A stretch of DNA of 64,000 nucleotides from Prochlorococcus marinus XMU1412 (GTDB lineage Bacteria > Cyanobacteriota > Cyanobacteriia > PCC-6307 > Cyanobiaceae). Below the pieces are notes generated by a model, which was given only the letters and a program-made list of their open reading frames with translations, was not told the origin of the DNA and did not search any database. The stretch spans positions 320,519 through 384,518 of the forward strand of contig NZ_JAAORJ010000004.1 in NCBI RefSeq assembly GCF_017696315.1, in the 5' to 3' direction. Positions 1-64,000 of this stretch are shown here, piece after piece (within the stretch, counting starts at the first letter, position 1; every line of letters begins with the position of its first letter). The position numbers and the translations under genes were made by a program.

Positions 1-1
1 T

Positions 2-478
2 CTCAAAAAAGGGAATAATTTTAAAGAGGAAAACTCCCCTTTCTCAGAAAAAAATAACTTTAAGATTTTTGCTTTTCCTTTTTTATCGGTTTTATGTGCT
101 GTTCTTGGAGGTCTTTTTTCAAGAATGGTGTTCCTTCAAAGCAATTTATCTCCTTTCCTGACAACTGAGATAAGATTATTAGGTGCAATAATTTTTTTAA
201 TTACTATAAAGGGATTTAAGATTAATTTTTTCTTAAAAAACATAGAAAAAAAACAACGAAAAAGATTTTTGTTTTCAATAATTCTTGGAACAAATATAGG
301 AATATTGCTACAACAAGTTGTTTTTAAAACCCTTCCCATAGGAGTAGGATGGGCATTATTAAGCACATCTCCAGTGATTTCCTTATTTTTTGCTAAGAAT
401 GAGGAAAGAGAAATTACAAAAAAAATAATATTTTTTACTTGTTTTTTATTTTTTGGCTTGACATTAATAATTCTTTAA
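2..478 (+). CDS. EamA/DMT-type membrane transporter, C-terminal part
   Basis: The reading frame is open from the first bases of the window, so the gene starts upstream of it. What remains is about 158 residues with four to five hydrophobic segments separated by short basic loops. A segment near the end (residues about 110 to 125, PIGVGWALLSTSPVISL) resembles the drug/metabolite transporter (EamA) repeat. It is probably an inner-membrane metabolite exporter or permease; the substrate cannot be read from the sequence. An ATG at 125 lies inside a hydrophobic stretch and is unlikely to be the true start. Confidence 0.65.
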   Translation, partial: LKKGNNFKEENSPFSEKNNFKIFAFPFLSVLCAVLGGLFSRMVFLQSNLSPFLTTEIRLLGAIIFLITIKGFKINFFLKNIEKKQRKRFLFSIILGTNIGILLQQVVFKTLPIGVGWALLSTSPVISLFFAKNEEREITKKIIFFTCFLFFGLTLIIL

Positions 479-555
479 TTTCTGAGTTAATGTAAAAAAT
501 ACTCATGTTAATAAAAAACAGATTAAATAAAATTATCCTATAAACACTCCAAACA

Positions 556-678
556 ATGAAAATTTTAAAGAAAAAAAGACTTGGCGCATTTGAGGTTTAT
601 GTTATTTTTCTAAGCTGCATTTATGCAGGCTTTATAGGTTATAAATCTTTATTAAATGTTTTATTTACTTGGAATTAA
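556..678 (+). CDS. small single-pass membrane protein, 40 aa
   Basis: A 40-residue protein with a basic N-terminus (MKILKKKRLG) and one membrane segment at about residues 12 to 29, giving a likely N-in orientation. Its stop codon overlaps the stop of the opposite-strand small gene that follows. No family is recognised. It could be a real orphan small protein or chance, but the basic head plus membrane span is typical of many genes in this region. Confidence 0.5.
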   Translation: MKILKKKRLGAFEVYVIFLSCIYAGFIGYKSLLNVLFTWN

Positions 679-809
679 TTAATTCTTTCTAATGATTTAA
701 TCAACTTACCACCATCTTGGTCATCATCATCATTTGAAGCAAAAAATAAGAAAAATATACCTAGAGAAGCTATAGATAGCGAAATTGACAATACAGAAAT
801 CTCATCCAT
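675..809 (-). CDS. small membrane protein with DDDDQDGG tail, 44 aa
   Basis: One membrane span (about residues 5 to 24) is followed by an acidic patch at residues 27 to 34 (DDDDQDGG) and a short basic tail. The gene is convergent with the small gene at 556 and shares its stop region. The acidic motif closely matches the one in the protein encoded at 1947, so the two are probably paralogues. Function unknown. Confidence 0.7.
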   Translation of the reverse strand: MDEISVLSISLSIASLGIFFLFFASNDDDDQDGGKLIKSLERIN

Positions 810-928
810 AAATTAAAAATTTTTTTAATGATAAACGAAAAAAGATAAAAGACAGTAAAGAAATACACATTCTCGAAAATAAAAATTTCTTTTATTTGTA
901 AAATAAAAAAACACATCCGAACTATTTC

Positions 929-1204
929 GTGAAAGTTCTAATATCTTCCCCCTGTAGTGCAAGCGTAATAATTCAGTATGGAATAAAAAGTTGGCCTATT
1001 TGGGAATGTGAGCCAAGCAAATTTCAATGGAATTATGATGATAAGGAAATTTGCTTAATTATTGAAGGTCAGGCGAAAATAAGTACCCAAAACGGTGACA
1101 TTTACGTGATTGAAGCTGGAGATCTAGTTGAATTTCCTGCTGGACTAAACTGCGAATGGGAAGTAACCAAAAGTATTAAAAAACATTATCGATTGGGTAG
1201 CTAA
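929..1204 (+). CDS. cupin domain protein, 91 aa
   Basis: A small single-domain cupin of the DUF861/Cupin_3 type. Residues about 25 to 85 hold the beta-barrel core, with IIEGQAKI and EAGDLVEFPAGL turns typical of the family. The histidines usually used for metal binding are not obvious, so it may bind a ligand without metal or be inactive as an enzyme. The start is GTG at 929; the upstream frame gives no better start. Cytoplasmic; substrate unknown. Confidence 0.8.
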   Translation: MKVLISSPCSASVIIQYGIKSWPIWECEPSKFQWNYDDKEICLIIEGQAKISTQNGDIYVIEAGDLVEFPAGLNCEWEVTKSIKKHYRLGS

Positions 1205-1295
1205 ATTGAAGAAAAAAGATTTTTTCTTCTTTACTGTTAAGTCAATGTAGATAAAATACGGTTAATAAATAATTCTCAAGAGGGAAACTAATATT

Positions 1296-1466
1296 ATGAC
1301 TTTTACTGATCAAGAATATTTTGAGGTTATCGAAAAAAACGAAACAGTAAAAAAGGCCTTTGAAAATATTAAGCAAATTTGCATTGATTTACAAAAACAA
1401 ACAAATTGTCCTGAAGAGGATTTAAAAGATTTTCTTGAATTTCTTTCTAAACAATGGAATAAGTAA
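1296..1466 (+). CDS. hypothetical small soluble protein, 56 aa
   Basis: A charged, probably helical 56-residue protein with two cysteines (residues about 29 and 38) and a predicted amphipathic character throughout. An AGAGGG Shine-Dalgarno-like stretch lies about 15 bases upstream of the ATG. No family is recognised and no operon partner is close. Codon use looks like that of its neighbours. Confidence 0.6.
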   Translation: MTFTDQEYFEVIEKNETVKKAFENIKQICIDLQKQTNCPEEDLKDFLEFLSKQWNK

Positions 1467-1531
1467 TAATTAATAAGCCTTTTAAAATACTAAATTTAAA
1501 ATTTCAATTTAGTTTTCTTACAGAAAAAGTT

Positions 1532-1663
1532 CTAATCTAATTCCTTTTTTGGTTTTGTATTGATACTGGAAGTTCCCTTAGCAGCAGAAACGAAGAAAAA
1601 GAAGCCTACAATTCCTGATATACCAAATATCGCAGCTAAAGGATCAAAAGTGAAAGAAAACAT
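1532..1663 (-). CDS. small membrane protein, 43 aa
   Basis: The start chosen is the ATG at 1663, giving a membrane span at about residues 8 to 26 and a hydrophilic C-terminus ending KPKKELD. An upstream ATG at 1714 would add 17 residues with no membrane or signal character. Size and layout recall photosystem low-molecular-weight subunits, but I do not recognise any of those sequences here. Function unknown. Confidence 0.6.
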   Translation of the reverse strand: MFSFTFDPLAAIFGISGIVGFFFFVSAAKGTSSINTKPKKELD

Positions 1664-1946
1664 AGAATTTATAAAATCAAGATAAATAATAGTTTTTGAA
1701 TCAAAATTGCACAATTATTGTTAAGTATAAAAAATAACAATCGCGCGATTCATTATGTCATTATTAGTTTCTCAGTAGGTTCAATAAAATTATTATTCAA
1801 ATTCATATTAAAGAATAAAAATATCAATACATACCAAAGATCTATTAGTGCGACAAAGAAAAGTTTTTAAAAAATATTTATAGAAATATTGAACAACACC
1901 ACCCTTGAGATCCACAATTGTTATTTCTTTAGATTAGTATTGCTAC

Positions 1947-2126
1947 ATGTCAGAACTGTACTCAGCTTCATCCTCAGTAAGTCCCATTACAGCAATATTA
2001 TGGTGTCTTTACCCAATTGCTGTACTTGTAATCATTGAGCTTCTCCTAGGTGGTGGGTTTGATGATGATAACGACGACCAAGATGGTGGAATGCTTATAC
2101 CTGCTTACTCTAGATCTAGCGTTTGA
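1947..2126 (+). CDS. small membrane protein with DDDNDDQDGG motif, 59 aa
   Basis: A 59-residue protein with one membrane span (about residues 14 to 34), a GGG turn, the acidic motif DDDNDDQDGG (residues about 39 to 48) and a short tail MLIPAYSR. The motif is shared with the protein on the opposite strand at 675 to 809. The acidic cluster could bind a divalent cation at the membrane surface, but that is only inference. No close neighbour on the same strand suggests an operon before 2175. Confidence 0.75.
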   Translation: MSELYSASSSVSPITAILWCLYPIAVLVIIELLLGGGFDDDNDDQDGGMLIPAYSRSSV

Positions 2127-2174
2127 GATTTCTCTTTGAATTTAAACCTCAATCTCTGAATAAATTTCAGTAAA

Positions 2175-2315
2175 TTGACTAATTATATTGATACAACTCT
2201 TGTTTCCCTTATTACACTTACCATTCTTATTATTTTTTCTCTCTCCTGGCTTTTGTTAAGAACTCTTAAAGAAGGTAGAAAAGCGCTAAAAGAAATAAAT
2301 AAGAATAAACCTTGA
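2175..2315 (+). CDS. possible small membrane protein, TTG start, 46 aa
   Basis: The open frame begins with TTG at 2175, because an in-frame stop lies just upstream. It encodes a membrane span at about residues 8 to 28 followed by a basic tail (RTLKEGRKALKEINKNKP). It lies 48 bases after the DDDNDDQDGG gene and could be co-transcribed with it. The composition is convincing for a membrane peptide; the start is uncertain. Confidence 0.45.
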   Translation: MTNYIDTTLVSLITLTILIIFSLSWLLLRTLKEGRKALKEINKNKP

Positions 2316-2561
2316 ATAACAAAAAAGATATTTAAAAAATATAACTTTGATTTGATTTATTAAGCTCTTAGATTTATAAACTTTACTAACACAAATATAT
2401 ATTCGTAATATTTAAACCTTTACAACATGAAAATTTGGGGAAATCATAAAAAACTTAAATTAATATTAGAATTCATGCTATTGCTGAATTAAAAAATTAC
2501 CAATCTATTGATATCCCTTTTTTGTAAGGCTTTCTCTTATTAATTACATTGATAAATAGAC

Positions 2562-2657
2562 ATGCATCTAAATTCTTTACTTTATATTTTTTCCATATCT
2601 TTATTCATTTATATAATGGCGCTATTCTGGAGAGACTTACCAAATCAAAAAAAATAA
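2562..2657 (+). CDS. possible membrane mini-protein, 31 aa
   Basis: ATG-started frame of 31 residues with one hydrophobic segment (about residues 5 to 21) and a polar tail RDLPNQKK. Similar tiny single-span proteins are frequent in this region. It has no recognised family and may be chance. Confidence 0.4.
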   Translation: MHLNSLLYIFSISLFIYIMALFWRDLPNQKK

Positions 2658-2733
2658 ATAATTAATATTAATTTTATTGCTTATCAAAATAAATTGAGTT
2701 ATTAATTTAATATTGGATTTAATTTTTTTATAA

Positions 2734-2901
2734 ATGTTGAAAGAATCTTCAAATAACAATAAAGACAATATATTCTCAGAAACTACAAGTATTTCAAAAG
2801 AAAAGATGATTTGCAAAGACGGATTCTGTTCATTACCAAATCAAGATGAGATCCCAAAACAAGATTCAAATGATATGAATTTATTTGATCCTATTTTGTA
2901 A
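2734..2901 (+). CDS. hypothetical small acidic protein with CX4C, 55 aa
   Basis: A hydrophilic 55-residue protein, rich in Asn, Asp, Ser and Lys, with two cysteines in the centre (MICKDGFCSLP). No signal peptide or membrane span. It precedes the DUF805 gene by 63 bases on the same strand. The paired cysteines recall the other Cys-containing small proteins in this island, but there is no further similarity. Confidence 0.5.
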   Translation: MLKESSNNNKDNIFSETTSISKEKMICKDGFCSLPNQDEIPKQDSNDMNLFDPIL

Positions 2902-2964
2902 ATAAAACATTTTGATAAATTGAAGATTAAATTGATAGTGTTAAATTCTTTGAATTTTTAATTT

Positions 2965-3291
2965 ATGCTTAATGACTTTTTAAATGCATATAAAGAGTTT
3001 TGGATTAAAGCTACAGATTTCAAGGGATTCACATCTCGATCGGACTGGTGGTTAGTTCAATTAGCGAATCTTATAATTTCTTTCTTAACTATCCCAATAT
3101 TTTTAAAAACATTTGGTTTCAATGCTTATGGAATAGTTTGTATCATTCCTCAAATAGCTATTGATATAAGAAGAATCAGAGACTTTGGAAAAGATTGGAA
3201 ATGGATCTTCATTAATTTAATACCTATATTCGGATGGATCTTGTGGTTTATTTGGTTAGGCTTTGGAAAGACAGGTAATGGGGAAAAATAA
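2965..3291 (+). CDS. DUF805 family membrane protein
   Basis: A complete 108-residue DUF805 (YhaH-like) inner-membrane protein. It has the family's usual small size, several hydrophobic segments (about residues 28 to 45, 52 to 68 and 80 to 100), the loop motif RRIRDFGKDW (about residues 69 to 78) and the N-terminal F-x-G-F-T-S-R-S-D-WW signature. The role of the family is not established; some members are linked to stress or envelope functions. Confidence 0.85.
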   Translation: MLNDFLNAYKEFWIKATDFKGFTSRSDWWLVQLANLIISFLTIPIFLKTFGFNAYGIVCIIPQIAIDIRRIRDFGKDWKWIFINLIPIFGWILWFIWLGFGKTGNGEK

Positions 3292-3304
3292 ACTTATATA
3301 GAAA

Positions 3305-3631
3305 TTAACTCTTTATTTTTTTTCTTTTTCTAAAATCTACAAATCTTATCTTGTTCCTTAACTCTATTTGTTTTTCAAGAATCCTAAACACATGCATCTC
3401 GCATTCGGTTAATTTAAGAAACTGATCGAGCGTATCTTTATCTTCTTCATCAAAATCTTCGAAAACTTCTGAAATAGAAATACTATTTTTAGAAATAAAA
3501 TCCTCTGCAACATCTCGTGGATTCTTTCCTAATTCAAAATACTGAAAAGCTTCATAAGAATTAAGTTCTCTTGTTAACCATTTAAACCATGGTTCATTTT
3601 TATTACGTTTTTTATTTATGATTTTCTTCAT
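3305..3631 (-). CDS. hypothetical protein, 108 aa
   Basis: A charged, soluble 108-residue protein with basic ends (MKKIINKKRNKN and RKRKKIKS) and a central acidic stretch FEDFDEEDKD, probably mostly helical. The basic ends could contact nucleic acid, but no domain is recognised. It converges with the DUF805 gene, separated by 13 bases. Confidence 0.65.
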   Translation of the reverse strand: MKKIINKKRNKNEPWFKWLTRELNSYEAFQYFELGKNPRDVAEDFISKNSISISEVFEDFDEEDKDTLDQFLKLTECEMHVFRILEKQIELRNKIRFVDFRKRKKIKS

Positions 3632-3845
3632 GAAAATTTTTTTACTAGTTTAATCATTATTAGTTATTCATTCATTGTCAGCTGTACAATTACTTATTTT
3701 AAAAATTTAATTAAAGATAAACCTTATTTATTTTTTATAAAATGACTAGAATAATTAATTACCCATAAAGCATCGTAAAGAATAAGTATTTATTACTCAT
3801 TTTTTTGTTTATGAGATAGCTAGAATTTATTTTTAAATAAATAAA

Positions 3846-4064
3846 TTGTCAATTCCATTTTATGACTTTCCTGCGTCTCCAATTTTAATAATTGGTGCGC
3901 TTGGCATTGCAGTCGCAATAGCAGTTTTTTTTGTCTCTTACCAAAAATATTTCAATTCTCCTTTGAACAAAGAGCGTGCAGAAAAGAAAAAATCTTTAAT
4001 TAAGAAACAAAAAGAATTAAATGAAAGATTAGAAAAAATAGAACAAGATTTAAAAAATTTATAA
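3846..4064 (+). CDS. membrane-anchored coiled-coil protein, 72 aa
   Basis: The frame starts with TTG at 3846. One membrane span (about residues 12 to 30) is followed by a basic linker and a heptad-like coiled coil (about residues 40 to 72, KKQKELNERLEKIEQDL). The layout suggests an inner-membrane anchored dimer facing the cytoplasm. No family assigned. Confidence 0.65.
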   Translation: MSIPFYDFPASPILIIGALGIAVAIAVFFVSYQKYFNSPLNKERAEKKKSLIKKQKELNERLEKIEQDLKNL

Positions 4065-4148
4065 AAATTACTCTTAATAGATATGAGTTAATGATCTCGA
4101 ATTCAAGACCTTAATTTTTTAATCAGGAATTTTGGTCTATAAGGAGTT

Positions 4149-4304
4149 ATGGATAAGGATCATCTTATTGAATTAATTTCTAATAGTCTTCTTTACGAGA
4201 GCACAAATACTGACTCTACTAAGTATCTTAGTGACTTTAAAAATTACTTAGAAAGATTAAATCTAGATCAATTGAGAACTATGTCTAAAGAATTTATTCT
4301 TTAG
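4149..4304 (+). CDS. small helical protein, paralogue of 31132, 51 aa
   Basis: A 51-residue protein with an AAGGAG Shine-Dalgarno sequence just upstream. The ends MDKDHLIELIS and SKEFIL match the equally long protein encoded at 31132 (MDKEHLIDLIS and SKEFIL), and the LNLDQLR motif is also shared. The two are clearly paralogous. Probably two or three helices, soluble. Function unknown. Confidence 0.75.
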   Translation: MDKDHLIELISNSLLYESTNTDSTKYLSDFKNYLERLNLDQLRTMSKEFIL

Positions 4305-4382
4305 TATGATTTTTAAAATATTTTATTGTTTATTAAATAATCAAAACTTTTTAAAAATTGTTAGTATCAAAAAAAAAGAATA

Positions 4383-5489
4383 ATGCTTAAAGTAAATAGA
4401 AGTGATTTTTTAATAAAGCCATTTTTAAAAAGAAATAACGTTAGAGCTTCTTATCAAATTATTTCTACCATCTTCCCAATAATTTCTATTTGGTTAATAG
4501 TCCACCAAATAATTATTCAACCTTTTTCATTATTAATTAAAGGATTTCTATTAGTACCTTTTATAGTTCTTCTAACTCTGTTCTCTTCTCGAACATTCTC
4601 ATTAATGCACGATTGCGGACATAATTCTCTTTTTGAAAAACGGAAATTAAACCGCTTTTTTGGATTTTTACTTGGCTTAGTTAATGGTATTCCCCAGAAG
4701 TCATGGTCAATTGATCATGCATTTCATCATAGAAATAATGGAAATTGGGAAATTTACAAAGGGCCGATAGATGTTTTAAGTCTTGAAGATTATAAATCCC
4801 TTACAAAAAGAGAGCAAATATTATATAAAGTAAGTCGAAATTGGATTATGCTTTTCCCTGGGGGTTTTTTTTACTTAGTTTTAAAACCTAGATTAGGACT
4901 GGCTATTATTATTTTTAATTTCACTAAAGATATATTGGAAGAGACTTTTATCAAAATAAAAAACGGAAAAATTTATCAACTTCTAGCTATTAATTCAAGA
5001 GTCAAACCACCTTTTTCTGATTATGGAGATAATTTTAGTGAACTATGTGAATTAGTAATTAATAACATAGTAGTAATAATAGGTTGGATTTTTATGTGCA
5101 AATGGTTGGGGGTAGTTTTTTTCTTATCATTTTATTCCGTGGTATTAACCTTATCAGCAGCAATTTTAATATGTGTTTTTTTCGTACAACATAACTATAA
5201 AAATGCATATGCTAAAAATACAAAAAATTGGGATCTCATCGATGGAGCGATTTTAGGTAGTAGCAATTTAGATATCCCTAATTGGCTAAATTGGTTTTTA
5301 GCAGACATATCCTTCCACAGCATTCATCATCTCTCTGAGAGAATCCCAAATTACAACTTAAGAGCTTGTCATAAAGCAAACATTCATTTGCTTCAAAAAT
5401 CCAAGTTCTTAAAAATAAGGGATTTTTCAAACTGCTTCAAATATATTATTTGGGATAACAAAAATGAAAAATTGATTCCAATAAGCTAA
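4383..5489 (+). CDS. membrane fatty acid desaturase family protein
   Basis: A 368-residue member of the membrane di-iron desaturase/hydroxylase family (COG3239 type). The three histidine boxes are visible: HDCGH near residue 77, HAFHH near residue 111 and HSIHH near residue 311, with hydrophobic segments between. These enzymes introduce double bonds or hydroxyl groups into acyl lipids or similar substrates in the thylakoid or plasma membrane, using ferredoxin electrons in cyanobacteria. The substrate cannot be assigned. A second, distinct desaturase lies at 7086. Confidence 0.85.
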   Translation: MLKVNRSDFLIKPFLKRNNVRASYQIISTIFPIISIWLIVHQIIIQPFSLLIKGFLLVPFIVLLTLFSSRTFSLMHDCGHNSLFEKRKLNRFFGFLLGLVNGIPQKSWSIDHAFHHRNNGNWEIYKGPIDVLSLEDYKSLTKREQILYKVSRNWIMLFPGGFFYLVLKPRLGLAIIIFNFTKDILEETFIKIKNGKIYQLLAINSRVKPPFSDYGDNFSELCELVINNIVVIIGWIFMCKWLGVVFFLSFYSVVLTLSAAILICVFFVQHNYKNAYAKNTKNWDLIDGAILGSSNLDIPNWLNWFLADISFHSIHHLSERIPNYNLRACHKANIHLLQKSKFLKIRDFSNCFKYIIWDNKNEKLIPIS

Positions 5490-5492
5490 TAC

Positions 5493-5645
5493 CTAATTCA
5501 ACCTTCTTCTCAATTTTCTTTTTAGAGGAATAGTGCTATATGCATGAGTACCAATAGATGGTGGCAAGTCATTCTTTAAAGGATGCATAAAAGCATTTGC
5601 CATACTCTCTAACATTTTCGAAAGCCAATTAATTAATGATTTCAT
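5493..5645 (-). CDS. hypothetical small basic protein, 50 aa
   Basis: A 50-residue protein with an amphipathic N-terminal helix (MKSLINWLSKMLESMANAF) and a basic tail (KRKLRRRLN). It converges with the desaturase, with only 3 bases between the stops. No family recognised. The amphipathic head could associate with membrane. Confidence 0.6.
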   Translation of the reverse strand: MKSLINWLSKMLESMANAFMHPLKNDLPPSIGTHAYSTIPLKRKLRRRLN

Positions 5646-5932
5646 TTGAAAATCTAAAAGTGTACTTTTTTATCTTCTAACTAAATTACTTAAAAGTAAA
5701 TCAGTCTTTATGCTGATTTTTTGAAAGATTAACTTATAAAATTAATATTAAATAATTAAAAGTGTTTTTTTCTTTTATCTTTTAAAAAATAATAATACTA
5801 CCTTTTTAAAGGCAAACCAGGTGAAATATATCTTTAGTAAATAATACTTATTTTTTCTAATTCACTTAATAAATTAAATTATTGAACATAAATTCGTGCT
5901 ATATCTCTATTCCAAATAAATTAGACAATATT

Positions 5933-6091
5933 ATGAATGATTCATTTGTTTCTACCAACCAAAACACAGAAATAGATTCTATTAATTCATATTTTGAGTG
6001 TATTACTGAATGCAGTATTGTGGATGGTCATCAAGAATGTATTACTCGTTGTTTAGAAGTTCATTTAAAGGGGGGTGAGCAAAATGAATAA
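5933..6091 (+). CDS. small twin CX3C protein, 52 aa
   Basis: The ATG at 5933 is preferred over a TTG at 5882. The protein has two CX3C motifs in its second half (ECITECS and ECITRCL, about residues 25 to 45), a spacing that suits a helical hairpin held by two disulfides or a metal site. It overlaps the next gene by 8 bases, which points to translational coupling. The protein on the other strand at 22496 has the same twin CX3C layout. Confidence 0.7.
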   Translation: MNDSFVSTNQNTEIDSINSYFECITECSIVDGHQECITRCLEVHLKGGEQNE

Positions 6092-6236
6092 AAAAAATTC
6101 ACCTCAAAGGAAAACAACTTTAAAATGGAACTCGGATGGAGAGCTTTCCGAAATTGATATGCTAAGAATTTTAGAAAAAATATCATCTCATGATCTTAAT
6201 CAATGTGAATTAACATGCGATTCTGATACAAATTAA
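6084..6236 (+). CDS. small CX3C protein, 50 aa
   Basis: Begins inside the end of the twin CX3C gene (8-base overlap, preceded by GGGGGGTGAG as ribosome site), so the two are one operon. A basic N-terminus (KKNSPQRK) is followed by an acidic helix and a single CX3C motif near the C-terminus (QCELTCDSD). No family recognised. The pair may act together. Confidence 0.65.
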   Translation: MNKKNSPQRKTTLKWNSDGELSEIDMLRILEKISSHDLNQCELTCDSDTN

Positions 6237-6363
6237 GTTGTGTTTTTAAATATTTTTAGCAATACTGCTGATAAAAAAGCAGCTTAAGGGATTTTTGTAA
6301 TATATCAATTTTAATGAAATAGATTTCAATTAAGATTTAGAATATTTCAAAATAACATAGGTT

Positions 6364-6516
6364 TTATTTCAAAAAATTAATTTTAGAACTACTAGTTTTC
6401 TTTAAGAATGTTTTACTAATTTCTTTTTTTGTTAGTTGAATTGGTTTTACAAAACCTGAATCACCGTGGGTTGGACAATAATAGGTCATAAGCATCCACT
6501 TTTTTTCTTCATCCAT
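6364..6516 (-). CDS. hypothetical small protein, 50 aa
   Basis: A soluble 50-residue protein starting MDEEKKWMLMTYYCPTHGD. The CPTHGDSGFVKP stretch looks like one half of a zinc-binding knuckle, but only one Cys and one His are present. The C-terminus is basic. No family recognised; isolated on its strand. Confidence 0.6.
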   Translation of the reverse strand: MDEEKKWMLMTYYCPTHGDSGFVKPIQLTKKEISKTFLKKTSSSKINFLK

Positions 6517-6705
6517 AACTAATTTCTTTATAAATTATGATTAAGTTAATAGGATGAATTATGAAAAAATTGATTTTTTTTAATCTTTTTTTCTTTTTTA
6601 CTTAATAATTTATAAAAATTTTGAATCTATTCTCACAAAATAGATATAAATACGCATGACTTTAAAAAAAAATACTGCTATCTATAAATAAATTCAAAAT
6701 TATTC

Positions 6706-6837
6706 ATGTCTCTAGAATCTATATTAATGGTAGTTGCTCCAATCTGTATTTTTACCGTAGGAGTTATTGTTTTACCTATTTTAGTAAAGCCACGTAAACA
6801 ATCAGGTTTACCTAAGAGGTATATACGCGGTCTTTAA
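6706..6837 (+). CDS. small single-span membrane protein, 43 aa
   Basis: One membrane span at about residues 5 to 27 followed by a basic C-terminus (KPRKQSGLPKRYIRGL). The strongly basic tail should stay on the cytoplasmic side. The size would suit an accessory subunit of a photosynthetic complex, but I cannot match it to a known one. Confidence 0.65.
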   Translation: MSLESILMVVAPICIFTVGVIVLPILVKPRKQSGLPKRYIRGL

Positions 6838-6849
6838 ATTAATTAAGTT

Positions 6850-7013
6850 TTAAAAAAGAAGAGCATAGACAATCAGCATTAGAAAGAACGAAATAATTAA
6901 TAAGATTGCGATAAAAGAATAAAATGAAAAATGTTTGGCACAAATAGTTTTATTTGCAGATGAAATTAAAATCCCAAAAACTGTATCGAAAAAAAATTAT
7001 AAATTCTTTTCAT
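6850..7013 (-). pseudogene. small membrane protein broken by a shift in a poly-A/T tract
   Basis: From the ATG at 7013 the frame reads MKRIYNFF and stops soon after an 8-base homopolymer (T8 on the coding strand). Changing the frame at that tract gives a continuous peptide (DTVFGILISSANKTICAKHF followed by a strong membrane span) that ends at 6850, but it has no ATG or GTG of its own. Total about 54 residues. This may be a recent pseudogene, a sequencing slip or real slippage. Confidence 0.5.
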
Positions 7014-7085
7014 TATGAGATCCTGTGATGGATAATAGAATATATAAATTCACTTTTATTTAACAAAATAATTAACAAAAAAAAT

Positions 7086-8252
7086 TTGAGTAAAATAAAT
7101 TTTTCAGGTCTTAAAGGCCAAGCGCTTGTAATAGAGGATAAAGATATTCCAAGCATAAAAGAATTTCAGGATATTATTCCAGATCACTTCTTTAAGTGCA
7201 ATACCAAAACTTCATTGAGGTATCTTTTACAATCAGCTTTAATTCAATCATTAGTAGTTGCGATAGGGTTATCTATACCATTTACCCCCAAAATGATCCC
7301 AATTTGGATTATTTATGCATTACTATCAGGTACCACTGCAATGGGATTTTGGGTAATTGCCCATGAATGTGGACATGGAGCATTCTCTAAAAACAAGACA
7401 TTAGAATCTATAACTGGTTATTTACTACATTCATTACTTCTAGTGCCTTATTTTTCTTGGCAGCGTTCTCATGCAGTTCATCATAGATTCACAAATAACA
7501 TAACCAATGGAGAAACTCACGTACCTTTAGTAATTAAAGGGAATGGAGTAACAGAAAAAGTTGGCGGAGAAAAAGAATTACATTTTTCAAATTCCTTAGG
7601 TAAGAAAAATTATGGAATTCTTCAACTTGTTTTACATCTAATATTTGGCTGGCCTGCTTATTTACTTACGGGAAGTACAGGAGGTGTTAAATATGGAACT
7701 TCAAATCATTTTTGGCCAATTAAACCATTTTCTAAAGCATTATGGCCATCAATATGGGCCAAGAAGGTTTGGATATCGGATATTGGTGTAGGTTTGACAT
7801 TGTTAGGAACTGTTTATTTAGTTCTAAAGTGTGGAATATTTCCAGTAATTGCTCTATATTTTGGTCCTTTATTAGTGGTTAATTGTTGGCTAGTAGTTTA
7901 TACATGGCTTCATCATACAGATTCTGATGTACCTCATCTCTCAAATACGGAATTTTCCTTTATGAGAGGTGCATTTCTCTCTATTGACAGGCCTTACGGT
8001 AAAGTCCTTAATTTTCTTCACCATAATATAGGTTCTAGCCATGTCGTTCATCACGTATGTCCAACGATCCCTCATTATCATGCAAAAAAGGCAACTGTCT
8101 TAATTAAAAAAGCCTTTAAAAAAGCATATCTTTTTAATCCCGATCCAATACACAAAGCACTATGGAATATTGCTTGCAATTGCGTTGCTGTTAAGTCAGA
8201 TATCAAGAGAGGAAGATATATATGGCAATCTTCGTACAAAATGGTGGATTAA
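7086..8252 (+). CDS. membrane fatty acid desaturase (DesA-like)
   Basis: A 388-residue di-iron desaturase with a TTG start at 7086. Histidine boxes are HECGH (about residue 95), HAVHH (about residue 131) and HVVHH (about residue 318), which match the acyl-lipid delta-12/omega-3 desaturase layout (COG3239). Four or more membrane segments lie in the usual places. It probably desaturates membrane glycerolipid fatty acids. It shares the region with a different desaturase at 4383, with only small genes between. Regiospecificity cannot be assigned from sequence alone. Confidence 0.88.
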   Translation: MSKINFSGLKGQALVIEDKDIPSIKEFQDIIPDHFFKCNTKTSLRYLLQSALIQSLVVAIGLSIPFTPKMIPIWIIYALLSGTTAMGFWVIAHECGHGAFSKNKTLESITGYLLHSLLLVPYFSWQRSHAVHHRFTNNITNGETHVPLVIKGNGVTEKVGGEKELHFSNSLGKKNYGILQLVLHLIFGWPAYLLTGSTGGVKYGTSNHFWPIKPFSKALWPSIWAKKVWISDIGVGLTLLGTVYLVLKCGIFPVIALYFGPLLVVNCWLVVYTWLHHTDSDVPHLSNTEFSFMRGAFLSIDRPYGKVLNFLHHNIGSSHVVHHVCPTIPHYHAKKATVLIKKAFKKAYLFNPDPIHKALWNIACNCVAVKSDIKRGRYIWQSSYKMVD

Positions 8253-8368
8253 AAATATAAAAAGCATCAATTCTTTATCACATTAATTTACGCAAATCTG
8301 AAAAGAATATAAAAAAATTAGTAATAACAAATTTTTCATCTTAGAAAATACAAAAATAAAATTATCCT

Positions 8369-8530
8369 ATGAGTGGTGACAATTTGCATGGTAAGCAACC
8401 TATAAAATTTTATTCGGAAAAAATAACACTTACAAAAGTTGAATTATTAGAAAGACAGTTAAATTTAAGCGAAAAAATTTCAGATTTAGATCAAAAGCAT
8501 AAAGAATGGAGCAAAAAACTATTAGGTTGA
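8369..8530 (+). CDS. hypothetical small coiled-coil protein, 53 aa
   Basis: A highly charged, soluble 53-residue protein. Residues about 20 to 50 form a heptad-like helix (TKVELLERQLNLSEKISDL). No family recognised. It lies between the DesA-like gene and the convergent methyltransferase. Confidence 0.6.
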   Translation: MSGDNLHGKQPIKFYSEKITLTKVELLERQLNLSEKISDLDQKHKEWSKKLLG

Positions 8531-8580
8531 TCATCTTTTATGATGAATTTTACTTACTTTTTATATTTCTATTTGCCTGA

Positions 8581-9198
8581 TCAAGAAACTTTTCTGTAAA
8601 TTATTGAAAAATTATTTGCAGGCATACTAATAATATCCTCTTGAGAAAAACCATTTTTCTTACTCTCATCACAAACTTCCTCAAGATTTTTAATACCCCA
8701 AAGATCATTTTGCATTTTTAATGAATTATCGAAAAAATAATTACTTTCACTTGTATGCTTTCCACAAATTTTAAATGGCCCATACAAAATCAAAAATTGT
8801 CCCTTATTGAGTAATTTTCTTGACTCTCTAAAGAGTGCTACAGTACAAGACCACTTTGCTACATGAATCATATTTATAGAGACTATTCCTTGCAAAGAAT
8901 TAGCTAATATCAATGGAATTTTCCAAGGAACTTTTTCTACATCAATCTCAAGAGGCTGGGGCATTTTCTTAGTTAAGTCTTCATACTCAATCCAAGAACT
9001 TATACTTTTTCTATGCACTAACTCTGGGTCACTTGTTTGCCAAATTATTCCAGGGAATCGTTTTTGAAAAAACACTCCATGTTCACCACTACCACTCGCG
9101 ATTTCCAATACTGAACCTTTTTTTATAATTCTGGATAGTACATCACCAATGCAGTCTCTATTTCTTTGAGTTGCCGAAAAAAAAAGTCTATTATCCAA
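8581..9198 (-). CDS. DUF938 SAM-dependent methyltransferase-like protein
   Basis: A 205-residue protein of the DUF938 (METTL26-like) family. The SAM-binding motif I appears as VLEIASGSGEHGVFF (about residues 30 to 44), followed by WQTSDPE. The N-terminal FFSATQRNRDCI matches the family's characteristic opening. Length is normal for the family. Substrate unknown. It reads toward the DesA-like gene. Confidence 0.85.
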   Translation of the reverse strand: MDNRLFFSATQRNRDCIGDVLSRIIKKGSVLEIASGSGEHGVFFQKRFPGIIWQTSDPELVHRKSISSWIEYEDLTKKMPQPLEIDVEKVPWKIPLILANSLQGIVSINMIHVAKWSCTVALFRESRKLLNKGQFLILYGPFKICGKHTSESNYFFDNSLKMQNDLWGIKNLEEVCDESKKNGFSQEDIISMPANNFSIIYRKVS

Positions 9199-9250
9199 AA
9201 TTAAAAAAAATTGGGCGCTTCAGTAAAAATAATAATTCTAAAATCCTTGA

Positions 9251-9361
9251 TTATTTAACCTTTCTCAATTTAGGAGTCTTGAAAAACATTATTTTAAGGC
9301 TAAAGAATAATATTGAAATTGTAAGAGCAGGCAAGATATAAAGTATTAAATCAGAACTCAT
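9251..9361 (-). CDS. small membrane protein, 36 aa, similar to 11302
   Basis: One membrane span (about residues 4 to 24) with a basic tail (KTPKLRKVK). Length, start (MSSDLIL), the MF-x-K turn and the KVK end resemble the protein at 11302 (MSLDFIL, KVK end), suggesting paralogy. No family recognised. Confidence 0.55.
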   Translation of the reverse strand: MSSDLILYILPALTISILFFSLKIMFFKTPKLRKVK

Positions 9362-9501
9362 TAGAGAAGGAATCCTTCCAAAAATTAAATGCATGTAGTA
9401 GGTCGCGAATGACATAAATTCATATATATCTAATTTATTAATAGCAATTATTTGAATTCTAAAAACTACTTTTAGTCAAAAATCAAAAATTCTCAAAAAA
9501 A

Positions 9502-9533
9502 AGAGTCAGCCTGTATCCCTACTAGCTGACTCT
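9502..9533. other. 9-bp inverted repeat in a 418-bp gene-free stretch
   Basis: Arms AGAGTCAGC (9502 to 9510) and GCTGACTCT (9525 to 9533) are perfect complements with a 14-base loop. There is no U-run on either side, so it is not a classical terminator. It could be an RNA hairpin or an operator. The rest of 9362 to 9779 holds only AT-rich sequence and the hli promoter region. Confidence 0.45.
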
Positions 9534-9748
9534 AATAACATATTAATTTAAATTACCTCTAAATGAGGATATAGCTCTAAAAAAACAAGGTGAAAAGCTT
9601 ATATTTATTTTTTCAAATTTAAAAAATCAAAACAAAAATAAAAACATCGATAAGGTATATTTCGACACATATATGTAACAGTATTTTAAATTTTCCTGAT
9701 AATGCAAGGAATAAACCCTGATTTTTCTTTACATTATTAAATAATTAT

Positions 9749-9766
9749 GTTATATTTGTTAACAAA
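9749..9766 (+). promoter_or_regulatory. HLR1-like direct repeat upstream of hli pair
   Basis: GTTATATT-TG-TTAACAAA fits the cyanobacterial HLR1 box (two KTTACAWW half-sites two bases apart) with one mismatch in each half. HLR1 is bound by the OmpR-type regulator RpaB and controls high-light genes. The near-identical sequence upstream of the hli gene at 10837 has the same distance to its ATG, which supports function. Confidence 0.55.
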
Positions 9767-9779
9767 TTACATAAACAAA

Positions 9780-9887
9780 ATGACTCCAGAAGCAGAACGT
9801 TTTAATGGTTGGGCAGCAATGTTAGGTTTCGTTGCAGCAGTTGGTGCGTATGTCACAACCGGTCAGATCATTCCAGGTTGGTTCTAA
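9780..9887 (+). CDS. hli: high-light-inducible protein, 35 aa
   Basis: A minimal Hli (one-helix LHC-like protein). It carries the chlorophyll-binding core AERFNGWAAMLGF, one membrane span and the TGQIIPGWF end shared by a subgroup of Prochlorococcus Hli proteins. Hli proteins bind chlorophyll and carotenoid and protect photosystems during light stress. Its stop codon overlaps the ATG of the second hli gene (TAATG), so the two are co-translated. The HLR1-like box at 9749 probably controls it. Confidence 0.92.
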   Translation: MTPEAERFNGWAAMLGFVAAVGAYVTTGQIIPGWF

Positions 9888-10027
9888 TGAAAAATAACGA
9901 ATCAAAATTAGTTGAAAAAGAAAAAATCGTTGCTGAAAAGCTTAACGGTAGATTCGCAATGTTAGGTTTTGTTGCTCTTGTGGGAGCATATTTAACTACA
10001 GGTCAAATCATTCCTGGTTTTATCTAA
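9887..10027 (+). CDS. hli: high-light-inducible protein, 46 aa
   Basis: The second gene of the hli pair. The true start is the ATG at 9887, overlapping the previous stop; a longer frame from 9809 would be a read-through of the first gene in the wrong frame. A charged N-terminus (NNESKLVEKEK) is followed by AEKLNGRFAMLGF and the TGQIIPGFI end. The hairpin at 10051 is a likely terminator for the pair. Acts in the thylakoid membrane. Confidence 0.92.
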   Translation: MKNNESKLVEKEKIVAEKLNGRFAMLGFVALVGAYLTTGQIIPGFI

Positions 10028-10050
10028 TATAAACCTTTTAAAATTTCATA

Positions 10051-10087
10051 AAAAAGTCTAATTTAAAATTAAATTAGGCTTTTTTTA
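10051..10087 (+). terminator. terminator after the hli pair
   Basis: AAAAGTCTAATTT and AAATTAGGCTTTT form a stem with a short AT loop, followed by a T-run. It starts 23 bases after the second hli stop. The remaining gene-free sequence to 10442 holds a small ATTCG/CGAAT hairpin at 10239 to 10255 and nothing else I can name. Confidence 0.75.
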
Positions 10088-10442
10088 ACGGAATTTTTTT
10101 GATAATAAATTGTCTTTATTAATTAAAGTTTGAATAATACTATTTGCGACAAAAAAGTATGCTGAAAATCAGCTTAAAAACAATATTTCGTTACTAATAA
10201 TTAGAGTCAGAGTTTTTCGGGTCAATTTTATAAACTATATTCGCGGGAAACGAATCAAACTAGGAAAGTTTATTAGCAACAAACTGAAATATCATAATTT
10301 TAATTCTAGAAAGCTAAAGAAGGAAAATGATATTTTAAAAAACAATTTAAAATGAAATATTAATTTGATTATTCTTCTTTTTTAAAACTTAAATTTATTT
10401 GTTAATTGATGCTATCTTTTATCCAGATAATTCGAGAATTTA

Positions 10443-10571
10443 ATGAGAGTAAAGCTTGAACCAGAGACAGCATTCATTGGCAAAAAGTTTGCTTATATAT
10501 TTCTAGGAATAATATTTAGCCTAAATGCCATAACTTTTATTTGGTTTTTCTTATTTTCAAATTTAAATTAA
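10443..10571 (+). CDS. small single-span membrane protein, 42 aa
   Basis: A 42-residue protein with a soluble head (MRVKLEPETAFIGKK) and one membrane span (about residues 17 to 40). It sits between two hli loci and converges with the third hli gene. It is not an Hli: the chlorophyll-binding ExxNGR motif is absent. No family recognised. Confidence 0.6.
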   Translation: MRVKLEPETAFIGKKFAYIFLGIIFSLNAITFIWFFLFSNLN

Positions 10572-10630
10572 GAAATAAATTTTCGTTTAAAACAGTTGAA
10601 TTATGTAGCTTAAAAAAAGTTATCTAGGTA

Positions 10631-10837
10631 CTAAAAAACTCCTGGAATGATCTGACCGGTTGTGACATAGGCTCCCAATAGTGCAACGAAACCAACCATA
10701 GCCCATCTTCCATTTACTTTTTCTGCATTTTGAGGATATCCATCGTAAGAAACAGTTTCATCAATATAAGGCCTAGTTTCTGATGGGAACATATTCTGTC
10801 TTCCACCTGATTCTGTTGTAACTCCTGATTTTGTCAT
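10631..10837 (-). CDS. hli: high-light-inducible protein, 68 aa
   Basis: A longer Hli with a 38-residue polar N-terminal extension, then AEKVNGRWAMVGF, one membrane span and TGQIIPGVF. The last third is nearly identical to the two Hli proteins at 9780 and 9887, showing recent duplication. An HLR1-like box lies 14 bases upstream of its ATG, exactly as for the hli pair. Thylakoid photoprotection. Confidence 0.92.
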   Translation of the reverse strand: MTKSGVTTESGGRQNMFPSETRPYIDETVSYDGYPQNAEKVNGRWAMVGFVALLGAYVTTGQIIPGVF

Positions 10838-10850
10838 TAAAAAGATAATA

Positions 10851-10868
10851 ATTGTTAACTAAAGTAAC
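10851..10868 (-). promoter_or_regulatory. HLR1-like direct repeat upstream of hli
   Basis: On the minus strand it reads GTTACTTT-AG-TTAACAAT, two HLR1-like half-sites with one mismatch each. It agrees at 14 of 17 positions with the box upstream of the hli pair and is at the same distance from the start codon. Probable RpaB binding site. Confidence 0.55.
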
Positions 10869-11046
10869 ACAAATATTAACTTATGTAAACCAAATTTTCC
10901 AATGATTTTCCTCTGATTATTTAAATTAGGGGTCAATATGTGACATTTCTGTTAAAGAAAAATTAACATGCTGCATTTTTTTTAATCAAACCACTTTTTA
11001 TTATCAAATACGCAATCAATCTTTAAAAATAAGCATTTATACTCAC

Positions 11047-11182
11047 ACTAAGTAATTTTACTTAGTAAAATAGTTAAAGCATTTAGGAAGTGCTTAGCTG
11101 GTTAAATCGGAGATTCTGAATTAACTAGGTCGTCATGAGCTTGCCAGTGGGATACCTGCAGGCTCTTTCAAATTTTAAGAGC
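11047..11182. other. hairpin-rich gene-free stretch, possible small RNA
   Basis: Between the hli promoter and 11302 no gene is convincing. The stretch holds a perfect hairpin ACTAAGTA/TACTTAGT (11047 to 11066, 4-base loop) and GCTCTT/AAGAGC (11162 to 11182). The sequence between them has higher GC than its surroundings (GGTCGTCATGAGCTTGCC). It may encode a small RNA; strand and ends cannot be set. Confidence 0.3.
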
Positions 11183-11301
11183 AAACAAATATACTAAGGA
11201 CGCAAATAATTAATTGACCTGTAAGATAAATTCTTGAAGATTAGCAACTAATGTCAAAGCACCATTTATTTGCTAAATAGAAAATAGACTGAACATAATG
11301 T

Positions 11302-11403
11302 ATGTCTTTAGATTTTATTCTCATACCATCTTGTATATTGATTATCCTTTTCCTTTTAAATCGAGAAAATATGTTCTACAAAAAAAATAAAAAGGTTAAA
11401 TAA
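11302..11403 (+). CDS. small membrane protein, 33 aa, similar to 9251
   Basis: One membrane span (about residues 4 to 20) followed by NRENMFYKKNKKVK. It resembles the 36-residue protein at 9251 in start, span position and KVK end. A second open frame from 11298 covers the same bases but lacks membrane or family character. Confidence 0.45.
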   Translation: MSLDFILIPSCILIILFLLNRENMFYKKNKKVK

Positions 11404-11843
11404 TATTATTATTCTAAAAAAAGCTTAATACTAAAGATCTAGAGATTGTACTACTTATTTTTTTTCTAAAAATAAGAAAATTTAAAACGCATACTTTAAT
11501 AAAGTTTGAAAACCCTAGAGAATTTAGTAGAGAAAACTATACCAACTTTTTTCTTAAAATTAATTTGTCCCAATATAGTTTTGCATTACTAATTTGAATT
11601 AGTTTTTGTTGGCAGTGTATGCAATTGCATTCGTATGTGAAAGTTTTATTTTTCATGCATTAACTCTTTTTTTAAAGAAAACAAATTTCTTATTTTATTG
11701 CAACTGTTAATAAATTTTTTTTCTAATTTTTTATTGCAATTAAAGAATTAAAATATTTTTCTTAACTATCAATTTTATATTGGTATCTAAATCATTGATA
11801 TTTTATAATATTAAAAAGGCAGTAAAAAACAAATAAATTTCTT
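11404..11843. other. 440-bp gene-free stretch
   Basis: Very AT-rich sequence with homopolymer runs and a TGCAATTGCA palindrome near 11619. I see no convincing gene, terminator or repeat. It contains the promoter region of the permease gene at 11844. Confidence 0.5.
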
Positions 11844-13049
11844 TTGAAACTTTCAAATCAATCACTAATTAAAAAAACTATTAATAAAATAATTTCTCCT
11901 TGGTATTTACTTCCCTTACTAGATAGATGGGTATTAGGTCAAATAATCCCTCCCATGATATTTGCAATTTCTGCTTTTACAGTTATTTCATTATCAGTTG
12001 GGGTAATGTTTGATCTTATAAGGAAAATAGTTGAATTTGGTTTACCTTTATTCTTAGCTTTAAAAGTTCTTTTTTTTAGTTTACCCAGTTTTTTAGTCTT
12101 ATCATTCCCTATGGCAGTTTTACTTTCAACATTATTAGCCTACGGAAAATTATCAAGCAATTCTGAATTGTTGGCATTGAAATCTTTGGGTATAAAAACT
12201 TCAAGAATCATTTCTCCAGCTATTGCTCTTTCAATATTTATGACAGGGTTAACTTTTTACTTTAATGATAATTTGGTTCCTGCGAGTAATAGATTAGCTG
12301 AAACAACATTAAGAGCAGGCATAGGAAGTTCTTTTAGCGCCGAACAAGGAAAAGATAATATTATGTTTTCAAGATATGGATCTAGGATAAGTGCATCAAA
12401 TAAAAAACCTACAAAAACAAATACTTATCTTACTCATATATTTTATGCTTCATGGTATGAAAACAATATTATGGAGGGAGTTACAGTTTTAGATTTTTCG
12501 AGAGAAGATTTTCAACAAATCTTAAAGGCAAAGAATGGATTATTTGACAAAAAAAGTTCTTCTTGGATATTTTCTGACGGGAATATTGTATCAATTGATC
12601 CAAGCGGACAAACTACAAATATTCAATTTAAAGAATATACATATCCATTTGTTGAAGGTCCCATGGAGCTAGCAAAGGTGCCTAAAGATGCAAATGAAAT
12701 GACTTTAAAGCAGGCTATACAAGCAGAGAAGATTTATGAAAAAACTGGAAACTTGAAGGAGGTAAGAAGAATTAAAGTCCGCATTCAAGAAAAATTCACT
12801 CTGCCTTTTGCATGCTTGGTCTTTGGTTTAATAGGAAGCAGTCTGGGATCTAAATCTAATTTAAGATCTTCAAAAAGTCAGGGATTTGGGTTGAGCGTAA
12901 TTCTTATATTAATTTATTATGTTATGTCATTTTTATTTAGTTCGTTCGGAGTAAAAGGTATTTTATCTCCAATTTTTGCTGCATGGTTACCTGTCTTAAT
13001 TTCTCTTGGAGGTGGAATTTATTTATTAAGAAAATCAAGTTCTTTCTAA
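11844..13049 (+). CDS. LptF/LptG-type permease (YjgP/YjgQ family)
   Basis: A 401-residue permease with TTG as start. About three membrane segments near residues 30 to 115, a periplasmic beta-rich domain (about residues 135 to 300) and three more at the C-terminus match LptF/LptG. In Gram-negative bacteria these form the inner-membrane part of the LptB2FG exporter that lifts lipopolysaccharide toward the outer membrane; cyanobacteria usually have a single such protein. Motif LLSTLLAYGKLSSNSELLALKSLG is diagnostic in its first part. No operon partner is adjacent. Confidence 0.87.
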   Translation: MKLSNQSLIKKTINKIISPWYLLPLLDRWVLGQIIPPMIFAISAFTVISLSVGVMFDLIRKIVEFGLPLFLALKVLFFSLPSFLVLSFPMAVLLSTLLAYGKLSSNSELLALKSLGIKTSRIISPAIALSIFMTGLTFYFNDNLVPASNRLAETTLRAGIGSSFSAEQGKDNIMFSRYGSRISASNKKPTKTNTYLTHIFYASWYENNIMEGVTVLDFSREDFQQILKAKNGLFDKKSSSWIFSDGNIVSIDPSGQTTNIQFKEYTYPFVEGPMELAKVPKDANEMTLKQAIQAEKIYEKTGNLKEVRRIKVRIQEKFTLPFACLVFGLIGSSLGSKSNLRSSKSQGFGLSVILILIYYVMSFLFSSFGVKGILSPIFAAWLPVLISLGGGIYLLRKSSSF

Positions 13050-13117
13050 GATTTTAAGTACATAAATAAGAACATACATAACAAAATTTTTTTGCAAGTA
13101 AATAGATTCTTAAATCT

Positions 13118-13702
13118 TTATTTCTCGTCTATTTTTTGATAACCATACCAATCAGGATAGTTGTTTTCTTGAATAAAGTTATTATCTGGAGTTAATTCTA
13201 TTTCCCAATTACCTATCTTTTTTATTTGTTCACAATCATCGAAACTAATTAACATTTCTAAAGAAGCAAGATCATCTTTATGCTTTTTTTTACACCCAAT
13301 AAGCCATTTAGACTTAGCTATATTTTTTGCCTCTAATTTATTAGAAGCTATAACTAATCCAAACTCATGTTTTTCCATCATAGAAGTTGGATTATAGCCT
13401 CCAATATTGACAAACCATAAATATTTTTTGGCATTATTTTTTTTTACTAATTGCTTTTTTCCTATTTTATACTTTTCAATATTTTTTAAATTAATCTTAT
13501 GACCATCCACATATTGTATTTTTTTATAGCTATCAATATGCAAACCTTTTGAGGATCCAAACCAATCCTTTCTTAAAGTATCGAATGAGTCTTCAATTTT
13601 AGATCCAACAACCCATCTAACATCATGTAGTTCAATATTGGCTTTTTCTGCTCTACCTCCAAGTACAACCAAATAAAGAAAATTATTTTTTAATATTTTC
13701 AC
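13118..13702 (-). CDS. DUF1543 family protein with duplicated domain
   Basis: A 194-residue protein with two copies of the DUF1543 fold. The first (about residues 8 to 60) opens LYLVVLGGRAEKANIELHD; the second (about residues 92 to 150) opens YLWFVNIGGYNPTSMMEKHE. The repeat L/W-GG-x(6 to 8)-E-H/L-H is visible in both. The family's role is unknown. It converges with the permease gene. Confidence 0.8.
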   Translation of the reverse strand: MKILKNNFLYLVVLGGRAEKANIELHDVRWVVGSKIEDSFDTLRKDWFGSSKGLHIDSYKKIQYVDGHKINLKNIEKYKIGKKQLVKKNNAKKYLWFVNIGGYNPTSMMEKHEFGLVIASNKLEAKNIAKSKWLIGCKKKHKDDLASLEMLISFDDCEQIKKIGNWEIELTPDNNFIQENNYPDWYGYQKIDEK

Positions 13703-13786
13703 TTTTAATAAATAAACTTAATTTAAACTTTAATTAAAATTCTAAAAATTTAGCTTATAGATAATTTTACTAATTCAGAGATTCTG

Positions 13787-13930
13787 TTAATTAAACCAAC
13801 CTTTTTTCTTTTCTTTAACTTTTGGTGAAGTCTGAATCTTAGGCTCTTCGTCTACTCTACCTTTAATAATCATTAAGGGAACTATTGCCCATAGAGCTAA
13901 AAATAATATCCAGAATAGGTAAATGTTCAT
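13787..13930 (-). CDS. small single-span membrane protein, 47 aa
   Basis: One membrane span (about residues 3 to 22) followed by an acidic turn (VDEEP) and a lysine-rich tail (KVKEKKKGWFN). The basic tail suggests N-out/C-in topology. It is too short for a signal-anchored enzyme and no family is recognised. Confidence 0.65.
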   Translation of the reverse strand: MNIYLFWILFLALWAIVPLMIIKGRVDEEPKIQTSPKVKEKKKGWFN

Positions 13931-14274
13931 AATATTAAAAATCAATAAAATCATAATAAAATTAATTAAATATGATTCGTGAGTTTCTTTTTAAAGTTCT
14001 AATTTAGATGTATAATCAAATATTTATTTTTAATGAAAGCTGCATAAAATGTCTAATAAATTTTATATAAATATTATGGTTGTCTAAAAAAATTTTAAAA
14101 AGTAAAAATTAGAAATTTCTATCCAGTAATAAAAAAAATCGCACTCATCAAAACCACTGCTTTGCTTCAGGATATTTAGAGTGCATATATATAATGGCAC
14201 TATAAAAATTTTTTCGTGAATCTTTTTAAATCATACGTTGCATATCTAAAATAGATTAAAAAATTAATAGATTA
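13931..14274. other. 344-bp gene-free stretch
   Basis: AT-rich, without a convincing gene. A GC-richer patch near 14145 to 14195 (GCACTCATCAAAACCACTGC) stands out slightly but shows no clear stem. The promoter of the zinc-ribbon gene at 14275 should be here. Confidence 0.4.
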
Positions 14275-14430
14275 ATGAAAAAATGTGATTTATGTCATAA
14301 GCCAGATAAAACTCATTACAGAGTTAAATCCATAATTCATACGAACTGGATTTTTTGTTGTAAAGAATGTTGGAATCTAATTTCTACACATAAAAATTAT
14401 TCCTATGGCGGAACTAGAAAGTCAAAATAA
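14275..14430 (+). CDS. small zinc-ribbon-like protein, 51 aa
   Basis: CX2C near the N-terminus (CDLC) and CCKEC at about residues 28 to 32 could form a four-cysteine zinc site. The rest is basic (GGTRKSK end). The layout resembles small zinc-ribbon proteins that contact nucleic acid or partner proteins. No named family matched. Confidence 0.7.
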   Translation: MKKCDLCHKPDKTHYRVKSIIHTNWIFCCKECWNLISTHKNYSYGGTRKSK

Positions 14431-14462
14431 ATTAATTTTATTAGAAAAAAAATTTTTACTTT

Positions 14463-14939
14463 CTAAAAAAAATCATTAATTTCTTTTTTTATAGATTTAT
14501 ATTCTAAATTAATTCCTTTAATAAATTCATCTACTTCTTTTTTAGTATTCTTATATTCATTTATTTTTCGTTTGGTATTCTGATAGAAAATTGATTCAAA
14601 TTTTCCTGGACTTACCTCCTCAATCCAATATCCTGCTAAACAATAAATTTTGTTTGGAACAAAAGTAATAATAAATAATTTTTTGGAATTTTTATATTGA
14701 TCAATTATCTTATTAGCGAAAGTGCCTTTAGTTTTTTGAGTCCCATATATAGCAAAGTGTTTTGCTAAAGATCTAAAATTCTTAGATAAATTTTTATTTT
14801 TTTCTACTGTATTTCTAGAAATTATTTTTTCTAAAGAATAACAATAATCCAAAAAATTAGTATTTTCTTTTTTTGAAGGATATATAGTTATTAGGGAACT
14901 TAAAAGTAAAAAAGAAGTTAAAAGAAATTTTTTAAACAT
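14463..14939 (-). CDS. secreted hypothetical protein, 158 aa
   Basis: A signal peptide is visible (MFKKFLLTSFLLLSSLITIY), so the mature protein of about 135 residues should be periplasmic or outer. It is lysine-rich with two cysteines. No domain is recognised. It converges with the zinc-ribbon gene, 32 bases away. Confidence 0.7.
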   Translation of the reverse strand: MFKKFLLTSFLLLSSLITIYPSKKENTNFLDYCYSLEKIISRNTVEKNKNLSKNFRSLAKHFAIYGTQKTKGTFANKIIDQYKNSKKLFIITFVPNKIYCLAGYWIEEVSPGKFESIFYQNTKRKINEYKNTKKEVDEFIKGINLEYKSIKKEINDFF

Positions 14940-15127
14940 TTATTTAATTAGATTTATTATTTCATAAATATAAAAAGACAATTCATAAATTAATATTGAT
15001 TAGCTTAAAAAGATTCACATTAATTAAAAGATTTCTATTAATTTAGCTAAACTAGTTTGAGAAAAATTTACAAGTATTTCAGACTAATTAAGTATTTATC
15101 AAACGTATAAAATTTTTTTCTTATAAT

Positions 15128-15514
15128 ATGGCTATGAAAATTTCTTTATTGAAAAATAAACGGATAAAATCTTTTTTAGATTTTTTTTCAAGAGTATCAA
15201 TTTCAGCAATATTTATCTCAGCCATACCAGGTAAAATAAATGATTTTGAAACAACAGTTGAATATATCTCTTCAAAAGGCATTCCTCAACCAATTTCATC
15301 TATTCTTCTAGTGGGAGCCATTATATGTCTTATCTTGGGTTCTGGATTTTTTATATTTGGAGAAAAACAAAAAATCGGTTCGGTCTTTTTATTACTATTT
15401 CTTATTCCAACAACAATAATTTTTCATGTATTTCCATTCCATCAAAGAGCAGTATTTATTAATCTCGGATTGATAGGTGGATTAATTATTTCTGCAATAA
15501 GGGAAGCAAAATAA
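15128..15514 (+). CDS. DoxX family membrane protein
   Basis: A 128-residue four-helix membrane protein with the DoxX pattern: R-x-S-I-S-A-I-F-I-S-A-x-P-G-K near residues 23 to 36, a second helix pair and the FHVFPFHQ loop near residue 98. DoxX proteins are linked to redox or quinone functions, but no reaction is proven for most. Length is normal for the family. Confidence 0.8.
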   Translation: MAMKISLLKNKRIKSFLDFFSRVSISAIFISAIPGKINDFETTVEYISSKGIPQPISSILLVGAIICLILGSGFFIFGEKQKIGSVFLLLFLIPTTIIFHVFPFHQRAVFINLGLIGGLIISAIREAK

Positions 15515-15541
15515 ATATCTCAATTAAAGAAACCTAAATAT

Positions 15542-15736
15542 TTATTTCCCCTCTCTTAATTCTGGGAAGCAATTCGTAATATGAATTAATTCATAAACCT
15601 CTTTGCTATCGTATTTTTTATTAGGAATTCCACTTCCCACCTCTATGCCTTTCTCTTTCATCTTCTTTAAAATCAATTCTTGTCTTTGCATACTTGACAT
15701 AGACTTGAATCTTTTAGTTCGTTCTTCTTTATTCAC
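15542..15736 (-). CDS. hypothetical protein, 64 aa
   Basis: A charged, soluble 64-residue protein with helical N-terminal half (MSSMQRQELILKKMKEKGIE) and a loop with one Cys near the C-terminus (THITNCFPELREGK-like). Converges with the DoxX gene. No family recognised. Confidence 0.65.
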   Translation of the reverse strand: MNKEERTKRFKSMSSMQRQELILKKMKEKGIEVGSGIPNKKYDSKEVYELIHITNCFPELREGK

Positions 15737-15780
15737 TAGATTTTAATTTTAGTTAAAATTTATTGTTAAGGTTATATCAA

Positions 15781-15903
15781 TTAGCGATTCATTAAATAAG
15801 TAAGAAAGCCAGTAAATGTAAGTAATTTAAATCCAATAAAGAAAGGCAAATATTTTTTGACCTTTTTGCCAACGGGCAATAATTTGTTTAATGAATTGAT
15901 CAT
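15781..15903 (-). CDS. small membrane protein, 40 aa
   Basis: A basic head (LPVGKKVKKYLP) precedes one membrane span (about residues 20 to 37). It lies 45 bases downstream of the 64-residue gene on the same strand and may be co-transcribed. No family recognised. Confidence 0.55.
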   Translation of the reverse strand: MINSLNKLLPVGKKVKKYLPFFIGFKLLTFTGFLTYLMNR

Positions 15904-15991
15904 GATTTACATTAAAAATCTAATTATTTAGAACATCCTAACGAATTTTTTTTAGAATTATTCCATTTCAATTTGTACATTTAAAACAGTA

Positions 15992-16026
15992 GATCTAAAC
16001 TAGAAGGGTTACGTTCCTTTTTTTTT
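15992..16026 (+). repeat. TCTAAACT-hairpin leader element, copy A
   Basis: GATCTAAACT followed by a weak AGAAGG/CCTTTT hairpin and a run of ten T, ending directly at the ATG of 16027. The same arrangement recurs at 18939, 23722 and 28500. The gene upstream is on the other strand, so it is not simply the terminator of an upstream plus-strand gene. Confidence 0.5.
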
Positions 16027-16265
16027 ATGAATGATGAAGAAACAATAATTTCATTATTAAATGAGTTTACTAATCCAAAAAAAATGGCCTCATTTTTTGT
16101 TGACAATGCTACTCTAGATTTTTTATTCATAAGACCGAGTGGTAATCCTATAGATGCAAAAGGGTTCGAACAAATACGTCAATTTTTAAAAAAGTAAATA
16201 ATGTTTGGAAAATTCACTGGATGCAAAGATCTACAGGGAATTCAGATTTATCATTATGGGATTAG
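16027..16265 (+). pseudogene. eroded SnoaL/NTF2-like gene
   Basis: The ATG frame gives 56 residues (opening MNDEETIISLLNEFTNP, then FFVDNATLDFLFIRPSGNP) and stops at 16197. In another frame directly after the stop the peptide VNNVWKIHWMQRSTG follows, which looks like the C-terminal strand of the same SnoaL-like fold. A one-base shift in the T/A tract near 16181 and loss of the middle of the domain would explain both parts. It is probably non-functional, or shortened to the first 56 residues. Confidence 0.55.
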
Positions 16266-16345
16266 CAAAGTTAATAGCTCTTTTAATGATGCTACTACTT
16301 GTAGGTATTTCTTTTATTGGTTTAATTTTTTATTTTATAAAATAA
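16256..16345 (+). CDS. membrane mini-protein, 29 aa
   Basis: The ATG lies inside the end of the eroded SnoaL-like frame (overlap 10 bases). The whole peptide is one membrane span with MGLAK head and FYFIK tail. The overlap suggests it was translationally coupled to the broken gene. Could be chance. Confidence 0.4.
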   Translation: MGLAKLIALLMMLLLVGISFIGLIFYFIK

Positions 16346-16423
16346 ACACATCAAATAAAGAATACCCATTAAATATTTCTTTTTTTAGAAAACAATTACT
16401 TCGTTTAATAAGTTATTTGATTT

Positions 16424-16498
16424 TCACGTAAAAATAAAAACTTTAGACAGACTAACGCCTATATCTAATGCTAATAAAGCAATTAGTAACTTACTCAT
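16424..16498 (-). CDS. possible membrane mini-protein, 24 aa
   Basis: A 24-residue hydrophobic peptide (MSKLLIALLALDIGVSLSK). Its ATG overlaps the stop of an upstream 18-codon frame as ATGA, the same coupling seen in the 18974 to 19378 cluster. Very short; low certainty. Confidence 0.3.
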   Translation of the reverse strand: MSKLLIALLALDIGVSLSKVFIFT

Positions 16499-16551
16499 TT
16501 TTTAGAACTCTCAACTATTTTTTTGTAAAGTTCTTCAGAAATAGGTTGCAT
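16495..16551 (-). CDS. possible leader mini-protein, 18 aa
   Basis: An 18-residue polar frame (MQPISEELYKKIVESSKK) whose stop overlaps the start of the next mini-gene. It may be a translated leader for that gene. Too short for certainty. Confidence 0.25.
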   Translation of the reverse strand: MQPISEELYKKIVESSKK

Positions 16552-16831
16552 AACCTTTCAAAAATCTAGTTTCAAATTAGTTATTTTAAAATTAATTTCT
16601 AGTTACTAAATATACGAATATATAAATTTTTAAATAGGTAAAAAATATCTCATTTATAAGTTCTTCTTATAACGCATTAAAAAGTACTGTTTTCAAAAAC
16701 TTCAATAAATATTTAACTTTTTTAAAAAAGAAATTAGAATCCTTATTTCATATAAATAGATCCTCTATAAGTTAGCTTTATTACCTTTTCTTCTTGTTTT
16801 CTACAATATACGAATGACTTTCCATTGAAAT

Positions 16832-16944
16832 ACATGTTTACCATGTTGCAGCTCCTAAACTTGCTCAAGTCCCCGTCCTATGGCTTGAGTCGTACTGCGG
16901 TCTATCAGATGGTAGATCGGACGATTTTGTAGTATTCACTACAA
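16832..16944. ncRNA. candidate structured RNA with four hairpins
   Basis: Four stems follow one another in about 113 bases: ACATG/CATGT (16832 to 16846), CTCAAG/CTTGAG (16864 to 16889), TCTATC/GGTAGA with G-U (16901 to 16916) and TTGTAGT/ACTACAA with a 4-base loop (16927 to 16944). The stretch is more GC-rich than its surroundings and no gene covers it. The strand is not decided. The remainder of 16552 to 16980 is AT-rich and empty. Confidence 0.4.
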
Positions 16945-16980
16945 TCTATTTATAAAGTATTTATACTTAGATGTCAACAA

Positions 16981-17127
16981 TTAATAAAAACTAAACTTCA
17001 ATTTAGAATTAGATTCTGCTCTTAGGAACTCCCTAAAAAGAATATAGAACATATAACTACGAGTAACTCCCATAAAAACTGAAACAAATGCTAGAACTAC
17101 ACAAATAGGACAATGTGGGAATCCCAT
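16981..17127 (-). CDS. small membrane protein with CPIC, 48 aa
   Basis: Starts MGFPHCPICVVLAFVSVFMG: a CX2C at residues 6 to 9 lies at the edge of a membrane span (about residues 9 to 24), followed by a basic tail. The CX2C could be redox-active or bind metal. No family recognised. The plus-strand frame overlapping its start (17113 to 17313) has no support. Confidence 0.65.
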   Translation of the reverse strand: MGFPHCPICVVLAFVSVFMGVTRSYMFYILFREFLRAESNSKLKFSFY

Positions 17128-17481
17128 TATTTATTTTCCAATATAATTTTCAATTCAGCTTCTGCATTGAGAATATCAATTCTATTCTTAAGTAGTTTAA
17201 AAAATTTAATTATATTTTTCAAAATTAAACCTTCTTTAGGCATCAATAATAATATTATTTTAAAAATGAATATATCAATGAGCAAAAATACTGAATCCAT
17301 TGAAAAAACATAATTTTTGTAACCTATTTATACAATAAACAATAAAAACGTATGTTCAGATAATCTTGATCAATTAACCAATAAGGGCTAATTCAGAATC
17401 AACCACAATAATTGGTGATCTAGTTAACTTGCAGTGATATTTTTCTTTTGCTAAAAAAATAAAGCGGGCTAAAGTCCAATA

Positions 17482-17652
17482 CTCCACGAGGATTTAGTCC
17501 CCTGCCTAAAAGCTTAGAGTTCAAATTTTTCTTTTTAATATGCAACTATGCTTTATAAGGCAAATATCTTGATTGCTTAATAAATTTATTTTGTATATTG
17601 CTATTACAAAAATGATTGGTTTACTTAAATTAGTTACTAAATCCTCGTGGAG
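17482..17652. repeat. 17-bp perfect inverted repeat spanning a start codon
   Basis: CTCCACGAGGATTTAGT (17482 to 17498) and ACTAAATCCTCGTGGAG (17636 to 17652) are perfect complements 137 bases apart. The right arm contains the GTG start (17647) of the next gene and its upstream bases. In RNA the left arm would cover the start codon. The left arm also sits in a local stem (GCGGG-CTAAA with TTTAG-TCCCCTGC). The rest of 17128 to 17646 holds no convincing gene. Confidence 0.65.
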
Positions 17653-17766
17653 AAAGCTTTAGTAAATTTCTTTTACTTGTTACTAATAAGATCAGCCGAA
17701 TCTCATTATGGAGAATCATTTGTATCTGTAGAAGTTCCATCTAATTCAATCAAAAGTTTTTCTTGA
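17647..17766 (+). CDS. small SAESxYG protein, 39 aa, paralogue of 22085
   Basis: GTG start inside the right arm of the inverted repeat. The protein opens MEKALVNFFYLLLIRSAES and continues HYGESFVSVEVP. It aligns with the 35-residue product at 22085 (MEK, then KSAESYYGDS and EIP). A short hydrophobic helix precedes a conserved SAES-aromatic-YG motif. Function unknown; translation may be controlled by the inverted repeat. Confidence 0.6.
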   Translation: MEKALVNFFYLLLIRSAESHYGESFVSVEVPSNSIKSFS

Positions 17767-17911
17767 TTTTAGAAAGTTTTTAATACTTAAATTCATAGCT
17801 TTCTGAACATTCAATAACTATTTTGAGTTAAGTTGGTTAATTATCTCTATTGCAAATAAAGATAAGGTTGTTAATCTTGCACTTAAAGAATAAACTTAAT
17901 TTCTTAAACTG

Positions 17912-18121
17912 ATGCAATTTGATCATTTAAATTTCAACGAAGATGATGGCCTCATGTCAATAGAAGATTTAAGAGCTTTACGTCTTCAAAAAAAGAAAAT
18001 TGAAAGTGATAAGAAAGCCAGGAAGTATATCCTGGATATAAATCAAAGATATAGGAAAATGAGTACCCGCAAAAGTAATAGCTTTTTAAGGAATATGAAC
18101 CCTTTTAAAAAGGCCGCATAA
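17912..18121 (+). CDS. hypothetical basic protein, 69 aa
   Basis: A soluble protein with an acidic N-terminus (NFNEDDG) and a very basic remainder (LQKKKIESDKKARKY, RYRKMSTRKS), mostly helical. Such charge could mean nucleic acid or ribosome binding, but this is inference. A strong terminator follows at 18211. Confidence 0.65.
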   Translation: MQFDHLNFNEDDGLMSIEDLRALRLQKKKIESDKKARKYILDINQRYRKMSTRKSNSFLRNMNPFKKAA

Positions 18122-18210
18122 ATTGTTAATCATGATTTTGTTAATTTGTTTAACTTTGCAACTTTCAGAGTAAGATTTTAATGGTGTTTCTTTGGAAGAG
18201 TTTCACCAAG

Positions 18211-18240
18211 AGGGGCCAGTTTTTGGCCCCTTCTTTGCGG
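18211..18240 (+). terminator. GC-rich hairpin terminator
   Basis: AGGGGCCA/TGGCCCCT, a perfect 8-bp stem with a 5-base loop, followed by a T-rich stretch. It ends the 17912 transcript. The gene-free remainder up to 18446 holds the promoter of the following gene and nothing else visible. Confidence 0.75.
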
Positions 18241-18446
18241 AGATATTTTTTAATTGAAACTCGTTATAAAATTAAAGTAATACTTTCCTAGAAGGCGAAA
18301 GTGATGTAAATCTTTTGTTTAACGTTTTTTATTACCACTTAATGAAAACTCTATATCTTAAACTAAATCCTCTTATTAAAAAATAAAAGTTTTAGCTTAT
18401 GGATCATTTCCCATAATTTATTGAATTTTTTCATTTGCGATTTTTA

Positions 18447-18650
18447 ATGGCTTCACCTACAAGTTGGGAATTCTACAAAGAAGTTGAAACTAAAATTCTA
18501 TGGGTCAATATTTGTACCCAAAATTTAGAAGGAGTAGCTATTTCGATCAATAAATGGTGGAAGACAAGATATCCAGGATACAAAATCAGAATAGTTTCTA
18601 AAAAAGAATTTGAGCTAGTAAAAATGCAAGCTGAGAAAAAGGAGAAATAA
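18447..18650 (+). CDS. hypothetical protein, 67 aa
   Basis: The ATG at 18447 is preferred to a TTG at 18435. The protein is soluble and has conserved-looking aromatic positions (TSWEFYKEV, INKWWKTRYPGYKIR) with a basic C-terminus. The WWKTRYPG segment suggests a compact small domain. I do not recognise the family. Confidence 0.65.
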   Translation: MASPTSWEFYKEVETKILWVNICTQNLEGVAISINKWWKTRYPGYKIRIVSKKEFELVKMQAEKKEK

Positions 18651-18726
18651 AATTATTCTTTGGTAAAAATTAATGCTGAATATATAATTTTTGCAGCTAT
18701 TATAGGATCAATAAATTAAAGAACAA

Positions 18727-18882
18727 ATGAACTCGGCATTTGCAAAAGTCTCAAATTTGAAAGTTAACAGGGCTTCTAAAATAGCTATTACTCTCGCATC
18801 ATCAACTTTCTTTTTGTATGCCTTAGGTCAAGCACCAATTTTTAAAAATATTCTTGCAGGTGTCTTCTCTTGCTCTGGCTAA
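18727..18882 (+). CDS. small membrane protein, 51 aa
   Basis: A basic head (NLKVNRASK) precedes one membrane span (about residues 18 to 36) and a Cys/Gly end (GVFSCSG). The head plus span could be an uncleaved signal anchor. It is followed by leader element copy B and the mini-protein cluster. Confidence 0.55.
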   Translation: MNSAFAKVSNLKVNRASKIAITLASSTFFLYALGQAPIFKNILAGVFSCSG

Positions 18883-18929
18883 ATAAAATACTTTTTTTAG
18901 AGAAGCTAAAAAGCTAAAATAGACTATGA

Positions 18930-18972
18930 TTGACAGTCGATCTAAACTTAGAGGGATAAACCCCTCTTTTTT
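18930..18972 (+). repeat. TCTAAACT-hairpin leader element, copy B
   Basis: TTGACA-GTC-GATCTAAACT is followed by AGAGGG (18950 to 18955), a 6-base loop, CCCTCT (18962 to 18967) and a T-run ending 1 base before the ATG at 18974. Copies at 28491 (nearly identical), 23722 and 15992 share the layout. Here an upstream plus-strand gene exists, so termination of that gene is also possible. Confidence 0.6.
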
Positions 18973-18973
18973 A

Positions 18974-19033
18974 ATGTTTAATAGATTTATTGCTGAAAAG
19001 ATAATGACTCTTCTTATTTCTCTTATCAGCTGA
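18974..19033 (+). CDS. mini-protein 1 of a four-gene overlapping cluster, 19 aa
   Basis: MFNRFIAEKIMTLLISLIS, a short amphipathic to hydrophobic peptide starting directly after leader element B. Its stop overlaps the next ATG as ATGA. On its own it would be dismissed; the chain of identical couplings raises its credibility. Confidence 0.4.
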   Translation: MFNRFIAEKIMTLLISLIS

Positions 19034-19149
19034 TGAATATTTCCCCGCACCTATTAATTGATGCTGTGATATTAAGCGCTGCCCTTACGATAACTTTGGT
19101 ATTAAGAGCAAAAGGTAATGCTGCCAGAAAAGAAAAAGAAAATAAATGA
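19033..19149 (+). CDS. mini-protein 2 of the overlapping cluster, 38 aa
   Basis: One membrane span (about residues 7 to 24) followed by a basic/acidic tail (RAKGNAARKEKENK). ATGA overlaps join it to the genes before and after. Single-span membrane peptide, function unknown. Confidence 0.6.
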   Translation: MNISPHLLIDAVILSAALTITLVLRAKGNAARKEKENK

Positions 19150-19286
19150 TTACAAAAGAAGAAGAAAAAGAATTTAAAAAACCTAAATTATATAGATTTT
19201 GGAACTTTCTTATTTATGGAAGTTCCATAGCTATTGGAGTTTTCTTAGTTTATTTATATTCTGCTTATATCTTTATAAATAAATGA
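19146..19286 (+). CDS. mini-protein 3 of the overlapping cluster, 46 aa
   Basis: A charged head (MITKEEEKEFKKPKLYRF) precedes one membrane span (about residues 21 to 43). ATGA overlaps at both ends. The cytoplasmic head probably carries the function; no family recognised. Confidence 0.6.
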   Translation: MITKEEEKEFKKPKLYRFWNFLIYGSSIAIGVFLVYLYSAYIFINK

Positions 19287-19378
19287 CTTACATCTACGGC
19301 ATAGCGATTACTTATGGGGTAGTGAGTCTTTTATTGCTTGGTGGGTTTGCATACTTTACTTTTAAAATGAGACGCTAA
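19283..19378 (+). CDS. mini-protein 4 of the overlapping cluster, 31 aa
   Basis: MTYIYGIAITYGVVSLLLLG and a short tail FAYFTFKMRR: almost entirely one membrane span. It is coupled to the preceding gene by an ATGA overlap. Size and layout resemble small subunits of photosynthetic or respiratory complexes, without sequence match. Confidence 0.55.
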   Translation: MTYIYGIAITYGVVSLLLLGGFAYFTFKMRR

Positions 19379-19499
19379 TTTTCATATCTTCTCCAATAAA
19401 GATTTATTAGATAAATTTTTTGATTTTTGTAGAGAATATCAACAAGAAATTCCACCTCAGAAGATGGCTGAGATTTTAAGAGAATATGTAGATAGATAA
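19377..19499 (+). other. open frame without a usual start codon, about 40 aa
   Basis: The frame encodes a protein-like, amphipathic sequence (KDLLDKFFDFCREYQQEI, PPQKMAEILREYVDR) but has no ATG, GTG or TTG after its upstream stop at 19370. It may be a remnant, use a rare start (ATC or ATT) or be reached by frameshift from the preceding gene. The stretch 19500 to 19651 holds nothing I can name. Confidence 0.3.
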
Positions 19500-19651
19500 G
19501 ATGAATGGTAGCTACTGGAAGACCTGAGAAGGCATTAAGAGAATAAAATTTCTAGCAAAATTTATACAAATTTTTTTAAAGTTGGAATAAATTTTTTGAA
19601 GATAATTTCCTTGCAATTATTCATAATTTGAGGTTTTTTTTGATCCTTAAT

Positions 19652-19743
19652 CCGTACAATTTTGTTCCTCTAACCGCACACATAAAACTTGAAATTTACT
19701 ATTCAAATGAATTAGAACATAGTTGTAGTCAAGGGTAATTCTT
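19652..19743 (+). promoter_or_regulatory. shared leader, copy 1
   Basis: CCGTAC, then TGTTCCTC, AACCGCACACAT and later TCAAAT-AATTAGAACA-AG and GTAGT occur here and again at 29990 to 30092, in the same order and spacing, before small genes of different sequence. This points to a common promoter or 5' untranslated region. Confidence 0.6.
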
Positions 19744-19896
19744 ATGGCACTAAATGACACATTTACTATCCAGGAAATTAATTTGGATAAAAAAGACCTT
19801 TCATTTGATAATAAGCTCAAAAAAATTGAAGCTTATTGGAATACCGAATGTGCAGAACATCCGAGTAACAACCATTGCAAGATTTTTTGTGATTAA
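19744..19896 (+). CDS. small Cys-motif protein, 50 aa
   Basis: A soluble 50-residue protein ending ECAEHPSNNHCKIFCD. The pattern E-C-x3-P-x4-C-x3-C-(D/N) is repeated in the protein at 20100, only 200 bases downstream. The three cysteines could bind metal or form a disulfide. Preceded by the shared leader. Confidence 0.7.
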   Translation: MALNDTFTIQEINLDKKDLSFDNKLKKIEAYWNTECAEHPSNNHCKIFCD

Positions 19897-19982
19897 AAAC
19901 TTTAACTTTTAGGTATTCTTACGCTTGATTTTCACATAATACCCGTACTAAATAATAATCAGATAGAAAGGAGGCCAAGCAA

Positions 19983-20084
19983 ATGACTAATTTAGGTATA
20001 GAAATTTTATTTTGGACAATTTTAATTTCTTATCTGGGATTAAGGTTTTCTCAAACTTGGAATGGATTCAAAAAACAGTATTAA
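19983..20084 (+). CDS. MTNL-type small membrane protein, 33 aa
   Basis: A strong Shine-Dalgarno sequence (AAAGGAGG) precedes the ATG. MTNLGIEILFW starts a single membrane span (about residues 4 to 22) with a short basic tail. It lies between the two Cys-motif genes. The minus-strand product at 22260 has the same opening (MTNLAIELLL), the same strong ribosome site and a Cys-motif neighbour. Confidence 0.65.
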   Translation: MTNLGIEILFWTILISYLGLRFSQTWNGFKKQY

Positions 20085-20099
20085 TTAGGAGAATAGAAA

Positions 20100-20246
20100 A
20101 TGAAACTACAAACTCAGTTCACGGTTCCAAACAAAAAATTAAAAGATCTTGATTATGTTAAAAAAGTAGATTTTTTAGAAGAAATTTTAAATAAAGAATG
20201 TATAGATTATCCAAATCAAGAAGATTGCCTGGTTTGTTGCAATTAA
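20100..20246 (+). CDS. small Cys-motif protein, 48 aa
   Basis: A soluble 48-residue protein ending ECIDYPNQEDCLVCCN, matching the E-C-x3-P-x4-C-x3-C pattern of the 19744 product. It begins 15 bases after the MTNL gene, so the two are probably co-transcribed. Function unknown. Confidence 0.7.
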   Translation: MKLQTQFTVPNKKLKDLDYVKKVDFLEEILNKECIDYPNQEDCLVCCN

Positions 20247-20325
20247 AAATCAAAAAATAGCTGTTTTTTAAAAGTAATTAATTTTTTATTAGTATTTATA
20301 AATTTTCTAAAAGGGAGCTAGCACT

Positions 20326-20844
20326 ATGGAATTAAGATTCTTCCCAATAAATATTTTTAGAGAGACTCCAAAAGTCATATTCTTCGATGCAGGCATAGAT
20401 AGTTCTAATGGTTCTGATGTTGTGATCCATTCTGGGGAAGCTATATCTCCTCCAGATGATTTAAAAGATGAGCAATATTACGTTCACAATCATCAAATTG
20501 ACCACAATTTAGTTATCACTGGAGAAAGGACATTTGTTTTAATAAATCCTTCCTGGGATGAACCTCATCATGTGATTTATTTAAATAGATCTATGGGAGC
20601 ATTAGAAATTCCTATAGGAACTTATCACAGATCTATCTCAGGGAAAGAAGGTAGTATTGTTTTAAACCAACCCAAAAGGGATAAATTTTTTGATCCTTCT
20701 AAAGAATTTACCCCTCAAAAATTAGACAAAATTAATTTAATTAAGGCAAGAAAAAGTCCGCCTGTTTATTGGATTTACGAAAATAACAAAATCAAAAGAG
20801 TCTTTTTTAATCCTTTAGAAAGAAAAGTTAAAACTCTTGTTTGA
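20326..20844 (+). CDS. cupin-like protein, 172 aa
   Basis: A soluble 172-residue protein. Residues about 50 to 115 look like a cupin beta-barrel: HNHQIDHNLVITGERTFVLI, then DEPHHVIYL and IPIGTYHRSISG, with several histidines in metal-binding positions. An AAAGGGAG ribosome site lies upstream. It ends 1 base before the LOG-family gene, forming an operon. Reaction unknown. Confidence 0.65.
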   Translation: MELRFFPINIFRETPKVIFFDAGIDSSNGSDVVIHSGEAISPPDDLKDEQYYVHNHQIDHNLVITGERTFVLINPSWDEPHHVIYLNRSMGALEIPIGTYHRSISGKEGSIVLNQPKRDKFFDPSKEFTPQKLDKINLIKARKSPPVYWIYENNKIKRVFFNPLERKVKTLV

Positions 20845-20845
20845 A

Positions 20846-21700
20846 ATGAAAAAAAATATATCCCCTAGTAATAATTTAAAAAACCTGAATTTAATTATTA
20901 ATTCTGATACTTATAAATTGGCTCACGAAGATATTGATTTACTTAGCCGAAATGAAATGCGTGGAGTCAGAATGCTTCTTGAAATTACTAAACCAGATTT
21001 AATCCTTGAAGAAAATAAAATTCTTTCAACAATAATTATTTTTGGAGGCGCAAGCATTACAGAAGAATCAAATACAAAAAAGAGACTTGAAAATATAGAG
21101 GAGTTGATTAAAAAAAATCCTAAATCGATACTTTTAAAACGAAATTTAAATAGATTAGAAAATTTGCTTCTAATGAGTCATTACTATCAATCCGCAAGAG
21201 AGTTTTCTAAACTTGCTTCAATTAGTAATCAAAATAAAAACTGTAATTCTCACGTGATTGTGACAGGTGGGGGGCCTGGAATTATGGAAGCTGCTAATAG
21301 AGGTGCATTTGAAGCAAATTGTAAATCTATAGGGTTAAATATCAGTCTTCCTAATGAGCAAATCCCTAATTCTTTTATAACACCAGGTCTTTGCTTTAAG
21401 TTTAATTATTTTGCATTAAGAAAGATCCATTTTGTCATGCGATCTGTGGCTGCTGTATTTTTCCCTGGTGGTTTTGGAACTCTAGATGAATTATTTGAAC
21501 TATTGACACTTTGTCAAACAGGAATGAAAACTAAAATCCCAATCATACTTTTTGGTAGAGAGTATTGGGATAAGATAATTAACTTTGAATATTTAGCTGA
21601 TCTTGGATTAATTGAAGATGAACATTTAAATCTTTTCCAATATGCAGACACTGCATCAGAAGCATGGGAAATTATCAATTCAGCAAAAAAGCCAGCCTAG
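20846..21700 (+). CDS. LOG family protein (lysine decarboxylase-like, TIGR00730)
   Basis: The ATG at 20846 follows the cupin stop with 1 base between; a TTG at 20837 would overlap it. The protein of 284 residues has the Rossmann GGGPGIMEAANRGA motif (about residue 146) and PGGFGTLDE (about residue 212) that defines the LOG family. Such proteins split phosphoribosyl from cytokinin-type nucleotides or act as nucleotide hydrolases. An extended N-terminal part (about 100 residues) is typical of the larger bacterial members. Confidence 0.88.
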   Translation: MKKNISPSNNLKNLNLIINSDTYKLAHEDIDLLSRNEMRGVRMLLEITKPDLILEENKILSTIIIFGGASITEESNTKKRLENIEELIKKNPKSILLKRNLNRLENLLLMSHYYQSAREFSKLASISNQNKNCNSHVIVTGGGPGIMEAANRGAFEANCKSIGLNISLPNEQIPNSFITPGLCFKFNYFALRKIHFVMRSVAAVFFPGGFGTLDELFELLTLCQTGMKTKIPIILFGREYWDKIINFEYLADLGLIEDEHLNLFQYADTASEAWEIINSAKKPA

Positions 21701-21743
21701 AAAACTACAAGCTGAATTTCTAACAAATGTAAAAGAAGATTGA

Positions 21744-21860
21744 TTAATAAGAATTTGATAGTTTGTTTTTCATACTTTCAATTTTATTGATTAATTCATC
21801 TAACCATTCTGTATTATTTTGCTCTTGTCTTTTATGGCTCTGACTTTTTTGAGTACTCAT
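21744..21860 (-). CDS. small NTxWLD protein, 38 aa
   Basis: A hydrophilic N-terminus (MSTQKSQSHKRQEQN) precedes NTEWLDELINKIESMKNKL. The core N-T-x-W-L-D-(E/K)-L-I-N-x-(I/L) recurs at 22663 (minus) and 30093 (plus). Probably a short amphipathic helix that binds a partner. Function unknown. Confidence 0.65.
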   Translation of the reverse strand: MSTQKSQSHKRQEQNNTEWLDELINKIESMKNKLSNSY

Positions 21861-22084
21861 AAATTTCTTATATTAAGATTGTCCATTTAATATATCTTTT
21901 AAAATTACAGGAATCAATAAGCAATATTACCAAATCAATTGATAAGACAAGCTTTAGTAGCATTTCATACAAACCTAACCAACACAAATTAACTAAGAAA
22001 ATCTAAATCTCTTCAGTTAAGTATTTTCTACGATGTTTTTATTTGAGATTCTGATTTGAATTAGAATAGAGTATAGATGTTCCT

Positions 22085-22192
22085 ATGGAAAAATCATTTC
22101 TAAATTTTATTTGTTGGATCCTATTAAAGTCAGCTGAAAGTTACTACGGAGATTCATTAAAAACAGAAATACCTTATACACCTTATTTTTAG
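22085..22192 (+). CDS. small SAESxYG protein, 35 aa, paralogue of 17647
   Basis: Opens MEKSFLNFICWILLKSAES and continues YYGDSLKTEIPYTPYF. The hydrophobic helix and SAESYYGDS motif match the product at 17647. No inverted repeat is seen at this start. Function unknown. Confidence 0.6.
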   Translation: MEKSFLNFICWILLKSAESYYGDSLKTEIPYTPYF

Positions 22193-22259
22193 TTTTGGTG
22201 AACCTTAACTTTTAATATTAGATCTCTAGTTTGAGAGTTATTAGTTTGGAATTCATTTA

Positions 22260-22418
22260 TCAAAAAACACAATATGGGTTACTTATAGATTCACTACAAA
22301 ATAATCTCTTACGTTGAATTTCTTTTATTGATTTTGAATAAATATTAGCTGTAAGGATCGCTCCAAAATTAACTAAAACTACAATTAAAAGAAGTAGCTC
22401 AATTGCGAGGTTGGTCAT
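22260..22418 (-). CDS. MTNL-type small membrane protein, 52 aa
   Basis: A strong ribosome site (AAGGAGGG on the minus strand) precedes the ATG. MTNLAIELLL begins one membrane span (about residues 4 to 26), followed by a basic stretch and a tail with two cysteines (FCSESISNPYCVF). It lies 77 bases downstream of the twin CX3C gene on the same strand. Related in opening and context to 19983. Confidence 0.65.
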   Translation of the reverse strand: MTNLAIELLLLIVVLVNFGAILTANIYSKSIKEIQRKRLFCSESISNPYCVF

Positions 22419-22495
22419 AATATTACCCTCCTTAAATTTATATTAAAACCCTATAACGTCAAAATAGGTATTGAATAGAGTTTAAATTCCTATTT

Positions 22496-22660
22496 TTAGC
22501 CATCGAGATTTTTTGGTAATGGTCTAGGTTCACAATTTTCGACGCATTCTTCTAAAGACTTTTCAGAATTACTATTAATTTCGCAACTACGAAGACAATC
22601 ATAAAAGGCATACTTGGGATCTAATTCATTTTTGAATTGTTTATTTCTAAATGTATTCAT
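22496..22660 (-). CDS. small twin CX3C protein, 54 aa
   Basis: Two CX3C motifs (DCLRSCE and ECVENCE, about residues 22 to 26 and 39 to 43) in a charged, helical protein. The gene begins 2 bases after the stop of the NTxWLD gene (22663), a tight operon. The layout matches the 5933 product. A metal-binding or disulfide-held helical hairpin is likely. Confidence 0.7.
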   Translation of the reverse strand: MNTFRNKQFKNELDPKYAFYDCLRSCEINSNSEKSLEECVENCEPRPLPKNLDG

Positions 22661-22662
22661 GA

Positions 22663-22770
22663 TCAAACTCCCTTTGATTTTTTTTCAAGTTGATTAATTA
22701 ATTTATCCAACCAAAGAGTGTTGTTTATCTTTTTTGTGTTTTTAAAGTATTTCGTTTTGAACGTACTCAT
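22663..22770 (-). CDS. small NTxWLD protein, 35 aa
   Basis: A basic head (MSTFKTKYFKNTKKIN) precedes NTLWLDKLINQLEKKSKGV. The core matches the products at 21744 and 30093, and MST is shared with 21744. First gene of a probable operon with the twin CX3C gene and perhaps the MTNL gene. Confidence 0.65.
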   Translation of the reverse strand: MSTFKTKYFKNTKKINNTLWLDKLINQLEKKSKGV

Positions 22771-22959
22771 TAAGTTATACCTCGATCAGTGGATCCAACT
22801 TAGGAGTAATAATTTAAATTTCCTAGAGCAAAAATACTGATTATGAATATAGTGAAATAATTAAAACCGCCTAATTCATGATTGATATTTTAGGTATTAC
22901 AACTCTTGATTCTTTTATATAACTCATACTAAATAACTTCAAAAAAAAGAATGTAAATT

Positions 22960-23130
22960 ATGACTTACAGAAATCTAATTAAAAATAAAATTCAACACGT
23001 ATTTGGTGTTTTGTTTGATTCTTGCTCAATTAAGAGACAACTAACTGATTCTCAAATGGAATGTATGCAATTCGGAATTTGTGATTATGCTCCAAGACAA
23101 GTTGAGGAAGTTCCGTTTTTTCATTATTAA
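22960..23130 (+). CDS. hypothetical small Cys protein, 56 aa
   Basis: A soluble 56-residue protein with three cysteines (DSCSIKRQ, MECMQFGICDY). The cysteine spacing (C-x5-C near the end) differs from the other small Cys proteins here. Converges with 23158. No family recognised. Confidence 0.6.
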   Translation: MTYRNLIKNKIQHVFGVLFDSCSIKRQLTDSQMECMQFGICDYAPRQVEEVPFFHY

Positions 23131-23157
23131 TTTGAATTCATTTAAAACTAAAGGCAA

Positions 23158-23472
23158 TTAGCTCCTCCTCACCCAATCAGGAGATCCACTAAACCAATCA
23201 GCAAGATCATCATTTTTGGGATCAAAATGATTTTCAGTTTCTAAACCATCAAGGCCAAGATTCTGTATGAGTCCATTTATTCCATCTGATTTTTGCTTGC
23301 CATATCTCCTCAAGCTATTAGCTTTCTTTAGCCATGTCCATATACTTGAATTATGTTTTGCAAACTTTTCTACATAAATTCTTTCTTCCAATGCGACAGG
23401 TTCATCTAATGAAATCCTCTTGACAATATCCTTAATTTTTAAACGAGTCTGGTTGGTTAGAAACATATTCAT
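23158..23472 (-). CDS. hypothetical protein, 104 aa
   Basis: A soluble, mainly helical protein with W-rich segments (IWTWLKKANSLRRYG) and an acidic-aromatic C-terminus (DDLADWFSGSPDWVRRS). Looks like a conserved domain, but I cannot name it. The start ATG at 23472 is followed by NMF; a second ATG two codons later is equally possible. Confidence 0.7.
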   Translation of the reverse strand: MNMFLTNQTRLKIKDIVKRISLDEPVALEERIYVEKFAKHNSSIWTWLKKANSLRRYGKQKSDGINGLIQNLGLDGLETENHFDPKNDDLADWFSGSPDWVRRS

Positions 23473-23716
23473 AAAAGAAGTTAATGTTTTATAAAAGTTT
23501 TTTTTATGAATGTCTTGTCAATCTTTATTTCAAGAAAAAGTATTTTTTAGAGGCTTTTCAAGGACAAATATATGTATTTAGCAACAGGTACATTTATTTG
23601 GTAAAAAAGACTACTTAATTTGATTTATATAACTTATACATAAACAACTCCTGTATAAGTTTCTCTACTTAATTTAAGATTTAATTTATAAAATTGAATA
23701 AGGAAATTTTACATTT

Positions 23717-23758
23717 ACAATCAATCTAAACTAAGAGGAACATAACCCTCTTTTTTTT
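23717..23758 (+). repeat. TCTAAACT-hairpin leader element, copy C
   Basis: CAATCTAAACT is followed by AAGAGG (23733 to 23738), an 8-base loop, CCTCTT (23747 to 23752) and a run of eight T. It lies 30 bases before the dienelactone hydrolase ATG, and the gene upstream is on the minus strand. The rest of 23473 to 23788 is AT-rich and empty. Confidence 0.55.
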
Positions 23759-23788
23759 CTGACAAAAAAATTTTTTATTTAATCACTA

Positions 23789-24505
23789 ATGAAAGGTCAA
23801 TGGACAAAAGTTTATAGTGGTGATTTACCTCTTAGATCTTGGTGGGTAGATTCAGGTAGTGACTGTAAATATATATCTATAGTTTTACCAGAGGTGTTTG
23901 GGATAAATCACTGGATAAGAAGTTTTTCTGAAAAATTAGCCTCACAAAACGTACCTGTATTAGCATTACCTCTTTACGGAAGAACAGCTCCAAAATTAGA
24001 TTTGGGATATAGCGAAAAAGAATTGAAATTAGGAAGGCACAATAAAAATTTAACCACTTTAAAAAATATTATTGAAGACGTTTCTGCAGCCATAAATTGG
24101 GTTCAAGAAAAATATCCAAAAAAGAAAATCTCAATTATTGGATTTTGTTTTGGGGGTCATGCAGCACTTATAGCTTCTTCTTTAAAAGGAATAGAAAGTA
24201 CATTTTGTTTTTATGGAGCTGGGGTCACAGTACCAAGAACCGATACTAATTTTGCTCCTATAGACTTGCTTGAAAAAGTTTCTGGAAAATTAAATTTCAT
24301 TTGTGGTTCTTCAGATGATTTAATTCCCTTACAAGATAGGTTAGAAATTAAAAAAAGATTTAAAAAACTAGATCCTTTAGAAGAGAGATTTATTTATGTC
24401 GAAGTTAAAGGTGCTGAACATGGTTTTATGTGCGAGGAAAGAGAATCCTTCCATAAGGATGCATCATTAATTGGTTGGAATTTATTGATGAAAGAATTTA
24501 ATTAA
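23789..24505 (+). CDS. dienelactone hydrolase family protein
   Basis: A 238-residue alpha/beta hydrolase with the DLH nucleophile elbow GFCFGGHAA (Cys about residue 120), an early acidic PEVFG motif, the Asp loop CGSSDDLIPL and the His motif AEHGF. The catalytic triad Cys-Asp-His is complete. Family members hydrolyse lactones or esters; the natural substrate in a marine phototroph is unknown. Leader element copy C lies upstream. Confidence 0.88.
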   Translation: MKGQWTKVYSGDLPLRSWWVDSGSDCKYISIVLPEVFGINHWIRSFSEKLASQNVPVLALPLYGRTAPKLDLGYSEKELKLGRHNKNLTTLKNIIEDVSAAINWVQEKYPKKKISIIGFCFGGHAALIASSLKGIESTFCFYGAGVTVPRTDTNFAPIDLLEKVSGKLNFICGSSDDLIPLQDRLEIKKRFKKLDPLEERFIYVEVKGAEHGFMCEERESFHKDASLIGWNLLMKEFN

Positions 24506-24688
24506 TAAAATTCATGAGAATGATTTTGATCAGTATCTGTACTAAATTATTTTCAAAAATTTAATACCTTTATGAAAAACTTTAAAAAAGGTTTTAGATT
24601 AAATTACTTGAAAAGTTAAATCAAGTGCTGTCAAAAATGAAAAAAATAAATACTATAAGTCTAAATAATTTTCTAGAAATTCAAATTC

Positions 24689-25117
24689 ATGATGAAAAAT
24701 TTATTAATAGCATTTGTTTTTGCATTAATGCTTATCAACCCTAATATTTCTATAGCTGCAGAATCTCCCGTTGATGTACAAGAGGTCTTTGTAGGTTCTG
24801 AGACTATGGATGGAGATGCTCTTAAATACCCAAAAGGAAAAGCAGAAATAAGATTACAAAGAGTAGAGTTGGCTGAAGGAGGGATAGTTCCGCTCCACTC
24901 TCATCCAATTCCATTATTAGGAAATGTTGAGCAAGGTACGATAGTTGTCAAAAGACAAGGGATGGAAGATCTTACCTATACAGCAGGTGATACTTTTATA
25001 GTTGGTCCAAAGACACCAAAACATACAATGGGTAATGCAAAAACTGATAATGCAATAGTTTGGTTCGCAGCAATAGGAGCAAAAGATGTTCCAATTTTAA
25101 TCCCCGCTGAAGGATAA
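24689..25117 (+). CDS. exported cupin protein, 142 aa
   Basis: A signal peptide (MMKNLLIAFVFALMLINPNISIAA) is followed by a cupin barrel: PLHSHPIPLLGNVEQG, then YTAGDTFIVGPKTPKHTMGN. The HxH, E and later H residues of the metal site are present. It should work in the periplasm. A strong terminator at 25162 ends the gene. Substrate unknown. Confidence 0.85.
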   Translation: MMKNLLIAFVFALMLINPNISIAAESPVDVQEVFVGSETMDGDALKYPKGKAEIRLQRVELAEGGIVPLHSHPIPLLGNVEQGTIVVKRQGMEDLTYTAGDTFIVGPKTPKHTMGNAKTDNAIVWFAAIGAKDVPILIPAEG

Positions 25118-25161
25118 ATTTTAACCTTGAATCAATTATTTTTGATTGTCAGTCAAACTAC

Positions 25162-25187
25162 AAAAAGGAGCAATTAGCTCCTTTTTT
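25162..25187. terminator. bidirectional hairpin terminator
   Basis: AAAAAGGAGC and GCTCCTTTTT enclose a 5-base loop. The A- and T-runs let it work for both the cupin gene and the convergent DsrE gene, whose stop codon lies within the T-run. Confidence 0.85.
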
Positions 25188-25563
25188 AATAGCAAAGTAC
25201 GCTATCCGCTTTAATTGATTCTTCAACTAGAACATCAGGCATAACAAACTCTGCAGTATATCCATCTAGAAGCTTCTCATCATAACCCCTAGATTTAGCA
25301 GACATTCCTGAGACATATATGGTAATTTTTGAATTCTTTAAATTTTGAAGATGTTCGTATAAATCTCCAGTACCTTGACCAACTATTTCACCAGCTTTTT
25401 TGCAATTTAATATTTGTACCCCGTCTCCTGCAAGAAAAAGAGTTACTTTATGATCGTTTTTTTCTGCAGTGAGGGCAACCAATAAACCTAAAGTTACTTT
25501 ATTTTTGTATTCTAAACCGCTGTAAATATGTACTAAAACGGTATTATCAGTAATGATAGACAT
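25186..25563 (-). CDS. DsrE family protein
   Basis: A 125-residue DsrE/DsrF-like protein. The Rossmann-like core starts VLVHIYSGLEYKNKV, followed by the VTLFLAGDGVQIL strand-loop. DsrE-like proteins often move sulfur through a conserved cysteine; here cysteines are near residue 54 (LNCKK) and at the penultimate position, so sulfur transfer is possible but not shown. Preceded by an AGGGAGGATT ribosome site on its strand. Confidence 0.78.
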   Translation of the reverse strand: MSIITDNTVLVHIYSGLEYKNKVTLGLLVALTAEKNDHKVTLFLAGDGVQILNCKKAGEIVGQGTGDLYEHLQNLKNSKITIYVSGMSAKSRGYDEKLLDGYTAEFVMPDVLVEESIKADSVLCY

Positions 25564-25725
25564 TTAATCCTCCCTAAAATTTGTTTTTATATCTTAAATA
25601 AAATCTATTTTCATTAGCTGTTTTTTTATGAAACGCTTACTACTTGCATAGCAAAAAGCTAGTAATTGATTGTGGATCTACATTAAACAATAGACAATCC
25701 TCTTTTTTTTAACTTTTTCTTACCG

Positions 25726-25944
25726 TTATTCTGCTTCTTCTTTAACTTCACTGTCGTTTAACTCTTCCACTTTTAGTTCCTCTTTCTTAACTTCAACTAC
25801 TTTTACCTTTGGCTCTTCCGCTTTAACTTCAACTACTTTTGCTGCTATAGATTCAAACTTACCTTTAACAAAATTTACTATGAAGATTAAGATTGGAACA
25901 TGAGCTAGACCACCCATTATCACTTTAGTTTCTGTAAAATACAT
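25726..25944 (-). CDS. membrane-anchored acidic protein, 72 aa
   Basis: A membrane span at about residues 10 to 28 is followed by a tail of alternating V, E and K residues (VVEVKAEEPKVKVVEVKKEE), a low-complexity repeat of the VEVK type. The tail probably extends into the cytoplasm. No family recognised. Confidence 0.65.
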   Translation of the reverse strand: MYFTETKVIMGGLAHVPILIFIVNFVKGKFESIAAKVVEVKAEEPKVKVVEVKKEELKVEELNDSEVKEEAE

Positions 25945-26031
25945 TTGTAAGTTAATGAGAACTGAAACATTTAAGCATAAATTTAATTTGATAATTACTT
26001 ATATTAAGTAGATATTAGGAGAAATAATCAA

Positions 26032-26050
26032 TTGACAGGCGATCTAGAAT
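26032..26050 (+). promoter_or_regulatory. TTGACA-CGATCTA box without hairpin
   Basis: TTGACAGGCGATCTAGAAT agrees with the first part of leader elements B and D (TTGACA-two bases-CGATCTA-A) but has no GGG/CCC stem after it. It lies 26 bases before the ATG of 26076. Possibly the shared promoter part of the element. Confidence 0.4.
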
Positions 26051-26075
26051 AATCTGCAGTTAGAACCTTTTTGAT

Positions 26076-26234
26076 ATGAAACTTGAGTCGATTTCAGTTG
26101 CCGGAAAAGATGCAAATCAATCAGGAGTTGGTAAAAAATTTTTAATAATATCAATTTCTATCACAGTATTATTAAATCTTTCAATCGCAATTTGGTTTTT
26201 CATGAATGATATGGGTAGATTTTTAATTAAATGA
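26076..26234 (+). CDS. small membrane protein, 52 aa
   Basis: A polar head (MKLESISVAGKDANQSG) precedes one membrane span (about residues 22 to 43). Its stop overlaps the next ATG as ATGA. First gene of a three-gene cluster. Confidence 0.6.
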   Translation: MKLESISVAGKDANQSGVGKKFLIISISITVLLNLSIAIWFFMNDMGRFLIK

Positions 26235-26314
26235 AAAAAATACTATTGCCAGTAATAGTAACCACGGGGATTATTTATGGCTGTGGATTATTTTGGTTAT
26301 TTTGGCATTACTAA
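26231..26314 (+). CDS. membrane mini-protein, 27 aa
   Basis: MKKILLPVIVTTGIIYGCGL and a tail FWLFWHY: a single span with a possible lipobox-like YGCG. Coupled to the preceding gene by an ATGA overlap and 13 bases from the next. Very short. Confidence 0.5.
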   Translation: MKKILLPVIVTTGIIYGCGLFWLFWHY

Positions 26315-26327
26315 AGGAATAAATTGA

Positions 26328-26510
26328 ATGACTAATAAATGGAATGATAAATCTTGGCAAAAAGATTTCTTGAACATGAAGTCACATTCACCTGCTGATG
26401 CAAAGCTATTAATGGGAGGTGTAAAAGGATTGAAAGATGCTTGGCGTCTAGGTGTTCTGCATGTTGAATACGAAAAACTAAAGAAGATACAAGATCAACA
26501 GCAACAATAA
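26328..26510 (+). CDS. hypothetical protein, 60 aa
   Basis: A soluble helical protein (MTNKWNDKSWQKDFLNMKSH, then GVKGLKDAWRLGVLHVEYEK) ending in QQQQ. Follows the two membrane mini-genes by 13 bases, so probably one operon. It is the last gene before the first EVE-fragment copy. No family recognised. Confidence 0.65.
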   Translation: MTNKWNDKSWQKDFLNMKSHSPADAKLLMGGVKGLKDAWRLGVLHVEYEKLKKIQDQQQQ

Positions 26511-26540
26511 GCTCTCTAAAAAGAGGTAAAGAATTAATTA

Positions 26541-26762
26541 CCCCATACCACCCATCACTTTCCTAAATAGATAATTTGATGGATAATTAACCTAGAATTG
26601 AACGTTTTTAATATTCTGTTCACACACCGTTCACACATTGCAGTTTTCTTCTAAATTATTGATATGACTGACATTAATTACTGGCTAATGAAAAGTGAGC
26701 CAGTATTCATAGCAATGGATTTCAAAAACCCCTAAAAAAATGTTCACGATATGTTCACGATT
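26541..26762 (+). repeat. displaced EVE-gene 5' end, copy 1
   Basis: From CCCCATACCACCCATCACTT to AGTGAGCC (26541 to 26701) the sequence matches the promoter and first 13 codons of the intact EVE gene (31760 to 31918), including CCTAAATAGA, GGATAAT and the start region TGGCTAATGAA. Similarity stops after the codons for KSEP. Tandem 11-mers flank it at 26618 to 26639 (upstream) and 26741 to 26762 (downstream). Confidence 0.8.
26664..26735 (+). pseudogene. truncated EVE-domain gene start
   Basis: Reads MTDINYWLMKSEP like the intact protein (MTEINYWLMKSEP), then an unrelated 10 codons and a stop. It keeps a promoter and ribosome context, so a short peptide may still be made. Best read as a displaced 5' fragment left by an insertion. 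Confidence 0.75.
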
Positions 26763-26782
26763 TTTAAGTTTAAAAAAGCATT

Positions 26783-26810
26783 AAAAAAGCAGCTTTAGAG
26801 CTGCTTTTTT
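26783..26810. terminator. bidirectional hairpin terminator of the porin gene
   Basis: AAAAAAGCAGCT and AGCTGCTTTTTT form a perfect 12-bp stem with a TTAG loop, 22 bases downstream of the porin stop on the minus strand. It also stops any transcript from the displaced EVE promoter. Confidence 0.88.
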
Positions 26811-26832
26811 TATTTATTAATTTACTAATGAA

Positions 26833-28125
26833 TTAAAACTTAAAAATGGTTTCAAAGGCATAAACTGTTTCATCATACAAAAGCCAATCATCGCCAGTTC
26901 CACCGTTTTTGATCGTTGTTCCATTACCATCATTTAAGTTTGAATCAACATAATAGATTCCTCCCTTTACACTTACTGCATCATTGACATCATGAGTGTA
27001 ATAAAATTCGAAAGTATCACCTAAATTGTCTACAGTTCCATTGGTATTTAGAAAATTTATATTTTTCCAACCACCACTTATTTTATTATTTTCATTAAAT
27101 TCATAATCCATAGATAATGTGAAATAACTGAATTGATCAGCTGGTACTCCTATATCTGCGTCAATAACTTCTATTCCTATATTTGTAGTAAGTTTGTCTT
27201 TAAGTGTCCAATATCCTCCAACTGTCCAAGTGCTTAATTGCAGAGTAGATACTCCATAATAATCCATATAATATTGTGCAGTTTTATCATTAAGATCCCA
27301 AATCTCATCATATTTTGTATATATAATTCCACCTCCAAAATTCTCTGCATCATAACCTGCCATTAATGTTCCCATATCAGCACTCTCTTTAGTCAAAATT
27401 CCAGTATTAGTACCAGTAACTGATAATAAATTTGCACCTATATTAAATCCATTATCATAGACTCTAGCTATAGAAATACCTGTGCCTTTAATTCCTGGCA
27501 AGGTCCAAATATTATTTCCAGCTGCGTTACCTGAGAAATAAAAAGAATCAGAATATTTAGTTGTTGTTGTTGCTACTAGATCATCTTGCGCTAGTAATGG
27601 ACCAACAGCAACATCCCATTCTAAGAATGGGAAAGAGTAATACATCGAAGAAACTGACAATTGATCTGTATTAGCAACAACATTAGTACTATCTAGTAAT
27701 AGTAATCCCGATGAATTACCAGCCTCAATTCCGATAAATAAATTATCTTCTCCGTTAAAGCTCGTATTTAAATCAAGATTATATGAATAGTGAGCATTAA
27801 CTGCTTCTGAAGTCTCAGTATAAACAGGATCATGATTCTGAAGTCCCCCAATTACAAATGAAACAGATCCATTCAAATTTGTTGTTTGAGAGAAAGAACC
27901 GGCTTCAAATTCATTAATTGGTGTTTTTATACTTTTAATAATATTTTTTGTTGTTGCAAATTCTTCATTAGCAAAAGTCTTGGTATTTAATTGTTTTTTA
28001 GAAGATGACTCGTTTCGAGCATAATTGTTCATCTCATCAAGATTTATCACAGATGCAGCAGCCGTAATTGGTGTTAAAAGACCTAATAAAGCTTGGGTAG
28101 ATAGTAAAACATTAAAAAGTTTCAT
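26833..28125 (-). CDS. cyanobacterial outer-membrane porin
   Basis: The ATG at 28125 gives a clean signal peptide (MKLFNVLLSTQALLGLLTPI); an ATG at 28152 would add nine residues before it. The mature protein of about 400 residues alternates polar and aromatic residues typical of a beta-barrel, ends in phenylalanine (AFETIFKF) and has the N-terminal INEFEAGSFSQTTNLNG element of cyanobacterial Som/iron-uptake-type porins (OprB-like). The usual SLH domain is reduced to a short stretch. It is enclosed by EVE-fragment copies 1 and 2. Confidence 0.85.
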   Translation of the reverse strand: MKLFNVLLSTQALLGLLTPITAAASVINLDEMNNYARNESSSKKQLNTKTFANEEFATTKNIIKSIKTPINEFEAGSFSQTTNLNGSVSFVIGGLQNHDPVYTETSEAVNAHYSYNLDLNTSFNGEDNLFIGIEAGNSSGLLLLDSTNVVANTDQLSVSSMYYSFPFLEWDVAVGPLLAQDDLVATTTTKYSDSFYFSGNAAGNNIWTLPGIKGTGISIARVYDNGFNIGANLLSVTGTNTGILTKESADMGTLMAGYDAENFGGGIIYTKYDEIWDLNDKTAQYYMDYYGVSTLQLSTWTVGGYWTLKDKLTTNIGIEVIDADIGVPADQFSYFTLSMDYEFNENNKISGGWKNINFLNTNGTVDNLGDTFEFYYTHDVNDAVSVKGGIYYVDSNLNDGNGTTIKNGGTGDDWLLYDETVYAFETIFKF

Positions 28126-28230
28126 GAATTTCCTTACACGAAATTTTCTCACTCAAAATACCACATACAAACCAAGCCTCATATTTTAAGTTGAATCGAA
28201 CATATTTAAACTTATCTGTCTAGAAAACTC

Positions 28231-28439
28231 ATGACCTATCACTTTCATAAATAGGAACTTTGATGGATAATAAATTTATACCCAAAAAAGTTTGGATAAC
28301 ACGTCATCCAAGCCTTAAAAATCGCCGAGATCCCTTTATATGACTGAAGAAAAGTTTTGGCTAATGAACCATGTACCAGCTTGATATAACTAGGTTTTTT
28401 GAAATTTATAAAATTTTATTCTAGCAAAATTCTAGCAAC
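28231..28439 (+). repeat. displaced EVE-gene 5' end, copy 2 (older)
   Basis: ATCACTTTC-TAAATAG, TTTGATGGATAAT and the start region with TTTTGGCTAATGAA correspond to copies 1 and 3, but with more differences and no upstream 11-mer pair. Downstream, at 28418 to 28439, lies a tandem 11-mer (ATTCTAGCAAA/ATTCTAGCAAC) at the same distance from the ATG as in copy 1. Confidence 0.65.
28340..28384 (+). pseudogene. short EVE-domain gene start remnant
   Basis: Reads MTEEKFWLMNHVPA and stops; the first nine codons correspond to MTEINYWLM of the intact gene. More diverged than copy 1, so probably an earlier event. Confidence 0.55.
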
Positions 28440-28490
28440 ACTAATAAATATAAAGCATCCATTGAGGTAAAGATTTAGGATAATTTGTGA

Positions 28491-28534
28491 TTGACATTCG
28501 ATCTAAACTTAGAGGGATAAAACCCTCTTTTTTT
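28491..28534 (+). repeat. TCTAAACT-hairpin leader element, copy D
   Basis: TTGACA-TTC-GATCTAAACTT is followed by AGAGGG (28511 to 28516), a 6-base loop, CCCTCT (28523 to 28528) and T6, ending 1 base before the ATG of 28536. It is nearly identical to copy B. It could also terminate transcripts from the displaced EVE promoter at 28231. Confidence 0.6.
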
Positions 28535-28535
28535 G

Positions 28536-28709
28536 ATGAGAAACAAATTTAAAAGATCAGCTTTTTTTGATATGTCTGATGACCTTTTCTATCGAATATC
28601 ATTAATAGGATTTTTAGTTGTTTTTAGCTCAATGGTATTTTTCCTAACGAAATATAGAGAAAAAAAAGTTAATAATATAAGCCAGATTTCCATAACTGAA
28701 CAAATTTAA
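28536..28709 (+). CDS. small membrane protein, 57 aa
   Basis: A basic head (MRNKFKRSAFFDMSDDLFYR) precedes one membrane span (about residues 22 to 38) and a charged tail. The DLFYRISLIG segment is a plausible membrane entry. Starts directly after leader element D; 14 bases before the next gene, so co-transcribed. Confidence 0.6.
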   Translation: MRNKFKRSAFFDMSDDLFYRISLIGFLVVFSSMVFFLTKYREKKVNNISQISITEQI

Positions 28710-28723
28710 TTTATAAAGCAGTA

Positions 28724-29080
28724 ATGCAAAGATTTATAATTTCACCGTTATTTGCTTTATCTAGGTTTTTTATAAATATTTACGGAATATTTTTAAAGTT
28801 TTTTCTTCAATTAAATGGTGGTTATTGGTCAAGAATTGGTTTAGCCGAAAATATTACAGAGGAAAGAATTAAAAAAAGAAGATTTTATATCCTGCCTTTT
28901 TATATTCTTCTAGCTTTATTGTTTGGATTACTATCTGCTCTATATTGGTATTTTGTTATTCTTCATGTGCCACTTTCAATAGAAAGATATTTAAGTCCAT
29001 TGAATAACAATATTGCTTTAATAATTGCTTTTGCTACTTTCTTTGGTTGGCTTTATATTCTTTGTAAAACAAACAAATAA
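28724..29080 (+). CDS. membrane protein, 118 aa
   Basis: Three membrane segments (about residues 8 to 28, 55 to 78 and 96 to 112) with a polar loop LNGGYWSRIGLAENITEERI between the first two. No family recognised. Probable operon with the preceding 57-residue gene. Followed by a long gene-free stretch with a structured-RNA candidate. Confidence 0.65.
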   Translation: MQRFIISPLFALSRFFINIYGIFLKFFLQLNGGYWSRIGLAENITEERIKKRRFYILPFYILLALLFGLLSALYWYFVILHVPLSIERYLSPLNNNIALIIAFATFFGWLYILCKTNK

Positions 29081-29097
29081 AATGCTTACTGAGAGAT

Positions 29098-29495
29098 GAT
29101 GTGGTCCGCGGATTAAAGATTTAATTAATCATGATTAAATCATTCTTAAGGATTCATGCAAAATATTTATGACCGATTAATTTGTATTTACGACAGTTCT
29201 GGTGATCGACTCGACCAAGGTTGACCAACTAGATCTTCACTAATCCATGGTCTGCAACACCAAGGTAAATTAACTTATCTAACCTTTACGGTAAGAAAGT
29301 TAAGTGATCAGAAATTAATCTTTCGGGATTAATTCTGAACTATCTTAAAAATAAAGTAGTTTGTAAAGCATGAAGAAGTGAGTAATCACTTTTACATTCA
29401 AAACTAATTTCTAAGAAAATTTTTAATCTGATTATTAAATAGATCTCCTTTCTGTCGTCACCATTTAAAAAAGACCTGTAAAAGGGTCTTTTTTT
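29098..29495 (+). ncRNA. candidate structured non-coding RNA with terminator
   Basis: No gene fits this stretch, which is more GC-rich than its flanks and folds into many stems: GATTTAAT/ATTAAATC, TCGAC/GTTGA, CC-A-TGGT/ACCA-A-GG, TTAACTT/AAGTTAA, a 12-bp stem TCAG-AA-TTAATC with a TTCG loop (29308 to 29337), AAGTGA/TCACTT with a GTAA loop (29376 to 29391), and a terminator AAAAGACC/GGTCTTTT with T-run (29469 to 29495). UUCG and GNRA loops are marks of structured RNA. I do not match it to tmRNA, RNase P, 6S or SRP RNA. Plus strand is favoured by the terminator, but the stem could serve both. Confidence 0.55.
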
Positions 29496-29546
29496 ATGTC
29501 TTAAATTTTATTTATTTACTGTTAATCCACAAATAATTAAATATTT

Positions 29547-29678
29547 TTATCTCGCTCTTTCGCGATCAGTTAATGCTTTTTCAAAAGTAAAAAAGAAAGT
29601 ACAAATGCTATTCAATGCAACCAACAAAAGAACTACTGATCTTCCATGTTGATTTAATTGAAGTGATCTTTGAATCAT
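29547..29678 (-). CDS. small membrane protein, 43 aa
   Basis: A polar head (MIQRSLQLNQHGRSV) precedes one membrane span (about residues 14 to 31) and a charged tail (EKALTDRERAR). It begins 4 bases after the 60-residue gene, forming a two-gene operon. Confidence 0.6.
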   Translation of the reverse strand: MIQRSLQLNQHGRSVVLLLVALNSICTFFFTFEKALTDRERAR

Positions 29679-29682
29679 ACTT

Positions 29683-29865
29683 TTAATAATCTTCATTGTA
29701 ATCGGATGGACTACCAGTTAAAGAACAAACAACTGATTCCTCTTTTTTCATTTCTTTTATTTCCATTATTGGTCTGCCCATTTTCTTAAGAACATCTATA
29801 TCTTCTTTAGTCTGACAGCGTGCAATTATATTTCCTTTTTGATCAAAGCAACTGTAGTAAGTCAT
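29683..29865 (-). CDS. hypothetical protein, 60 aa
   Basis: A soluble 60-residue protein with three cysteines (YYSCFDQ, ARCQTKED, VVCSLTG) and a compact alternation of strands and helices. First gene of a two-gene operon with 29547. No family recognised. Confidence 0.65.
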   Translation of the reverse strand: MTYYSCFDQKGNIIARCQTKEDIDVLKKMGRPIMEIKEMKKEESVVCSLTGSPSDYNEDY

Positions 29866-29989
29866 TTTATTAAATGCAATTTAACGTTCATGGTTGATTT
29901 CAGTTGCAGCAACGCAACCGACTCATGACAACCATATTTCTAATTTAGGTCAGCCATAGATTTAAATGGCTAAAAAAACATACCTTTTT

Positions 29990-30092
29990 CCGTACCTAAA
30001 TGTTCCTCAAACCGCACACATTAGATACGCAGTGTTTTAGTCAAATCAATTAGAACAAAGAGGTAGTTAAACGAATATACAAAGGAGAATTT
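29990..30092 (+). promoter_or_regulatory. shared leader, copy 2
   Basis: CCGTAC, TGTTCCTC, AACCGCACACAT, TCAAAT-AATTAGAACA-AG and GTAGT are in the same order and spacing as at 19652 to 19743. It ends in a good ribosome site (AAAGGAG) for 30093. See the comparison under findings. Confidence 0.6.
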
Positions 30093-30230
30093 ATGAGTGG
30101 AGATTTTGAGACTCTTGAAATTAATCAACCAAAAATTAAATATTTAAAACCAGAAGATAATACAAAATGGTTAGACAAATTAATTAATAATATTAAGGAC
30201 ATGAAGAGGAAGATATCAAAAGATTCTTAG
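30093..30230 (+). CDS. small NTxWLD protein, 45 aa
   Basis: A polar N-terminal half is followed by NTKWLDKLINNIKDMKRKI, the third copy of the NTxWLD core (others at 21744 and 22663, minus strand). Preceded by the shared leader. Function unknown. Confidence 0.7.
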   Translation: MSGDFETLEINQPKIKYLKPEDNTKWLDKLINNIKDMKRKISKDS

Positions 30231-30364
30231 AAATTCAAGAAAGAAACTTTTTTATTTGACCTTTAGTTTGAATGAAAAGAAATTCAAAAAAGAATTTAAA
30301 TTTTGTATTTAAGGTAACCGCTTTTTTGTGAGCATTATTCAGAATAAGAGTCCGACTATTTTTT

Positions 30365-30508
30365 ATGCAAAAAAATTTAGATGAAAATTCTTATGAAAAA
30401 AGAATTGAAAATATAGAAAAAGGAAAATCTTATTTAAAAAGTAATGGATTTTTCAAATCAAAATCTAATCTTTTCGAAGACATACAAAGATTTATCTATA
30501 AAAGGTAA
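30365..30508 (+). CDS. hypothetical small basic protein, 47 aa
   Basis: A soluble, lysine-rich 47-residue protein (MQKNLDENSYEKRIENIEKG, then FFKSKSNLFEDIQRFIYKR), mostly helical. No family recognised. Confidence 0.55.
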   Translation: MQKNLDENSYEKRIENIEKGKSYLKSNGFFKSKSNLFEDIQRFIYKR

Positions 30509-30626
30509 TTTAAAAAATATTTTTTACTTTTGATTAATTAAATCTCTCCATAAGCAAGCCATCACATAAAAGAAAGAAAGACTTGAAAAGGTAAAGAGAA
30601 AAAAAGAATGGGTCAATTTTCTATAA

Positions 30627-30731
30627 CTAAATTAGACCAAATAATCCTGCAGTAAAACCAACAGCCGAAAAGAATGTGAACTCAATCAAATCTCTTGGGG
30701 CAGAGTTCATAAATAAACCAATTTGAGTCAT
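30627..30731 (-). CDS. small membrane protein, 34 aa
   Basis: MTQIGLFMNSAPRDLIEFTF leads into a short span (FSAVGFTAGLFGLI). It starts 4 bases after the stop of the exported Cys protein (30736), so both are in one operon. The length suits a small subunit of a membrane complex. Confidence 0.55.
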   Translation of the reverse strand: MTQIGLFMNSAPRDLIEFTFFSAVGFTAGLFGLI

Positions 30732-30735
30732 GGTT

Positions 30736-30930
30736 TTATGACTTGAGAGAATCTTTTAAATCAAACTTTTCAGCTTTTTCAATTTGACACTCAGTATCAT
30801 CTTCAGCACATTTGATTTCAGCTTTTTTGTTCATGTGGCCACTACAACCGCCTGCTATAACTGGTAAACCGGTCGTAGCCGTAAAACCAGTTAAACATGC
30901 AAAAGCTATATAAGGAAAAAGTCTTTTCAT
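30736..30930 (-). CDS. small exported Cys-rich protein, 64 aa
   Basis: A hydrophobic signal region (about residues 3 to 26, ending LPVIAGGCSG) is followed by a charged mature part with CAEDDTECQIEKAEKFD. The GGC could be a lipobox, making it a lipoprotein, but a simple signal peptide is equally possible. An HLR1-like box lies 3 bases upstream of the ATG. Confidence 0.65.
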   Translation of the reverse strand: MKRLFPYIAFACLTGFTATTGLPVIAGGCSGHMNKKAEIKCAEDDTECQIEKAEKFDLKDSLKS

Positions 30931-30933
30931 TTA

Positions 30934-30951
30934 ATTGTTACTTTATGTAAA
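30934..30951 (-). promoter_or_regulatory. HLR1-like box at the exported Cys protein gene
   Basis: On the minus strand TTTACATA-AA-GTAACAAT: the first half-site matches KTTACAWW fully, the second with one mismatch. It ends only 3 bases before the start codon, which would fit repression by RpaB in low light. Confidence 0.45.
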
Positions 30952-31131
30952 TTTATTATGTTGCATAAAAAACTCAAGTGTGAGTAGCTGATAATTCGCG
31001 TGCACCCTATACCAATCATCTAAAGTGATTTAGCAAACCTATGAGTTTTATATTTATCTGAGTATTTTTACTTATATGTTGAGTTGAAGACTTTAAATAA
31101 TTAATGTTTGTTTTGGGTTTATATATAAGTC

Positions 31132-31287
31132 ATGGATAAAGAACATTTAATTGATTTAATATCTAGCAGCATTATTTCTGAGATTAAAGATCTCGAAATT
31201 AATGAGGAAAAATTGATTGCAAATAATTATTTAAATAATCTGAATTTAAATCAGCTTAGAATAATTTCTAAAGAATTTATTTTGTAA
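31132..31287 (+). CDS. small helical protein, paralogue of 4149, 51 aa
   Basis: MDKEHLIDLISSSIISEIKD at the start and LNLNQLRIISKEFIL at the end match the 51-residue product at 4149. The middle is diverged and acidic. Soluble, helical, function unknown. Confidence 0.75.
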   Translation: MDKEHLIDLISSSIISEIKDLEINEEKLIANNYLNNLNLNQLRIISKEFIL

Positions 31288-31369
31288 TTTTTATTGAATA
31301 TTTATTTAAATAAATGAGATTTTCTTTACTATCATTTGAATTTTAATAAGTTAATACCTTTTAATTAAT

Positions 31370-31555
31370 ATGAATGATTCAGAAGAATTTAAACCTAGCC
31401 TTAAACAAATAAATGAGGATATCAGACCTACATGGGAAGATATCAAAAAACAATCAGAAGTTTTAGTTAACAAACTTGGTTGCCCTAGATCATTTGTAGG
31501 AGGGATGCTTCATGCAATAGCAAGCGACTTCTCTGATATGAAAACTTGGGAATAA
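31370..31555 (+). CDS. hypothetical protein, 61 aa
   Basis: A soluble protein with an acidic head and a conserved-looking segment LGCPRSFVGGMLHAIASDF. Directly adjoined by the next gene (TAA then ATG). No family recognised. Confidence 0.65.
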   Translation: MNDSEEFKPSLKQINEDIRPTWEDIKKQSEVLVNKLGCPRSFVGGMLHAIASDFSDMKTWE

Positions 31556-31705
31556 ATGAAAAACTTATTACTTACACCACTTTTCAAACTATTCAAAAAA
31601 AGCACTTTTCTCTTATCACTAAATCAAAACTCGTGCCCTGTTTTAGATGCTGAAGACATAAAAAAGCAAGAACAGAAAGAAGCTATTGAAAGGTTGTACC
31701 CGTAA
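31556..31705 (+). CDS. hypothetical small protein, 49 aa
   Basis: Begins directly after the stop of the preceding gene, so it is translationally linked. A basic, moderately hydrophobic N-terminal half (LLLTPLFKLFKKSTFLLSL) precedes a charged helix (DIKKQEQKEAIERLYP). Last gene before the intact EVE promoter. Confidence 0.55.
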   Translation: MKNLLLTPLFKLFKKSTFLLSLNQNSCPVLDAEDIKKQEQKEAIERLYP

Positions 31706-31759
31706 ACTTTTAACAGAAATGATCAGATCATATATACGATGCAGCACGGTCCTATGCAC

Positions 31760-31880
31760 CCCCATGCCACCCATTACTTTCCTAAATAGAAGCTTTAATG
31801 GATAATGATTTTATAAAGGCAAATCTTATATTTCATTCACGATTCATTCACGATTTGCAATATTCTCCTAATCCCTTGAT
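31760..31880 (+). promoter_or_regulatory. promoter and leader of the intact EVE gene (copy 3)
   Basis: CCCCATGCCACCCATTACTT to the ATG is the reference for copies 1 and 2. It contains CCTAAATAGA, GGATAAT and a perfect tandem repeat of CATTCACGATT (31834 to 31844 and 31845 to 31855), 25 bases before the ATG. An 11-base period suits binding of an OmpR/PhoB-type regulator on one face of the helix. Confidence 0.65.
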
Positions 31881-32339
31881 ATGACTGAGATAAACTACTG
31901 GCTAATGAAGAGTGAGCCTGATGCTTACAGCATAGATACTCTAAAAAATGACGGTGTAACTTTATGGGATGGAATAAGAAATTATCAGGCTCGAAATTTT
32001 ATGAGAAAAATGAATAAAGGAGATAAAGTTTTTTTCTATCATTCGAATTGTAAACCCCCAGGTATTGTCGGACTTATGGAGGTAATAGAGCTAAATATTG
32101 TTGATCCTACTCAATTTGATCAAGATTCAAAATATTTTGATCCAAAATCGAAACCTGATAATCCGAGGTGGGATTGTGTAAAAGTAGAATATAAATTTAA
32201 ATCAGATAAGATTTTAAGTTTACCTGAATTAAAGACTTTATTTAATGAAGATGAGTTATTAGTCGTAAAAAAAGGAAATAGATTATCTATAATACCTGTC
32301 AGAAACGACATCGCAAAAATACTACTAGAAAAAATATAA
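31881..32339 (+). CDS. EVE domain-containing protein
   Basis: A 152-residue single-domain EVE protein. The opening NYWLMKSEPDAYSID, then LWDGIRNYQARNFM and GDKVFFYHSN are family hallmarks. EVE domains share the PUA-like/YTH fold and bind modified bases, mostly in nucleic acid; some take part in defence, others in translation. Its 5' end has two displaced copies upstream (26541, 28231), making it a probable insertion hotspot. It marks the start of the conserved gene order. Confidence 0.92.
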   Translation: MTEINYWLMKSEPDAYSIDTLKNDGVTLWDGIRNYQARNFMRKMNKGDKVFFYHSNCKPPGIVGLMEVIELNIVDPTQFDQDSKYFDPKSKPDNPRWDCVKVEYKFKSDKILSLPELKTLFNEDELLVVKKGNRLSIIPVRNDIAKILLEKI

Positions 32340-32345
32340 AAATTT

Positions 32346-32597
32346 TTAATCCTCAAAATTCATCGAAAACATATTGCCAATGTAGAGTCTCGTTAAATCC
32401 CTAGTTTGAAATCCTTTTTGCATCAAAAATCCTGCAATAGCAGCTTGTATTATCCTGTATTGATCCCAGTTAGGATGCTCCTCAACGAATTCTTTCATAG
32501 CCTTTTGAAGATTTTCCTGAAGTTCACATTTGAAACTTATTACTTCATCTTTATGATTTAATACTTTTGAATTTTTGTCGTAATTTAATTCTTGCAT
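32346..32597 (-). CDS. DUF2811 family protein
   Basis: An 83-residue cyanobacterial DUF2811 protein (VISFKCELQENLQKAMKEFV, HPNWDQYRIIQAAIAGFLMQ and GFQTRDLTRLYIGNMF match the family). Probably a small helical protein; function unknown. Converges with the EVE gene, 6 bases apart. Confidence 0.8.
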   Translation of the reverse strand: MQELNYDKNSKVLNHKDEVISFKCELQENLQKAMKEFVEEHPNWDQYRIIQAAIAGFLMQKGFQTRDLTRLYIGNMFSMNFED

Positions 32598-32794
32598 ATT
32601 GAAAAAACTTTTTGAAATTTAAATCTACAAGATGTAGTTTTCTCCAAAATTACTAAATCGTCAACAAGCATTATTTAAGAGACAGTCTCAAGTTATAGAA
32701 TGACGAGAATTCAGTCATAAATAGGGTAGTCATGGAAATTAATTTTGTAAAATTAAACTTTACTCAAATATAAAGATTTATGTAAGATCAGAAG

Positions 32795-32857
32795 TTTTCC
32801 ACATGCTTTAGATAATCAGATATTTTAAAAAAAAATACTGTGGAAAAGTTGTGAAAA
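32795..32857. promoter_or_regulatory. pair of DnaA boxes in a gene-free stretch
   Basis: TTTTCCACA (32795 to 32803) and its inverse TGTGGAAAA (32839 to 32847) are perfect copies of the 9-mer used at cyanobacterial origins, followed by a near-match TTGTGAAAA (32849 to 32857). The stretch 32598 to 32910 has no gene. With only two good boxes this is more likely a DnaA-binding regulatory site than the origin. GAGACAGTCTC at 32681 is a short palindrome. Confidence 0.5.
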
Positions 32858-32910
32858 AAATTTTTTTGGAGGGGGAAATATTTTCTAAAATTTCCAAATT
32901 TATTTATCTT

Positions 32911-33282
32911 TTAATCCATTGATTCCCACATGTTTTTTATTTCATAAAATAAATTTTGTGCAATTGGTATCGGCCAATACATTTCAAAGGATCTAGTTTG
33001 GTCTTGACTTTCAAAAACAAACCTTAAACTCCATTCATTTTTTTTTCCCTCTAAATGAATATACCAAGGTAATTGTTCTAATTCTAAAGTAATAAATTCT
33101 TCATCCATTAGTTCATCTTTGATAACTAATAGTTGTTCATTAATTCTTAACAGTAGAAGGTACAGTGAATTGAATTCACTTTTTTGTAACTCGATTGACC
33201 AATTGTCTACACCAATCAAAAAGCAAAATTTGCCTTTTTTTAAATCTTTAAGTAATCTCCATCTTTTTTGGTCTTTTACCAA
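32911..33282 (-). CDS. DUF1818 family protein
   Basis: A 123-residue protein conserved in cyanobacteria and plastids (DUF1818). W-rich beta segments are visible (NWSIELQKSEFNSLYLLLLR, LPWYIHLEG, WSLRFVFE). It starts 2 bases after rpoZ, so they are one operon. Function unknown. Confidence 0.8.
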   Translation of the reverse strand: MVKDQKRWRLLKDLKKGKFCFLIGVDNWSIELQKSEFNSLYLLLLRINEQLLVIKDELMDEEFITLELEQLPWYIHLEGKKNEWSLRFVFESQDQTRSFEMYWPIPIAQNLFYEIKNMWESMD

Positions 33283-33284
33283 AA

Positions 33285-33521
33285 TTAGCCTGGAAGTAAA
33301 TCTGGTTGATCCTGCTCATCACTTAGTTCAATAATTGACCTTTGAACAGGTTTAATAGTTGATTCTTCTAATAAGCCATCAAAATCATCAAAACGTCTTT
33401 GTTTCGCTCTGAAAGCAATTTTCACTGTAGTTAAATATCTATTAGTTGATTTTCTTATCAAGCTTTCGCCTCTCTTTGCAAGATCATTAGAATCAATCCC
33501 TGTATTATTGGATATGTTCAT
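33285..33521 (-). CDS. rpoZ: DNA-directed RNA polymerase omega subunit
   Basis: The ATG at 33521 gives a 78-residue omega subunit beginning [20 protein letters not shown]; an ATG at 33551 would add 10 hydrophobic residues foreign to the family. The ANRYLTT-type motif is seen as [19 protein letters not shown]. Omega supports assembly of RNA polymerase and, in cyanobacteria, its sigma-factor use. First gene of an operon with DUF1818. Confidence 0.85.
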
Positions 33522-33620
33522 TAAAAATAAATTTTTTACTATAAAATACATTTTACAGTTTATTCGACCGTTTCAAAACATAAATTACAAAAAGAACTTA
33601 ATTAATTTAAATAATTTCAT

Positions 33621-35189
33621 ATGGAAGAAAGTTTATCTGGAACACTTGCTATCGATTTAGGGAACACTAATACTGTTGTTGCTTTTCAAGATCAAAAAGA
33701 TATAAATTCTGTTTTAGTTGAAATACCGAATATTACATCATCTCCAGGAGTTATTCCTTCAGCAGTTTGGTTCGAGGAACCTTCAAAGATTACTAAAATT
33801 GGTATTAGTGCTCTAAAGATGAAAGATAATACAAATTCTGATTTATTTTTTCATTCGAACTTTAAAAGATTAATTGGAAATTCTATTGAAAAAAATAACC
33901 AAAAAAACATTTTAAACCCTAATGAATGTGGCGAAAAATTTTTTCAAATTTTGTGGGCAAACATTCCGCAAAAGTATGAGATCAAAAGACTTGTTTTAAC
34001 TGCCCCGATAGATACATATAAGGGATACAGAGAATGGTTAATTAACCTTTGCGAAGAAATATCTGTAGATGAAATAGCCCTTGTTGATGAGCCTACTGCG
34101 GCAAGTTTAGGCATAAATGTACCATTTGGCTCAAAAATTATGACATTAGATATTGGAGGAAGTACAGTCGATATGAATATAGTCAAAATAGAAGGAGGAG
34201 AAGGAAAATCTGGTCCAATAGCTGAACTTTTAAAATTTAAAGGTAATGATGTAAGCTCAATTTCAAAACAAAAAATAAGGTGTGCTGAAATAATTGGAAA
34301 AACAGGCTCAAAAATTGGTGGGAAAGATATTGATCAATGGATAGTTGATTATTTTATTCCAGGTAATAATTATATTAATAATCTTTCAAAGGCAGAAAAA
34401 ATAAAATGTAAACTCAGCTCATCTGTAATCAAATATGAAAATAAATATCCAATAAAATTATTTACTGAACAAAATAAAGAAAATGAATATTACCTAAGTA
34501 AAGAAATATTTGAGAAAATACTCATTGCCAATAATCTTCTTAATCACCTCAACTCTTTACTAAAAGATTTATTAAATCAAGCAAGAGGTAAATTTTGCAC
34601 AGTTGAAGACTTAAATGCAATTGTTTTGGTTGGTGGAGGAACTCAAATACCATTGATTAAAGAATGGATAACAAAAAAAATTCCGAAAATTCAAATAAAG
34701 ACGCCACCTCCTATTGAATCAATAGCTTTGGGTGCTTTAGCAATGACCCCTGGGGTAAAAATTAAAGACATTTTGAACAAAGGATTATCTATAAGATTAT
34801 TTAATAAAAGAGAGCAAAAACACTTTTGGCATCCTATTTTTTGCAAAGGTCAAACATGGCCAACAGAAACACCCTTTAAACTGATCCTTCAAGCCAGTAA
34901 AAAGAATCAAAAAATATTCGAAATAATAATTGGTGAGACACAAAAAGAAAGAGCATATGATGTTATTTATGAAAATGGATTACCAAAGTTATCAGAGATT
35001 CAAAATGAAGAAGAAATCATAAAATGGGACAAAAAACCATTTAAAATATTGTTAAAAAATAAATCTAATACTGGGGAAGACACCTTAAAACTTTTTTTTA
35101 AAATTACGAAAAATGCTGATTTATCAGTTAAGTGTTTCGATATTAAAGATGAATTTTTTGGAGAATATAATTTAGGAAATATCTTCTGA
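33621..35189 (+). CDS. Hsp70-like protein with divergent C-terminus
   Basis: A 522-residue protein with the actin-like ATPase domain: phosphate 1 IDLGNTNTVVAF (about residue 11), VDEPTAASLG, phosphate 2 LDIGGSTVDM (about residue 176) and the adenosine motif VLVGGGTQIP (about residue 337). Canonical DnaK is about 640 residues with a full substrate-binding domain and lid; here only about 130 residues follow the ATPase, so the lid is missing. Probably a specialised chaperone rather than the housekeeping DnaK. Confidence 0.82.
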   Translation: MEESLSGTLAIDLGNTNTVVAFQDQKDINSVLVEIPNITSSPGVIPSAVWFEEPSKITKIGISALKMKDNTNSDLFFHSNFKRLIGNSIEKNNQKNILNPNECGEKFFQILWANIPQKYEIKRLVLTAPIDTYKGYREWLINLCEEISVDEIALVDEPTAASLGINVPFGSKIMTLDIGGSTVDMNIVKIEGGEGKSGPIAELLKFKGNDVSSISKQKIRCAEIIGKTGSKIGGKDIDQWIVDYFIPGNNYINNLSKAEKIKCKLSSSVIKYENKYPIKLFTEQNKENEYYLSKEIFEKILIANNLLNHLNSLLKDLLNQARGKFCTVEDLNAIVLVGGGTQIPLIKEWITKKIPKIQIKTPPPIESIALGALAMTPGVKIKDILNKGLSIRLFNKREQKHFWHPIFCKGQTWPTETPFKLILQASKKNQKIFEIIIGETQKERAYDVIYENGLPKLSEIQNEEEIIKWDKKPFKILLKNKSNTGEDTLKLFFKITKNADLSVKCFDIKDEFFGEYNLGNIF

Positions 35190-35196
35190 AAGATAG

Positions 35197-35733
35197 CTAT
35201 TCAAGGAAAACTCCTTCTTCATTATCAACATTATTTAAACGTAAACTAATACTTTCAATTTTACTAGTTGGCACTTTTTTACCACAAAAATCTGGTTGAA
35301 TAGGTAATTCTCTATGACCTCTATCTACCATTACTAATAACATAACTCTTTGAGGTCTGCCCCATGAATACAAAGCATCCATTGCAGCTCTTATTGTTCT
35401 ACCTGTGTAAATTACATCATCTATTAAAAGAATTTCTTGTTTCTCAATAGGAGTTGGAATATCTGCAGCTTGTATTAGACGAGTTCCAACTCTATTTTGG
35501 TCATCTCTATAAAAAGTTGGATCAATTGTTCCTTTTCTAACTCTTAAACCTGTTCTAGAGAATAATTCCTTTTCTAGCACTTCGGTCAGCTCAATTCCTC
35601 TAGTCGGGATACCAACCAATAGAAGGTTATCCAGTTTTTTTACTTTTTCGATAATTTCGCAAGCTAAACGCGAAATGGTTTTTCTAAGCTCAACTTCAGT
35701 AAGTATTACGATCTTTTTTGTCTTCTTGGACAT
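35197..35733 (-). CDS. pyrR: PyrR, bifunctional pyr regulator/uracil phosphoribosyltransferase
   Basis: A 178-residue PyrR. The PRPP-binding motif LLIDDVIYTGRTIRAAMDAL (about residues 100 to 119) is complete, and VGIPTRGIELT and TFYRDD loops match the family. It makes UMP from uracil and PRPP; in many bacteria it also attenuates pyr mRNA, which cannot be judged here. Converges with the Hsp70-like gene. Confidence 0.92.
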   Translation of the reverse strand: MSKKTKKIVILTEVELRKTISRLACEIIEKVKKLDNLLLVGIPTRGIELTEVLEKELFSRTGLRVRKGTIDPTFYRDDQNRVGTRLIQAADIPTPIEKQEILLIDDVIYTGRTIRAAMDALYSWGRPQRVMLLVMVDRGHRELPIQPDFCGKKVPTSKIESISLRLNNVDNEEGVFLE

Positions 35734-35870
35734 GATTTATCAAGAAATAAAATTAATCTAATATTTTCATAAATTAGCAAAAGCTAACTATGTTAAATAT
35801 AAATTGTTAAAGAGTAACGTTTGAAGCTAAATTTAAGGTTGGATCAGTTAACAATGAATTTGATCTAAAT

Positions 35871-37493
35871 ATGTCAAAGATTAGCAGCAAAAATATAAAA
35901 AGATTAAGTGTTCCTCAGAGCCCTGTAGTTCTTGCAATACTAGATGGATGGGGATATCGAAAAGAAAAAACAGATAATGCCATAAAAAGTGCCAGTACAC
36001 CAATCATGGATTCATTATGGCATGCTTACCCCCACACCCTTATAAGTGCTAGTGGATCTGAGGTAGGCCTCCCAGATGGTCAAATGGGCAATTCAGAAGT
36101 AGGGCACCTCACAATTGGTTCGGGAAGAATAATACAACAAGAACTTGTAAGGATTACAAATATTGTAAAAAATAATCAACTAGGCTTGATAAATGAGTTA
36201 AAAGAGATGGCTGATTCATTAAAGAAAAATAATTCTACTTTGCATATCACGGGATTATGTTCCGATGGTGGAGTTCATAGTCATATCGATCATTTATTAG
36301 GTTTAATAAAATGGGCATCTGATAATAAACTTAAAAAAGTTGCAATCCATATTATTACTGATGGAAGAGACACTCCTGCAAAAAGTGCCTCGAAATATCT
36401 AAAGCAAATAGAATCATGTATAAAAAAATTTAACGTAGGCGAAATAGCTTCCATATGCGGAAGATACTGGATAATGGATAGAAATCTTTTATGGGATAGA
36501 ACAGAAAAAGCATATTCTAATTTGACTGATCCTGATATTCAAATAACAAATATTTCTCCCAAAGATTACATAGAAAAAAGTTATGCAAAAAACATTACCG
36601 ATGAATTTATAGAGCCCATAAGAATGTCTGAAAACTATCTTAAAGATGGGGATAGTTTGATTTGCTTTAACTTTCGTCCTGATAGAGCAAGACAAATAGT
36701 CAAATCCCTTTCGATCAATGAATTCTCAGACTTTGAAAGAAAAAACTATCCAAATCTAGATTTTGTTACTTTTACTCAATATGATCCGAGCTTTCCCGTT
36801 AAAGTTGCATTTCCTCCTGAATCACTCAATAATTTTATAGGCCAAATAGTGTCAGAAAACGGACTCAAACAATACAGAACCGCGGAAACTGAAAAATATC
36901 CTCACGTAACATACTTTTTCAATGGAGGAGTTGAAATACCTTTACCTGGAGAAGAGAGACATTTGATTCCATCTCCAAGAGTCGCAACTTATGATATGGA
37001 ACCCGAAATGTCTGCGGAGGAATTAACTATTAGTTGCTCTAAAGCAATTAAAAGCGGGAATTATGCTTTTGTTGTAATCAATTTTGCCAATCCTGATATG
37101 GTTGGTCATACAGGCAACATGGATGCAACAATTAAAGCTATAGAAAAAGTAGATAAATGTGTAGGTCAAATAGTTAATGCTACTGGAGAAATGGGCGGGA
37201 GCATTGTAATTACAGCCGATCATGGTAACGCAGAGGTAATGAAAGGATCTGAAGGAGAACCATGGACAGCACACACAATAAATAAAGTTCCATTAATTTT
37301 GATTGAAGGAGAAAAAAGAAAAATACCAAATATGGGAAATGAAATTAATTTAAGAGAAAACGCGGGCTTAGCAGATATTGCTCCCACTTTATTGCAATTA
37401 TTAAATCTACCAATACCAAGAGAAATGACAGGCAAATCGCTTATTCAAGAAATTGAATTAAAGGGTTATAATAAGGTGGTTCAACACGTTTAA
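35871..37493 (+). CDS. gpmI: 2,3-bisphosphoglycerate-independent phosphoglycerate mutase
   Basis: A 540-residue metalloenzyme of glycolysis/gluconeogenesis that interconverts 3- and 2-phosphoglycerate. Metal and catalytic motifs: LDGWGYR near residue 25, the phospho-serine loop [11 protein letters not shown] near residue 76, DGRDTPAKS, and the C-terminal [10 protein letters not shown] near residue 447. Full length for the family. The secG gene follows 22 bases later. Confidence 0.95.
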
Positions 37494-37515
37494 AGTTAAT
37501 AAAATTTTTTAAACA

Positions 37516-37743
37516 ATGATTCAAATTATTAGTTGGATTTGGGTATTTTCTGGAGTTCTTCTCATACTCTTAGTTTTACTTCATAGTCCTAAAGGTGATG
37601 GAATGGGAGGAATAGCCGCCAGTGGAAGCTCAATGTTCAACAGCGCAAGTAGTGCAGAAGCCTCGCTAAACAAAATAACTTGGACTTTTTTAGTGATATT
37701 TTTGTCTCTCGCAATTATTCTTAGCGCTGGTTGGATTTCGTAA
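37516..37743 (+). CDS. secG: protein translocase subunit SecG
   Basis: A 75-residue SecG with two membrane spans (about residues 2 to 24 and 52 to 73) and the connecting loop HSPKGDGMGGIAASGSSMFN, characteristic of the family. Auxiliary subunit of the SecYEG channel. In one transcript with gpmI, ended by the hairpin at 37755. Confidence 0.92.
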   Translation: MIQIISWIWVFSGVLLILLVLLHSPKGDGMGGIAASGSSMFNSASSAEASLNKITWTFLVIFLSLAIILSAGWIS

Positions 37744-37754
37744 AAGTTCAATAA

Positions 37755-37784
37755 AAAAGGGACCATTTTTGAATGATCCCTTTT
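37755..37784. terminator. bidirectional terminator between secG and groL
   Basis: AAAAGGGACCAT and ATGATCCCTTTT form a stem with one mismatch; the A- and T-runs let it serve both convergent genes. Confidence 0.85.
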
Positions 37785-37812
37785 AAAAATTTATTAAAAA
37801 ACTATTGTTTAG

Positions 37813-39477
<1,665 letters not shown>

Positions 39478-39501
39478 TTAATAATTTTTGAAACAAATAT
39501 T

Positions 39502-39813
39502 TTAGCTTACTACAGCTAAAATATCCTTTTCTGAGAGCAAGACATATTCATCTCCTCCCAATTTAATGTCTGTGCCAGCATATTTGCTGTACAAAACTTT
39601 ATCGCCAATACTCACTTCTGGAGTTTGTCGAGAACCATCGTCATTAAGTTTGCCAGGGCCCACCTGAGCAACTTCTCCAACCTGTGGTTTTTCTTTAGCT
39701 GAATCAGGCAAAAGGATGCCCCCAGCAGTTTTTTCCTCAGATGCGGAAACTTTAATAAATATTCTATCTCCCAGTGGTTTTACTGTAGAGACTGTAAGTG
39801 AAACAGCTGCCAT
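39502..39813 (-). CDS. groS: co-chaperonin GroES
   Basis: A 103-residue GroES, the lid of the GroEL cage. The mobile loop region ([19 protein letters not shown]) and VGPG and the C-terminal [11 protein letters not shown] are complete. Promoter region shared with the divergent atpD (39814 to 40031); I see no CIRCE repeat (TTAGCACTC) there. A GACGC/GCGTC hairpin lies at 39838 to 39850. Confidence 0.96.
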
Positions 39814-40028
39814 AGATTAATGGAGGATCATGATTGAGACGCTTTGCGTCATAAAAATGGAAAGAGAAGTTCTCCATCCGTATCATCAACAACATAATCT
39901 GCAAAGCGGCAATTAAACCATACTTAAACTGTGCGGGTGGCCGAACCCATTTAACGAATCTACCCATTAGGTGGTAGTATTTTCGGATTATGAGCTGTTT
40001 AAATCAGCTATTCATCACCAATCAATAA

Positions 40029-41492
<1,464 letters not shown>

Positions 41493-41532
41493 ATATTTAA
41501 ATATATTTTTAACCTTCAATAATTTTAAATTA

Positions 41533-41937
41533 ATGGCAATTTCTCTAAAAGTTTTAGCTCCTAATAAAAATGTTTATCAAGGCGAAGCTGAAGAAGTAAT
41601 CCTTCCTAGTACTACTGGTCAACTAGGTATACTACCAGGACACATCTCTTTAGTTACTGCTATAGATATTGGTGTTCTAAGGCTAAGAATGAATTCCCAG
41701 TGGAAATCGATAGCTCTTATGGGAGGCTTCGCTGAAATTGAATCAGATGAAGTTATAGTTTTAGTAAATAATGCTGAAATTGGTTCTGAAATTAATGTTC
41801 AAAATGCTGAAAAAGATCTTAAAGAAGCAAAATTAGCGATTAGCAAATTTACTGAAAATGAAAAAAATCCAGAGAAAATTAAAGCTTTGAAAGAGGTCTC
41901 AAAGGCTGAAGCTTGGATTCAAGCTGCAAAGAACTAA
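41533..41937 (+). CDS. atpC: ATP synthase subunit epsilon
   Basis: A 134-residue epsilon subunit. The N-terminal beta-sandwich includes [20 protein letters not shown], and the C-terminal two-helix part (about residues 95 to 134) can inhibit ATP hydrolysis. In one transcript with atpD. Confidence 0.95.
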
Positions 41938-41940
41938 TAC

Positions 41941-42417
41941 TTAAGCGGTTCCACAAAAAGTTACTTCAGGAAACTTTAATTTGGCTTCTTCTAATCTTTT
42001 TGTTTTACCTTCTTCTTGCCAATAATTTATTACTTCAGTAGCTTTATTCAATATCTCTACTCTTTCGTTATCTGTAATCCAACCTTTATTCTCAAGCTCA
42101 CTTTTTAATTTTTCCCAAGCATCATCTCTTGGCCAAAAATAATAAGCAGTAAGTGGACTCGGGCCTCCACCTACTATTTGATCGACTGCTAAAGCAACAT
42201 TATCAGGTAACCACAATACTTTAATGATAAACCTTCCTTCGTCAGGCTTAGGGGTATAACCAGTAGGTACTCCATCTTCATCAATGGTGGCAGCTGCTAA
42301 TACAGCTGTGGCACCCATCATACCTGAATTAGGAGAAGAATTTTTAGACTTTGGGGCATCACTGTTTTTTCCCTTTTTTTCTGTTGAATTTTGATTTAAC
42401 TTATCTGATGAGGTCAT
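41941..42417 (-). CDS. ribosomal protein PSRP-3 / Ycf65
   Basis: A 158-residue protein. A low-complexity N-terminal part (about residues 1 to 55) precedes the conserved Ycf65 domain with [20 protein letters not shown] and [19 protein letters not shown]. Ycf65 (PSRP-3/cS23) is a 30S ribosomal protein of chloroplasts and cyanobacteria. The extended N-terminus is longer than in most homologues. Converges with atpC, 3 bases apart. Confidence 0.88.
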
Positions 42418-42523
42418 TCACTTGTTAATGTTTAATAAATAATTTATCAGTTTATGGTCACATTTTGATTGATTTATTCAAAATTTCTTGATTTTAGTTA
42501 TTGATAACATTTAAACAGGATTT

Positions 42524-42682
42524 TTATCTATCATGAGATACTTCATAAAAGTCATAAATAGTAGCTTCCAATGAATCCCAAAGATCTTTAGGAATATCGT
42601 TTTCTTCCGCAAACATGCCAAGCTGACTAGCTAAGCCTCTTGCTTGGGATAATTTCGAATCATATGAATCGGACTTGTTCAT
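42524..42682 (-). CDS. hypothetical small acidic protein, 52 aa
   Basis: A soluble, helical 52-residue protein (KLSQARGLASQLGMFAEEND, then LWDSLEATIYDFYEVSHDR). It lies 53 bases downstream of the aminopeptidase on the same strand. No family recognised, though its position in core genome suggests conservation. Confidence 0.7.
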   Translation of the reverse strand: MNKSDSYDSKLSQARGLASQLGMFAEENDIPKDLWDSLEATIYDFYEVSHDR

Positions 42683-42735
42683 TTTTGAACTCTAAACTTT
42701 ATAAAATAAATCTATTGAATATATTAAGTCAAATT

Positions 42736-44061
42736 TTAAAATTCTAAATCAGAAATTTCTTTTAGTGCAGCAATACTTAAAACTTCTGGGTTTGCATCTT
42801 TGACTAGAACATCATCTTCTATTCTTATCCCTATGCCTTTCCACTTCTCGTCTATTAGAGGTTGTCCCTCAGGGACTGGAATCCTATCACTTATATAGAT
42901 CCCAGGTTCTACCGTAAGAATCATTCCATTCTGTAATGGCACTTCATAGTCTCCCATTCTGTATGCTCCAACATCATGAACATCTAAACCGAGCCAATGT
43001 CCAGTTCTATGCATGTATAGATGTTTATATGATTGATTCTCTATTATCTCCTCCGTGGTGCCCGACAATAAACCAATTTCCTTTAATCCTTCTATCAAAA
43101 TTGTTAAAGCAACATTATGAACAGTACTTGAATTTGATCCAGTTACGGCACTTTTAATTGCATTTTTCTGCGCTCTTAATACAATTTCGTAAATATCTCT
43201 TTGCTCTTTGGAAAATTTTCCACCTATTGGGATGGTTCTTGTTATGTCACCATTATAATAATCAGTCAATGAGCAGCCAGCATCTACCAACAATAAATCT
43301 TCTTTCTTCAATGGTGAGTTATTGGAAGTGTAATGCAAAATACAGGCATTATCTCCCGAAGCAACAATGGAGTTATATGCTGGTCCTCTTGCCCCTTTTT
43401 CCAAAAAGAATCCCTCTAGAAGACCCTGAATTTGCCTTTCATTTTTTTTTGTTGAGATAGATTCTCTTACTAGTTCATGAGCTTCTGCTGAAATTTGTAT
43501 AGCCTCTCTCATTCTGTTAATTTCAAATTCACTTTTAATTAATCTCATCTCATTTAAATAAATTTCTGGAGATTTTATAGAATTTGCACCAATACCTGAT
43601 CTTGATCGATTTTCAAGTTGTTGTGAAAATATCTCGAGTACTATTTTCTCAATCAATGGATACTTACCTATTGAAAAAACAAGCTCATCGGCACCATTTA
43701 TATAACTTGGAAGTAAATCTCTTAGTTCGGATATCGAGTGAGCCTTGTCAGCCTTAAACTCTTCTTCTGCACCTTCTAAACCCCATCTAAAGCCATGCCA
43801 GACTTCACTTATAACATCTTTGGGAGCGACAAACATAATAAATCTCTCTCCCTTTGGCTTATGCGACAAGAAAAGAGCAATTGCATCCGGTTCATCGAAA
43901 CCAGTTAAATACCAAAAATTACTATCTTGTCTAAACGGGTATTCACAATCGGCATGATGCTTTACGAGATTAGCTCCTGGGATAATGGCAGCTTTTCCAT
44001 CTAATTTATTTAAGAAAATTTCTCTTCTTTCTTCAAAAACTTTATAGTCAGGTACAAACAT
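42736..44061 (-). CDS. pepP: Xaa-Pro aminopeptidase (M24B)
   Basis: A 441-residue pita-bread metallopeptidase. The metal ligands are visible: LLVDAGCSLTDYYNGDITRT (two Asp), HRTGHWLGLDVHDVG (His), LTVEPGIYI and IGIRIEDDV (two Glu). The N-terminal domain (about residues 1 to 165) is the aminopeptidase P type with RQDSNFWYLTGF. It removes residues preceding proline from peptides. The specific gene name is by similarity to E. coli PepP. Confidence 0.92.
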   Translation of the reverse strand: MFVPDYKVFEERREIFLNKLDGKAAIIPGANLVKHHADCEYPFRQDSNFWYLTGFDEPDAIALFLSHKPKGERFIMFVAPKDVISEVWHGFRWGLEGAEEEFKADKAHSISELRDLLPSYINGADELVFSIGKYPLIEKIVLEIFSQQLENRSRSGIGANSIKSPEIYLNEMRLIKSEFEINRMREAIQISAEAHELVRESISTKKNERQIQGLLEGFFLEKGARGPAYNSIVASGDNACILHYTSNNSPLKKEDLLLVDAGCSLTDYYNGDITRTIPIGGKFSKEQRDIYEIVLRAQKNAIKSAVTGSNSSTVHNVALTILIEGLKEIGLLSGTTEEIIENQSYKHLYMHRTGHWLGLDVHDVGAYRMGDYEVPLQNGMILTVEPGIYISDRIPVPEGQPLIDEKWKGIGIRIEDDVLVKDANPEVLSIAALKEISDLEF

Positions 44062-44132
44062 TGTGTATTGGCGTGTTTAAAAAAAAAATGGAAGAATGAA
44101 TTAAAACAGATTTAGTACCTAATCTATTTTAA

Positions 44133-45116
44133 ATGGAACCAAATGTTTACGGTTTACTTTTACTCATATTAGTCATTTTAATTGGATCAGCATGTTGTTC
44201 GGGTGTAGAAGCAGCTTTTTTAGCTGTAAACTCAATAAGAATTTTAGAAATTGCCTCAAAACAAAAGCCAAAAAGTTCTGCAAATCAACTCCTAAAACTG
44301 AGAAAGCATCTTGGACGGACACTAACTGTAATTACTATTACTAATAATGGATTTAATATAATTGGCAGTCTTCTTTTAGGAGTATACGGAGCCTTGGTAA
44401 TTAATAGCAGTTTTGGTTTAACCCTTTTTTCAATAGCTTTTTACATACTTGTTGTTTTAGTAGGAGAAGTACTACCCAAAGCTCTTGGTACAAGATTTTC
44501 AGTTCAAATAGCATTATTATCTGTTCCTATTTTGAGAATATTAAATACTTTAATGAGGCCATTCTTAATATTAATTGAACAGATATTTCCAGTTATTACA
44601 GCAGAAAACGAAATTTCAACTGATGAAGAAGAAATTAGACAAATGGCAAAAATTGGAAGTCAGAAAGGTTTAATAGAAGCTGATGAGGCAGCAATGATAT
44701 TCAAGGTTTTTCAATTAAATGATTTAAAAGCTAAAGACTTAATGACCCCTAGGGTATCGGCACCTTGTCTTGATGGGTCTTCAAATCTTGATGCAATTTC
44801 AAAACTTATAATGTCTGATAGCTCTCCATGGTGGGTTATTTTGGGAGATAAAGTTGACAAAATACAAGGGGTAGTAAAGCGTGAAAAAATGTTGGCAGAA
44901 TTAATTAATGGAGAAAATAAAAAATTATTATCAGAAATTTGCGAACCAGTGGACTACATTCCTGAAATGATTAAAGCAGATCAATTATTAACTAAATTTG
45001 ACAAGAATCATAAAGGAGTGAAAGTAGTAGTAGATGAATTCGGGGGATTCGTGGGAATTATTGGTGCAGAAGCTGTGTTATCTGTATTAGCAGGTTGGTG
45101 GAAAAATAAAGCATGA
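44133..45116 (+). CDS. CNNM/CBS domain membrane protein, short form
   Basis: A 327-residue protein. Residues 1 to about 165 form the CNNM (DUF21) transmembrane domain with four hydrophobic segments and NSIRILEIA; residues about 185 to 320 hold a CBS pair with DLMTPRVSAPCL. The C-terminal CorC/HlyC domain found in longer relatives is absent. Such proteins move or sense divalent cations such as magnesium. Overlaps the following GTPase gene by 4 bases. Confidence 0.85.
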   Translation: MEPNVYGLLLLILVILIGSACCSGVEAAFLAVNSIRILEIASKQKPKSSANQLLKLRKHLGRTLTVITITNNGFNIIGSLLLGVYGALVINSSFGLTLFSIAFYILVVLVGEVLPKALGTRFSVQIALLSVPILRILNTLMRPFLILIEQIFPVITAENEISTDEEEIRQMAKIGSQKGLIEADEAAMIFKVFQLNDLKAKDLMTPRVSAPCLDGSSNLDAISKLIMSDSSPWWVILGDKVDKIQGVVKREKMLAELINGENKKLLSEICEPVDYIPEMIKADQLLTKFDKNHKGVKVVVDEFGGFVGIIGAEAVLSVLAGWWKNKA

Positions 45117-46354
45117 AACAATTTAAAATTAAAGATAATTATTTACTGTTAAAAAAATGGTGGGAGACTATTGATCTCACCAATTATGAAAAAAGTTTTC
45201 TTAATAGAGAAATAATTTCTTTTAATCAACAACTTTTAAGACTCAAAGAAAAAAAAATAAGAATTGGCGCATATGGTAAATCAGGTGTAGGAAAATCTTC
45301 TGTCTTAAATTCTTTATTAAAAAAAGACATATTCAAAACAGATATTATTAATGGGACCACAAATGAAATACAATCTGAAACTTGGACTCTTAAAGATCAA
45401 ACACTTAATAGTTTAGAGTTAATAGATTCTCCAGGATTTGATTTCTGCAATATAAAATTCCCAGATAAAGTTTACTCTTATATAAATCAGTCAGACCTTA
45501 TTTTATTTATAGTTTCAGGAGATTTAAATAGAAATGAGTTAAGCGAAATCAACTCTTTTATAAAAGATGGAAAAAAAATTATTGTAATCTTAAACAAAAT
45601 CGATCTATTTAATAAAAATGAATTAAAAGAAATAATTGAAAATATAAAGTTTAAGCTTCCAAAAGATTTAAATATCCCAATAATTACTAATAATGAAAAC
45701 AAACTTGAAAATTACATAATAAAATTAATAAATCAATATGGTGAGATACTATTATCACTAAATTCTATTCAATTAGCTGACAAATTGTTTCTGCAAATAA
45801 AAGAGCAAAGATTGAAAAAAAGGCAGAAATTAGCTCAATCAACTATTGGTAAATTTTCGACTATAAAAGCATCTGCAGTAGCTCTTAATCCTTTTATTTT
45901 ATTTGATGTTGCTGGTAGTTTCGCACTAGATACTGCATTGATTAGCGAGTTAAGTAAGATTTACGGCTTAAAGTTGAAAGGTGAATCTACAAGAAAAATA
46001 TTTAAAAATATATCCATTAATAATTTATGTTTGGGAGTCACTCAAGTCGGAGTCCATACCTCTTTCAACCTTATTAAGAAAGTAATTCTATTAACAGCAC
46101 CTTTTACTAACGGGCTTTCATTATTACCCTATGGACCCATAGCAATTATTCAAGCAGCAATCGCGATGCATTCTACAAAAATCCTAGGGAAATTAGCAGC
46201 AAAAGAGATATTTCTTAGAAGCAAAACTTCTTTTATAGAACCAGCTGTTATGATCAAAAATTTGACTTTTAATGACCAAGAGATTTTTAATCACATAAAT
46301 ATTTATTTTTCAAATAGAAATTTAAATAATAATTTTATTAGCATTCTGCCTTAA
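45113..46354 (+). CDS. membrane-associated GTPase with DUF697-like C-terminus
   Basis: A 413-residue protein. The GTPase domain has G1 GKSGVGKSSVLNSL (about residue 55), G3 DSPGFD (about residue 104) and G4 LNKIDL (about residue 161). The C-terminal part (about residues 240 to 390) holds hydrophobic segments of the DUF697 type. The family is Era/dynamin-like; its role in cyanobacteria is unknown. It is joined to the CNNM gene by ATGA and 7 bases from nadD. Confidence 0.82.
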   Translation: MKQFKIKDNYLLLKKWWETIDLTNYEKSFLNREIISFNQQLLRLKEKKIRIGAYGKSGVGKSSVLNSLLKKDIFKTDIINGTTNEIQSETWTLKDQTLNSLELIDSPGFDFCNIKFPDKVYSYINQSDLILFIVSGDLNRNELSEINSFIKDGKKIIVILNKIDLFNKNELKEIIENIKFKLPKDLNIPIITNNENKLENYIIKLINQYGEILLSLNSIQLADKLFLQIKEQRLKKRQKLAQSTIGKFSTIKASAVALNPFILFDVAGSFALDTALISELSKIYGLKLKGESTRKIFKNISINNLCLGVTQVGVHTSFNLIKKVILLTAPFTNGLSLLPYGPIAIIQAAIAMHSTKILGKLAAKEIFLRSKTSFIEPAVMIKNLTFNDQEIFNHINIYFSNRNLNNNFISILP

Positions 46355-46361
46355 AACTTAA

Positions 46362-46940
46362 ATGGGAAAAAGCATTGCATTATTTGGTACCAGTGCAGAT
46401 CCACCTACCATTGGGCATAAAAAAATACTTGAAGAATTATCCAAAATATATGCTTTTACAATTGGTTATGTTAGTAACAACCCCCACAAAAATCACAAAG
46501 AGGATATCTCAATTCGTAGCCATTTATTAAAAACTCTTATTGAAGATTTAGATAATCCTAAAATTTTATTTAATCAAAGTGTTAGTAGCCAATGGGCAGT
46601 AGAGTCAATTAAAAAATGTAAAAGGATTTATGAATTAAATAATTTAGATTTTGTTATTGGGAGTGATTTAATTAAAGATATTTTCTACTGGAAAAATTTT
46701 GATAAAATTACTAATGAGGTTAGTTTTTTAGTAATTTTAAGAGAGGGATATCCTGTGGAATCAAATACTCTTAAAATGTTAGAAACTTATAAAGTGAAAT
46801 TTAAGATTTCAACAATAAAAATCCCAAACATTTCAAGTTCTAAGCTCAGATCAAATTTTAATTATTCTAATTTACCAACTTCATTAATAGATATTGTTAA
46901 AAAGAATAATTTATATGAATCCACTAAATTAGTTGAATGA
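46362..46940 (+). CDS. nadD: nicotinate-nucleotide adenylyltransferase
   Basis: A 192-residue enzyme that adenylates nicotinate mononucleotide in NAD synthesis. The nucleotidyltransferase motif GTSADPPTIGHKKIL (about residues 9 to 23) is present; the C-terminal ISSSKLRS is the second ATP motif. Overlaps nadE by 4 bases, giving a NAD operon. Confidence 0.92.
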   Translation: MGKSIALFGTSADPPTIGHKKILEELSKIYAFTIGYVSNNPHKNHKEDISIRSHLLKTLIEDLDNPKILFNQSVSSQWAVESIKKCKRIYELNNLDFVIGSDLIKDIFYWKNFDKITNEVSFLVILREGYPVESNTLKMLETYKVKFKISTIKIPNISSSKLRSNFNYSNLPTSLIDIVKKNNLYESTKLVE

Positions 46941-48634
46941 AATTTTTACTTGCTCAAATTAATCCAGTTGTTGGTGATTTAGAGGGTAATGCAAAAAAAA
47001 TACTTTGTACTGCTTCGAAAGCTAGCTCAACTTCTGCTGATTTAGTTCTTACTCCAGAATTATCATTATGGGGATATCCAGCAAAAGACCTACTTCTAAA
47101 AAAAAATTTAATCAAAAATCAATATCAAATTCTTGACCAATTAGCCTTAGATATTAATAAAAAATATGGAAATTTGAGCATCACAGTAGGGATAGCTGAG
47201 ATAATAAATGATTCTTTTTTCCCAAATCTTTATAATTCTATTGCGATGCTTGAGCGCGGTGAATGGAAAATAATTGCTCGTAAAATTATTCTTCCCACCT
47301 ATGAAGTATTTGATGAGAAAAGATACTTTAGATCAGAAGAAAAAGTTTCCGTATTAACAAAAGAAATTAATAATAAAACTTGGCGACTTGGCTTTACTAT
47401 ATGTGAGGATTTATGGGTCAACAAAAATATAGAAGGTAGAGGAATTCATAAAAAGAATCCTATTTTTGATTTAAAGAAAAAAAAAGTTGATATCTTAGTG
47501 AACTTATCGGCCTCCCCGTATACCTTCAAAAAGTTAGAGCTTAGATCCAAAGTTTCTAGTTTTGCTGCTCAATATCTTCAAGTACCGCTGATATATGTAA
47601 ACCAGATTGGAGCAAATGATAATTTAATTTTTGATGGAAATAGTTTTATTCTTGATAAGAATGGATCTAAAATTAAGCAATTAAAATCTTTTGCAGAAGA
47701 CCTCTCCAGTTGGGACATTGAACAAACAAAACCTCAAAAAAATAAATTTGAAAAGTCTGAGATATCATCAATTTTTGACGCATTAGTCCTTGGTGTTAGG
47801 GATTATGCTCAAAAATGCGGTTTTAAAACAGCTTTAATTGGACTAAGTGGTGGCATTGATTCAGCACTAGTTTCAACAATTGCGACAGCTGCTCTTGGCA
47901 GTAATAATATTTATTGCGTCTCAATGCCCTCTAAGTGGAGCTCATCTCATTCAAAGAGTGATGCAAAAGATTTAGCGAAAAGATTAAAAATAAATTTCAA
48001 TAGTATCCCAATTGAAAATCTGATGAGCTCTTTTGAAGAATCTTTTATGAATACCATATCTTTCGAGATGGCTGAAATAACAAATCAAAATATTCAATCA
48101 AGAATCAGAGGAACGCTTCTGATGGCTTTAGCAAATCAAGAAAAGCATTTATTACTTTCAACAGGAAATAAATCAGAGCTAGCTGTAGGATATTGCACAC
48201 TTTATGGTGATATGAATGGAGGATTATCGGTAATTGGGGATTTATATAAAACAAATGTTTTTAAATTATGCAATTGGCTTGATAGTGAAGATTCAACTAA
48301 TCATAGAAAATCATATATGTTAGATACTAATGTAGATTTAATTGGAAAAAATATACGTACGAAAGCTCCAAGTGCCGAATTAGGTCCTGATCAATTAGAT
48401 ACTGATTCTCTTCCACCTTATTCTATTTTAGATAATATCCTTAAAGGAATTATTGAAGAGAAAAAAGATTTAAAACAACTAGAAAAAGATGGTTATGAAA
48501 AAGATTTAATTGTACAAATTATCTCACTCATAAAAAAAGCGGAATTCAAAAGAAAGCAGGCTCCTCCAATCCTAAAACTAAGCAGTCAATCATTAGGAAG
48601 TGACTGGAGAGTTCCCATAGCAATATCTTATTAA
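46937..48634 (+). CDS. nadE: glutamine-dependent NAD+ synthetase
   Basis: A 565-residue fusion. The N-terminal nitrilase-type glutaminase (about residues 1 to 260) shows Glu (LTPELSLWGYP), Lys (ARKIILPTYEVFDEKRYF) and Cys (GFTICEDLW); the C-terminal synthetase has the ATP loop LSGGIDSALVST (about residue 297). It amidates deamido-NAD, the step after NadD. Its end overlaps the convergent DUF3326 gene by 4 bases. Confidence 0.95.
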   Translation: MKFLLAQINPVVGDLEGNAKKILCTASKASSTSADLVLTPELSLWGYPAKDLLLKKNLIKNQYQILDQLALDINKKYGNLSITVGIAEIINDSFFPNLYNSIAMLERGEWKIIARKIILPTYEVFDEKRYFRSEEKVSVLTKEINNKTWRLGFTICEDLWVNKNIEGRGIHKKNPIFDLKKKKVDILVNLSASPYTFKKLELRSKVSSFAAQYLQVPLIYVNQIGANDNLIFDGNSFILDKNGSKIKQLKSFAEDLSSWDIEQTKPQKNKFEKSEISSIFDALVLGVRDYAQKCGFKTALIGLSGGIDSALVSTIATAALGSNNIYCVSMPSKWSSSHSKSDAKDLAKRLKINFNSIPIENLMSSFEESFMNTISFEMAEITNQNIQSRIRGTLLMALANQEKHLLLSTGNKSELAVGYCTLYGDMNGGLSVIGDLYKTNVFKLCNWLDSEDSTNHRKSYMLDTNVDLIGKNIRTKAPSAELGPDQLDTDSLPPYSILDNILKGIIEEKKDLKQLEKDGYEKDLIVQIISLIKKAEFKRKQAPPILKLSSQSLGSDWRVPIAISY

Positions 48635-49692
48635 TCACTATAAAAACACTGTTGGATTTTTTTTAAAGGCCGTTTAACTGCATCAAGGTTGATACCTCTT
48701 TTGATAGCAAGAATTATGCCTGCAGCTTCTAAATAATTATCCACTTCAAAAAGATTGGGATAATCATAAAACTCATTTGTCACTTTCAATGTATTTTGAT
48801 TTTTTACAGAGATAATATTTAAACCTTTTTCAATCCCTGCTAATACTGCTTCCCCACCTAGTGCCCCATTAGGAACAACAATAGATTCAATCTGATCAGG
48901 GTGTATTGAGATTGATTCATTTTGAGCAGGCAATTCAACAATGTCAGGTGCATTGCTTAACCCAATCAGCACTGATGGTAAAAAGGTGTATCCTATTTCC
49001 TCTGCAGCTGCACGAGGATCTAAATTTTCATTCAATTCAATCGGATTTAAAGCAGGTGCGTGAGCACAGGGAACTTTTAACAATTTGCTAATTAAATGAC
49101 TTATAACTGCTTCGACTCCAGAAATAGGATCAACCCCTTTCCCCTCTCTATAGATATTTGTGTCTAAAGAATCTGAATCATCTGGAAATTTTGCCACAAT
49201 TGCTATTGCAGTAACTCCTTTTTCTATTAAACATTTTCCAGCATCAATTAGAGAATCAGGATTTTCAATTGTGCCACCACTGATTTTTGAAGAATCTGAA
49301 TCAATAACTATGTTTAATGGCTTTTTTGTAATCACATAAGAATGAACATTAATCCCTAAAGTAGAAACACAAGCATCAGCAACTTGTAAATGTCTCACTA
49401 ACATTTCTTTTTCAATGGCTGAATCAAAAATTATCCCAATTTTCTGTTGCTTTACCTTTTTTAGAGCGATTTCTCCTTTAGCAAGTCGGTCTAAACTATA
49501 ACCCTCAACATAAAAAATATTTTTATCTTTTTCAGTAAGAGTACCACCATTCATAACATTTGGATGAGTAATTAAACATCCACTTGCCGATGCTAATAAT
49601 TTAGCGGTAGGAAGTGCATCTCCAGCAAAACCTCCTACTTCACAACCAATACCAGTTGGAACAATAAATATTGTTGGTGAATTTTCCATCAT
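48631..49692 (-). CDS. DUF3326 family protein
   Basis: A 353-residue protein conserved in cyanobacteria and plants (DUF3326). Motifs FIVPTGIGCEVGGFAGDALP near the start, THPNVMNGG and VVPNGALGGEAVLAGIEKG match it. Function unknown. The start is the first of two ATGs (MMENS). Confidence 0.85.
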   Translation of the reverse strand: MMENSPTIFIVPTGIGCEVGGFAGDALPTAKLLASASGCLITHPNVMNGGTLTEKDKNIFYVEGYSLDRLAKGEIALKKVKQQKIGIIFDSAIEKEMLVRHLQVADACVSTLGINVHSYVITKKPLNIVIDSDSSKISGGTIENPDSLIDAGKCLIEKGVTAIAIVAKFPDDSDSLDTNIYREGKGVDPISGVEAVISHLISKLLKVPCAHAPALNPIELNENLDPRAAAEEIGYTFLPSVLIGLSNAPDIVELPAQNESISIHPDQIESIVVPNGALGGEAVLAGIEKGLNIISVKNQNTLKVTNEFYDYPNLFEVDNYLEAAGIILAIKRGINLDAVKRPLKKIQQCFYSD

Positions 49693-49716
49693 TAAAAATA
49701 TTACAATTTATATTTT

Positions 49717-49908
49717 TTAATTAGCTAAAACAGCTTTAATTCTAAGTTTTTTTGTTCCAAAAGAGTCAATAGTATTTTGAATATCCACAATTGACCATCG
49801 AATTACATCACCTTTTTTTTCTAAATCTGCAATGATAAATTCCCTCAAATTTTTTAATTTTATTGAAACTGGCCAATCTAAATAAAAATCAACTGAAATT
49901 AATTTCAT
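49717..49908 (-). CDS. conserved small protein, 63 aa
   Basis: A 63-residue soluble protein (MKLISVDFYLDWPVSIKLKN, then GDVIRWSIVDI). It overlaps the ferredoxin gene by 4 bases (ATGA), suggesting coupling. No family name recognised, but its compact strand-helix pattern and position suggest conservation. Confidence 0.75.
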   Translation of the reverse strand: MKLISVDFYLDWPVSIKLKNLREFIIADLEKKGDVIRWSIVDIQNTIDSFGTKKLRIKAVLAN

Positions 49909-50231
49909 TTTTGATATTTACCAAATTGATCATTATATAAATCATCTTCTACTTCTTTACCAATAACGATATTCAAATCTGACTTAGGATATGCCACACA
50001 CAAAAGTGCAAAGCCCTTTTCCCTTAAATCATCATTTAATCCCATAGCATCTTCTTGATCTACAGATCCTTTTAATATCATGGATGCACAATCTGTACAA
50101 ACTCCTGAACAACAACTGCTTGGTAAATCTATTCCATTCATTTTTGCCGCTGAAATAATATCTTGATCTTCAGAACATAGAAAACTAAGCGTCTTTTGTT
50201 CGAATTGAACTTTTATATTGTATTCAGGCAT
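49905..50231 (-). CDS. plant-type [2Fe-2S] ferredoxin
   Basis: A 108-residue ferredoxin. The cluster ligands C40, C45, C48 and C78 follow the plant-type CX4CX2CX29C spacing exactly (PSSCCSGVCTDCAS and LLCVA). An extended C-terminus (about 20 residues) distinguishes it from the main photosynthetic ferredoxin, so it is probably a specialised electron carrier. It follows atpG-side genes on the same strand after 16 bases. Confidence 0.93.
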   Translation of the reverse strand: MPEYNIKVQFEQKTLSFLCSEDQDIISAAKMNGIDLPSSCCSGVCTDCASMILKGSVDQEDAMGLNDDLREKGFALLCVAYPKSDLNIVIGKEVEDDLYNDQFGKYQK

Positions 50232-50247
50232 ATCCTAAATCTTATTA

Positions 50248-51198
50248 CTAAACTGCTGAACCGCCTACAACTTCTAATATTTCTTGAGTAATAGCTGCTT
50301 GTCTTGCTTTGTTATACGTTAGATTCAAAGTACTTGCTAATTCCTTAGCATTATCACTCGCGTTATTCATTGCAGTCATCCTGCAAGCGAGTTCTGAAGC
50401 TGCCGACTCTTGAAGAGCTCTTAGTACCTGATTCTGTAGATATAATGGTAATAACGAATCTAATAGTTGATCAGGACTTTGTTCAAAAACAATATCTGAT
50501 GGCAACTTCTCTGATTCACTTTTTTCAATATTTGATTTTTCAACAAGTAACTTACTATCCTTTGTAGTCAACCTAAAAATTTCATCGTTTTCCTCAGCAA
50601 TTCCTTGAGGGTCGAGTGGCAATAGTGTTTGAACTACAGGGGCGCAGCTAACTAGAGTGATAAATTTCGTGTAAATAATTTCCACCCTATCAGAATTTTC
50701 TGAAAGAAATTCAGCTAAAATCTCATTTGTAACTCCTTCAGAGTCCTTAACTGTGGGTACCTGTTCTAGTTCTTTAAAAGTACTTTTAATTACATATCTA
50801 TCCTTTCTATTTTGAAAATATCCAATAGCTTTCTTCCCTACCAAAATTAAATTTGGCTGATACCCTTGTTTAACTAATTCTGCATATCTTACTTCTACCT
50901 TTTTGATAATATTTGTGTTGTAACCACCGCATAAACCCCTATCCGCAGTTATGCAAACCAAGGAAATGTTCTTTACTTCTCTCTTGGATAATAGAGGAGA
51001 GTCTACTGCCTCAAATTGTACTCTAGATTGAATATTTTCTAAAACCCGTGCAAGTTTATCTGCAAAAGGTCTACTCTTAAGAACTTGATCTTGAGCTCTC
51101 CTAACTTTTGCAGCTGCAACAAGTCTCATGGCCTCCGTTATTTTTCTTGTATTTTTAACGGAAACGATTCGATCTCTAATCTCTTTAAGATTTGCCAT
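50248..51198 (-). CDS. atpG: ATP synthase subunit gamma
   Basis: A 316-residue F1 gamma subunit, the rotating shaft. The opening [24 protein letters not shown] and the end [20 protein letters not shown] are typical (each coiled-coil end). An internal insertion of about 30 to 40 residues (about residues 195 to 245) is the phototroph-specific regulatory segment; the two redox cysteines of plants are missing, as usual for cyanobacteria. Last gene of the atp operon. Confidence 0.97.
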
Positions 51199-51217
51199 TG
51201 TATCTCCTTAAATAAAT

Positions 51218-52765
<1,548 letters not shown>

Positions 52766-53308
52766 TTACTTGGAAAGAGTTAAGCCAAGTTTTCTAATTT
52801 GTGAAGCAAGGGAAGCATCAATTACTTTTGATCCTACACTGGCGACGAAACCACCAATAAGAGATGGGTCGATTTTAGTTACAAGTTCTAATTTTTCTGT
52901 TCCAGCAATATTGATGATCTTTTCGGTAATTAAACCTTTCTGTTCATCAGTAAGCTCGACTGCAGAAGTAACAGTTGCCAAAGCAATATTACTATTTTCT
53001 CGGTAAATCTCTAAAAATCTATCAAGAATTGAAGTAAGGATTCCAATTCTTTGCCTATCGGCCAATAATTTTAAGAAATTTAGTAAAGAAGAATTAACCT
53101 TATTTGAAAAAATTTCAATAATGATTTTCTTCTTAGCATCTGTCTCTAAAATAGGAGAGGATAGTGCCTTCTCCAATTCAGGGGAATCATTTATTAATTC
53201 CAAGAGTTGTTTAACCTCAGAAACCATCTCTTCAGTTTGCGAATTTTCATTCACAACTTGAAGTAATGCTTCTGCGTATGGTGTAGTAACTGAATTTAAA
53301 AGTGGCAT
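52766..53308 (-). CDS. atpH: ATP synthase subunit delta
   Basis: A 180-residue delta subunit of the F1 stator (OSCP family). The N-terminal helical bundle (TTPYAEALLQVV) and the C-terminal GGFVASVGSKVIDASLASQI motif are present. Starts at the base where atpF ends, tightly coupled. Confidence 0.94.
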   Translation of the reverse strand: MPLLNSVTTPYAEALLQVVNENSQTEEMVSEVKQLLELINDSPELEKALSSPILETDAKKKIIIEIFSNKVNSSLLNFLKLLADRQRIGILTSILDRFLEIYRENSNIALATVTSAVELTDEQKGLITEKIINIAGTEKLELVTKIDPSLIGGFVASVGSKVIDASLASQIRKLGLTLSK

Positions 53309-53820
53309 TAGTTCACCTCAATATTATTAATTGATTGAGTTACCAAATTTTCTTGTGTTGATTTATCAAGTCGATTTGGGAGAGAATCTAAAGCTTTCTT
53401 AATTGCCAGTTCAACAGCTTCTTTTCGAAGTTGAGAAATTGCTCTGGATGCTTCAGAGCTCTCATCAGAGATTGCACTTTGTTTAATTCGTGCCATCTCC
53501 TCTATAGCTTTTTTCTCACTTTCCATTCTGATTGATTCAGATCTTTTAAGGGAATCTGCTTTTATTTGAGAAGCTTTTTCTTCTGCTGAAGATAAATCTT
53601 TCTTCGCCTTTTCTAAAGCTTGAGTTGCATTTAGGAGTCGATCTTCAGCATCTTTTAATTCAAGAAGGATTCCTTCTCTCCTTTTTTGAAGCATTTTACC
53701 TAGGAAACCAGGCAAAAATTTATAAAGACCGAAAACTACTACAGCCCAGTTAAGGATATTAGTTTCGAATAAATTGAAATTCAATCCAAAACCTTCTGTA
53801 GCTAAAAGAGTTAAATTCAT
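53308..53820 (-). CDS. atpF: ATP synthase subunit b
   Basis: A 170-residue b subunit. One membrane span near residues 20 to 40 precedes a long charged coiled coil, the peripheral stalk. Contains [20 protein letters not shown]. Overlaps the b' gene by 4 bases (ATGA). Confidence 0.94.
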
Positions 53821-54278
53821 TTTTCTAGAATCAATCTATTAACAATAAGTTCGCTTAGATCATCAGCCTGTTTAGAAAGTTGATCCCGAGCAGCAGATGT
53901 CTGACTTTCAATTTCTAGTCTTGCTTTTTCTTTTGAAGCATTTGCTTCATTGTTAGCAAGTTCTAGTGCTTCTTTATAGAGCTTGTCAGACTCATCCTCA
54001 GCTTCGCTCACAATTCTTTGAGCTTCTGTACGAGCACTTTGAAGCTGAGTTAATAAATCAGCTTCTAATTTTTTAACCTCAGAAAGTTTATTTTTGGCCT
54101 CAATAATATTATTACTTACAAACTTTTCTCTTTTTTCTACAACTTTGCCTACAGGCTTAAAAAAGAGAGAATTTAATATGTAAGTAAGCGCAACTACTTG
54201 TATCGCCATTAGAGGCAAAGTGGCATTTATATCAAATAATCCACCTTCTGTAGCACCAAAAAAATTAAAGGCCAACAT
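53817..54278 (-). CDS. atpF': ATP synthase subunit b'
   Basis: A 153-residue diverged b-type subunit found in phototrophs, which pairs with b in the stalk. A membrane span (about residues 18 to 40) is followed by a coiled coil with [19 protein letters not shown]. Overlaps atpF by 4 bases; 68 bases after atpE. Confidence 0.93.
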
Positions 54279-54346
54279 ATGATTCAGTTGAAATTAAAAA
54301 ATTATATTTAAATATTGCTAATAAGGATAAGAAGCAATATTAACTT

Positions 54347-54610
<264 letters not shown>

Positions 54611-54669
54611 TTAATACTTGTGATAATCTTTGTTGTCATACACGCTTGGACATCCTTTCTTTTAAGAAT

Positions 54670-54690
54670 GGGTCTGATATTTTCAGACCT
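54670..54690. other. hairpin between atpB and atpE
   Basis: GGTCTGA (54671 to 54677) and TCAGACC (54683 to 54689) form a perfect 7-bp stem with a 5-base loop in the 164-bp gap, without a T-run. It may be an mRNA processing or stabilising hairpin that raises atpE (c subunit) expression over atpB. Confidence 0.5.
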
Positions 54691-54756
54691 ACGCGATTAG
54701 ATATTTTGCCAGATTACAGACCCTTTGTAAAAGTGTCTGAATGTATTAGAAGAAAG

Positions 54757-55482
54757 CTAATGATGTTCTTCAACAGCTTCTCCAATGTAGTAGGCCGCTA
54801 AAGTTGCGAAAATCAATGCCTGAATTGCACTAGTAAATAATCCTAAGAACATAACAGGTATTGGGAGAATTAGCGGGACTAAAAAGACTAGAACACCAAC
54901 TACAAGTTCATCAGCCAAAATATTTCCAAATAGCCTGAAAGAAAGTGATAAAGGTTTAGTAAAGTCCTCTAGAATTTTGAAAGGAAGCATAATTGGAGTT
55001 GGGTGAACATAATATTCGAAATATCTCCAACCCTTATTGCTTAAACCTGCATAGAAATAAGAAAGTGAAACCAATAAAGCCAAGGCTATAGTCGTATTGA
55101 TATCTGCAGTAGGTGCTCCTAATTCTCCACTTGGTAACTTAATCAATCTCCAAGGAATTAAAGCCCCTCCCCAATTACTAACAAAAACGAATAAAAATAA
55201 AGTGCCTATAAATGGCATCCAATCTCTATATACTTTTTCACCTATTTGAGTCCTAGCAAGATCTCTTATGTAATCCCAAAGAAACTCAAGCAAGTTTTGA
55301 AGGCCTTTAGGATCATTTTCCATTTTTTTAGTTCCTAAAGAAATAAAAACTAATAACGCTCCTAATAAAATCCAAGATGTTAAAAATACCTGCCCATGAA
55401 TTCTGATATTTCCAATTTGCCAATAAAGATGTTGACCAACTTCTAATGCTGCAAAATTTGTTAGCAAGGAATTAAAAAACAT
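54757..55482 (-). CDS. atpB: ATP synthase subunit a
   Basis: A 241-residue membrane subunit with five to six helices that carries protons to and from the c-ring. The essential arginine lies in [15 protein letters not shown] (about residue 180). [20 protein letters not shown] is also characteristic. 21 bases after atpI. Confidence 0.96.
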
Positions 55483-55503
55483 TTGTTTTGAATAAAAATT
55501 TAC

Positions 55504-55980
55504 TTAAGAACGTGAAAAATAAAGAATGAGTGAAGGCTTATAAATAAAAAAACCTATCATCGCAGGAAAAATATCCAAAGATCCTAGCTTGCTCGCAAAA
55601 ATAAAGAGGCAAACTGGAACTAATAGTTGCAATTTTGATACACCTGATGACTCTTTACCAAGTTTCCCTATACTTTTGGCAAGCAAACGTAGGTAAAAAA
55701 TGCCGGCAATTGCACCTATAAAAATACTAAAACCATAAGTAAAACCTAGAAAAATTCCAGTTATTGATGCTAATAAAATAGAAAAAATAAAAGTAATTCC
55801 AAAAATTGTTAATTGCAATTTTGTGTATTCATCATTTTGAGAAAGCAAAAGATTTATTTGATTGGCAATGCCAGATTTACTTTCTTTGATGATGGAATTA
55901 TTCAGGGATTGAGGAAATTGAACATTCTCATTAGAAGGATGCTCAAGTTTTTTTCTATTTGAGTCCACTGATGTGAACAT
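55504..55980 (-). CDS. atpI: ATP synthase-associated protein AtpI (Atp1)
   Basis: A 158-residue membrane protein at the head of the atp operon, as in other cyanobacteria. A polar N-terminal 50 residues precede four membrane segments. AtpI helps assemble the c-ring in some bacteria; the role in cyanobacteria is less clear. The operon promoter should lie in 55981 to 56248. Confidence 0.8.
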   Translation of the reverse strand: MFTSVDSNRKKLEHPSNENVQFPQSLNNSIIKESKSGIANQINLLLSQNDEYTKLQLTIFGITFIFSILLASITGIFLGFTYGFSIFIGAIAGIFYLRLLAKSIGKLGKESSGVSKLQLLVPVCLFIFASKLGSLDIFPAMIGFFIYKPSLILYFSRS

Positions 55981-56248
55981 AGTTTAGAAACCCCCCTCTG
56001 AATGGTTTGAAGTAAGTATATAAACTCACGGAATCTATCACGGAGAGGTACCTTTTAGCTAGTTTTTTTCTATAAAAAATTAATTCTTAAGATTTATGAT
56101 TAATCTATGGACCACTTTTTACTTTTTTCTTCAAAAATAAAATTTATTCAAAGTCATCTTTTTAATTGCTTTAACACTTTAAAACGTTAATAAAAGACTT
56201 GGCAAAATCTCAATTAAACGTCTCAATAGTACATATACTTCTAAAAAA

Positions 56249-57487
56249 TTGGAGATAAGTCAAGAAAAAATAAAATACAAAAGAATTTCTAAAAGAAAAA
56301 AAACCTTTAGTTATAATTACAAAAAAAATTTAGGCAATTTATTAAGAGAGTCTATTTTTCCATTACCTTGGACTATATGGCCTTATGAGGCAAAAATCCT
56401 CATTGTCCTCATTGGAATTTGGTCAATATTAGGAATATGCATACTAGGATCATCAAGTTGGTGGGTAGCTAGTAGGGAAATGGGACATTGGGCTTATTTC
56501 CTTAAAAAACAAATCTTTTGGACAATTCCAGGAATTGGTCTATTTTATTTCGTACTTAATACAAACATTAGAAATCTTTTAAAGTTTTCAAGAATTATTT
56601 TTTATGTTTTATTATTTTTGATTTTCCTTACCAATTTTACTGGAATTACAGTTAACGGATCTTCAAGATGGCTTGTCCTTGGCAATTTACGTCTGCAGCC
56701 ATCTGAATTAATTAAACCTTTTCTAATTCTAGAAGCTTCTAATCTTTTCGCACATTGGAATATAGTAAATAATGATAAAAAATTAATTTCAATAATATCA
56801 TTTGGTTTATTAATTTTATTAATACTAAAACAGCCTAATTTAAGTACTGCATCATTAACTGGAATTCTTCTTTGGGTAATGGGTTTATGTGGAGGAGTAA
56901 AACTTAGCTCTCTTTGCTCATTTGCTTCAATAGGATTCATTACTGGATGTATCAGCATCCTTAATAACGAATATCAAAAACTTAGAGTGACTTCATTTAT
57001 AGATCCTTGGAAAGATCAACAAGAAAATGGATTTCAATTGGTTCAGAGTTTGTTAGCTATAGGTTCAGGTGGTCTATTTGGCCAAGGTTTTGGACTTTCT
57101 ATCCAAAAATTACAGTATCTACCTTTCATGTATACAGATTTTATTTTTGCCATTTTTGCGGAAGAATTTGGTTTATTGGGGTGTACTTTATTCTTAGGAT
57201 TTTTAGCAATATTCTCTTACATAAGCCTAAGAATTAGTCTTAAGTGCAGGAACAACTATACAAAATTAGTTGCTATAGGATGTGGTGTATTGTTGACAGG
57301 TCAATCAATAATGCATATTGCTGTAGCAACAGGTTCAATGCCTACTACAGGCTTACCACTACCTTTCATTAGTTATGGTGGCAATTCATTAATAGCGTCT
57401 TTTTTTATTGCAGGGATGTTACTGAGATGTTCATTAGAGTCAACAGGATTGATTGGTATGATTAATACACGAAAGACTCTTAATTAG
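56249..57487 (+). CDS. ftsW: cell division protein FtsW
   Basis: A 412-residue SEDS family protein with ten membrane segments and a TTG start at 56249. Family motifs include NGSSRWLVLGNLRLQPSELI and the C-terminal PTTGLPLPFISYGGNSLIA. FtsW is the glycan-polymerising partner of the septal PBP3. Could be RodA, but the sequence order and position with core genes favour FtsW. Confidence 0.85.
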   Translation: MEISQEKIKYKRISKRKKTFSYNYKKNLGNLLRESIFPLPWTIWPYEAKILIVLIGIWSILGICILGSSSWWVASREMGHWAYFLKKQIFWTIPGIGLFYFVLNTNIRNLLKFSRIIFYVLLFLIFLTNFTGITVNGSSRWLVLGNLRLQPSELIKPFLILEASNLFAHWNIVNNDKKLISIISFGLLILLILKQPNLSTASLTGILLWVMGLCGGVKLSSLCSFASIGFITGCISILNNEYQKLRVTSFIDPWKDQQENGFQLVQSLLAIGSGGLFGQGFGLSIQKLQYLPFMYTDFIFAIFAEEFGLLGCTLFLGFLAIFSYISLRISLKCRNNYTKLVAIGCGVLLTGQSIMHIAVATGSMPTTGLPLPFISYGGNSLIASFFIAGMLLRCSLESTGLIGMINTRKTLN

Positions 57488-57569
57488 TTAGAATTTAAGG
57501 GATTTAATTCAAGTTATCGAATCATTTAATTTAGTTATTTCAGAATTATCTCAAAAGGGTAATCTGCTC

Positions 57570-58226
57570 ATGCAGAATGGTCTTAATAGTCCTGGTCCAT
57601 TTACTATATTTTTGGTTTTCAGCGCAGGACTTTTAACAAGTCTTGGGCCATGTTCATTATCATTACTTCCAGTGACTATTGCTTATATAGGAGGAACAGA
57701 GAAAAATAAATTCAAACTTATTAGTTTTTCAGGAGGAGTAGTTTTTTCGCTTGTTGCACTGGGGGCTGCGAGTGGATTCTTAGGTAAAATATATGGGCAA
57801 ATCCCATCATATTACACTTCACTTGTTGCTCTAATAGCAATAATAATGGGTTTAAATTTATTAGGAATCCTAAAGTTTCAGTTTCCCAATGGACCTGATC
57901 TAAAAATAATAGAGGACAAGATACCATCCTTAATAGCACCTTTTACAATAGGAACTACTTTTGGATTAGCCTCTTCACCTTGCATCACTCCAGTTTTAGC
58001 AACTCTTCTAGCTTGGGTATCTCAAGCTAAAAACCCGATAATCTCAATTATTTTTTTATTTTTCTTTGGAATAGGCCAAGTCACTCCATTAATTGTTGCT
58101 GGAGCCACAGCAGAAAACTTAAAAAAATTTTTAGAACTAAGAAAATTTAGTCAAATAATTCCCACCTTAAGTGGAATATTTTTAGTAGCACTAGGATTAT
58201 TAAATTTATTTTCAAATTGGATTTAA
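57570..58226 (+). CDS. ccdA: cytochrome c biogenesis protein CcdA
   Basis: A 218-residue membrane protein with six helices. The two intramembrane cysteines lie in SLGPCSLSLLP (about residue 28) and SSPCITPVL (about residue 135). CcdA passes reductant from the cytoplasm to the lumen for haem attachment to c-type cytochromes. Its stop is directly followed by ccs1, so they form the System II operon. Confidence 0.92.
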   Translation: MQNGLNSPGPFTIFLVFSAGLLTSLGPCSLSLLPVTIAYIGGTEKNKFKLISFSGGVVFSLVALGAASGFLGKIYGQIPSYYTSLVALIAIIMGLNLLGILKFQFPNGPDLKIIEDKIPSLIAPFTIGTTFGLASSPCITPVLATLLAWVSQAKNPIISIIFLFFFGIGQVTPLIVAGATAENLKKFLELRKFSQIIPTLSGIFLVALGLLNLFSNWI

Positions 58227-59513
58227 ATGATTATTTTTAAGAATCTAATTTTAAAAATATCAAGTTTAAGATTCGCAATATCACTGATAATTTTCATAGC
58301 TATTTCCAGTGGCATAGGTACTTTTATACCTCAAGGTAGTAATCATAAATTCTATATTGATAATTTCGATAGCGCTCCCATTTTTGGATTTTTAGATGGA
58401 GAAAAAGTCTTACAACTTCAATTGGATCATATATATACAAGTTTTTGGTTTTTATTTACATTAATTCTTCTTTGCATCTCCCTAGCAGCTTGTAGTTTCA
58501 GAAGGCAAATCCCTTCATTAAAAGCTTCATTAAAATGGGTTGAATACAAGAGCGAAAAAAAATTTAGCAAACTGCAATTAACGTCAAGTTACCCAATCAA
58601 TCAAGATGGAGACCTTATATCAATAGTTGATTTACTACTTAAAAAAAGAGGATGGAAAACATACAAATTTAAAAGTCATATTTCTGCAAGAAGGGGTTTA
58701 ATTGGAAAAATCGGTCCTTTAGTTGTACATATCGGATTAATAGTTTTACTTATAGGTTCGGCATATGGAAGTTTTACAAGTCAATCAAAAGAACAATATT
58801 TACTTCCTGGAGAAAGTTTGGATCTTGTTAATGAAGGCACAAACTCAAAAGCCAATGTGAAATTAGTCGATTTTTCTATAGAACGAGAAAGTGATGGTAT
58901 ACCCAAACAGTTTATTTCAAAGTTAAATTTTTCTTCTGAAGATCTAAATTTAAATGCAATGAAAACCGCCAAAGTTAATCACCCAATAAGGTTTAAAGGA
59001 TTAACTATTTATCAAGCTGATTGGGCAATATCAAATGTTGTTTTAGAAATAGATAATATCCTTTACCAATTACAATTAAGGGAGATTCCGGAAATTGGCA
59101 ATCAAGTTTGGGGAGTTTTAGTTGAATTAGGATCAGATACAAAAAAAAATTTCCTTTTAACGATAGATAATGAAAATGGCCCACTTAAAATTTCCAATAC
59201 AGAAAATTTTTCCGGGAATAATCTATTTATCAGTGACAATCCTTTAGAAATTAACTCTTCAAAAGTATCTCTGAAAAAAATAATCCCCAGCAGTGGATTA
59301 ATAATTAAAAATGATCCGTCTATACCTTTTATTTACTTTTCTTTTATTTTAATAATTTTTGGAACAATAATAAGTCTTATACCAACTAACCAATTATGGA
59401 TTCTTGTAAATAATGAATCACAAAAGCTATTCATTGGAGGTCTTAGCAATAAAAATCTAGTTGGTTTTAAAAAAGAATTTTTTAAATTATCAGAAGAAAT
59501 AAAAAAATTTTAA
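58227..59513 (+). CDS. ccs1: cytochrome c biogenesis protein Ccs1/CcsB (ResB-like)
   Basis: A 428-residue System II protein: three membrane helices near the start (about residues 15 to 185), a large lumenal domain and a last helix near residue 370. Opening [21 protein letters not shown] and YQADWAIS match the family. With CcsA it presents haem to apocytochrome; CcsA is not in this window. Overlaps the convergent queF by 4 bases. Confidence 0.9.
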
Positions 59514-59920
59514 TTTTTTTTCTGTCCGCTAAAAATATTTAACTGCATAGAAACATTACCTCTAGGGTTAAATGCAGCATTTAAATGTATCCAGTGAGGC
59601 GAGCCCTCATTCACTAAATCATCCATAATTCTATTAACAACTTCCTCATGTGAAATCTTTATATCTCTAAAATTATTAATATAAAGCTTTAAAGACTTCA
59701 ATTCATATACTCTAAAATTTGGTTGATAAATAATATTTAGCTTTGCAAAATCTGGATAACCAGAAAAAGGGCACTTACATGTAAATTCAGGTAACTGGAT
59801 AGAAATTTCATAAATTCTTTTCTTATTTGGATTCTCGAAACAAATTATTTTTGATTCTTCAATCATTCTTTCACCATAAAGTGGTCTTTGTGTCGAATCA
59901 TCTAATTTAGCTGTACTCAT
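59510..59920 (-). CDS. queF: 7-cyano-7-deazaguanine reductase QueF
   Basis: A 136-residue type I QueF that reduces preQ0 to preQ1 in queuosine synthesis with NADPH. The catalytic cysteine is in [16 protein letters not shown] (about residues 49 to 64), and the QueF signature [15 protein letters not shown] follows. Full length for the unimodular form. Confidence 0.92.
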
Positions 59921-60098
59921 TTTTAGTAGAACTTATTTACTAAAACTATATATAAAGATCAAAATCTGCAAAAATCTCAACAAGATTAACTATTACAATT
60001 GAATAAGCCAAAAGCTGTTAAATCTTATTTTTGTATCATACATAACATTCATATTGTCGGTTAAAAGGGTTATATGTGTTTAGTTCAAGGAAAAATTA

Positions 60099-60344
60099 AT
60101 GGACATTTGTTTGATAACTATCGATAACAATTTAAATAAATCCCTGCAACCGAAAAGTGCAATTGGAATGTTATGGCTTCAAACACACTTTGACAATGAT
60201 CAGTGGGAAGCATTATCAAATAGTACAGTAGTAATTTCTGAAGAAAACTCTCAATTATTAATCGAAGACGCCACCAATGCAGGCCTTGATATTAAATGTT
60301 TTTCTGATATTTCAATCTTTGATGTTTTCCCAAAAAACAATTAA
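60099..60344 (+). CDS. hypothetical protein upstream of glnB, 81 aa
   Basis: An 81-residue soluble protein, with MDICLITIDNNLNKSLQPKS, IGMLWLQTHFDNDQWEAL and IFDVFP. It ends 24 bases before glnB and is on the same strand, so it may be co-transcribed with it. No family recognised; the position suggests a link to nitrogen control. Confidence 0.7.
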   Translation: MDICLITIDNNLNKSLQPKSAIGMLWLQTHFDNDQWEALSNSTVVISEENSQLLIEDATNAGLDIKCFSDISIFDVFPKNN

Positions 60345-60707
<363 letters not shown>

Positions 60708-60708
60708 T

Positions 60709-61521
60709 TCAAAGAGTTTCTTTTACTAAATTTTGTATATATTCACTATTAATACTTTTATTTGATTGACTTCCTAAGGTCATCCAAGCTAGATATTCAT
60801 GATTCCCAGCAGGACCTACCAGCGGAGAAGCTATCAAATTCTTTATATTCCATTTGAAATTCTTAGCAGCATAGATAACAGACTCTATAGCCTCAGTATG
60901 GAATTTAGGATTGCGAACAACACCTCCTTTACTGACTTTATCTTTACCTACCTCAAATTGGGGTTTAATTAAAAATATTCCCTCAATACAATCACCTTCT
61001 AATAAATTACTAATAGATTTAAAAACTAACTTTAATGAAATAAAAGACAAATCAGCAACAACAAAATTTGGTAATTCATTACTTCTAGATAAAAGATCAT
61101 TAGGTTTTAAATTTCGAATATTAGTTCGTTCAAAAAGTATGACTTTTGGGTTATTTCTAATCTTCCATGCAGTCTGTCCATAACCAACATCTATCCCATA
61201 TACTAACTTTGCTCCTTGTTGCAATAAGCAATCAGTAAATCCCCCAGTAGAGATTCCTGCGTCAATACATATTTTATCTTTTACTTTAATTTCAAGTTTA
61301 TTAAAGGCCTCCAATAATTTTTCGCCGCCCCTTGATACAAACATAGCTTCGGAATCAATAAAAAATTCAGATCCAATTAATACTTGTTGTCCAGGTTTAT
61401 CCCATACTTTTCCATTGATATCTCTAACCTTGCCCGCAAGAATTAAACCTTGGGCTTTTTGACGCGTTTCACATAAACCAGTTTTAAGAAGATAAAGGTC
61501 TAATCTACTTTTTTTAATCAT
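60709..61521 (-). CDS. tlyA: TlyA family rRNA 2'-O-methyltransferase
   Basis: A 270-residue protein. An N-terminal S4 RNA-binding domain (about residues 1 to 60, RLDLYLLKTGLCETRQKAQG) precedes an FtsJ-like methyltransferase fold with CIDAGISTGGFTDCLLQ (SAM motif I) and KPQFEVGKDKV. The family methylates ribose in 16S and 23S rRNA. The gene ends 1 base after glnB. Confidence 0.9.
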   Translation of the reverse strand: MIKKSRLDLYLLKTGLCETRQKAQGLILAGKVRDINGKVWDKPGQQVLIGSEFFIDSEAMFVSRGGEKLLEAFNKLEIKVKDKICIDAGISTGGFTDCLLQQGAKLVYGIDVGYGQTAWKIRNNPKVILFERTNIRNLKPNDLLSRSNELPNFVVADLSFISLKLVFKSISNLLEGDCIEGIFLIKPQFEVGKDKVSKGGVVRNPKFHTEAIESVIYAAKNFKWNIKNLIASPLVGPAGNHEYLAWMTLGSQSNKSINSEYIQNLVKETL

Positions 61522-61811
61522 CTATTAATCAATAAAAAAAGACTGAATAATGAACTTCTTTAAGATTAAGATCCAAATTCTTTAATACCTTCCAATTTTA
61601 AATAAGAACTAAAAAATTACCCATTATTAACGAAAAGAATAAAGAAATAAATGCAAACATTTTTATATTTAAATTTACTTAATTAGCCAGAAAAATGTTA
61701 CATAAGAAAATAATAGCCAGGCAAATATCTTCAATGGCAAGTACATCTTTAAGGTATAGAGCAATAATTCGATTTTGGTTATAAAGTTTAAATTGATAAT
61801 TAATAAAAATT
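61522..61811. other. 290-bp stretch with two possible mini-genes
   Basis: On the minus strand are two hydrophobic frames: MYLPLKIFAWLLFSYVTFFW plus LIK (61675 to 61746, 23 residues) and MFAFISLFFSLIMGNFLVLI (61598 to 61660, 20 residues). Each is a single span of the size of a photosystem or cytochrome b6f small subunit, but neither matches one I know. A longer frame that reads back through 61866 overlaps purB and is unlikely. Confidence 0.3.
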
Positions 61812-63107
61812 GTGATCGAGCGTTACACATTACCCGAAATGGGGAAAATCTGGACTGATAGCGCAAAATTCCAGAGTTGGCTTAAGGTTGAAATAGCTGC
61901 ATGTGAAGCAAACTTTTCCCTGGGAAAAATTCCTGAGAATGCCATGAAAGAGATACGTTCAAATGCAAAGTTTGATGAATCTAGAATTACAGAAATTGAG
62001 AAAGAAGTTAAACATGATGTCATAGCATTTCTTACAAGCGTTAATGAATTTGTAGGAGATTCTGGAAGATACATACATGTTGGTATGACCAGTAGTGATG
62101 TACTTGATACTGGCTTATCTCTTCAGTTAAAAGATTCTTGCGAATTGTTATTAGAAGAAATTGAGAAGCTAGAAAATGAAGTCAGATTATTAGCAAGGAA
62201 GCATAAAAATACCTTAATGATTGGCAGATCTCATGCAATTCATGGGGAGCCAATTTCCTTCGGTTTTAAACTTGCTGGATGGTTAGCAGAAATAATAAGG
62301 AACAAAAAAAGATTGTTAACACTAAAAGAATCTGTAGCTATTGGACAAATAAGTGGTGCAATGGGAACTTACGCTAATACAAATCCCAAAGTAGAACAAA
62401 TAACTTGTAAATTACTTGGCTTAAAGCCAGATACAGCGAGTACGCAGGTCATATCGAGAGACAGGCATGCAGAATATGTTCAAACTATTGCACTAGTTGG
62501 CGCGTCTCTAGATAGATTCGCAACTGAAATAAGAAATTTACAAAGAACTGATGTTTTAGAAGTTGAGGAGGGCTTTACAAAAGGGCAAAAAGGAAGTTCT
62601 GCCATGCCTCATAAAAGAAATCCTATTCGAAGTGAAAGAGTAAGCGGTCTAGCAAGAATTTTGAGGAGTTACGTCTTAACAGCACTGGAAAATGTTCCAC
62701 TTTGGCACGAAAGAGATATAAGCCATAGTTCAAATGAACGCATCATGTTACCTGACGTATCAATCTGTTTGCATTTTATGCTCAGGGAAATGAAAGATAT
62801 AGTAAGCAATTTGGAAGTTTATCCAAAAAATATGCTCAAAAATTTAAATATATATGGTGGTGTAATCTTTAGTCAGAAAGTTTTACTTTTGCTTGTAGAG
62901 AAAGGGTTGTCTAGAGAAAAGGCTTACAGTTTAGTACAAAAAAATGCGCATCATGCGTGGAATACCGAAAATGGGAATTTCAAACAAAATATAGAGAGAG
63001 ATAATGAAATAATGGATTTTATTGATCAAAGTGACTTAGAAGAATGTTTTAATCCTTCAATTCATCTCAATAATTTAAGTGTAATATGGGAGAAGTTAGG
63101 TATCTAG
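61812..63107 (+). CDS. purB: adenylosuccinate lyase
   Basis: A 431-residue purine enzyme with a GTG start. The fumarase/aspartase family signature is KGSSAMPHKRNPI (about residue 260), and TSSDVLDTGLSLQL and HAIHGEPISFGFKLAGW carry catalytic histidines. It splits fumarate from SAICAR and adenylosuccinate. fumC follows after 48 bases. Confidence 0.96.
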   Translation: MIERYTLPEMGKIWTDSAKFQSWLKVEIAACEANFSLGKIPENAMKEIRSNAKFDESRITEIEKEVKHDVIAFLTSVNEFVGDSGRYIHVGMTSSDVLDTGLSLQLKDSCELLLEEIEKLENEVRLLARKHKNTLMIGRSHAIHGEPISFGFKLAGWLAEIIRNKKRLLTLKESVAIGQISGAMGTYANTNPKVEQITCKLLGLKPDTASTQVISRDRHAEYVQTIALVGASLDRFATEIRNLQRTDVLEVEEGFTKGQKGSSAMPHKRNPIRSERVSGLARILRSYVLTALENVPLWHERDISHSSNERIMLPDVSICLHFMLREMKDIVSNLEVYPKNMLKNLNIYGGVIFSQKVLLLLVEKGLSREKAYSLVQKNAHHAWNTENGNFKQNIERDNEIMDFIDQSDLEECFNPSIHLNNLSVIWEKLGI

Positions 63108-63155
63108 GATTACTGAAAACCTTATCTAAGTTAAACCAGTGTTTTCAGAGGAATA

Positions 63156-64000
63156 ATGACAAAAAACTTTAGGATTGAAAAAGATAGTATGGGAACAATA
63201 GAGGTTCCCACTCAAGCTTTGTGGGGCGCTCAAACACAAAGATCGATAAAAAATTTTTCTATTGGAGAAGAATTAATTCCAATTGAATTAATTTATTCAC
63301 TCACCCTTATAAAAAAAGCTGCTTCAATCGCGAATTTCAATTTAGGGTTAATAGATAAAAGAAAAAAAGATTTGATTGTAGAGGCATGTACAGAAATACT
63401 TGATGGACTTCATGATTCACAGTTTCCATTAAAGGTTTGGCAAACAGGAAGTGGCACGCAGACAAATATGAATGTTAATGAGGTAATTTCAAATATTGCA
63501 GCATTAAAAACAAATTCAGAGCTTGGTAGTCATCAACCAATTCATCCTAATGATGATGTAAATAAATCTCAGTCAACTAATGATACTTTTCCTGCTGCTA
63601 TTCAAATATCAGTTGTTAATGAAATAATCAAAAATTTAGTTCCAACGATACGAGAACTTACTAAGATTCTTGATAAAAAAAGTGAACAATGGAAAGACCT
63701 CATAAAGATAGGAAGAACCCATTTTCAAGATGCAGTGCCCCTTACTTTTGGGCAAGAAATATCAGGATGGTCAGAGCAACTTAAAGATGCTGAGAATGCA
63801 ATTACTATAAGTCTGAATGAATTGTATTTTTTACCTTTAGGAGGAACTGCAGTTGGAACAGGTATTAATTGTCCAAAAGGATTTTGTGAAGAGTCTATAA
63901 AATCAATTTCCGATGATACTAATCTAATGTTCTATAAATCAAAAAATAATTTTTCTATCATGGCCTCTCATGATCGTCTAGCTCAAGTAATGAGTCAGAT
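63156..64000 (+). CDS. fumC: fumarate hydratase class II, N-terminal part
   Basis: The frame runs off the window after 281 codons (class II fumarase is about 460). Motifs WQTGSGTQTNMNVNEV, HPNDDVNKSQSTNDTFP and GRTHFQDAVPLTFGQE are diagnostic. It converts fumarate, including that released by PurB, to malate. An AGAGGAA ribosome site lies upstream of the ATG. Confidence 0.95.
   Translation, partial: MTKNFRIEKDSMGTIEVPTQALWGAQTQRSIKNFSIGEELIPIELIYSLTLIKKAASIANFNLGLIDKRKKDLIVEACTEILDGLHDSQFPLKVWQTGSGTQTNMNVNEVISNIAALKTNSELGSHQPIHPNDDVNKSQSTNDTFPAAIQISVVNEIIKNLVPTIRELTKILDKKSEQWKDLIKIGRTHFQDAVPLTFGQEISGWSEQLKDAENAITISLNELYFLPLGGTAVGTGINCPKGFCEESIKSISDDTNLMFYKSKNNFSIMASHDRLAQVMSQ

Follow-up and report, generated by a model that had tools for sequence, protein, structure and literature searches.

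A candidate antisense RNA complementary to the start codon of a small-protein gene in Prochlorococcus, with features of a type I toxin-antitoxin pair

A short stem-loop in Prochlorococcus marinus XMU1412 is perfectly complementary to the start region of a 39-codon gene that lies downstream of it. We consider it probable, from sequence comparison, that the stem-loop works in trans as an antisense sRNA against the start codon of the small protein and that the two form a type I toxin-antitoxin-like pair; the candidate sRNA would most likely hold the 39-residue protein switched off. The genome of Prochlorococcus is among the smallest of free-living phototrophs and encodes few protein regulators, and toxin-antitoxin pairs were considered rare or absent there. 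The pair occurs in three quarters of the near-complete genomes of the genus; if the proposal is true, it would come with a redundant guard RNA and be among the ocean's most widespread RNA-controlled small genes. It lends itself directly to testing, since the sequences of both partners are known, as is the register in which they pair.

Results

Inverted repeat and small gene

The window, which is the whole 64 kb stretch of DNA that was analysed, contains an inverted repeat with a left arm at 17482-17498 (plus strand, CTCCACGAGGATTTAGT) and a right arm at 17636-17652 (plus strand, ACTAAATCCTCGTGGAG). The arms are complementary at 17 of 17 positions across a spacer of 137 nt. A perfect 17-bp repeat had been reported at this place by the first-pass annotation, and the report was borne out: among perfect inverted repeats of 17 bp with arms 20-300 nt apart it was the only one in the whole 64 kb, and the chance expectation was 0.005 (mean of 200 order-2 Markov surrogates). 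By complementarity the left arm is the antisense segment. The right arm, the most conserved stretch of the leader, is the target segment and lies over the GTG at 17647 that starts the 39-codon ORF, as had also been annotated. The two arms are parts of separable modules, and left-only and right-only loci exist among relatives. Of 200 genomes sampled from the genus, 173 had a match to the region 17440-17770, in some cases to the hairpin alone.

The start of the small gene (17647-17766, plus strand, VEKALVNFFYLLLIRSAESHYGESFVSVEVPSNSIKSFS) is backed by the start codons of relatives. Among 118 relative loci the start triplet was GTG in 111, ATG in 4, TTG in 1 and another triplet in 2; pN/pS was 0.31 over codons 8-39, and the ORF showed third-position variation in 68 aligned loci. 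Because the triplet swaps almost solely to other start codons and a coding signal follows it, these comparisons identify GTG 17647 as the start and the 39-residue peptide as real. A frame further upstream, with an ATG at 17612 (MIGLLKLVTKSSWRKL), was dropped as a coding candidate because its start codon is not conserved.

The AlphaFold2 model of the peptide consists of one predicted helix (residues 2-21; pLDDT about 90 over residues 1-20) and a disordered tail. No match to the peptide was found in Pfam, PHROGs, NCBIfam or PADLOC. The longest hydrophobic run is 11 residues, with no clear transmembrane span, and given this short run and the lack of a family match a membrane toxin is not evident. 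The peptide was present in 23 of 24 sampled Prochlorococcus genomes and absent from all of the roughly 276 genomes sampled from other genera, those of the same family included.

A promoter-like element (TTGCTATTAC, 17598-17607, plus strand), nearly invariant in 68 aligned loci, lies between the arms and upstream of the gene. Transcription would start at about 17614 and give a leader of about 35 nt. Folding and sequence comparison point to a weak stem-loop in this leader (ACTAAA...TTTAGT, 17636-17663, plus strand), which would present the target.

A diverged paralogue of the small protein (MEKSFLNFICWILLKSAESYYGDSLKTEIPYTPYF, SYYGDS type, ending in PYTPYF) is encoded at 22085-22192 (plus strand). 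No inverted repeat or antisense partner was found beside this gene, and its leader is conserved differently from that of the 39-codon gene. In a relative genome of 1,657,990 bases, which we take to be MED4, the two types form a tandem pair, the SYYGDS type coming immediately after the SHYGES type, which is that of the 39-codon gene (L184, 2005-2297, minus strand). Two small ORFs of unassigned family, at 17912-18121 and 18435-18650 (plus strand), adjoin the locus in the window; two genomes (L052, L070) lack the peptide module and have the hairpin near the first of these ORFs.

Stem-loop and its unlinked copy

The linked copy of the candidate sRNA is a 45-nt stem-loop with a conserved stem of 14 bp (17461-17505, plus strand, a match to covariance model R1), and the left arm makes up its loop and 3' side. 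The first-pass annotation had proposed that the left arm can also pair locally, and RNA folding did give a stem-loop at 17466-17500 that includes it. The stem is slightly damaged in XMU1412, with CCCCT at 17499-17503 against CCGCT in relatives. Across 27 distinct relatives, 96.3% of the stem cells were paired and three pairs were altered on both sides. The non-Watson-Crick cells, read on the plus strand, comprised 47 G-U and 3 A-C, which indicates that the plus-strand RNA is the structured molecule.

Just upstream of the hairpin is a promoter-like element of the extended -10 type (TTGCTAAAAA, 17448-17457, plus strand) that is conserved in orthologues, and transcription would begin near 17461. 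TTGCTA of this type precedes the left hairpin and the peptide gene alike. On the 5' side of the hairpin, CTAAAG (17469-17474, plus strand) can pair with CTTTAG at 17657-17662, lengthening the duplex in duplex and co-fold predictions. The linked hairpin has decayed in many genomes.

Beyond the genus the hairpin search gave only E values of about 0.007-0.01 in two incomplete genomes, which were treated as noise, and Rfam 15 gave no gathering-score match at 17461-17505. The peptide and hairpin family is confined to one genus and is new to Rfam, Pfam, PHROGs, NCBIfam and PADLOC. The only Rfam matches in the window were ATPC, Yfr20 and Glutamine-II. The ATPC RNA motif (RF01067) is at 54641-54731 (minus strand), and Yfr20, a known Prochlorococcus sRNA, is at 11077-11164 (plus strand). 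In MED4 Yfr20 belongs to genomic island 5, and its presence here suggests that the window is part of the corresponding island. The Glutamine-II riboswitch (RF01704), one of six in the XMU1412 genome, is followed by a 33-codon YRG-type peptide (MVNMYFNGKSFVYCRKQEEKVIKLTYRGSIYMK) in a Yfr6-like locus at 16743-16926 (minus strand); Yfr6 is reportedly described with a 33-residue frame.

A second stem-loop with the 17 nt intact was found in XMU1412 at an unlinked site (G000:C2:395146-395190) without a peptide gene beside it, and this copy matches the target over 18 nt. The site is syntenic: in a comparison with 16 other distal loci, every locus aligned at one flank or more and 14 aligned at both. 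In 17 aligned distal loci the promoter-like element, the stem and the 17 nt were almost invariant and conservation dropped outside them, the conserved block running from the TTGCTATTTTTTT element to slightly beyond the stem. TTGCTA stands at an equal distance from the hairpin in the unlinked copy and in that of the putative MED4 genome (TTTGCTAAAAAGAT), which has its own stem-loop near 770.25 kb and the gene at 775.7 kb. In a genome of 1,641,879 bases the linked hairpin is at about 1,339.43 kb and the unlinked one at about 871.07 kb. The 2008 ncRNA table has no entry near 770 kb of MED4 (PMC2518516). As the sRNA would also be made from the unlinked gene, action in trans is indicated. When the genome was scanned for further trans targets, the only other near match had 2 mismatches and lay inside a trpG-like coding sequence, and it was rejected.

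Pairing and co-occurrence

The predicted duplex spans the start codon. Its energy was -37.4 kcal/mol with the linked and -42.7 kcal/mol with the unlinked copy, against a window background with a mean of -17.9 and an sd of 4.6. Several changes in the target arm replace a base pair by G-U and so preserve it, as in the putative MED4 genome (CCTTGTGGAG). Several others, in target or hairpin, disrupt pairing; start codons altered to ATG are among these. Full 17/17 pairing between linked arms was kept in 61 of 118 loci and lost in 57. The compensatory changes between the arms that the first-pass annotation had looked to in related strains did not rise above those with shuffled partners (201 of 2000 shuffles reached the observed value).

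Stem-loop and gene were then compared across 87 genomes at least 90% complete, by means of the covariance model and a protein profile of the SHYGES type, respectively. The gene was found in 66 and the stem-loop in all 66. Thirteen genomes had the stem-loop alone, none had the gene alone and 8 had neither. An unlinked stem-loop was present in 62 of the gene-bearing genomes, 10 of which had unlinked ones only. The naive p of 3.5e-6 ignores shared ancestry and partly follows from linkage, so the co-occurrence is support and not proof. Both gene and stem-loop were missing from a genome of 1,704,176 bases, presumably MIT 9515.

Discussion

The locus may be read as two tandem genes, a very short sRNA that is essentially one stem-loop, beginning near 17461, and then the peptide gene, whose mRNA would carry its leader of about 35 nt before GTG 17647. 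The loop and 3' side of the sRNA would pair with the start codon region over 17 nt (18 nt for the unlinked copy) together with CTAAAG/CTTTAG, and this pairing would block ribosome entry and repress translation at initiation; the duplex would probably be exposed to RNase III. A second, unlinked gene would make the same sRNA. In the genomes compared the peptide always comes with the sRNA, while the sRNA can occur by itself. The two therefore most likely work as a type I toxin-antitoxin module, in which the small protein would be the putative toxin. A separate RNA carrying the left arm and acting as an antisense regulator had been one suggestion of the first-pass annotation. The unlinked syntenic hairpin, the co-occurrence in 66 of 66 genomes and the plus-strand G-U pairs all speak for it.

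One alternative keeps the sRNA and its target as proposed and disputes the toxin step alone. The peptide would then be an ordinary regulated small protein, possibly membrane-associated or a stress peptide, and we regard this as possible, though less than probable. It agrees with the absence of a clear transmembrane span and of a toxin family match, and some sRNAs and small ORFs of Prochlorococcus respond to light or phage with no known toxicity (PMC2518516). However, there are sRNA-only but no gene-only genomes, as is the case for type I antitoxins like orz (PMC11264685), and the presence of two sRNA genes for a single target suggests a cost to escaping repression.

A switch in cis, in which one transcript hides its GTG start by long-range pairing and the local hairpin is the alternative state, appears improbable. 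A 261-nt segment with the long pairing did fold at -58.6 kcal/mol (z -3.2 against shuffles), and the spacing of the arms is preserved in most orthologues. Nevertheless, the reading finds no support, since covariation between the local arms does not exceed that in shuffles. An adjacent hairpin accompanies 64 of 81 gene copies, whereas the other 17 lack one and yet each of their genomes carries the hairpin elsewhere. The syntenic hairpin stands free with its own promoter-like element, and the gene has its own between the arms. A single transcript concealing its own start, and a two-state design, had both been put forward in the first-pass annotation; the modules occur apart, and the second structure is better seen as the sRNA's own stem-loop. 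Independent divergence of the arms had been named there as evidence that would count against the idea. Such divergence is partly seen and weighs on the cis version, and the antisense part, in trans, stays supported. Sequestration in cis is possible at most as a side effect.

It is very doubtful that the arms are the terminal inverted repeats of a MITE-like element with an incidental overlap of the start codon. The two inverted copies are about 170 bp apart and each part is dispersed in relatives, as such an element might be, but selection acts on the start codon in the right arm, the arms occur alone at other sites, and hairpin-only copies occupy one syntenic place in many genomes. A MITE or insertion element was rejected on the same grounds: left-only, right-only and syntenic left-only copies show that the paired repeats do not move together, and the reading is already largely excluded. 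Viral contigs hold nothing but one chance match, an exact 17-mer in a DNA polymerase-like gene of an unrelated phage-like contig of 49% GC; the protein is absent from phage records and viral contigs, and a phage origin was rejected. We give hardly any credence to the idea that the left hairpin has nothing to do with the peptide and is an intrinsic terminator of the minus strand or a site acting at the DNA level. A T run does follow the stem on the minus strand in XMU1412, but it is not conserved, an A run taking its place in the unlinked copy. The stem changes that are G-U on the plus strand would be broken on the minus strand (47 versus 3), and the loop is conserved as much as the stem, something a terminator can do without.

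Returning to the antisense sRNA acting in trans, its hairpin resembles an inverted copy of the stem-loop in the mRNA leader, and both share one design. A wider proposal, which we put forward tentatively and hold to be somewhat short of probable, is that Prochlorococcus has a type I family in which the sRNA arose as an inverted copy of the hairpin at the toxin's start codon, gained a second fixed site by duplication and now guards the peptide in trans. Plasmid antisense control RNAs of the CopA/CopT kind likewise set two complementary stem-loops against each other, each the inverted counterpart of its partner. Here, by contrast, the sRNA gene stands apart from its target and has a further copy at an unlinked site.

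Within Prochlorococcus, the locus is distinct from two described pairs. Identity with Yfr6 was rejected because there is no Glutamine-II aptamer or YRG-type peptide here and the Yfr6-like locus is a separate one; identity with Yfr8/Yfr9 was rejected on only chance-level similarity to 339887-340241 of the putative MED4 genome. Yfr6/Yfr14 and Yfr8/Yfr9 of MED4 were suggested as toxin-antitoxin candidates in 2008 (PMC2518516), and Yfr6 is the glutamine-II/YRG-peptide RNA (PMC2864571). They belong to the same organism group and likewise join a short peptide ORF to a complementary RNA, but they are overlapping antisense pairs on opposite strands, whereas here the sRNA does not overlap and the peptide family is another.

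In its predicted working the locus is nearest to those unconventional type I pairs whose complementarity spans 18-21 nt, a likeness rather than a claimed membership. Type I pairs have a small gene, usually of <60 codons (39 here), at least 15 contiguous complementary nt near the translation start or the leader (17 nt linked and 18 nt unlinked here), and a toxin gene that is never without the antitoxin gene (66 of 66 here). The ZorO/OrzO pair of E. coli O157:H7 likewise combines a small protein, of 29 aa, with a separate sRNA, 18 nt of perfect complementarity and tandem or duplicated loci (PMC3919570, PMC11264685), and antitoxin-only genomes are common while toxin-only ones are absent (PMC11264685). 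No family match was found between the ZorO protein and the 39-residue peptide, a putative toxin. OrzO is divergent and its 5' end pairs 73-91 nt upstream of the start, whereas the sRNA here is tandem, would use its loop and 3' side to pair directly across the start codon, and is also encoded by a second, conserved gene that is unlinked. ShoB/OhsC and TisB/IstR-1 are also unconventional type I pairs with independent sRNA genes and about 18-21 nt complementarity (PMC3919570). They come from other organisms, differ in sequence and have a divergent order in place of the tandem one; in the Prochlorococcus pair the predicted pairing covers the start codon itself, in a leader of probably about 35 nt.
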